Virus record (IMG/VR): IMGVR_UViG_3300042898_000759
Coordinates: 1 to 30,453 of that record
DNA from: a virus
Strand: one strand, 5' to 3'
Length of the DNA: 30,453 bases
Positions within the stretch are counted from its first letter, which is position 1. Every line of letters begins with the position of its first letter. Of the stretch, positions 1 through 30,453 are shown piece by piece. The notes beneath the pieces were generated by a model that saw only the letters and a list, made by a program, of their open reading frames with translations, was not told where the DNA came from and did not search any database. The translations under genes were made by a program, and so were the position numbers.

Positions 1-1037
1 CTCACTATGATGTTGAGCGCAAAGATTGCGGCAACAAGGTTAGGGAATATATCAAGCAGAACTTTCCCAAAGATGTCTTGACTAAGGTCAATCGTCTTCC
101 CGATTGGAAGGTTGATATGTATAGTCATTGGGCTGCCACTGCCCATCTTCTAGAAGTTAATCCTGATCTTGTTCCAGATGGTTACAAGACTGGCATTGTC
201 AAATGGATTGAAACACTTGCTCTTGAAGGAGCAGCACTCACCGCTAAGAAAGAAGAAACTGAAGGCGAAGAGAAGCCTAAGAAGGTAGTCAACATTCAGG
301 AAATCATGCGTGAAAAGGCTGATGAAGCCCTCGGCGACATTGAAGCACTGTTTGATGAATTTGTTAATTCAGGTTTCTCTAAGGATTTCAGCATTGACAA
401 GAAGGTCGTCGGTGCATTGTCTTCCCGCAATGTTCTTCCCCAGCATCTTGCATCAGCTATCAAGCGTTGGAACACTCTGCTGAACGAATATCTTGAAGTT
501 CAAGCTGGCAAGTGTGAACAGTTGAACGAAGGATATGCTAATTACAGCAAAATGCAGCTTCGTTATGCTATCAAGTTGATTGAGGATATCATTGCTGAAT
601 TTAATGGCTACATCAGTCTCAAGCAGGTTGCTAAGAAGCCTCGTGCTAAGAAGGCTGTGCCTGTTGAACGGATTGTTGCTAAGCTTAAGCACTGCAAGTC
701 CTTTAAGGACGATGCACTCAAGCTTGAACTTACTGGTCTAAGCCCCGTCAAGCTTCATGAGAGCACCGAAGCTTGGGTCTATGACACTGCTAAGCGCAAG
801 ATGCATCACTATGTTGCAGACGCTTATAGCAAGTGTCTGATGGTCAAGGGTAACTCTATCATCGGGTTTGACAAGAAGGAAAGCGGTATGAAGACGCTTC
901 GCAAGCCCGTTGAACAGATTAAAGCTATCATGGGTAGTAAGCCTGCTGCTCGTAAGTATTTCAGTGAGATTAAGGCGGTTGAGGCTGTACCGAATGGTCG
1001 CTTCAATATCGGAATGATTATTCTCAAGGCATTTTAA
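1..1037 (+). CDS. Conserved phage protein of unknown function, 5' end outside the window
   Basis: The reading frame is open from the left edge (first full codon 3-5, reading HYDVERKDCGNK...), so the gene starts upstream; the TTG at 78 is only an internal Leu codon. About 345 residues are present. A Lys/Glu-rich linker lies near residues 80-95 of the visible part. A basic stretch with KKPRAKKA follows, and the C-terminal part (AWVYDTAKRKMHHYVA onward) resembles a C-terminal region I associate with uncharacterised proteins of marine T4-like phages. No catalytic motif or membrane segment is visible. It lies 10 nt upstream of the MazG-like gene, whose RBS (AAAGGAAAAAC) overlaps the end of this gene, suggesting co-transcription. 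Lysine is mostly AAG here, unlike the AAA-rich genes further right. The role is unknown; a non-structural function is an inference from its metabolic neighbour. Confidence 0.75.
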   Translation, partial: HYDVERKDCGNKVREYIKQNFPKDVLTKVNRLPDWKVDMYSHWAATAHLLEVNPDLVPDGYKTGIVKWIETLALEGAALTAKKEETEGEEKPKKVVNIQEIMREKADEALGDIEALFDEFVNSGFSKDFSIDKKVVGALSSRNVLPQHLASAIKRWNTLLNEYLEVQAGKCEQLNEGYANYSKMQLRYAIKLIEDIIAEFNGYISLKQVAKKPRAKKAVPVERIVAKLKHCKSFKDDALKLELTGLSPVKLHESTEAWVYDTAKRKMHHYVADAYSKCLMVKGNSIIGFDKKESGMKTLRKPVEQIKAIMGSKPAARKYFSEIKAVEAVPNGRFNIGMIILKAF

Positions 1038-1047
1038 AAGGAAAAAC

Positions 1048-1458
1048 ATGAATAATATCGACCTAAACAAGTACGCAGATTTTGTCCTCTCTGTATGCAG
1101 TGACCAAAGTAAGGACCTTACTGCACTCATTGAGCACCTCAAGGAGCTTGACGCTAATACTAATGTCAATCTTGCATTGCTTATGACTGCAAGCACTGGT
1201 CTTGGTAGCGAAGGCGGAGAGTTTCAGGAGATTGTGAAGAAGATTCTCTTCCAGGGTAAGCCCCTTAATGAGGAATCTATCTATCATATGAAGCGTGAAC
1301 TAGGTGACATTGCTTGGTACTGGGCTAATGCTTGTAACGCACTTGGACTTGACCCTAACTTAGTACTTGCTGAAAATGTAAATAAGCTAGAGTCACGCTA
1401 TCCTGGCGGCAAGTTTGATGCTCACTACAGCGAGAACCGTCAAGCTGGTGATCTGTAG
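1048..1458 (+). CDS. mazG: MazG-like nucleotide pyrophosphohydrolase
   Basis: 136 residues, all-alpha NTP pyrophosphohydrolase of the MazG superfamily. The metal-binding signature is visible as E55-xx-E58 (GSEGGEFQE), then 25 residues later E84-xx-D87 (KRELGDIAWYW). The tail NKLESRYPGGKF is also usual for single-domain phage MazG proteins. The family hydrolyses (d)NTPs to (d)NMP and pyrophosphate. Marine phages commonly carry it, and roles in cleaning nucleotide pools or modulating host alarmone have been proposed; neither is shown here. It has AAGGAA 8 nt before its ATG and follows the previous gene by 10 nt. The dNMP kinase about 1 kb downstream fits a nucleotide-metabolism role. Length and motifs agree with the family, so only the physiological substrate is uncertain. 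Confidence 0.85.
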   Translation: MNNIDLNKYADFVLSVCSDQSKDLTALIEHLKELDANTNVNLALLMTASTGLGSEGGEFQEIVKKILFQGKPLNEESIYHMKRELGDIAWYWANACNALGLDPNLVLAENVNKLESRYPGGKFDAHYSENRQAGDL

Positions 1459-1488
1459 GGCAGAGAATAGAGGTCATAGTCGGTTCCT

Positions 1489-1497
1489 GATAAATAA
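1489..1497 (+). promoter_or_regulatory. T4-type late promoter upstream of gp13
   Basis: GATAAATAA contains the ATAAATA core (1490-1496) of the T4 late promoter, which is read by RNA polymerase carrying the gp55 sigma-like factor. Taking +1 six bases after the last A gives about 1502, just before TAAGGA and the ATG at 1516. It recurs, nearly identical, before most structural genes of the window. Confidence 0.75.
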
Positions 1498-1515
1498 ACA
1501 TATAAGGAAACGACT

Positions 1516-2301
1516 ATGGCCGCAGATTTACTAGCAACCCCAAATAATTTAGATTTAGAAGAATATAAACAAGGGCTCTTTGAGAACCTTCGTTTACGAT
1601 TGGGTGGGGATATCATTGATCTAGAACTTGATCCGCAGCACTACGAAGCAGCCTATAACTATGCTATCAAGCTTTATAGACAAAGAGCGCAAAACGCTAA
1701 CATAGAGTCCTATACGCTCTTTACAGTACAAAAGAATGTTTACGAGTACACACTTCCTAGCGAATTTATAAATGTTCGTTGCCTATATCGTAGGACAGTA
1801 GGTCTTGAAACCGGACCGAGTTCAACATCGTTTGACCCGTTCTCAAGCGCAATTCTCAACACCTATCTGCTGAATTACAACTACACCGGTGGCTTAGCTA
1901 CATACGATTTCTATGCAAGCTATGTCGAATTGACTGCAAGAATGTTTGGTGGTTATCTTAACTACACCTTCAATCCAGTAACGAAGGTATTGAAAGTTGT
2001 CCGTGATTTTAAAGGAACCGGAGAGCGTGTTCTCATTTGGGCAGATGTACAGCGCCCCGAACTTGAACTATTGCAGGATCCAGGTGCTGGCGTTTGGATT
2101 GGTGACTTTATTCTTGCCAATCTCAAAAGTATCATCGGCGAGGCTCGTGAAAAGTTTCAATCAATCGCCGGTCCCGGCGGAGGAACAAGCTTGAATGGTG
2201 CCGCTATGAAGGCAGAGGGTAAAGCTGCACAAGAAACATTGCTTGATGACTTGCGTAAGTATCAAGATTATTCACAACCACTCACATGGATTCAAGGTTA
2301 A
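1516..2301 (+). CDS. gp13: Neck protein gp13-like (head-tail connector)
   Basis: 261 residues. The N-terminal part (LRLRLGGDIIDLELDPQHY, then a helix ending AIKLYRQRA) has the same layout as the start of T4 gp13 (rRLGaPiInVELTpdQI...ALELY). The C-terminal part, with a W..D..LA.LK...G..R.KF run followed by GPGGGTSLNGAAMKAEGK and a final W-I-x-G, parallels the gp13 tail (LPGGVTIDGQRLIEEA...ILVG). T4 gp13 is 309 residues, so this is a shorter version. It forms part of the neck joined to the DNA-filled head, to which gp14 and the tail bind. RBS TAAGGA lies 8 nt before the ATG, with a late promoter above. gp14 and gp15 do not follow as they do in T4; the next genes are a 51-codon ORF and a kinase. 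The assignment is by remembered sequence pattern, not alignment. Confidence 0.75.
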   Translation: MAADLLATPNNLDLEEYKQGLFENLRLRLGGDIIDLELDPQHYEAAYNYAIKLYRQRAQNANIESYTLFTVQKNVYEYTLPSEFINVRCLYRRTVGLETGPSSTSFDPFSSAILNTYLLNYNYTGGLATYDFYASYVELTARMFGGYLNYTFNPVTKVLKVVRDFKGTGERVLIWADVQRPELELLQDPGAGVWIGDFILANLKSIIGEAREKFQSIAGPGGGTSLNGAAMKAEGKAAQETLLDDLRKYQDYSQPLTWIQG

Positions 2302-2456
2302 TGCCTGACGATAGAGAAACTATTGCTAAGCTTGTTGACGAACTAAATCAAGGACTCACTGAAGGCACCTTGACACCTGACCAAGAAGAAAACCTGCGTG
2401 ATGAAATCGGTAATCTGCAAATGAATTTAATCATCGGCGACCTACTCGTAGATTAA
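2301..2456 (+). CDS. 51-aa hypothetical protein
   Basis: An ATG overlaps the gp13 stop by one base (TAATG at 2299-2303), a translational-coupling arrangement. The reading frame gives MPDDRETIAKLVDELNQG... ending in IIGDLLVD, 51 residues, acidic and amphipathic, probably a short helical protein with the repeated idea of 'L.DEL/LRDEIGNL'. It fills the gap between gp13 and the kinase promoter almost exactly, its stop being 3 bases before the -35 box. No homologue is recognised. The tight fit and coupling argue for a real gene, but its short length leaves doubt. Confidence 0.55.
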   Translation: MPDDRETIAKLVDELNQGLTEGTLTPDQEENLRDEIGNLQMNLIIGDLLVD

Positions 2457-2459
2457 GGC

Positions 2460-2488
2460 TTGACAATACTTACTTCTTATGTTATAGT
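2460..2488 (+). promoter_or_regulatory. Sigma70-type promoter for the dNMP kinase gene
   Basis: A perfect -35 box TTGACA (2460-2465), a 17-base spacer, and TATAGT (2483-2488, five of six to TATAAT). The expected +1, seven bases after the end of the -10 box, is 2495, the A of the kinase ATG. This is the pattern of a host-polymerase (early/middle) promoter, unlike the ATAAATA boxes of the structural genes. Confidence 0.8.
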
Positions 2489-2494
2489 GTAAGA

Positions 2495-3130
2495 ATGATA
2501 ATAGGAATTACAGGTCTCATCGGTAGCGGCAAAGATACAGCCGCTGACTATCTTTGCACATTTCACGGCTTCAAGCGCATGAGCTTCGCCGGTACACTTA
2601 AGGATGCTGTTGCAGTTATCTTTAACTGGGACCGCGAACTTCTTGAAGGCTCAACTAAGGCTAGCCGTGAATGGCGAGAAGAAGTTGATACTTGGTGGGC
2701 AGAACGATTGGGCATCCCCAATCTGACTCCCCGTTGGGTGTTGCAGCAGTGGGGAACAGATGTCGCCCGCAAGAGTTTTCATAATGACATTTGGGTAGCA
2801 AGCGTAGAGAATCGTTTGCAGGGCATCAAGGATGATATCGTAATCACTGATTGCCGCTTTGCTAATGAAGTTCACGCTATCAAGAATGCAGGCGGCATCA
2901 CACTTAGGACTCATCGCGGTGAGGATCCTTACTGGTTGCCAGTAGCTGTAAATCACAATAAAGAACTTGACACCGACATGAAGGATGTGCTGCGGAATCT
3001 ACTTGAGAATGAATATAAAGTTCACGCCAGCGAATATAGTAGCGTTGGTTTAGATTATGACCATCACATCGATAACAACGGAACGATTGACTATCTACAT
3101 ACTCAGATAGAATCAATAATCAACCGTTAA
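2495..3130 (+). CDS. gp1: Deoxynucleoside monophosphate kinase (T4 gp1-like)
   Basis: 211 residues, P-loop kinase. The Walker A loop starts almost at the N-terminus: G7-LIGSGKDT-15 with K13. Downstream features of phage dNMP kinases are FAGTLKDAV (about residue 31), WVLQQWGTDVAR (about 81-92) and a Walker B-like DDIVITDCRFANE (about 112-124). T4 gp1 (241 aa) phosphorylates dTMP, dGMP and hydroxymethyl-dCMP with ATP to feed dNTP synthesis. The start at 2495 is fixed by the P-loop and by the promoter immediately upstream. No Shine-Dalgarno is visible and the predicted +1 is the ATG, so the mRNA may be leaderless. The gene has its own promoter and terminator and sits among late structural genes. 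Its 3' end overlaps a convergent gene by 18 bases. Function is fairly certain, substrate range is not. Confidence 0.85.
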   Translation: MIIGITGLIGSGKDTAADYLCTFHGFKRMSFAGTLKDAVAVIFNWDRELLEGSTKASREWREEVDTWWAERLGIPNLTPRWVLQQWGTDVARKSFHNDIWVASVENRLQGIKDDIVITDCRFANEVHAIKNAGGITLRTHRGEDPYWLPVAVNHNKELDTDMKDVLRNLLENEYKVHASEYSSVGLDYDHHIDNNGTIDYLHTQIESIINR

Positions 3131-3463
3131 GTCACCTCGTTTCCAAGTGACTTCTTTTTTCTTGACTACTTCAACACAGTTGAGGCAAATGGTTCGTAAA
3201 TTGTTAAACGCCACATTAGTCAGATTACCGTCAATGTGAAAGACGGTCATTTGACTAGGATATAAACTTTTGAAGCCGCACAAGTCACAGTGTGGCTTTT
3301 TTTTGTATCCAGCCTTCTCCCAACTGTGTGATTGAGGTTTCTTTTTAGCCCGCTTCTTCCCGCAGCTATCGCATATACTTCGGTAATAGGTTTTACCTTT
3401 TCGGATATAGTTTATAGCTGAAAAGTTTCTATTACATTCTTTACACATGGGTCTTTTGATCAT
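3113..3463 (-). CDS. HNH endonuclease-like zinc-binding protein
   Basis: 116 residues and the only convincing minus-strand gene. It has paired cysteines C7/C10 and C31/C34, then C59-DL-C62, F-H76-I-D78-G-N80, N88-LR and C93-LN-C96. This is the layout of a zinc-ribbon HNH domain, in which the HxD/N...N...C cluster binds the metal and cuts DNA. Free-standing proteins with this architecture (GKTYYRS, CDSC, CxxCGF, HIDGN) are common in marine T4-like phages, function unproven. It may be a homing-type nuclease or a DNA-processing enzyme. The first histidine of a classic HH/HN motif (H76) is present, but activity is not assured. It is convergent with the kinase gene, overlapping by 18 bases. A late-type box lies on the minus strand exactly 5 bases before the ATG, so the message may lack a leader; the nearest AAAGG is too far away to be an RBS. 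Confidence 0.75.
   Translation of the reverse strand: MIKRPMCKECNRNFSAINYIRKGKTYYRSICDSCGKKRAKKKPQSHSWEKAGYKKKPHCDLCGFKSLYPSQMTVFHIDGNLTNVAFNNLRTICLNCVEVVKKKEVTWKRGDLTVDY
3129..3160 (+). terminator. Rho-independent terminator of the dNMP kinase transcript
   Basis: AAGTCAC (3129-3135) pairs perfectly with GTGACTT (3147-3153) across an 11-base loop, followed by CTTTTTT (3154-3160). It begins at the kinase stop codon and lies wholly inside the 3' end of the opposing HNH gene, whose Lys codons supply the T-run on the plus strand. Confidence 0.75.
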
Positions 3464-3467
3464 ATGA

Positions 3468-3477
3468 TTATTTATTC
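3468..3477 (-). promoter_or_regulatory. Late-type promoter for the minus-strand HNH gene
   Basis: On the minus strand the sequence reads GAATAAATAATCATATG, with the ATAAATA core at 3475-3469. Five bases separate the core from the ATG (3463), putting the expected +1 on the start codon. The box diverges from the sheath promoter about 50 bases away. Confidence 0.65.
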
Positions 3478-3524
3478 ATTTTTACCTTTAAAGGTCAGCT
3501 AATCCGGTGTTTTTAATAATATAC

Positions 3525-3534
3525 AATAAATAAC
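3525..3534 (+). promoter_or_regulatory. Late promoter for the tail sheath gene
   Basis: AATAAATAAC with the ATAAATA core at 3526-3532. The predicted +1 is near 3538, giving a leader of about 65 bases before the ATG at 3603. This is the longest predicted leader in the window. It contains an imperfect hairpin (TGTG-AC-AGGT / ACCTCACA, about 3559-3581) before the AAAGGA RBS. Confidence 0.7.
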
Positions 3535-3602
3535 ATTAGAGCAGGTATCAAAAGTATCTGTGACAGGTGGTAAACCTCACAATCATACAAAGGAAAATTA
3601 AT

Positions 3603-6600
3603 ATGGCACTAGTATCCCCGGGCGTAGAAGTATCAGTCATTGATGAAAGTCAGTATCTTCCAGCCCCAACAAATTCAATCCCATTCATTCTGCTTGCTAC
3701 AGCACAGAATAAAGCCGATCCTACTTCAACCGGTGTAGCCTCAGCAACAACCGCAGCAAATGCGGGTAAGTTGTATCGTGTCACTAGTCAGCGTGATCTT
3801 GTTACTCTATACGGTAACCCATTCTTCTATTCTACCTCAAATGGTACCCCGATTCAGGGATACGAATTGAATGAATATGGTCTATTAGCAGCGTATTCTG
3901 CTTTGGGTTCAACTAACACAATCTACACTCTTAGAGCGGACATTGACCTTGCTAGTCTTGTAGGTCAAACAGGGCGCCCAGCCGGAGCTCCAACTGACGG
4001 CACATATTGGCTAGACACTACTAGTTCAACTTGGGGAATCTATGAGTTTAACTCAACTACCGGTCAGTTTGTTCTTCAAGTTCCAATCGTAATTTCTGAT
4101 TCGGATAATTTGTCAGGTGGCGTTCCACTTAACAGCATCGGTAACATTGGTGAGTATGCAGTAAATGCAATTCCAACTTACTCATTCCCGTCTGCTGCAT
4201 CTGCTGGACAATTCTTCTACAAGACACCAAGTAATACTTGGGTAAGAATAGGAAGCGCCGGCTGGTTAGATTCATGGCCAACCGTACAAGGTTCTAATTC
4301 AAATCCTACACTAACTGCCGGCGATACATTAACTATTGCTGTTGGTGAATCTACGGACGTACTCGCTACTATCACAGTTGGCGCAGGAGACACGGTCAGT
4401 AATCTCGTTAATGATATTAACGCTTTCGGCTGGACTTATCTGTCTGCGGAGTCTATCGGTGGAAAACTAACAATCTACTCAAAGCAAACTGGACAATTGT
4501 ACAGTGATACATCTGATCCTGAAATTATTATTTCGGGTACCGGTACTATTCTTGCTGATTTAGGAATTACAGCAGGTGTATATTATCAACCAAAACTAGC
4601 ATATGGTACTTCTGCACAACAGCCACTATGGCAAGCAAGTCAAACTGTACCACATCCTACTGGTTCAGTTTGGATTAAGGTTGGCTCAGCTGGCAACGGT
4701 CTAAATGTATCAATCAGTGAATATGATAGTGTTATCGAAAGCTTTGTTGCTAAGACCGTAAATTACGGTACTAGCGATTGGGAAATGATTTACACTCTAG
4801 ATTCAACTGGTGGTAAGAATATTCCAGCCGGAACAGTGTATGCACAGTATGACTATTGCACCACATCCGGAAGCAATGTTGGATATAACTTAGGTCCTGT
4901 CTATTATTGGGAAAGAATTGCAACCGGTGCTACTGTTGTAGTCGGTGAAAATACTAATCCGGAGTTTAATTCAGCTAACTTAGGCGCGGTTGGACCATAC
5001 GATCTTTTCGTTCAGGTATCTGTTCCAGGATCACAATCTATTAGCACTGCATATACAATCTCTATTCCTAATAATGCAGATGCAACTGACTTCGTAACTG
5101 CATGGTCAGCGGCTGGTATCCCTAACACTACAGCAAGTGTTGGAACTTCAGGTGCAATCGTAATAACTCATACTGAGGGTGGCGTAATTCAATTGAACGA
5201 TCACTTGTCAGATGGATTCTCAAATGGCGTAATCGAAGAAATTGGATTGACTCCCGGTAGCACTATCGGAGTTAAAGAAGGAACCTTCTCAGCAAGAACC
5301 TTTACAGCCGCTACAACATCAAGTCCTGGTTCAGGATGCGAAATCTCTGTAACTAATAACTACCAAACATACTGGGTCGATTCAGGTAATATCCCTACAG
5401 CCGGTAGCGGTTACTCAGTAGGTGATATTCTTACTATTGACGGCGCAGATTTAGGCGGAGAGTCCGGAACCAATGACTTATCAGTTATTGTCACTGAAGT
5501 TAGCACCGGCGCCGTTACCGGAGTTACTTATATTTCGGGTACAGGCGCTGCTACATATAGAACAATTCTTTCTAACTGGGTAGAGTTTGAAATGACCGCT
5601 AATGAAGGTGCTCCTAATACAGCTCCTGCTAACGGCACAAATTGGTTCTACTCAGTTGTTGACGAAGTTGATATTTTGGTCAACACTTCAGCAGGCTGGA
5701 GAGGATACAAGAATGTTAACTATGATAGCAATGGTTTCCCTCTACCATCAGGCGTAAATACAACTGATCCTAATGGACCAATTGTAAGCGCAAGCGAGCC
5801 AACAACTCAGAGTGACGGTACTGCACTCGTATACGGTGACATTTGGATTGATACTAGTGACCTAGAAAATTATCCAATTATCAATCGTTGGCAGTCAGTA
5901 AATGCTGAAGATGTTTGGGTAAGAATTGATAATGCTGACCAAACTAGTGCTTCAGGTGTAGTGTTTGCAGATGCTCGTTGGGCAATTAATGGTACAACAA
6001 ATCCAGTAGACGATCCGATTCCAACAATCGTATCATTGCTAACAAGCAACTATTTGGATCTTGATGCTCCTGATGATGCACTTTATCCAGTAGGCATGTT
6101 GCTGTTTAACACTCGTCGTTCAGGCTACAATGTTAAGGAATTTGCAGTAAATTACTTCAATTCAACTAGCTTCCCTGATCAATCACTTCCAACAGAGAAG
6201 AACGCATGGGTTTCAGTGAGTGGGCTACAGTCAAATGGTGCTCCTTATATGGGTCGCAAGGCACAGCGTAATATGGTAGTTCAGTCACTTCGTGCAGCGA
6301 TTGATAGTAACACTGCAATTCGAGATGAAGACAACTTCTTCAACTTAATTGCAACTCCGAATTATCCTGAATTGCAACCTAACATGATTGTTCTTAATGC
6401 TGACCGTGGCGAAACAGGCTTTGTCATCGGTGATACACCAATGAGACTAGCTGACAATGCTACGGAAATTCAGGCTTGGGCAACTAATGCTGCTGGTGCA
6501 ACATCAACAGGTGAAGAAGGGCTAGTAACTCGTAGCACTTATATGGGTCTGTTCTATCCTTCAGGTCTAACAAACGATCTAAGCGGTAATCTTGTAGCAG

Positions 6601-7244
6601 TTCCCCCATCACACATGATGATTAGAACAATTCTACGCAACGATACTATTGCTTTCCCTTGGTTAGCACCTGCTGGTACTCGTCGCGGTGTCATTGACAA
6701 CGCAACTGCTATCGGTTACATCGATTCAACAACTGGTGAGTTTGTGCCGATCAAGACACGAGTTGGTATCCGCGATGTACTTTATACCAATCAGATCAAT
6801 CCACTTGTATTCTTTACAGGTAACGGATTGCTCAACTACGGTAACAAATCAAGCTTTAATTCACAATCAGCACTTGATAGAATTAATGTCGCAAGACTTG
6901 TTGCTTATCTCCGTCGTCAGTTGACTCTTTCTGCTCGTCCGTTCGTATTTGAACCAAACGATGCACTCACGAGACAGCAGATTTCAGGAGTTGTAGAAAC
7001 ACTTCTTGTGGATCTAGTTGCTAAGAGAGGCGTATATGACTATCTAGTAGTATGCGACGAATCTAACAACACTCCTGCAAGAATTGATCGAAATGAACTA
7101 TGGATTGATGTTGCAATTGAACCTGTTAAGGCAATTGAATTCATCTATATTCCGGTTCGTATCTTTAATACTGGCGAATTGTCTTCTCAGGGTATCTCTA
7201 ATCAAGCTACCTCAGGTGCAGCAGCTACGTCACTTTTAGGATAA
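3603..7244 (+). CDS. gp18: Contractile tail sheath protein gp18, enlarged
   Basis: 1213 residues. The start MALVSPGVEVSVIDES is the classic gp18 N-terminus (MxLlSPGvE), so the ATG at 3603 with RBS AAAGGA (3588-3593) is chosen over the in-frame GTG at 3567. The N-terminal core covers about residues 1-130. The C-terminal core, about 860-1213, includes GRKAQRNMVVQSLRAAI, ARLVAYLRRQL, RPFVFEPND and the ending IDVAIEPVKAIEFIYIPVRI, where the conserved sheath-to-sheath and sheath-to-tube contacts lie. T4 gp18 has 659 residues; the extra mass is a roughly 700-residue insert rich in Ser/Thr/Gly, with several W-containing beta modules (DGTYWLDTTSSTWGIYEF, GQFFYKTPSNTWVRIG, GDIWIDTSDLENYPIINRW). It forms the contracting outer tube driving DNA injection. 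A hairpin and a new late promoter separate it from the tube gene. Confidence 0.93.
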   Translation: MALVSPGVEVSVIDESQYLPAPTNSIPFILLATAQNKADPTSTGVASATTAANAGKLYRVTSQRDLVTLYGNPFFYSTSNGTPIQGYELNEYGLLAAYSALGSTNTIYTLRADIDLASLVGQTGRPAGAPTDGTYWLDTTSSTWGIYEFNSTTGQFVLQVPIVISDSDNLSGGVPLNSIGNIGEYAVNAIPTYSFPSAASAGQFFYKTPSNTWVRIGSAGWLDSWPTVQGSNSNPTLTAGDTLTIAVGESTDVLATITVGAGDTVSNLVNDINAFGWTYLSAESIGGKLTIYSKQTGQLYSDTSDPEIIISGTGTILADLGITAGVYYQPKLAYGTSAQQPLWQASQTVPHPTGSVWIKVGSAGNGLNVSISEYDSVIESFVAKTVNYGTSDWEMIYTLDSTGGKNIPAGTVYAQYDYCTTSGSNVGYNLGPVYYWERIATGATVVVGENTNPEFNSANLGAVGPYDLFVQVSVPGSQSISTAYTISIPNNADATDFVTAWSAAGIPNTTASVGTSGAIVITHTEGGVIQLNDHLSDGFSNGVIEEIGLTPGSTIGVKEGTFSARTFTAATTSSPGSGCEISVTNNYQTYWVDSGNIPTAGSGYSVGDILTIDGADLGGESGTNDLSVIVTEVSTGAVTGVTYISGTGAATYRTILSNWVEFEMTANEGAPNTAPANGTNWFYSVVDEVDILVNTSAGWRGYKNVNYDSNGFPLPSGVNTTDPNGPIVSASEPTTQSDGTALVYGDIWIDTSDLENYPIINRWQSVNAEDVWVRIDNADQTSASGVVFADARWAINGTTNPVDDPIPTIVSLLTSNYLDLDAPDDALYPVGMLLFNTRRSGYNVKEFAVNYFNSTSFPDQSLPTEKNAWVSVSGLQSNGAPYMGRKAQRNMVVQSLRAAIDSNTAIRDEDNFFNLIATPNYPELQPNMIVLNADRGETGFVIGDTPMRLADNATEIQAWATNAAGATSTGEEGLVTRSTYMGLFYPSGLTNDLSGNLVAVPPSHMMIRTILRNDTIAFPWLAPAGTRRGVIDNATAIGYIDSTTGEFVPIKTRVGIRDVLYTNQINPLVFFTGNGLLNYGNKSSFNSQSALDRINVARLVAYLRRQLTLSARPFVFEPNDALTRQQISGVVETLLVDLVAKRGVYDYLVVCDESNNTPARIDRNELWIDVAIEPVKAIEFIYIPVRIFNTGELSSQGISNQATSGAAATSLLG

Positions 7245-7251
7245 TGTGAAA

Positions 7252-7285
7252 TGAAGTGAGTAGCTCGGTTGGGCTACTCACTTCA
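7252..7285 (+). terminator. Strong hairpin between sheath and tube genes
   Basis: TGAAGTGAGTAGC (7252-7264) is the perfect complement of GCTACTCACTTCA (7273-7285), a 13-bp stem with loop TCGGTTGG. It starts 7 bases after the gp18 stop and ends 5 bases before the gp19 promoter box. There is no T-run after it, so it may be a transcript-end stabiliser or processing site rather than a true terminator. Confidence 0.55.
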
Positions 7286-7289
7286 CAAA

Positions 7290-7298
7290 GATAAATAC
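7290..7298 (+). promoter_or_regulatory. Late promoter for the tail tube gene
   Basis: GATAAATAC, core 7291-7297, expected +1 about 7303. It is followed by the RBS CAGGAG (7305-7310), 8 bases before the gp19 ATG at 7319. Confidence 0.75.
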
Positions 7299-7318
7299 TT
7301 ATAACAGGAGAATATAAA

Positions 7319-7969
7319 ATGGCAACAGCCTCACAATCATTGTTCAACATGACCGTAGCATCTGATAACGCAGGCGGCAACCAAGGTCTGTTGATGCCTA
7401 AGCTACAGTTTCGCTTTAGAGTCAATTTCTTGAACTTTGGGGTTGATTCCACAGGCGGTCTTAGCTTAACAAAACAAGTCATCGATTGCTCAAGACCAAA
7501 CCTTTCATTCGCTGAAATTCCATTGCAGGTATATAACTCAACACTCAAGATTGCAGGTAAGCATACTTGGGCAGATATGTCTGTAAACATTCGTGACGAT
7601 GCTTCAGGCACCGTTTCAAAGGCAGTTGGTCAGCAGCTACAGAAGCAACTTGACTTTGTTGAGCAGGCTTCTGCTGCAACTGGTCAGGACTATAAGTTCC
7701 AAACAAACATTGAAATTCTAGACGGTGGTAACGGTACTCTCGCTCCTACTGTACTTGAAACTTGGGAACTATATGGTTGCTTCTTGAAGTCAGCTAACTA
7801 TAATACATTGAATTATGGTACATCTGAAGCCGTAACAGTCGGCTTGACTATTGCATATGACAACGCAATTCAATCACCACTAACATCTGGTGTTGGTACA
7901 AGTGTTGGCCGTGCATTCAGCGGATCAACAGGTATTGCTACAGGTATTGGTGCTCAGGGTCAACAATAA
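7319..7969 (+). CDS. gp19: Tail tube protein gp19
   Basis: 216 residues; T4 gp19 has 163 aa and marine T4-like versions are about 200. Recognisable tube-fold signatures are the early strand KLQFRFRVNFLNFG, VIDCSRPNLSFAEIPLQVYN (about residues 55-75), STLKIAGKHTWADMSVNIRDD (about 76-96) and the later WELYGCFLKSANYNTLNYG (about 151-169). Hexamers of this protein stack to form the inner conduit through which DNA passes, inside the gp18 sheath. It directly follows gp18, as in T4, but under its own late promoter and a strong RBS, consistent with the high copy number needed. The Gly/Ser/Gln-rich C-terminal tail (about 25 residues) looks disordered. Confidence 0.93.
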   Translation: MATASQSLFNMTVASDNAGGNQGLLMPKLQFRFRVNFLNFGVDSTGGLSLTKQVIDCSRPNLSFAEIPLQVYNSTLKIAGKHTWADMSVNIRDDASGTVSKAVGQQLQKQLDFVEQASAATGQDYKFQTNIEILDGGNGTLAPTVLETWELYGCFLKSANYNTLNYGTSEAVTVGLTIAYDNAIQSPLTSGVGTSVGRAFSGSTGIATGIGAQGQQ

Positions 7970-7984
7970 TCCTAAGGATATATA

Positions 7985-9685
7985 ATGTCACTAGGTAACT
8001 GGGCACAAAATTTCTTAAAAGACGCTGCCGGAGCCTTCTTCGGCAGCGACTACCTTAGAGACTACACCCATGCTTCTAAAACCTTTAGAACAAACAGCTA
8101 TCAAAACACACCTAAACTAAAGTTTCTATTTCATACATACTTTGAAACTAATGCACAAGCATTTCCTAACAATTTCAACTATGGTTTATTAGTAAAAGAT
8201 GTAAAACTTCCTTCGTTTAGTTTTGCTACCCACCAAATGAACCAGTATAATAGAAAACGCATTACTCAATCTAAAATTAAGTACGAAGCAGTAGACATAA
8301 CTTTTCACGATGATAACAACGACTCCGTAAATTATCTTTGGAATAACTATTATCAATATTATTATAATGATGGAAGTAAACCTCAAAACATTTTGCAAGG
8401 TTTTAGAGGTACAACCTTAGGCGAATCGTTAAATTATGATGTTCCGCCATCACAGCAATATAATGATAGAAATATATATGAAGACTCTATAAGTGGAGAT
8501 AGTGATTGGGGATTCAATGGCGGGCAAACGGATTCTGCTACTGGAAAAAAAGTTGCATTCTTTAAGAATATAACAGTATTTGGTTTTAACCAACATAACT
8601 TCACTGCTTATACATTTGTTAATCCAGTAATCACTAACTTTAACCATGACACATACAACTATGAAGATGGTAACGGTGTCATGCAAAATAAAATGACTAT
8701 CGACTATGAAACTGTAGTTTACAATTATGGTAAAATGGATGGTAGAAAACCAGGAGACATTGTTACTGGATTCGGCGATGTTGCTACCTACGATAGAAAT
8801 ACAAGTCCAATCGCTCAGCCCGGAGCCAATGGTACGGTACTTGGTCAAGGCGGATTGGTAGATGCAGCCGGCGGCACCTTAAGAGCTTTGGGAGACGGAG
8901 ATATACTAAGCGCAGTTAAGACTGCTGGCACCTTATATAACACAACTAAAAATTTAAATCTAAAGAATGTAGCAACAGCAGAATTAAATGCTATGCTTCG
9001 TAACGCTATTCAAAATACACCCAACACAAGAAATTCATTGTTTAATTTTCCTAAAGCTGGGGCAAGTCCTGGACCAATTGGTACTGCTGCTTTCCCTACA
9101 ATCGGCGCACGATTAAGCCCGCCTGTGATTTCAGACATAGGTACAGCGGGCAATCAATACAACGGCGCAGATAAAACAGGTGATACTCCTAAGGAACAAT
9201 CAGGTGGGGGAAATCTACCTATCTCAGAAATTTATTTGCAAGCCCTTGAAAGCAGCGGTGTTGTATCGGATGGGGGTCCATCCGATGCAGAGCTTGAAGC
9301 AATAGTTGACGCTTTTAACCGGGAACAGGAAGCCGAATTGCTTGCATCTCTAAGATCACTTGATGATCCGTTTGAAGAAGATTACAAAATCAAGAAAGGT
9401 GATAACCTTACTAAGATTGCAAAGGCAAATGGCACTACTGTACAAGCATTGCTCAAAGAAAATCCAAACATTAAGAATCCAAACTTGATTTATGCTGGAG
9501 AAACTATTAAGATTCCTACTAACAAAACTCCTACTGTATTGCCTAAACCTAACAATACTGACAAAGAAGCTTTCGATCAAGATGAGTTTGATACAGAGTT
9601 TGATAATGATTTTACAGTACAAAACGCACTGTATACCCCTGAGCCTGACGATCCCTTTGATGATAATGATCCAATCTTTACATAA
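7985..9685 (+). CDS. Tail-tube-like protein with C-terminal LysM domain (gp54/gp53-like baseplate candidate)
   Basis: 566 residues, AT-rich, RBS AAGGA 9 nt before the ATG, 15 nt after gp19. The N-terminal region (about 40-130) repeats the gp19 layout: [10 protein letters not shown], then [20 protein letters not shown], then [20 protein letters not shown]4 has two such tube paralogues, gp48 and gp54, which start the tube on the baseplate. Residues about 467-511 ([20 protein letters not shown]...[10 protein letters not shown]) are a full LysM domain, a peptidoglycan-binding fold that in T4 sits on the baseplate wedge protein gp53. A Gly/Pro/Thr-rich linker precedes it and an acidic Asp/Phe-rich tail follows. 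The best guess is a baseplate/tube-initiator protein with cell-wall contact; the exact T4 counterpart is unresolved. Confidence 0.7.
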
Positions 9686-9696
9686 GAATAAATAAC
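9686..9696 (+). promoter_or_regulatory. Late promoter directly abutting the 118-aa gene
   Basis: GAATAAATAAC immediately after the upstream stop codon (9683-9685), core 9688-9694. Exactly five bases separate the core from the ATG at 9700, so the expected +1 is the start codon. No Shine-Dalgarno can be seen. Confidence 0.65.
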
Positions 9697-9699
9697 TGT

Positions 9700-10056
9700 A
9701 TGTTCACAACTTCACAAGACTCAACTGACAAAACAGTAAGAATTTTCGATAACTTTTACACAACCCAGCTTGTTGTGAATGGTAGCGACTACGATGTTAT
9801 ATTTTCTTTCTTTAAAGGTGTAACCGAAAACACAAAAATTGCAGGAAACTTTACTGCTTTGTTATTTAGGATTGCTCAAGAAGGCGGCTATAATATTATG
9901 TCATTGTTGGATGTTCTTAAGGGTACTGAAAATAACTTACAACTTACCCAAGTAATGGCTTACTATCTCAACACTTTCAAAAGTAAAACCTCACTATACG
10001 GCATCGGCATGCTGCCAAAACCAAATGAAGCAGTGCAGAGAAACGTAGTTCTTTGA
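9700..10056 (+). CDS. Conserved small virion-associated protein (unknown function)
   Basis: 118 residues. The pattern RIFDNFYTTQLVVNGSDYDV, FFKGVTENTKIAGNFTALLF, MAYYLNTFKSKTSLYGIG and the ending PNEAVQRNVVL matches a small conserved protein that I associate with structural gene clusters of marine T4-like phages. It has no named T4 equivalent that I can assign. No enzymatic motif or membrane segment is seen; it appears as a compact alpha/beta protein. It is the first gene of an operon with gp4 (1-nt gap) and the glycosyltransferase-like gene. Its ATG coincides with the predicted late start site, so it may be translated from a leaderless message. A structural role is inferred from context only. 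Confidence 0.7.
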   Translation: MFTTSQDSTDKTVRIFDNFYTTQLVVNGSDYDVIFSFFKGVTENTKIAGNFTALLFRIAQEGGYNIMSLLDVLKGTENNLQLTQVMAYYLNTFKSKTSLYGIGMLPKPNEAVQRNVVL

Positions 10057-10057
10057 C

Positions 10058-10492
10058 ATGGGTAAATGGGCACAGGGGAAATATACTCCTAAAAATCCTC
10101 AAAAATATATAGGAAAGATTACCCCAACTTATCGCTCTGGATGGGAACTGACTTTCATGACCTTTTGCGATAGTAATGATAACATAATTTATTGGGCAAG
10201 TGAGTCACTGAGGATTCCGTACAAGCATCCGTTCACTGGGAAATCTACTATCTATGTACCCGATTTTCTTGTAGTGTATGAAAACAAAAATAGAATGAAG
10301 ATCGCAGAAGTTGTTGAGATAAAACCTAAAAAACAAAGTATCATTGAAAGTAAGGTCGCTAGTGCCAAAGATAGAATGGTGGTAGCAATCAATCACGCAA
10401 AATGGATAGCTGCTACTGCATATTGTAAGAGTCAAGGCATGGCATTCCGAGTAATAACTGAAGATGATATATTCAGAAACGGAGGAAAGTAA
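10058..10492 (+). CDS. gp4: Head completion protein gp4 (nuclease-like)
   Basis: 144 residues, close to T4 gp4 (150 aa). It shares the T4 pattern at several points: KYTPKNPQKYIGK near the start, TYRSGWE (24-30), IIYWASESLRIPY (43-55), VPDF (67-70), VEIKPKK (86-92), AKWIAATAYCKSQGMAFRVITED near the end. E30, D69 and E87-x-K89 have the spacing of a PD-(D/E)xK-type nuclease centre. gp4 is needed to finish packaged heads before tails attach; a cut at or protection of the DNA end has been suggested for T4. The start codon lies 1 nt after the previous stop with no clear RBS, so coupling is likely. The next gene overlaps by one base. Confidence 0.87.
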   Translation: MGKWAQGKYTPKNPQKYIGKITPTYRSGWELTFMTFCDSNDNIIYWASESLRIPYKHPFTGKSTIYVPDFLVVYENKNRMKIAEVVEIKPKKQSIIESKVASAKDRMVVAINHAKWIAATAYCKSQGMAFRVITEDDIFRNGGK

Positions 10493-11652
10493 TGTCCATA
10501 TATGTCCTCGGTACTTACCATCATCACATTAATCATGAATTATTTGAAACTGAACTAGTGAACTGCGAGGTTACTGTTTTTGATTGGGAAAAAGAAGAAC
10601 TTACTGAGAACAGTTTAATAATATCAGATCCTAGTTGGATTAACCTACAGCATTTGACTGAATCCCAGATTGAACAAGCTAAAAATATAGCAAACAAAAA
10701 AATGCTGTTAATATTTGATTACAAATCATTTTACTCTAAAAGCCAAATGATTAGTCAAGTTAATGAAGCCTTATTGAAAATGAATTTCAACCTTTCAAAT
10801 GTGCATATAATAACACAACTAGAATATGACATTCAAGCTATTAAGCGTATTATGCCTCAGGTAAATGTAGTGAGCAGAGACCGATGGCTTAAAGAGTTGT
10901 TTAGAGTGCAGATCATTTCGCATTCCTTTGAAAAAAGAGTAGAGTTAGATACTACCGAGATCGTTAATAAAAGATTTTCTTTATTCATACGGAGGCATCA
11001 GAAAGCTAGATTTGAATTTTTATGTAGTTTGATTGCAGCAGGGTTGGAACCGCAGCTTCATTACACTTTTGCTAATACCGAATCTGACATGCTACCTGAA
11101 TCATTTAAAGAAATGATTCCTGAACGACTTTCTCACGCTAGACATATACTAGATCCATGGGTAGAAGGAATACCTTACACTATACCTAATGAACAATATA
11201 GTCATGTGCATTATCCTATGACATTAGGACATTACTGCGAAAAATCAGATATTAATATAGTATTTGAGACAGAACCATTTGGTGAACACTCTGTCTATTC
11301 TTATCAAGGATTTGGTAGTTTCTTAACGGAAAAAACATATAAAGCTATTCTGTTTAAAAAACCATTCATCATTGTGACTGAACAGCATGGCCTAAAAGCA
11401 TTACAAGCATTTGGCTTCAAGACCTTTAGTCCCTGGTTTGATGAATCATATGATGATATCGAAGATTTTGAACAACGAGTAGAAGCAATATTAGCAGAAA
11501 TTAATAGATTGAGCTTACTATCCGAAGATGAAATGGCTACAATTCTACGAGAAGTCAATGATATTATAGAGCATAATCACCGGGTGTTATTTGATTTAGC
11601 AGTTGCACCTTTACCTGAACAGTTCAAGCTCAAATCTCTTTTAACTTTTTAG
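10492..11652 (+). CDS. Glycosyltransferase-like protein
   Basis: 386 residues, strongly A+T-rich and AAA-rich for Lys. The C-terminal part, from about residue 277, reads FLTEKTYKAILFKKPFIIV, then LKALQAFGFKTFSPWFDESYDDI. A '(V/L)TEK-(F/Y)-K' segment followed by a hydrophobic strand is how the donor-binding half of several GT-B enzymes (fucosyltransferase- and exostosin-like families) looks, and phage proteins with this ending are usually listed as putative glycosyltransferases. The N-terminal half resembles a Rossmann-like domain without a recognisable motif. The RBS GGAGG (10481-10485) is strong, and the ATG overlaps the gp4 stop (TAATG). Substrate and target are unknown: a virion protein, phage DNA or host glycan are all possible. 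Family assignment is tentative. Confidence 0.5.
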   Translation: MSIYVLGTYHHHINHELFETELVNCEVTVFDWEKEELTENSLIISDPSWINLQHLTESQIEQAKNIANKKMLLIFDYKSFYSKSQMISQVNEALLKMNFNLSNVHIITQLEYDIQAIKRIMPQVNVVSRDRWLKELFRVQIISHSFEKRVELDTTEIVNKRFSLFIRRHQKARFEFLCSLIAAGLEPQLHYTFANTESDMLPESFKEMIPERLSHARHILDPWVEGIPYTIPNEQYSHVHYPMTLGHYCEKSDINIVFETEPFGEHSVYSYQGFGSFLTEKTYKAILFKKPFIIVTEQHGLKALQAFGFKTFSPWFDESYDDIEDFEQRVEAILAEINRLSLLSEDEMATILREVNDIIEHNHRVLFDLAVAPLPEQFKLKSLLTF

Positions 11653-11665
11653 AATGGGCGTAGTT

Positions 11666-11674
11666 GATAAATAC
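11666..11674 (+). promoter_or_regulatory. Late promoter abutting the gp16-like gene
   Basis: GATAAATAC, core 11667-11673. Five bases separate the core from the ATG at 11679, which is thus the expected +1. No Shine-Dalgarno is visible between the preceding stop (11652) and this ATG. Confidence 0.7.
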
Positions 11675-11678
11675 TTAC

Positions 11679-12158
11679 ATGACAAAGAAACTAGAAGAAC
11701 TTTTTGATTTAGCATCATCCGAAGACAATGATCTTACTATTCCATTGCCTGAAGTCACTGAAGAAGTTACTGAAAATGCATTAAACACATTAGACAAGAT
11801 TGAAGCAGCATTGCCTATGGTAAAAGGCCTGGAAGCTGCTGACAATGAGATGGATGAACTCGCTGAGATGGCTACTTCAAGTTATAAAGACTTGATGGAT
11901 TTGGGTATGCAGGTAGAATCACGCTTTAGTTCTGAAATCTTCAATAGTGCAAGTAGTATGCTAGGACACGCTATTACTGCGAAGACAGCAAAGATTAACA
12001 AAAAACTTAAGATGCTCGACCTACAAATGAAGAAAGCACAGCTTGATCAAAAGATGTTGGCAAAAACTGAGGAGATTGAAAATACTCCATTAGGAACAGG
12101 CCAATCACTAGATCGCAATGAACTTCTTAAGATGTTCAACACTAAAAACAACGATTAA
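11679..12158 (+). CDS. gp16: Terminase small subunit candidate (gp16-like)
   Basis: 159 residues from the ATG at 11679 (MTKKLEELFDLAS). The TTG at 11664 in the same frame is rejected because it lies inside the promoter box. It is nearly all helical: an acidic N-terminus, then EMDELAEMATSSYKDLMDLG, SSEIFNSASSMLGHAITAKT and a basic coiled coil (KINKKLKMLDLQMKKAQLDQ), ending LDRNELLKMF. This order (helix, 'DLMDLG', 'IF..A..ML', coiled coil) is what I recall for small terminase proteins of marine T4-like phages; T4 gp16 has 164 residues. The small subunit forms a ring that recognises DNA for packaging by gp17, which is not in this window. The neighbouring gp4 and internal head genes suit a packaging role. 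Another helical head protein remains possible. Confidence 0.6.
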   Translation: MTKKLEELFDLASSEDNDLTIPLPEVTEEVTENALNTLDKIEAALPMVKGLEAADNEMDELAEMATSSYKDLMDLGMQVESRFSSEIFNSASSMLGHAITAKTAKINKKLKMLDLQMKKAQLDQKMLAKTEEIENTPLGTGQSLDRNELLKMFNTKNND

Positions 12159-12159
12159 A

Positions 12160-12168
12160 GATAAATAC
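12160..12168 (+). promoter_or_regulatory. Late promoter for the internal head protein genes
   Basis: GATAAATAC, core 12161-12167, starting two bases after the gp16-like stop. Expected +1 is about 12173. RBS AAGGA (12184-12188) precedes the ATG at 12195. Confidence 0.75.
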
Positions 12169-12194
12169 AATACAAAGCTATTCAAGGATCCAAT

Positions 12195-12815
12195 ATGCGC
12201 AGTTTAAAACAATACATTGTTGAAAGTGTACACACTTATAATTACACTATTAAGGTCGCTGGTCAGGTAGATAAGAACTTCCTTGACATGTTCAAATTTA
12301 ACTTAAAGAAGTTTGATCCTATCAAGATTTCTGATCCGGTTTCTACTCCTATTCAGAAAAGCCCATATGGTTTTCCTGATTTAGAAAACGAGCCAGTTCA
12401 CATCATTAAAGCAGAGTTTCGCTATCCTGCTACTGAACCAATGATTCAGCAAATTGCACAATTACTAGGATACAATGTTAACATGGTTCGTGTTGTCAGC
12501 ACGAACTTTGATGATAGCATCAATAGCGAGAGCGAAGCTTATGCTAACGAAGCAAGTCACAGTCCTGTACTAGATCATACTGAACTTGAAGAACAGCCCG
12601 GAGCTAAAGAAGCTGCTAAGGCATACGGTAATAGCTATCTTGACAGCATCAAAGACCAAATGAAAGACAATACAATTGATATTCCTTACGAAGGTAAGAA
12701 GACTCCAAATGCATTTGATCCCTTCAAACCAGAAACACAAATGGCATCAATGGGTAAGGACAGTCCTATGAGTAAGATTACTCGTCCTGCAAAGCCTCAG
12801 ACAGGTAGAGGATAA
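12195..12815 (+). CDS. Conserved phage protein, probable internal head protein with capsid-targeting N-terminus
   Basis: 206 residues. The N-terminus MRSLKQYIVE-S ends in I-V-E before Ser11, which fits the T4 prohead protease (gp21) rule of Ile/Leu-x-Glu followed by a small residue. It has the same length and shape as the 10-residue capsid-targeting sequence of T4 internal proteins (MKTYQEFIAE-A). Residues about 15-100 form an alpha/beta domain (YNYTIKVAGQVDKNF, TPIQKSPYGFPDLENEPVHI, FRYPATEPMIQQIAQLLG) resembling conserved marine T4-like phage proteins of unknown function. The C-terminal half is polar and probably flexible. It shares a late promoter with the 1011-aa gene 4 bases downstream. 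Packaging inside the prohead is inferred from the cleavage-site match. Confidence 0.6.
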   Translation: MRSLKQYIVESVHTYNYTIKVAGQVDKNFLDMFKFNLKKFDPIKISDPVSTPIQKSPYGFPDLENEPVHIIKAEFRYPATEPMIQQIAQLLGYNVNMVRVVSTNFDDSINSESEAYANEASHSPVLDHTELEEQPGAKEAAKAYGNSYLDSIKDQMKDNTIDIPYEGKKTPNAFDPFKPETQMASMGKDSPMSKITRPAKPQTGRG

Positions 12816-12819
12816 TATT

Positions 12820-15800
12820 ATGAAAGACATTATGCAAAAATTAGCTGAGTTAGAAGCTACTGCTCCCAAAGCTCCTGCTAGAAAAAAAATGATAACAGAA
12901 GATTCAGTAAGCCCTCCTGTAAATAAGAAGCCATCACTTAAGGACATGTTTCACCAGTTATCAGAAGCAGTCGTCCCGGGTCAAAAACCTCTTCCGGTAT
13001 TAGATCCACAGAACAAGCAAGCTGGCGCTGGATTCGTAACTAGTAATAATCCTGCTGTACAAAATATGCTTAAGAATCTTGATCCCAAAGATGTTCAGAT
13101 TGTTCAAGCTCCGGGTCAACAGCCAGCTGCTACTGGCCAACAGCCTCAAGCTACTGCTGCTGGTCAGCCCAATCCAAATCAATTGCAGACTGGTCAGCAG
13201 GCAATGAAAGAAGTTGACATGGGTCAAGCTGAAAAAGGAACCCGTAAATCAACCTCTCATATCAAAGGATATAAAGTAGTTGATTCTTCCGGTAAAGTTA
13301 TTTCAAAGCACAGAGGTCAGCGTGATGCAATACAAGCTGCATTAAAGAACGATGAATATAGCGTAAAGGCAATCAAAGACAAGAAGCTTGACGAACTCTC
13401 ACCTGAGTTGATGACAAGATATGCCCGTGGTAGAAGGGATCAACTAAGTAATGTTGCCCAAGCGCACGATATGCGTACAACTGGACAAACTAATCCTAAA
13501 ACATCTATAACTAAAGATAAGATTTCAGGTTATTACGATGCTCAAGCAGGTGATATAGGAAAAGCTAGAGTTGCTGTTGGTCAGCAGCCCACAGATGCAG
13601 CAGGCCAAGCAAAGTCAGCTAGAATGAGTCAAGACCTTGACTCACAAGCTGCATTTAACGCACAGCGCAAACACAAGGCTCTTAAAGGTCATGATGCACT
13701 AGTAAAAACAGTGGGCAAACTTAGAGATACTGGGGCAATCAAAGAAGGCGCAAAGGTTGATCGTATGGTCAAGCACATTGAAAAGTCTGAAGAAAAATTA
13801 GGCAAGTCAAAAGACAAAGCATCTGACATTGCATGGGCAACTGCAAACAAGCGCGGAATGCTTGACAATAAGAACAAGAAAAAAGTCAAAGAAGGTGACA
13901 TCGCTCCTACTTCCGGCATTGATACCAAAGGAGCTGGCTTAGGCGCTGGCCGCAGTCAAACTACTCTTGAAGGTAAAGAACCACAAGTAGAGGTGATTGA
14001 CAACGCCTTCAATAGAGAAAATTACAAAGAGTTGATTGGTAAAAAATATGCTAAATCAAAAGCTCCATCATATGCAAGAGTTAAAGAAGTCACTGAAGGT
14101 AAGAAGGGTGTTAATCCTTTTGCTAAGAAAGATGACAAGGCTTCAACTAAAGCACCGGTTAAAGGTAAGAAGCCAGACTTCTTAGACCTTGACAAAGATG
14201 GTAACAAGAAAGAACCAATGAAGAAGGCAGCAGCCGATAAGAAAAAGAAAAAGGTAGATGAATCTATGAATCACAGAATTAGCGCGGCCCGCTTTGAGGG
14301 CAAAGCACACGGTCTCAAGGGTCATGCACACTGTGGCAAAAGCTACGAAGACTTGGGCGAAATGAAAGCATATCACGAAGGCTACAAAGAAGGCCTAGAT
14401 GAGTGCTATGGTCAAGGCGTATATGAAACTGCTCCAGCAATGCCAGCAGCAACAGTTCCTGGTATGGCAAGCGCAGCAATGCCTACTATGGAAGACGATA
14501 TGGAAGAAGGCAATGCATTCACTGCTGCTCTTGCAAAGACTCCAAAGGGCGGCAAGTTTGCAGTAGGTGGAAAAACTTTCACTGATCGTACAGGATACGA
14601 TGCTAAAGTCAACGAGTATGCATTTGAATCATGGGATAACCAACTTAATGATTTGCTAAACGAAGGTGCAGAAGTTAATGAAGGTCTTTCAGTATCAATC
14701 TCTAAGGGTCAACAGAATTCACCTGATTCAGTAACTATTACTGCACAAGACCAAGAAGCAGAGCATCTACTTGCATTCGTAAAGAACGCGGGTCTTGGTC
14801 TATTTGGTGATGACAATGCAGATACACATTCAAGTGCAATGTCAGTTCAACCTTCACACGGTGCACCAGACGAAGTTGGCGCAGGCGGAATTGACATTGG
14901 TGTAGTAGACGGTCATGATGGTATGATGGGTCTCATGCAGAAGCTATCAGGTATTCAATCCGGCGGCGCAGAAGACTATGCAGACGAAGAAGGTGACGAA
15001 GAACAGCTTTATGGCAATCACGAAGAAGCCGATAAAAAAGATTGCGGTTGCGACGGCGACTATGAATGCAGTGATTATGATCAACCTTCCAACGAAGAAA
15101 CATGCAATGAATGCGGAACATACGAAGGTGTGCATGAAGCAGGCTGCTCAATGGGCAGAGGAAAAGAAATGGTTGATGAAGTAGAATCAGAAGACCAAAT
15201 GGAGTTTGAAGTCGCTGAAGATAACGCTCCTGATACTGGTGAAGCAGAATCAACTGCCGATGAAGATGCAGAAGCAGAAGAAGATGCAGCACTTGCTACC
15301 TCAAATCAGCAGAATAAAACCAACACTGTCAACGAAGGCGGTGACGGTGGCGAAGCAAGTGAAGAAGGTCCTGAAAGCAAAGAAGGCGAAACTGATGAAG
15401 AAGGTGAAACTGTTTCAGAATCATTCGCTAATCTTTTCAGAAAGCTTGCATTCATTGCAGAAGAATCACAAGCAGAAGAAGATGATAAAGCTGAGAAAGC
15501 TGCTAAGAAAGTCGCTAAGGACATCGAACATGATGAAGGTCATAAAGGTAAAGACGATGATAAGGCTGAGAAAGCTGGCGAAAAGGTAAAGAAAGACATC
15601 GAATACGATGACAAGAAAGATAAGAAAGAAAAGGTCGATGAGTGGGCTAACAACGCTGGTCCAGGAAAGACTGTATCTGACACTACTTTCGAACAAGATA
15701 TTGACTTCATGACTAAGGTGATTGCTGGTGGCCTTAACAAGCCTAAGTCAACTGGTCAGACTACTATTCCTGTCATTGCTGGACAAGAAGATAGAATTCA

Positions 15801-15855
15801 CGATGAAAGTACTAATACTCCGGCAAACTTTGCAAAGCTAGCAGGAATCAAATAA
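12820..15855 (+). CDS. Large acidic/lysine-rich protein with multiple candidate prohead-protease sites
   Basis: 1011 residues, RBS AGAGGA (12807-12812). Low-complexity charged segments alternate with short recognisable pieces. These are QLSE-A (47-50) near the start; a helical segment VDRMVKHIEKSEEKLGKSKD with IAWATANKRG (about 312-350); an Asp-rich loop DLDKDGNKKEPM (about 456-467); a Cys-rich stretch with CGC, CNEC and further Cys (about 741-777); a very acidic run (about 790-880); and a C-terminus NTPANFAKLAGIK. At least nine places match hydrophobic-x-Glu followed by Gly/Ser/Ala (for example IKEG, VKEG, VTEG, VDES, LNEG, VNEG, VSES), the cleavage style of gp21. It could be a scaffold/core or internal head polyprotein, in the manner of T4 gp22 but much longer. 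A terminator follows. No enzyme domain is seen, and the function is inferred. Confidence 0.65.
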   Translation: MKDIMQKLAELEATAPKAPARKKMITEDSVSPPVNKKPSLKDMFHQLSEAVVPGQKPLPVLDPQNKQAGAGFVTSNNPAVQNMLKNLDPKDVQIVQAPGQQPAATGQQPQATAAGQPNPNQLQTGQQAMKEVDMGQAEKGTRKSTSHIKGYKVVDSSGKVISKHRGQRDAIQAALKNDEYSVKAIKDKKLDELSPELMTRYARGRRDQLSNVAQAHDMRTTGQTNPKTSITKDKISGYYDAQAGDIGKARVAVGQQPTDAAGQAKSARMSQDLDSQAAFNAQRKHKALKGHDALVKTVGKLRDTGAIKEGAKVDRMVKHIEKSEEKLGKSKDKASDIAWATANKRGMLDNKNKKKVKEGDIAPTSGIDTKGAGLGAGRSQTTLEGKEPQVEVIDNAFNRENYKELIGKKYAKSKAPSYARVKEVTEGKKGVNPFAKKDDKASTKAPVKGKKPDFLDLDKDGNKKEPMKKAAADKKKKKVDESMNHRISAARFEGKAHGLKGHAHCGKSYEDLGEMKAYHEGYKEGLDECYGQGVYETAPAMPAATVPGMASAAMPTMEDDMEEGNAFTAALAKTPKGGKFAVGGKTFTDRTGYDAKVNEYAFESWDNQLNDLLNEGAEVNEGLSVSISKGQQNSPDSVTITAQDQEAEHLLAFVKNAGLGLFGDDNADTHSSAMSVQPSHGAPDEVGAGGIDIGVVDGHDGMMGLMQKLSGIQSGGAEDYADEEGDEEQLYGNHEEADKKDCGCDGDYECSDYDQPSNEETCNECGTYEGVHEAGCSMGRGKEMVDEVESEDQMEFEVAEDNAPDTGEAESTADEDAEAEEDAALATSNQQNKTNTVNEGGDGGEASEEGPESKEGETDEEGETVSESFANLFRKLAFIAEESQAEEDDKAEKAAKKVAKDIEHDEGHKGKDDDKAEKAGEKVKKDIEYDDKKDKKEKVDEWANNAGPGKTVSDTTFEQDIDFMTKVIAGGLNKPKSTGQTTIPVIAGQEDRIHDESTNTPANFAKLAGIK

Positions 15856-15879
15856 TCATAAGCACAACATTATAATAAG

Positions 15880-15908
15880 AATAGCCGGGCTAGTTCCCGG
15901 CTATTTTT
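15880..15908 (+). terminator. Rho-independent terminator before the fibre cassette
   Basis: AATAGCCGGG (15880-15889) pairs with CCCGGCTATT (15896-15905) across a 6-base loop and runs into TTTTT (15904-15908). It lies 25 bases past the stop of the 1011-aa gene and separates the head genes from the fibre transcript. Confidence 0.9.
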
Positions 15909-15934
15909 ATGGGTGGCATCTATTCACCCAAAAA

Positions 15935-15943
15935 GATAAATAC
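15935..15943 (+). promoter_or_regulatory. Late promoter for the giant fibre operon
   Basis: GATAAATAC, core 15936-15942, expected +1 about 15948. It stands between the terminator and the fibre gene, so the fibre, small basic protein, endolysin and Ig-like protein probably depend on it. Confidence 0.75.
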
Positions 15944-15965
15944 ATCATAATAGGTGATTATAAAC

Positions 15966-18900
15966 ATGGCTCAGCGCAATATTGATTTCGGTACATTTCC
16001 TAACGATCCCGATGCAGATGCAATTCGTACTGCATTTGAAAAAGTACAACTAAATTTTACCGAGTTATTTTCGGGTCTCCAAGATCAGGCTGTAATTTCG
16101 ATCAACAGAACACCTGGACAGGGAACCAGTGTCAATTCGCCTACAGGAAATGTAATTATTAATGCTGATATTGCTTGTGTTACAGTAACGACTACTACTC
16201 TAAGCCTAGGATTGAACGGTGCCAATGGTAATTTAATTACCACAATGGATAACTCTACTACTCAGTCACTTACTATTGATTTGCCAGCTAATATTACTGG
16301 AATTACAAATGCCAATTTTTCAGGCACCGTTACAGCAAGCGCATTTGTAGCTAACAGTTCAATCTCATCTAGCAATACGATTACTGCAACCGGTAATTTA
16401 ACTGCAGGTAACGTATCAACTGGTATATTAACTGCATCAGGAAACATTACTACTACCGCTAATATATACGCAAATGCAGGAACTATCGGTGCATTATTAC
16501 TTACTGGTACATTAACAACTAATGCCCAACCCAATATTACTACAGTTGGTACTTTAAGTAACCTAGCTGTTGCAGCTTCAGGCAATTCGAATTTAGGAAA
16601 TGTTGCAACTGCTAACTTCTTTATCGGTGATGGCACCGGCATTTCTAATGTAACTGCTCTTGCTAATAGTGTCATTGTAAGCGGATCAAGTCAGGTTTTC
16701 GTAACACTCAATGGCAATGTCACAACTAGAATTGCCAACGCCGACATAGTAACAGTATCTTCAGCAGGAGTCAACACTGCTGGATACGGAACCTACACCG
16801 GAAATCTCACTTCTGCTAATGCTAATTTGGGCAACGCAGTTAATGCTAACTTTTTCATCGGCGCCTTATACGGAACTGCTAACGCAGCAACCAACGCAGC
16901 GGCTGTACTATCGAATACATCTACTACCACTACAGTTTATCTTGTAGGTACAACCAACGCAGCAAACGCAAATACTTCTCTTGCCAAAGTAACTGGTATT
17001 TTTGCTAATATGAGCAACAATAGCATTACTGCTACAACCTTCGTTGGTGCATTAAGCGGTACGGCAACTTCAGCAACAAACGCTGCTGCATTACTGCAAA
17101 ACACCTCAACAGCAACTACAGTCTATCCAACATTCAGTACATCAAGTGCTAATGGCAACTCACAAGCAGTAATCAACACAGACATCAGTGCTAACTTGGG
17201 TAATGCCTCTATTACAGCAACTACATTTGTTGGTGCATTGAGCGGCAATGCCACTACAGCAGGTACTGTTGTAACAGCAGCGCAGCCAAACATCACTAGT
17301 GTCGGTACATTAACTTCACTTGCAGTAACAGGTAATGCTAATGTAGGCAACTTAAATGCTACATCTGCGGTAACAGCAAGCACACTAACCTCAAATGTCA
17401 CAACAGGCACTGCTCCATTAACAGTAACAAGCACCACTCGTGTTGCTAATCTAAATGTTGCTTATGCAAATGTTGCTGACTTCATTAGTATAGCAGCAGG
17501 AACAGGAAATAACTTCCTCATCTTTGCAAACGCAGCTACTGGAAATGTATCAGAACTAACAAGTACAGGCCTCACAGCTAACCTATCAAATAATTCTATT
17601 ACTGCAACTACCTTCGTTGGTTCATTAAGCGGCGCCGCAACAAGCGCAACTACCGCTGGTACTGTTACAACTGCGGCGCAGCCGAACATCACAAGCGTTG
17701 GTACATTAAGTGCATTAGCTGTAACTGGTAATGCTACCGCAGCTAACTTCATAGGCAATCTTGCAAACGGAACCAGTGATATTAGCATTCCCGCTGCAAA
17801 TGGAAACATCAACTTTGATGTTGCCGGCAATGCGAACATACTGGTCGTCACTGGAACTGGCGCCAACATAGCCGGCACATTGAACGCTACAGGTAATGCA
17901 AATACAGGTAACTTAGGTACTGCTCAAGTTCTTGCCTCTGCTAATGTTACTGCTCCTCAGTTAATCAGTAATGTAGCTACTGGTACTGCTCCTCTCGTAG
18001 TTACCTCAACCACACAAGTAGCAAATTTAAATGCTGCAACTGCCGGCGCCGCAACTAATGCTGCTGCTCTACTACAGAATACCTCAACAGCAACGACTGT
18101 TTATCCGACCTTTACGACTTCAAGTGCTAATGGCAACTCACAAGCAGTAATCAACACAGACATCAGTGCTAACTTGGGTAATGCCTCTATCACGGCAACC
18201 ACATTCGTCGGCGCACTTAGTGGAAACGCCACTACAGCAGGTACTGTTGTAACAGCAGCGCAGCCAAATATCACTTCAGTTGGTACTCTCACTTCATTGG
18301 GTGTAAGTGGTAATATAACTGCTGCTAACATCACTGCAAATACAGGTATCTTTACTGGTAATGGTAGTGGACTAAGTGCAATCACTGGCGCTAATGTAAC
18401 CGGTACGGTGCCTAACGCAACCTTTGCAACAACTGCTGGATCAGCGACTACAGCAGGTACTGTAACAACTGCGGCTCAACCAAATATCACTAGTGTAGGT
18501 ACATTAACAAGCCTTGCAGTTACTGGAAATGTTACTGCTGCTAACTTTGTAGGCGCACTAGCAAACGGCAACTCAGATGTTAGCATCCCTGCGGTAAATG
18601 GTAATATTAATTTTGATATTGCAGGAACTGCTAATGTTGTAGTAATGACCGGAACAGGAGTAAATGTAGCCGGTACATTAAACGCTACTGGTAATGCAAA
18701 TGTTGCTAATTTAGGTACAGGTAGAGTTATTGCTACTGGCAATATTAGCGGTACTCAATTGCTCAGTAATATTGCAACAGGCACTGCTCCTCTAGTAGTA
18801 ACTTCTACTACGCAGGTAGCAAACTTAAATGTTGCAAACGCCGGCTTTGCAGATGCAGCAACGGCGGCTACTAACGCTGCTGCATTACTACAGAATACTT

Positions 18901-21900
18901 CAACTGCGACTACTGTATACCCAACCTTCACTACATCAAGTGCTAACGGCAATTCAAGTGCAGTAATCAGCACGGGAATTAGTGCTAACTTATCAAATAA
19001 TAGCATCACTGCTACTACTTTTGTCGGCGCATTAAGTGGGGCTGCTACAAGTGCGACTACAGCAGGTACCGTAACAACAGCAGCCCAACCAAATATTACA
19101 AGCGTAGGTACATTATCAAGTCTTGCAGTTACAGCAAACATAGCGGCTGGTAATGTATATGCTAACTCAGGTACTATTGGTGCAAGCTTATTAACAGGTA
19201 CACTGACAACATCAGCACAGCCAAATATTACATCAGTTGGTACACTAACATCATTGGGTGTTAGTGGTAACATAACTGCTGCTAACATCACTGCAAATAC
19301 AGGGATCTTTACTGGGAACGCAGCAGGACTTACGAACATTCCGGGAGCTAATGTAACCGGTACAGTACCCACAGCAACCACTGCCGGTACTGTCACAACG
19401 GCAGCACAACCAAATATTACAAGCGTAGGCACACTAAGTTCATTGGCTGTTTCAGGCAATTTGTCATCAGGTAATGCTAACTTAGGTAATCTTGCTAAAG
19501 CAAACTTCTTCCAAGGTGATGGTAGTTTACTAACTAATATCTCAGTTGGTGCAGGTAGTTACATCGAAAACGGTAATTCCGAAGTAAGAGTCGATGCTAA
19601 TAGTAATGTAAGATTTACTATTGCGGGTAATGCTAATGTCGTAACGGTTACTGGTACCGGAGCTAACATTGCTGGTTATGCAAATGTTACAGGTAATCTC
19701 TCAGCCGGTAATGTTTCTGCTACGCTGTTGACTGGAACAATAGCTACTGCTTCTAATGCTCAGCCAAACATCACAAGCTTAGGTACACTTACTGCACTTA
19801 ATGTAACTGGTGTAGCTAACTTGAGTGCAGTAGGAAATGTAAGGATCTCGGGCGGTTCAAACAATCAAGTTCTCGTAGCTACCGGTACAGGATCAAATGT
19901 TGCGTTTATTACGGCTGCTGCATTAACTTTTGCTCCAGGCTCAAATACACAAGTATTGTTCAACGATGCAGGAAGTTTTGCCGCAAATGCTAATATGACA
20001 TTTGATAAGAGTACAGGTACGCTTTCAACTCAGGCACTAGCAGTTACAAATAGCGGAACTTTCGGGAATGTGTTTGCTAACTCAGGTACTGTCAGAGGTA
20101 ATCTGTTAACAGGTACACTAACAACCGCGGCACAACCAAATGTTACATCACTTGGTACATTAACAGGCCTAGCAGTAAACGGAAATATTGGCGCAGGCAA
20201 TGTATCAGGCGGCAACTTAGTAAGTGCAAACTTTATAGCGGGTACATTGACTACATCAGCACAACCTAATATTACAAGCATCGGTACATTAACTGGTCTC
20301 GGTGTTAGCGGTAACATAACTGCTGCTAACATCACTGCAAATACAGGTATCTTTACTGGGAATGCAGCCGGACTCACTAACATTCCTGGTGCTAATGTTA
20401 CTGGTACAGTAGCCAACGCAACTTTTGCAACTACAGCTGGATCTGCGACTACGGCCGGTACGGTAACGACTAATGCTCAACCTAATATCACTAGTGTTGG
20501 TACACTAACCGGATTAACAGTAAACGGAACCGTATCACAGGGTAGAACAACTATAAACCCTGGAGCAATAACTAGCAATCTACATGCACTTACTTTATTA
20601 CAAACTTGGAATAATGCAAGTGTGCAGTTTACTGCAATCGAAGCAGACATAACTGATACTAATAGTACTGCAAACTCATTATTGATTGATCTTCAAATAG
20701 GGTCCTCAAGCAAGTTTGCAGTTAGCAAAGAAGGTAATATATTCTATTCTGGAGTAATTACCGGTAATGGTAGTGGACTAAGTGCAATTGCAGGTGCCAA
20801 TGTAACCGGTACAGTAAGTGCTGCCACTACAGCCGGCACAGTAACAACAAACGCACAGCCTAACATTACTAGTGTTGGTACATTAACTTCATTAGGTGCT
20901 AACGGCACAATAACAGGTACACGATTAATTTCTAATATCGCAGTTGGTACTGCCCCATTAACAGTAACATCTACTACTCGTGTTGCAAACTTAAATGTAG
21001 CGACCGCAGGAGCTGCTGATAGCGCAACTTCAGCTACTAATGCAGCAGCACTACTACAGAACACTTCAACCGCAACTACGGTATACCCAACATTCAGTAC
21101 ATCAAGTGCTAATGGCAACTCGCAAGCAGTAATCAACACAGGCATCAGTGCTAACTTAGCTAATGCCTCTATCACTGCTACTACTTTTGTAGGTGCGTTG
21201 AGCGGCGCTGCAACAAGTGCAACTACTGCTGGTACTGTTACAACTGCGGCACAACCTAATATCACTTCAGTAAGCACTTCGTTTACTGGATTGACATTAG
21301 CAGCTAATGGAAATATTACACTTTCCGGTGCTAGCTCACAAATTACCGGAGCTAACTTAGTTAGTGCCGGCTTCTTCTCAGGTAATGGTTCATCAATAAC
21401 TGGAATAAACGCAAATAGCATTGCAAGCGGTACCTTAGCTCAAGCAAGACTTGCTAATAGCTCACTAACAGTCAATGGAACTGCTATTTCACTAGGTGGC
21501 AGCGGAACGATTACGGCGAATACTACTCAAATATTGACACTAGGCAGCTATTTGACAGGGACAAGCTTTAACGGCGGCACCGCAGTAACCGCAACAGTTG
21601 ATGCAACGACCACTAATACTGCAAATAAGGTCGTTGCTAGAGATACTAACGGTAGCTTTAGTGCTAACATTATTACCGCTACTTTAAGTGGCGCTGCTAC
21701 CTCAGCAACTACAGCAGGTACAGTAACCACTGCTGCTCAGCCCAACATCACAAGTGTTGGTACATTGACCGGCTTGACAATGGGGACAAACGCAGCTATC
21801 ACTCTATCTGGCGCTGCGTCTCAAATTACTGGCGCAAACTTAATTTCTGGTTCATTCTTAACCGGTACATTAACAACAGCAGCACAACCTAACATTACAT

Positions 21901-23333
21901 CAGTTGGTACACTAACATCATTGGCAGTAACAGGAAATGCTTCAGCAGGTAATATTTCAACCGGCGGTGTATTAAGTGTAACCGGTAACGCAAATGTTGG
22001 TAATTTGGGTACTGCTACGGCGATCATCACGACTGGTAATATCACTACAATCAATAGTGGTCTATTACAAAACGGCAACTCAAACGTCACTATTACTGCG
22101 AATGGTAACGTTACTATTGCAGCGGTAGGCGGAGCAAGAATTACTGCTACTGCAACAGGAGCCAATGTAACTGGCATACTAGGTGTATCAGGCAACGCCA
22201 ATGTCAGCAACTTAGGTACTGCACAAGTACTTGCTACAGCAAATGTCACTGCTCCTCAATTAATATCAAATGTAGCAACTAGTACTGCTCCTCTTGTTGT
22301 TACTTCAACTACTCGTGTAGCGAATTTGAACGTTGCTACAGCTGGTGCGGCCGATAGTGCAACTAACGCAGCAGCAGTATTAAATAACGTAAGATCAACT
22401 GGTACTTATTACCCGGCGTTTATCTCTGCTACTGCAAATGGTAACTATGCACTAAATTCAAATACTGCAATTTATGCAAACTTGAATACAGGCACATTGT
22501 ATGCTACTGCACACGACGGTAATCTATCTGTATCAGATGTTAATTTTGCAACAACGATTATTAAGACTGGCGTAGATACTGCTTATTTTGGTAATACCGC
22601 TGCCACTTCAGGCTCAGTAACATTTGAACGATTTAGAGGAAACATTACTGTATTCACTGAAGTATCAAACGGTGACCGACTAGGACAAATTGAGTTTGTA
22701 GCTTGGGATGGATTCAGTCCTAATGCTGCTGCATCTATAACCTCTATTGTTGATGCTGCATATACATCAGGCGCAGGTTCAGCGCCAGGCGCAATCGTAT
22801 TCAATACTGCTAACGCATCGCAAGGCGGCGTCCCTACTGAGAAGATGAGAGTAGCAAGCACCGGTAATGTTGGTATTGCTAATACCAACCCAGGACACAC
22901 TCTCTCTATAACAGGTACATTGAATGCTTCCGGTAATGCTAATGTAGGAAATATCGGTGCAGCCGCAGGCGTATTCACCGGTAATGTCTCAGCAGCGAAT
23001 GTCACAGTTACCGGCTATCATTTGCGTTCAGTAGGAACTGGCATTAGTGCTAACGGCACAACTCAAGCACAAGCAACTGCTCTTACTAAAGAAATGAATA
23101 TAGTTTCTACTGTACTTTCTACTCAAGGCGTGGTTCTTCCTACAGCAGTAGCTGGTATGGTACTCACGATCACTAACACATCAGCTAATGCATTGTTAGT
23201 ATATCCAGCAGTTAACGGAATCATCAACTCACAATCTGCTAATGCTGCGTACTCACATCCAGCAGGCGCAACACTGCAATTTATTGCTCCAACTACAACT
23301 CAGTGGTATACAGTTGGCGCAACTTATGCTTAA
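15966..23333 (+). CDS. Giant repetitive tail fibre/adhesin, 2455 aa
   Basis: The start MAQRNIDFG (ATG 15966) is preferred to the in-frame GTG at 15954, because family members begin this way and continue DAIRTAFEKVQLNFTELF, a virion-attachment segment of T4-like fibres. The shaft is a beta-rich Gly/Ala/Ser/Thr/Asn polymer with 16 copies (one degraded) of 'QPNITSVGTLTSLxVxGN', mixed with larger modules: 'LLQNTSTATTVYPTF...' (four good copies) and 'ANGNINFDVAG...' (three). Near the C-terminus, FERFRGNITVF...GQIEFVAWDG and VPTEKMRVASTGNVGI resemble the head-proximal part of many phage fibres. The usual S74 auto-cleaving chaperone is absent; instead there is a roughly 100-residue end with TTTQWYTVGATYA. 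It probably mediates host binding. T4's largest fibre protein, gp34, has about 1290 residues. Confidence 0.88.
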   Translation: MAQRNIDFGTFPNDPDADAIRTAFEKVQLNFTELFSGLQDQAVISINRTPGQGTSVNSPTGNVIINADIACVTVTTTTLSLGLNGANGNLITTMDNSTTQSLTIDLPANITGITNANFSGTVTASAFVANSSISSSNTITATGNLTAGNVSTGILTASGNITTTANIYANAGTIGALLLTGTLTTNAQPNITTVGTLSNLAVAASGNSNLGNVATANFFIGDGTGISNVTALANSVIVSGSSQVFVTLNGNVTTRIANADIVTVSSAGVNTAGYGTYTGNLTSANANLGNAVNANFFIGALYGTANAATNAAAVLSNTSTTTTVYLVGTTNAANANTSLAKVTGIFANMSNNSITATTFVGALSGTATSATNAAALLQNTSTATTVYPTFSTSSANGNSQAVINTDISANLGNASITATTFVGALSGNATTAGTVVTAAQPNITSVGTLTSLAVTGNANVGNLNATSAVTASTLTSNVTTGTAPLTVTSTTRVANLNVAYANVADFISIAAGTGNNFLIFANAATGNVSELTSTGLTANLSNNSITATTFVGSLSGAATSATTAGTVTTAAQPNITSVGTLSALAVTGNATAANFIGNLANGTSDISIPAANGNINFDVAGNANILVVTGTGANIAGTLNATGNANTGNLGTAQVLASANVTAPQLISNVATGTAPLVVTSTTQVANLNAATAGAATNAAALLQNTSTATTVYPTFTTSSANGNSQAVINTDISANLGNASITATTFVGALSGNATTAGTVVTAAQPNITSVGTLTSLGVSGNITAANITANTGIFTGNGSGLSAITGANVTGTVPNATFATTAGSATTAGTVTTAAQPNITSVGTLTSLAVTGNVTAANFVGALANGNSDVSIPAVNGNINFDIAGTANVVVMTGTGVNVAGTLNATGNANVANLGTGRVIATGNISGTQLLSNIATGTAPLVVTSTTQVANLNVANAGFADAATAATNAAALLQNTSTATTVYPTFTTSSANGNSSAVISTGISANLSNNSITATTFVGALSGAATSATTAGTVTTAAQPNITSVGTLSSLAVTANIAAGNVYANSGTIGASLLTGTLTTSAQPNITSVGTLTSLGVSGNITAANITANTGIFTGNAAGLTNIPGANVTGTVPTATTAGTVTTAAQPNITSVGTLSSLAVSGNLSSGNANLGNLAKANFFQGDGSLLTNISVGAGSYIENGNSEVRVDANSNVRFTIAGNANVVTVTGTGANIAGYANVTGNLSAGNVSATLLTGTIATASNAQPNITSLGTLTALNVTGVANLSAVGNVRISGGSNNQVLVATGTGSNVAFITAAALTFAPGSNTQVLFNDAGSFAANANMTFDKSTGTLSTQALAVTNSGTFGNVFANSGTVRGNLLTGTLTTAAQPNVTSLGTLTGLAVNGNIGAGNVSGGNLVSANFIAGTLTTSAQPNITSIGTLTGLGVSGNITAANITANTGIFTGNAAGLTNIPGANVTGTVANATFATTAGSATTAGTVTTNAQPNITSVGTLTGLTVNGTVSQGRTTINPGAITSNLHALTLLQTWNNASVQFTAIEADITDTNSTANSLLIDLQIGSSSKFAVSKEGNIFYSGVITGNGSGLSAIAGANVTGTVSAATTAGTVTTNAQPNITSVGTLTSLGANGTITGTRLISNIAVGTAPLTVTSTTRVANLNVATAGAADSATSATNAAALLQNTSTATTVYPTFSTSSANGNSQAVINTGISANLANASITATTFVGALSGAATSATTAGTVTTAAQPNITSVSTSFTGLTLAANGNITLSGASSQITGANLVSAGFFSGNGSSITGINANSIASGTLAQARLANSSLTVNGTAISLGGSGTITANTTQILTLGSYLTGTSFNGGTAVTATVDATTTNTANKVVARDTNGSFSANIITATLSGAATSATTAGTVTTAAQPNITSVGTLTGLTMGTNAAITLSGAASQITGANLISGSFLTGTLTTAAQPNITSVGTLTSLAVTGNASAGNISTGGVLSVTGNANVGNLGTATAIITTGNITTINSGLLQNGNSNVTITANGNVTIAAVGGARITATATGANVTGILGVSGNANVSNLGTAQVLATANVTAPQLISNVATSTAPLVVTSTTRVANLNVATAGAADSATNAAAVLNNVRSTGTYYPAFISATANGNYALNSNTAIYANLNTGTLYATAHDGNLSVSDVNFATTIIKTGVDTAYFGNTAATSGSVTFERFRGNITVFTEVSNGDRLGQIEFVAWDGFSPNAAASITSIVDAAYTSGAGSAPGAIVFNTANASQGGVPTEKMRVASTGNVGIANTNPGHTLSITGTLNASGNANVGNIGAAAGVFTGNVSAANVTVTGYHLRSVGTGISANGTTQAQATALTKEMNIVSTVLSTQGVVLPTAVAGMVLTITNTSANALLVYPAVNGIINSQSANAAYSHPAGATLQFIAPTTTQWYTVGATYA
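16470..21960 (+). repeat. In-frame repeat array of the giant fibre gene
   Basis: Sixteen copies of a unit whose core is A-Q-P-N-I-T-S-V-G-T-L followed by an 8-12 residue strand, spaced irregularly. Most copies differ in synonymous codons, but some stretches are identical at the DNA level: 71 bases at 17142-17212 equal 18120-18190, and 41 bases at 17250-17290 equal 18228-18268, both with a 978-base (326-codon) offset. A segment coding NITAANITANTGIF occurs three times (about 18310, 19270, 20310). Confidence 0.85.
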
Positions 23334-23343
23334 CATAGAAAGG

Positions 23344-23352
23344 TAATATAAT
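23344..23352 (+). promoter_or_regulatory. TAATATAAT start-site motif
   Basis: TAATATAAT overlaps the ATG at 23351. The same nine bases occur immediately before the ATGs at 24164 and 28402, and a shorter form (TAATATT) before 12820. It may be an A/U-rich, unstructured ribosome-loading element. It resembles a -10 box but has no matching -35. Confidence 0.35.
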
Positions 23353-23515
23353 GGCTAAAGCAAAATCAGGTAATGGTAATCAAAAAGTCACATTCAGTGA
23401 CCAAGCAAAAGGGAAGACTACTATTGGAGCATCGCATAGTTCTATTAAGTTTTCTACAATGAATAAAAACAAGCGTAGAAATTATAAAGCATATAAAGGT
23501 CAAGGTAGACCGTAA
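23351..23515 (+). CDS. 54-aa basic phage protein
   Basis: ATG at 23351 with AAAGG (23338-23342) upstream. It reads MAKAKSGNGNQKVTFSDQ... and ends NKRRNYKAYKGQGRP, 54 residues. It is strongly basic (many Lys/Arg, few acids), with no hydrophobic core, and likely disordered or nucleic-acid or virion binding. Small basic proteins ending in a 'Y-(K/R)-G-Q-G-(R/K)' motif are familiar from marine T4-like phages, always without known function. It sits 17 bases after the fibre stop and 17 before the endolysin, in the same operon. Its codon use is like its neighbours. It is probably real given position and RBS. Confidence 0.7.
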   Translation: MAKAKSGNGNQKVTFSDQAKGKTTIGASHSSIKFSTMNKNKRRNYKAYKGQGRP

Positions 23516-23532
23516 TAAAATAGGGGGAAATT

Positions 23533-24156
23533 ATGAGTAGAGTAACATTAGAATTATTGAGAGAAGTTTGTCCAAAGACTAAAGCAACGGTTCTTGCAAA
23601 ATATGTAGAACCGTTAAACAAGATTGGTGACCACTTTGACTTATTCGAGAATCCAAAGAGAATGGCTGCATTCTTAGCGCAGATTGCTCACGAGTCCGGC
23701 GGCTTTAACTTTGTTAAAGAAGGGTTGAACTATAGTGCGGCGTCACTTAGAAAGACTTGGCCAAAGAGATTTACTACTCTAGAGATTGCAAATCAGTATG
23801 CTCGTAAACCAGTAAAGATTGCAAACAAAGTCTATGCAAATCGCATGGGTAATGGAACAGAAGCATCAGGTGATGGTTACAAATTCTGCGGTCGCGGATT
23901 GATTCAGCTAACTGGTAAAGATAACTATAGTCGCTTTGCTAAGTCACTCGGTATATCATTGGATGAAGCTGTTGCATATCTTGAAACTCCTGAAGGTGCT
24001 GTTGCAAGTGCTGGTTGGTTTTGGGATGCAAACAAGTTAAGCATCTATGCTGACAAAGGTGACTTTGTTGGTTTAACTAAGCGCATCAATGGTGGTACTA
24101 TCGGTTTAGCTGATAGAAAGCATCACTATGATATTGCATTGAAGGCATTAAAGTAA
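23533..24156 (+). CDS. Endolysin, GH19 chitinase-like muramidase
   Basis: 207 residues with a single GH19 catalytic domain. AAFLAQIAHESGGF (45-58) holds the presumed general acid E54, with E63 in FVKEGLNYS as a likely second carboxylate. GRGLIQLTGKDNY (120-132) is the substrate-cleft signature of the family, and the end (AGWFWDANKLSIYAD, TKRINGGTIGLADR) is also typical. Phage GH19 enzymes cut peptidoglycan glycan strands and lyse the host. There is no signal peptide or transmembrane segment, so release would need a holin, none of which is recognisable nearby. Strong RBS GGGGGA (23524-23529). It is unusual in lying between two fibre-type genes under the late promoter; a virion-associated role cannot be excluded. 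Confidence 0.9.
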   Translation: MSRVTLELLREVCPKTKATVLAKYVEPLNKIGDHFDLFENPKRMAAFLAQIAHESGGFNFVKEGLNYSAASLRKTWPKRFTTLEIANQYARKPVKIANKVYANRMGNGTEASGDGYKFCGRGLIQLTGKDNYSRFAKSLGISLDEAVAYLETPEGAVASAGWFWDANKLSIYADKGDFVGLTKRINGGTIGLADRKHHYDIALKALK

Positions 24157-24162
24157 TATAAT
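24154..24162 (+). promoter_or_regulatory. TAATATAAT start-site motif
   Basis: The nine bases begin with the endolysin stop codon TAA and end one base before the ATG at 24164. No Shine-Dalgarno is evident here, so this A/U-rich junction may serve translation re-initiation. Confidence 0.35.
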
Positions 24163-24163
24163 T

Positions 24164-26671
24164 ATGGCTCAACCAATTTGGAATACACCTGCTGGCAGTA
24201 TAGGAATTTATCCTTCGTTTATAGTGATAGTACCTATACAACTATCAGCTTCGGCAGTACTGCCAGCAGTAACCGTAACTTATGCTATCATCAGTGGAAG
24301 TTTACCTACAGGTTTACTGATGACCGAAGACGGATTGATTTACGGTATTCCAAATAATGTTTCGGAAAATACTTTATATACCTTTGTTGTGCGAGCCACA
24401 GACAATTATCAAAACATAAGAGATAGAACTTTCACACTGACTGTTACCGGAGCACAAAGTCCTTCTCTCGCTACACCGTCGGGATTATTGTTTTCACAAA
24501 ACGATAGTGTTTGGGTAGAATATCCTATATTGTATAATAATCCTATATCAACTAATCCGGTTGCACTTAGAGTGACACAGGGACAACTTCCGCCTGGCTT
24601 AGAGATTAATGAATTTGGATTAATCAGAGGGTATCCTACTCCACCAGTAAGCAATGTGACATTACCCTTAGTCAATACAGCTATTGTTGCCACAAGCTCA
24701 AATGTGATAACTTGTTTTAGTACTGTCGGTTTCACTGTCGGTAGACCTATTATATTTACCGGCTCAAGTTTTGGGGGAATAACACCCGGCTCAACTTACT
24801 ATGTAAGAGAAATTTTCGGAGGCGGAACTACTTTTACTGTTTCCAACACTTCCGGTGGCACAACAGCTACTTTCGCTGATGCAGTGGGATATATGACTGC
24901 TGCATTGCCTAGTGTATCTCAAGGTCAACCTACTGTACAAACATATAGTTTTACTATTGAATTAGACAGTCCTTTGGGATCTGATTCGGAAGCTTATTCA
25001 ATTACCATCGCTAATCAGCAGGCGCCCGCTAGTATAGGTGGTGATAGTAAACCACTTAATACACGAGTTCCTACTATATTGAATACTCGCCCTGCTACAT
25101 ATAATATTGGATTAAATGATGTAGATTATAGTTATTATATATTGCCACCGAATGGCAATGGATTTACTTATCCTCCTGATCAAAATGCCTATATAGGGAG
25201 ATTTAATAGTGATGATCAATTTACTTTTAAAATATTAGGTAAAGACTTTGACAACAATCAGCTAGAATATGTATTCGCTAATTTGCCTTTAGGACTTACC
25301 GGTGACTCATCAACTGGGTGGATTAGTGGAAATCCTATAATAAGTGATAATACTATAAATCAGTTCTCATTTAGTGTCGCTGCTCAAAAAGCAATTAATC
25401 CAGCACTACAAACTCCGTTTGTGAAGTTTAGTTTTATACTTAAAAATGATATTGAAGGTATAGTCGATTGGCTAACCCCGAATAGTTTGGGCGTAGTCAG
25501 CAATGGATTACTGAGTACACTAAAAGTACAAGCAGAAAGTGATGTGGCATTAAAGTATAGATTAGTAAACGGTAGTACTTTGCCTCCTAATCTTACTTTA
25601 CTGGACAACGGTGAAATATCGGGTGTTGTTGCTTACCAACCGACTGACTCATTCTTGCCTCCTAATTCAACTGTAGATTTTACTTTTACCATAGAAGCAT
25701 ATTCAGAGATATTCTCAGTAGTAAGCTCAACTAGAACATTTACCGTTACAGTAGATATTCAGTTTGGTCAGCCTACTGATACACTATACATAAAATGTAC
25801 TCCTAGTGTGTCTGACAGGAATCTAATTTCTGATTTACTGACTAATACAGAAATTATACCGAATGACTATCTATATCGTGAGAATGATCCTTATTTCGGT
25901 AAATCAAACAATGTCGTATATGAACATGCGTATGGAATCTATGCAAGTGATTTCGATGACTATGTAGCATCAGTTACTAAAAATCACTATTGGCGTCAAA
26001 TTACGCTTGGTGAAATTAAAACCGCAGTTGCAAGAAACGATGCCGGAGAAATCATCTATGAAGTAGTGTATAGCGAAGTAATAGATAATTTGGTTAATCC
26101 AATGGGAGCAAGTGTTAGTAAGGAAGTTATTTGGCCTAGATTTATTCCATTAGGATTAGGCCCGTATTATACAAGTGAGTTAGATATATTTACTAGTTAT
26201 GGTCTTCCTGATTACTATACCTCATTGACCCCTGGCTTTGCTAAACAGCTTTATCCAAATAGTCTACCTAACATGAGAGAACAGGTAGGCGATGTGTTAG
26301 GTCAAGAATTCAATAGTAACTTACTTCCTAAATGGATGACCAGTCAGCAGTTGAACGGCTCCACTACTGGTTTCGTTCCGGCTTGGGTTATTTGTTATAC
26401 TAAGCCGGGATTTGCAGAAACTATTAAGAACAATATAAACACAATGTGGGTAGATGTTGTAGGTAATCCTTACAGACTCAATATCATCAACTTTAAAATT
26501 GATAGATTTACCGTTGACAAGAGTACTACATTTAATTATGATAATAACCTGTCACCCGCAGCTTGGACTGGATTACCTAGCGCAAGTCCTGCTCCTAATC
26601 CATTAGACAGTAATAATTTTTATGTCTTATTCCCTAGACAAACAATTTTACCAGATACTACACAATACTAA
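24164..26671 (+). CDS. Virion structural/adhesion protein with Ig-like (He_PIG-type) repeats
   Basis: 835 residues. Four 'LPxGLxxxxxGxIxGxP' motifs mark putative Ig-like domains: LPTGLLMTEDGLIYGIP (about 45-61), LPPGLEINEFGLIRGYP (about 142-158), LPLGLTGDSSTGWISGNP (about 370-387) and LPPNLTLLDNGEISGVV (about 472-488). A separate beta module (about 184-248, with PIIFTGSSFGGITPGSTYYV) is inserted after the second and is shared with the next fibre. The last 290 residues (IKCTPSVSDRNLISDLL, then YYTSELDIFTSYGLPDYYTS, GFVPAWVICYTKPGF, FPRQTILPDTTQY) form a non-repetitive domain, probably the virion anchor, rich in Tyr and Trp. Ig-like domains on phage virions usually help weak adsorption to cell surfaces. 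Its place between two fibres supports a baseplate or fibre-linked role. Confidence 0.75.
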   Translation: MAQPIWNTPAGSIGIYPSFIVIVPIQLSASAVLPAVTVTYAIISGSLPTGLLMTEDGLIYGIPNNVSENTLYTFVVRATDNYQNIRDRTFTLTVTGAQSPSLATPSGLLFSQNDSVWVEYPILYNNPISTNPVALRVTQGQLPPGLEINEFGLIRGYPTPPVSNVTLPLVNTAIVATSSNVITCFSTVGFTVGRPIIFTGSSFGGITPGSTYYVREIFGGGTTFTVSNTSGGTTATFADAVGYMTAALPSVSQGQPTVQTYSFTIELDSPLGSDSEAYSITIANQQAPASIGGDSKPLNTRVPTILNTRPATYNIGLNDVDYSYYILPPNGNGFTYPPDQNAYIGRFNSDDQFTFKILGKDFDNNQLEYVFANLPLGLTGDSSTGWISGNPIISDNTINQFSFSVAAQKAINPALQTPFVKFSFILKNDIEGIVDWLTPNSLGVVSNGLLSTLKVQAESDVALKYRLVNGSTLPPNLTLLDNGEISGVVAYQPTDSFLPPNSTVDFTFTIEAYSEIFSVVSSTRTFTVTVDIQFGQPTDTLYIKCTPSVSDRNLISDLLTNTEIIPNDYLYRENDPYFGKSNNVVYEHAYGIYASDFDDYVASVTKNHYWRQITLGEIKTAVARNDAGEIIYEVVYSEVIDNLVNPMGASVSKEVIWPRFIPLGLGPYYTSELDIFTSYGLPDYYTSLTPGFAKQLYPNSLPNMREQVGDVLGQEFNSNLLPKWMTSQQLNGSTTGFVPAWVICYTKPGFAETIKNNINTMWVDVVGNPYRLNIINFKIDRFTVDKSTTFNYDNNLSPAAWTGLPSASPAPNPLDSNNFYVLFPRQTILPDTTQY

Positions 26672-26675
26672 ATAC
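26667..26675 (+). promoter_or_regulatory. Weak late-type promoter candidate before the second fibre
   Basis: ACTAAATAC has one mismatch to the ATAAATA core (C for the first A) and contains the stop codon of the preceding gene (26669-26671). The ATG at 26695 lies 21 bases after its last A. It is plausible because a transcript start is wanted here, but a chance match is possible in A+T-rich DNA. Confidence 0.3.
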
Positions 26676-26694
26676 ATTATGGAAATGATGAAAT

Positions 26695-28395
26695 ATGACA
26701 AGCCAAATTAACACAAACGGAATCAATGTAAATTATCCTGTTCCCGGAGAAAATAATAGTTCTCAGGGTTTTAGAGATAACTTTGCTCAAATTAGAACTA
26801 ACCTAAACACCGGTGCAACAGAAATCACTGACTTGCAAAACAAGGTAGTGCTAAAAGCGGCGTTGGACAACAGTGTTCTTAATAATGATATGGCTAACAC
26901 ATTGATTAGTAACGCAAGCACTAGTGGTTTTAGAGCTACAACTTATAATCTCGGCAACGCATTGTCCGGTACTGTACTAGTGGATGTAAATCGTGCAGAT
27001 GTTCATTACGGTGCCGTGACAGGCGATGTACAGTTCCAGTTCGGTGGCTGGGCCCCTACAAATACCGAAAGCAATGTAGTGTTGCGCCTCACTGTTGCTA
27101 ATACTACTGCAAATATTCAACTACCTAGTCAATGCATTTCATCAAACAACAACTTTGGGGTAGTTCTGTTAGAAAATTATAGCAATATTTCTAATACAGC
27201 AACATTGACTGCGCCGGCTAATACTTCGATTCTTGAATACACATTCAGTACTATCGATTGCGGAAACACTATTAGCGTATCACCTACTAATCGTCCATTC
27301 CAAACAACACAGGTCGTGACTCGTGATCCTCCCTCTACTGGCGTACAGGGCGATACAAATGGCACTGTTGCAGTAAGCACAGCGATTGGTCAAATTACTG
27401 CTACCGCTACTGCTAACACGCCTACTGTTATTACTGCTAATGCATTTACAACAACAGGTAGTACGATCAGCGGAACTACACTTACAATTGGTACACTATC
27501 AACTGGTACTATCGCTACTGGAATGCTATTGTCAGGCACCGGCGTTACTGCAAACACATTCATCAGCACTAATATTTCGGGAAGCGGTTCAGGTTCAACT
27601 TGGACAGTAAATCAATCGCAAACAGTAGCATCGACTGCAATCGATGGAGCTACCGGTATTGTGGGAACTACACTTACTGTCGGTGTCCAAACATCAGGTA
27701 CAGTTCAAGAAGGTATGGTTCTTTCTGGTTCAGGCGTCACGGCAAATACATGGATCGTAGAAAATCTTTCTGGTGCTGGAACTGGTTCAACTTGGAGAGT
27801 TAGTGCAACTCAGTATGCAGCTCCAACAACAATCAACGGCAACATAGATGTAGTTACTGTCAGTGACACAACCGGTTTTTATCGTGACATGCCAATCACA
27901 TTTACCGGTACAACATTCGGTGGAATCACTGCGGGGACAACATACTATATTAAGGAAGTAGCAGATGGTAACTCTATCACGCTTTCATCTACTCCGGGCG
28001 GCGCAATGCTCACCTTAACTGGGGCATCTGGAACAATGTATGGCAACCCTGCTTCATATATCTATGTATGCACTGATGATTTCAACTCGACCGTTTATAA
28101 TACGAAAGAAGCAACTGCAACATTCCAAACTACTAATATCATCACTATGGTAAATACTAATGATTTAGCAGTGAATGCTCCTATTGTCTTTACCGGTAGT
28201 GTATTCGGTGGACTTACTCAAAATCAAGTTTATTATATTAAAACAGTGTCAAGTCCCAATATTACAATCAGTCAAACACGAGTTAATGGTGTTGCTGGAT
28301 CAGAAGTGTTGTTGTCAACAGACTCTGGTAATTGTATTGCCTCTGTATATATTGGTTCCGACATTTGGAAAAGAATATCACTTACGGCCTGGTAA
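26695..28395 (+). CDS. Second tail fibre/virion protein, 566 aa
   Basis: The N-terminus has VNYPVPGENNSSQGFRDNFA and TEITDLQNKVVLKAAL, the attachment segment seen in many T4-like marine phage fibres. A beta domain (about 85-200) follows. Next come two tandem copies of a 'G-TLT-G-TSGT-GM-LSGSGVTANT-SG-GSTW-V' module (about 258-375), then two 'PI-FTG-FGG-T-YYIK' modules (about 385-450 and 480-545) also present in the upstream Ig-like protein. It ends in IWKRISLTAW. A contribution to the fibre or baseplate periphery and host binding is likely. No chaperone or enzyme domain is present. The RBS is weak, and the gene overlaps nothing. Confidence 0.8.
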   Translation: MTSQINTNGINVNYPVPGENNSSQGFRDNFAQIRTNLNTGATEITDLQNKVVLKAALDNSVLNNDMANTLISNASTSGFRATTYNLGNALSGTVLVDVNRADVHYGAVTGDVQFQFGGWAPTNTESNVVLRLTVANTTANIQLPSQCISSNNNFGVVLLENYSNISNTATLTAPANTSILEYTFSTIDCGNTISVSPTNRPFQTTQVVTRDPPSTGVQGDTNGTVAVSTAIGQITATATANTPTVITANAFTTTGSTISGTTLTIGTLSTGTIATGMLLSGTGVTANTFISTNISGSGSGSTWTVNQSQTVASTAIDGATGIVGTTLTVGVQTSGTVQEGMVLSGSGVTANTWIVENLSGAGTGSTWRVSATQYAAPTTINGNIDVVTVSDTTGFYRDMPITFTGTTFGGITAGTTYYIKEVADGNSITLSSTPGGAMLTLTGASGTMYGNPASYIYVCTDDFNSTVYNTKEATATFQTTNIITMVNTNDLAVNAPIVFTGSVFGGLTQNQVYYIKTVSSPNITISQTRVNGVAGSEVLLSTDSGNCIASVYIGSDIWKRISLTAW

Positions 28396-28401
28396 TATAA
28401 T
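28393..28401 (+). promoter_or_regulatory. TAATATAAT start-site motif
   Basis: It starts with the stop codon of the second fibre and ends directly before the ATG at 28402, the third exact occurrence of this junction motif in the window. No Shine-Dalgarno is visible. Confidence 0.35.
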
Positions 28402-28644
28402 ATGGAACATCCTTTCGTAAATCAAAAAGACCTCAAAGAACTTTCACTGGAGCAATTGCAAGAGAAAATGTCTACATTAACTCAAAGTTTGACATTTGCA
28501 TATCGCACAGGAAACAGTCCATTAATTCATCAAGCACAAATGATACTAGAATCATACAGAACACAGTACAGAGTTAGAATGGATGAATTATTTGAAAAAC
28601 AAAATATCAAAAACAAAATCAATATCGAATCTGATAAAAAATGA
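28402..28644 (+). CDS. Small conserved helical phage protein
   Basis: 80 residues, MEHPFVNQKDLKELSLEQLQ, then AYRTGNSPLIHQAQMILESY and a charged C-terminal helix (KQNIKNKINIES). It looks like a two-helix or coiled-coil protein. The 'AYR.GN.PLIHQ....LESY' pattern is familiar from small proteins following fibre genes in marine T4-like phages, where it is left as hypothetical; a chaperone or connector role would be speculation. Its stop overlaps the next start (ATGA at 28641-28644), so the two are translationally coupled. Confidence 0.7.
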   Translation: MEHPFVNQKDLKELSLEQLQEKMSTLTQSLTFAYRTGNSPLIHQAQMILESYRTQYRVRMDELFEKQNIKNKINIESDKK

Positions 28645-29207
28645 TTACTAGAATAGAGCGTGATATCTTTTTTGTAGCCGGTGTTCATTTTGATGACCGA
28701 TACCACATTAACTCCTACGAATTAGTGCTTTCTATGCTAGTAGAAACTGATGTTCCTAAAGAACAAGTTATTGCATTGGATAGGCTTGACTTTTTAATTA
28801 AAAACATAATGACTAATTCGGTATTCATTAACGAAGAAAAAACCGAGCTAATAGAAAAATACAGAGAAGCTGGTATTGCAGTTTCAACCTTGCCTGGCGA
28901 ACCCTACGATCAGATTGTGGGAATGGTTTTGCTGTTAAAGCTCAATGCTATAATGGAAGATAGAATCAAGATAACTGATATTACGATTAACTCTTTATTA
29001 GGAGACGGAATGCGATATCCCATTGTAGCAGAATCAGCAGAAAATGCCGACATTATGTTAGGGAATAATTGGTGGCATTCCAATGACACTGAAATTACCA
29101 ATGACGGTATTTCTGTTGAACCCAAGAACAATGTTGTAAAGCTATTTGATGATAATGTTTGGTCTGAACTCAACTTATCTTGGAAAGATAAAGCAAAAAC
29201 TACTTGA
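28641..29207 (+). CDS. Conserved hypothetical phage protein
   Basis: 188 residues beginning MITRIERDIFFVAGVHFDD, alpha/beta with alternating hydrophobic strands and helices (DRLDFLIKNIMTN, KTELIEKYREAGIAVSTLPG, YDQIVGMVLLLKLNAIMED). It then has TDITINSLLGDGMRYPI and an acidic, Trp-containing end (NNWWHSNDTE, VWSELNLSWKD). I recognise no named family. The 'GEPYDQIVGMVLLLKLNAI' and 'INSLLGDGMRY' stretches look highly constrained. It is coupled to the 80-aa gene by an ATGA overlap and ends just before a sigma70-type promoter. A structural or assembly role is only suggested by the operon. Confidence 0.65.
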   Translation: MITRIERDIFFVAGVHFDDRYHINSYELVLSMLVETDVPKEQVIALDRLDFLIKNIMTNSVFINEEKTELIEKYREAGIAVSTLPGEPYDQIVGMVLLLKLNAIMEDRIKITDITINSLLGDGMRYPIVAESAENADIMLGNNWWHSNDTEITNDGISVEPKNNVVKLFDDNVWSELNLSWKDKAKTT

Positions 29208-29232
29208 CTTAGTGAGCATATTGCTGTATAAT
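29204..29232 (+). promoter_or_regulatory. Sigma70-type promoter for the DnaE-motif gene
   Basis: TTGACT (29204-29209), a 17-base spacer and a perfect TATAAT (29227-29232). The -35 box overlaps the TGA stop of the preceding gene. Expected +1 is 29239, the A of the ATG, the same geometry as the kinase promoter at 2460. Confidence 0.82.
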
Positions 29233-29238
29233 TAGCTT

Positions 29239-29748
29239 ATGTATACAGATATATTTGGACAACAAATTTATAATGAACAGGATTTGCTAGACATTTATCT
29301 GACAAATCCTGAATTCAAAATTTCGGGTAAAATCTTTGTTGATGAAGTCATCAAGTTTGATGCTAATTTAGAATTAAATACCGTTCCCGATCTTGTCACC
29401 TATGTCGTAGCTGATAAAACCGTAGAAGAATTTGACAATGATTGTATGAACCAATGGTTCATACCTGATGAATATCGCAACTTTGATATTGCTGCATATA
29501 TACTCGGTCTGTGTACATCTGATGAAGAACTACAGCGAGTGGGTAAGGAGCTTCTGCTTTACCAAAAACGAGACATGTTTGTATTGTTGCAATATTTAAA
29601 GTATCTAGTAGACACAATGAGAGCAAACAACATAGTATGGGGCGTTGGTAGAGGATCCAGCGTAGCAAGTTTTGTGTTGTTTTTGCTCGGAGTGCATAAA
29701 ATTAATTCACTATACTACGATTTACCCATCGAAGAATTTTTAAAATAG
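29239..29748 (+). CDS. Orphan protein with bacterial Pol III alpha (DnaE) palm-entry motif
   Basis: 169 residues. The C-terminal third, from about residue 95, reads EELQRVGKELLLYQKRDMF, then LVDTMRANNIVWGVGRGSSV, ASFVLFLLGVHKINSLYYDL and EEFLK. This parallels the DnaE segment 'E...I...GF..YFLIV.D....AK.NGI.VGPGRGSAAGSLVAYLLGIT.IDPL.Y.L.FERFLN', which leads into the polymerase palm. The PHP domain, the catalytic PDIDxD aspartates and everything downstream are missing, and the protein stops just after the FERFL equivalent. The N-terminal 90 residues (FGQQIYNEQDLLDIYLTNP...) are also loosely DnaE-like. It cannot be a polymerase by itself; it may be a decoy, an interaction module or part of a split protein. 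Marine phages have similar proteins annotated as Pol III alpha-like. The promoter is early/middle type and no RBS is visible. Confidence 0.7.
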   Translation: MYTDIFGQQIYNEQDLLDIYLTNPEFKISGKIFVDEVIKFDANLELNTVPDLVTYVVADKTVEEFDNDCMNQWFIPDEYRNFDIAAYILGLCTSDEELQRVGKELLLYQKRDMFVLLQYLKYLVDTMRANNIVWGVGRGSSVASFVLFLLGVHKINSLYYDLPIEEFLK

Positions 29749-29763
29749 TCTACTATGCAGAAA

Positions 29764-29772
29764 TATAAATAC
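29764..29772 (+). promoter_or_regulatory. Consensus T4 late promoter
   Basis: TATAAATAC, the exact T4 late octamer (29764-29771). The predicted +1 near 29777 is at the start of GAAGGAG (29777-29783), the RBS for the ATG at 29792. Confidence 0.8.
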
Positions 29773-29791
29773 AAGTGAAGGAGTAGATTCA

Positions 29792-30178
29792 ATGGGAATT
29801 TATAGAACAGCGCAAGGCAAAAGATTAGATATGTCTATCCTTGCTAGAAAAAATGAGCGTACCAGAGCAGTAGGAAATATGAGCGTCAATGCTCGTGGTG
29901 ATACTATTGACAGTCAGGGGAGAATTATTGTTCCTGTCACTAAAAAGGTAGGGGACAAGTATCAACGGACTGTCTCTAATAGAGCAGCAGCCTTATCAAA
30001 GCGCAAAGAAGATTTGATGCAGCCGATTGAAACTGTTGCTTCGCCGGAAAGTAAAATCGATATCACAGAAGAACTGGAGCTTCTTGCAGAAGAACTAGAA
30101 ATCGATGAGCTTGCTGAATTTGAAGTAGAAATCGAAGAAATTAAAAAAGCAGAATTAGAGAAATCCAAGAAAAGCTAA
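29792..30178 (+). CDS. Conserved phage protein with acidic coiled-coil tail
   Basis: 128 residues. The first 70 (MGIYRTAQGKRLDMSILARK, AVGNMSVNARGDTIDSQGRI) match a small conserved protein of marine T4-like phages with the hallmark 'VGN..VNARGD'. The rest is a strongly acidic helix rich in Glu/Leu (ELELLAEELEIDELAEFEVE) with a Lys-rich end. There is no known function; the family is often found near structural genes, so a virion or assembly role is plausible. It has the best late promoter and RBS in the window (GAAGGAG, 8-base spacing), so high late expression is expected. The co-chaperonin gene begins one base after its stop. Confidence 0.72.
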   Translation: MGIYRTAQGKRLDMSILARKNERTRAVGNMSVNARGDTIDSQGRIIVPVTKKVGDKYQRTVSNRAAALSKRKEDLMQPIETVASPESKIDITEELELLAEELEIDELAEFEVEIEEIKKAELEKSKKS

Positions 30179-30179
30179 T

Positions 30180-30453
30180 ATGACAGAAAAACGCAATTTA
30201 ACTACCACAAAGTTTAAAGAGTTCCGAGCAATCGGAGATCACATCCTAGTTTATGGGATGGAATTTAGAGAGCGTCTAAGTCGTGGTGGCATCATCATGA
30301 TTAACGACGATATGAAAAGTGCGGGTATTCGTCCAAGATGGGCGCAAATATACTCAATAGGACCTAAATGTAAAGAAGACCTTAAAGTAGGTGATTATAT
30401 TATGATAGCACACGGTCGCTGGAGTCGTGGTATGACCATTGAAGACTCTGAAG
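30180..30453 (+). CDS. gp31: GroES-like co-chaperonin (T4 gp31-type), 3' end outside the window
   Basis: 91 codons are visible, reading through the right edge. FRAIGDHILVYGMEFRERLS (about 14-33) corresponds to the GroES opening strand 'IRPLxDRVLV', and SRGGIIMINDD (33-43) to the mobile-loop region that contacts GroEL with its Gly-Ile-Ile. GIRPRWAQIYSIGPKCKEDL and VGDYIMIAHGRWSRGM follow the 'AxVxAVGxG...vGDxVlv' beta barrel. T4 gp31 replaces host GroES to let GroEL fold the major capsid protein. The form with 'IRPRWA..Y.VGP' and 'HGRW.RG' is common in marine T4-like phages. It starts one base after the 128-aa gene (TAATATG), so it is probably co-expressed late. The gene is cut by the window end. 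Confidence 0.82.
   Translation, partial: MTEKRNLTTTKFKEFRAIGDHILVYGMEFRERLSRGGIIMINDDMKSAGIRPRWAQIYSIGPKCKEDLKVGDYIMIAHGRWSRGMTIEDSE

Follow-up and report, generated by a model that had tools for sequence, protein, structure and literature searches.

Late-promoter boxes set four to five bases before the start codon point to leaderless late mRNAs in lineages of T4-like aquatic phages

We identified, in a 30,453-base IMG/VR virus record (a fragment, called the window below) and in the genomes of its relatives, a class of late genes in which the sequence ATAAATA lies only four or five bases before the ATG. We consider it likely, with a probability of roughly 0.86, that these close boxes are T4-type late promoters fused to the start codon, which would give leaderless late mRNAs; this reading draws on sequence patterns and on analogy with T4. 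The window carries T4-like structural genes, namely a gp13-like adaptor, the tail tube, the gp4 head closure and a sheath homologue, and a nucleotide search of the window region against named phages gave no match. Three ATAAATA-N5-ATG sites had been claimed in a preliminary description, and all of them are present, on both strands, at 9688-9702 (+), 11667-11681 (+) and 3461-3475 (-), while a control scan of the window with the reversed pattern returned no site. The total number of ATAAATA in the window is at the chance level (9 found versus 9.5 expected); it is the placement of the motif, not its frequency, that is the special feature of the window. Eight boxes lie at most 60 bases from the ATG of a called gene, three of them at exactly 5 and the rest at 19-27. 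No usable Shine-Dalgarno (SD) sequence was found at the three close-box genes, in agreement with the preliminary description, the sole SD-like 4-mer by a close box being a TAAG that is located 13 bases before 9700 and overlaps the stop codon of the preceding gene. The SDs attributed to the longer-leader late genes, namely gp13, gp19 and those at 12195 and 29792, were likewise recovered (Table 1). On the other hand, the earlier name 'gp16-like' for the gene at 11679 is unconfirmed, as the gene matches only a PHROG without known function.

Table 1. Coordinates of late boxes and associated genes in the window, and of the HTVC008M gene starts that agree with the pattern
Feature	Position	Strand	Remark
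Late-promoter box ATAAATA	3469..3475	-	5 bases before ATG at 3463
116-aa HNH-type gene, predicted leaderless	3113..3463	-	weak PHROG 10822 match
Late-promoter box ATAAATA	9688..9694	+	5 bases before ATG of 118-aa gene
118-aa gene, predicted leaderless	9700..10056	+	
Late-promoter box ATAAATA	11667..11673	+	5 bases before ATG at 11679
159-aa gene, predicted leaderless	11679..12158	+	PHROG 16202
Late box, leadered class	1490..1496	+	gp13-like gene, AAGGAAA
Late box, leadered class	7291..7297	+	gp19 tail tube gene, CAGGAGAA
Late box, leadered class	12161..12167	+	gene at 12195, CAAGGAT
Late box, leadered class	15936..15942	+	large gene, ATG about 23 bases downstream, AATAGGTGA
Late box, leadered class	29765..29771	+	gene at 29792, GAAGGAGT
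Divergent late box, long leader	3526..3532	+	faces tail sheath gene
HTVC008M RefSeq starts agreeing with the pattern	6280, 7562, 16007 (-), 18916 (-), 19456		

Two late boxes at 3461-3532 point apart, one towards the HNH gene (-) and the other towards the sheath gene (+); most relatives retain the close box of the former. The sheath gene is listed from GTG 3567, and its true start is probably ATG 3603, which is preceded by AAGGAAAA and would have a leader of about 65 nt; the spacing of this gene is also long in relatives (mostly 51-55 bases), unlike that of the other late genes here. We also noted a 566-aa protein, encoded at 7985-9685 of the window, whose N-terminal part resembles a tail tube and whose C-terminal stretch matches endolysin/transglycosylase families.

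As three sites in one window are weak evidence alone, the relatives are decisive. A first histogram was computed for about 160 loci of relatives identified through gp4 and the 159-aa protein, the distance being measured from ATAAATA to the first ATG opening a frame of at least 40 codons. The histogram is bimodal, with 103 boxes at 4-5, 208 at 18-22 and only 31 across the ten bins 6-15, and control heptamers give no such distribution unless they overlap the box or carry a single mismatch to it. The long genomes of relatives show two peaks, a sharp one at 4-5 and another at 16-26, with almost no boxes in the interval 6-15 between them. In the two that were taken in full, G001 (335 kb) and G002 (349 kb), 22/71 and 28/88 genic boxes are found at 4-5, respectively (binomial p among distances 0-15, 9e-14 and 7e-18). 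Twenty permuted heptamers of five A and two T are flat, without a peak at 4-5, and no heptamer occurs more often than ATAAATA at this position before candidate starts, where it outnumbers the SD motif AGGAGAA (50 versus 22). Raw pattern counts in 15 relatives amount to 146 at 4-5 versus 24 at 9-10, sums that are not fully independent, with G006 seeming to repeat part of G001; the one-mismatch boxes CTAAATA and TTAAATA add a little at 4-5. The peak at 5 anticipated by the preliminary description thus exists in the relatives as well as in a distant second lineage, but it stands at 4 and 5, not at 5 alone. One might attribute such a peak to chance or to the common ancestry of a few loci, as the window has only three sites and the loci of the first histogram are largely orthologues of the same few genes. 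However, the exact-5 class of that histogram covers 13 protein clusters, the peak recurs within single genomes across dozens of unrelated genes, and the distant marine lineage has it with different genes. The whole-genome counts already refute this explanation, to which we assign practically no probability.

At least two distant groups have the close-box trait, and the genes that carry it differ between them. In the freshwater group (G001, G002, G003 and the window) 62/205 genic boxes are at 4-5, including 9/38 in G003, and in the marine Pelagibacter/Methylophilales group the figure is 25/109, with 8/21 in HTVC008M, 6/33 in Mosig, 3/29 in Melnitz and 8/26 in the uncultured relative G016. At the loci around relatives of HTVC008M gp2, 17/28 boxes are at 5. 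In Salicola phage SCTP-2, of which 398 kb out of 440 kb were read, the count is 7/102, each of the seven at exactly 5 (p 3e-5). The share of genic boxes fused to the start codon in the carriers therefore ranges from 7 to 38%, and it is roughly one quarter in several groups. No genic box at 4-5 was seen in T4 (0/31), KVP40 (0/24), Syn9 (0/18) or Atu_ph07 (0/49; 398 kb of 490 kb read), hence the trait is neither T4's nor universal. Raw counts are at background level in P-SSM2, S-PM2, S-CRM01, Cr30, BUCT-ZZ01, C48C1, Moby, Aeh1, phiM12 and AG-345-L05, and the numbers in PA5oct (2/39 boxes at 4-5) and P-TIM68 (2/31) are too small to call.

The two classes of boxes differ sharply in their SDs. SD-like matches precede 6/62 genes of the 4-5 class versus 50/74 of the 16-26 class in the freshwater group (Fisher 2e-12), 4/25 versus 29/32 in the marine group, and 0/7 of the close class versus 26/31 of the leadered class in SCTP-2; the match rate before internal ATGs is about 20%. 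The start codons at 4-5 in G001 and G002 together are 47 ATG, 0 GTG and 0 TTG, and leaderless mRNAs and leaderless initiation are known to prefer AUG (PMC9031893). The base before the ATG is T in 36/50 close-box cases, so that T followed by ATG fits the pyrimidine-purine (T-A) step of a putative transcription start site. At box+4/+5, genes of the leadered class preferentially have T followed by A. The composition after the ATG shows no clear difference between the close-box and leadered classes.

We then considered the orthologues of the 118-aa, 159-aa, HNH and gp19 genes, which were taken whether or not a box was present. Among 95 orthologues of the 118-aa gene, 36 have a box at 4-5 (31 with the exact box) and 13 have one at 16-26, of which 11 have an SD; this family is mixed, with no box within 60 bases in 42. 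Among 94 orthologues of the 159-aa gene, 31 have an exact and 42 a one-mismatch box at 4-5, and the 6 with a box at 16-26 all have an SD. The SDs of the longer-leader members of both families include CAGGAGG, CTACGGAG and TAGGA. HNH orthologues have a box (exact or with one mismatch) at 4-5 in 41/46 cases, and gp19 orthologues have one at 16-26 in 76/97, with an SD in 76/76 of these. The 118-aa and 159-aa orthologues thus alternate between two states, one with the box at 4-5 and no SD, the other with the box at 16-21 and in most cases an SD. A related observation concerns a 386-aa gene, which follows gp4 directly in the window (10492-11652) and whose G001 homologue is located elsewhere (46382-47524) with its own box at 5; it has possibly moved from an operon to a putatively leaderless promoter.

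If the start codons were misassigned, transcription would begin at or inside the ATG and the true start would be a downstream codon with its own SD, a possibility to which the variable first codons (N-termini) of the 118-aa and HNH families lend some appeal. In the 159-aa family, however, changes in codons 2-12 fall far less often on positions 1-2 than on position 3, even in the codons next to the ATG, and this protein-level conservation identifies the ATG as the true start. Furthermore, the longer-leader orthologues use this same ATG, preceded by an SD, and the RefSeq gene starts of HTVC008M agree independently with the predicted ATGs for gp2, the tape measure, the baseplate tube cap, CsgF and the 2OG-oxygenase (Table 1). 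Misassignment is therefore very improbable.

We infer the position of the transcription start from T4, in which the late octamer spans positions -13 to -6 relative to the start (PMC1524935) and the late promoter element is located about one helical turn upstream of it (PMC2988020). With the octamer in this position, a spacing of N5 would make the A of the ATG +1, and boxes at 4-5 would give leaderless late mRNAs. In the proposed mechanism, the host RNA polymerase, equipped with a gp55-like late sigma, would open at ATAAATA (-12 to -6) and begin transcription at, or at most one base from, the A of the ATG, and the ribosome would bind the 5'-terminal AUG of the leader-free mRNA by leaderless initiation, a mode of translation that we infer from the missing leader. 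One promoter motif would thereby serve two arrangements, either at 4-5 without an SD or at about 16-26, where the leader would be roughly 11-21 nt with just room for an SD. Spacings of 6-15 would correspond to leaders too short for an SD, and their rarity agrees with the leaderless reading. It has to be counted against this reading that a spacing of 4 requires a start one base closer to the box than in T4. The leaderless mRNAs proposed in the preliminary description are nonetheless supported by the peak at 4-5, the absence of SDs, the exclusive use of ATG, the valley at 6-15 and the switching of orthologues, with the start position taken by analogy from T4.

Several close-box genes lie shortly behind another gene on the same strand and may therefore also be carried on read-through mRNA. 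Taken further, the box could be a promoter while translation proceeds mainly from longer read-through transcripts, with the AU-rich stretch as a ribosome site that lacks both structure and an SD, and with a secondary role for the 5-base spacing. An upstream same-strand stop is indeed found within 100 bases for 13/22 (G001) and 15/28 (G002) genes of the 4-5 class, and both plus-strand genes of the window stand closely behind a late gene. We nevertheless regard this explanation as unlikely, because other heptamers of equal A/T content have no peak, AU-richness leaves the two-base spacing window and the scarcity of boxes at 6-15 unexplained, and many close-box genes, including the divergent minus-strand HNH gene, have no same-strand gene nearby upstream.

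The exact ATAAATA core is enriched before gene starts at two fixed spacings, as for a T4-type late promoter. The late system of T4 (gp55/gp33/gp45; TATAAATA) is similar in its core box, in its leadered class with an SD at 16-26, and in gp55: the gp55-like sigma of G002 matches PHROG 12791 (late sigma) with an E-value of 1.6e-70, and homologues are also found in HTVC008M, Mosig, Melnitz, G016, SCTP-2 and PA5oct. It differs in that T4, KVP40 and Syn9 lack the fused genic boxes of the carriers. The gp55 profile search gave no match in G001, perhaps through contig incompleteness, nor in the partial records G003-G005, and no late sigma was seen within the 30-kb window itself. Apart from members of the profiles themselves, only the marine phages yielded clearly recognisable gp45 and gp33 homologues.

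As for possible partner genes, none of bS21, IF3 and initiator tRNA is decisive. No IF3 gene was found in G001, G002, HTVC008M or SCTP-2, and the IF3 homologue carriers CBB, Atu_ph07, 2.275.O, Phosso and XaC1 have no or few close boxes (small numbers from related genomes); seven other phages without IF3 likewise have none or few, and the absence of IF3 is only suggestive as a correlate. An initiator-like phage tRNA occurs in G002, G003 and SCTP-2, yet also in PA5oct and Atu_ph07, and is absent from G001 and the marine group; we rejected it as a correlate. tRNA-Met genes with the 1-72 mismatch, an initiator mark, are located at 201328-201402 (G002), 1419-1497 (G003), 298006-298081 (SCTP-2) and 270167-270243 (PA5oct). 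bS21 was rejected as a sufficient partner as well, being present in G001, G002, HTVC008M and SCTP-2, yet also in PA5oct, Atu_ph07, 2.275.O and Phosso, where close boxes are few or absent. ARAGORN detected tmRNA genes in HTVC008M, Mosig, Melnitz, G016 and G002.

In Mycobacteria and other bacteria, leaderless genes are recognised by a -10 box located a few bases before the ATG, but their promoters are of the host sigma70 type, whereas the motif here is that of a phage late sigma. Among phages, leaderless middle and late mRNAs have been described in the Thermus phage phiYS40 (PMC3594737), and lambda cI and other single leaderless mRNAs start at AUG (PMC9031893). The late phage mRNAs predicted here from sequence would lack a leader as in phiYS40; however, altered IF2 and IF3 levels were reported there, while here leaderless and SD-led genes would stand under one T4-type motif, and lambda cI is a single gene as opposed to a genome-wide class of late genes. 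We found no report of leaderless mRNAs from T4-type late promoters in the open-access literature; given the known phiYS40 and lambda cI cases, it is the T4-type late-promoter variant that would be new. Late-promoter prediction failed in a survey of pelagimyophages (PMC7029224), and many of their late promoters may stand flush with the start codon, where searches tuned to the T4 spacing may miss them.

We lean slightly towards a wider interpretation, in which T4-like aquatic phages have a genome-wide, lineage-specific dual late programme, with one motif, leaderless and SD-led modes and orthologues switching between them, perhaps allowing some late proteins to be produced when the state of the ribosomes or initiation factors is unlike that of early infection. 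The close box offers a simple signature for late genes of such phages, which start-site predictors relying on SDs can misplace, and the natural pairs of leaderless and leadered orthologues would be usable for studies of initiation. Leaderless translation would thereby extend to structural genes of abundant T4-like phages, including those of SAR11.
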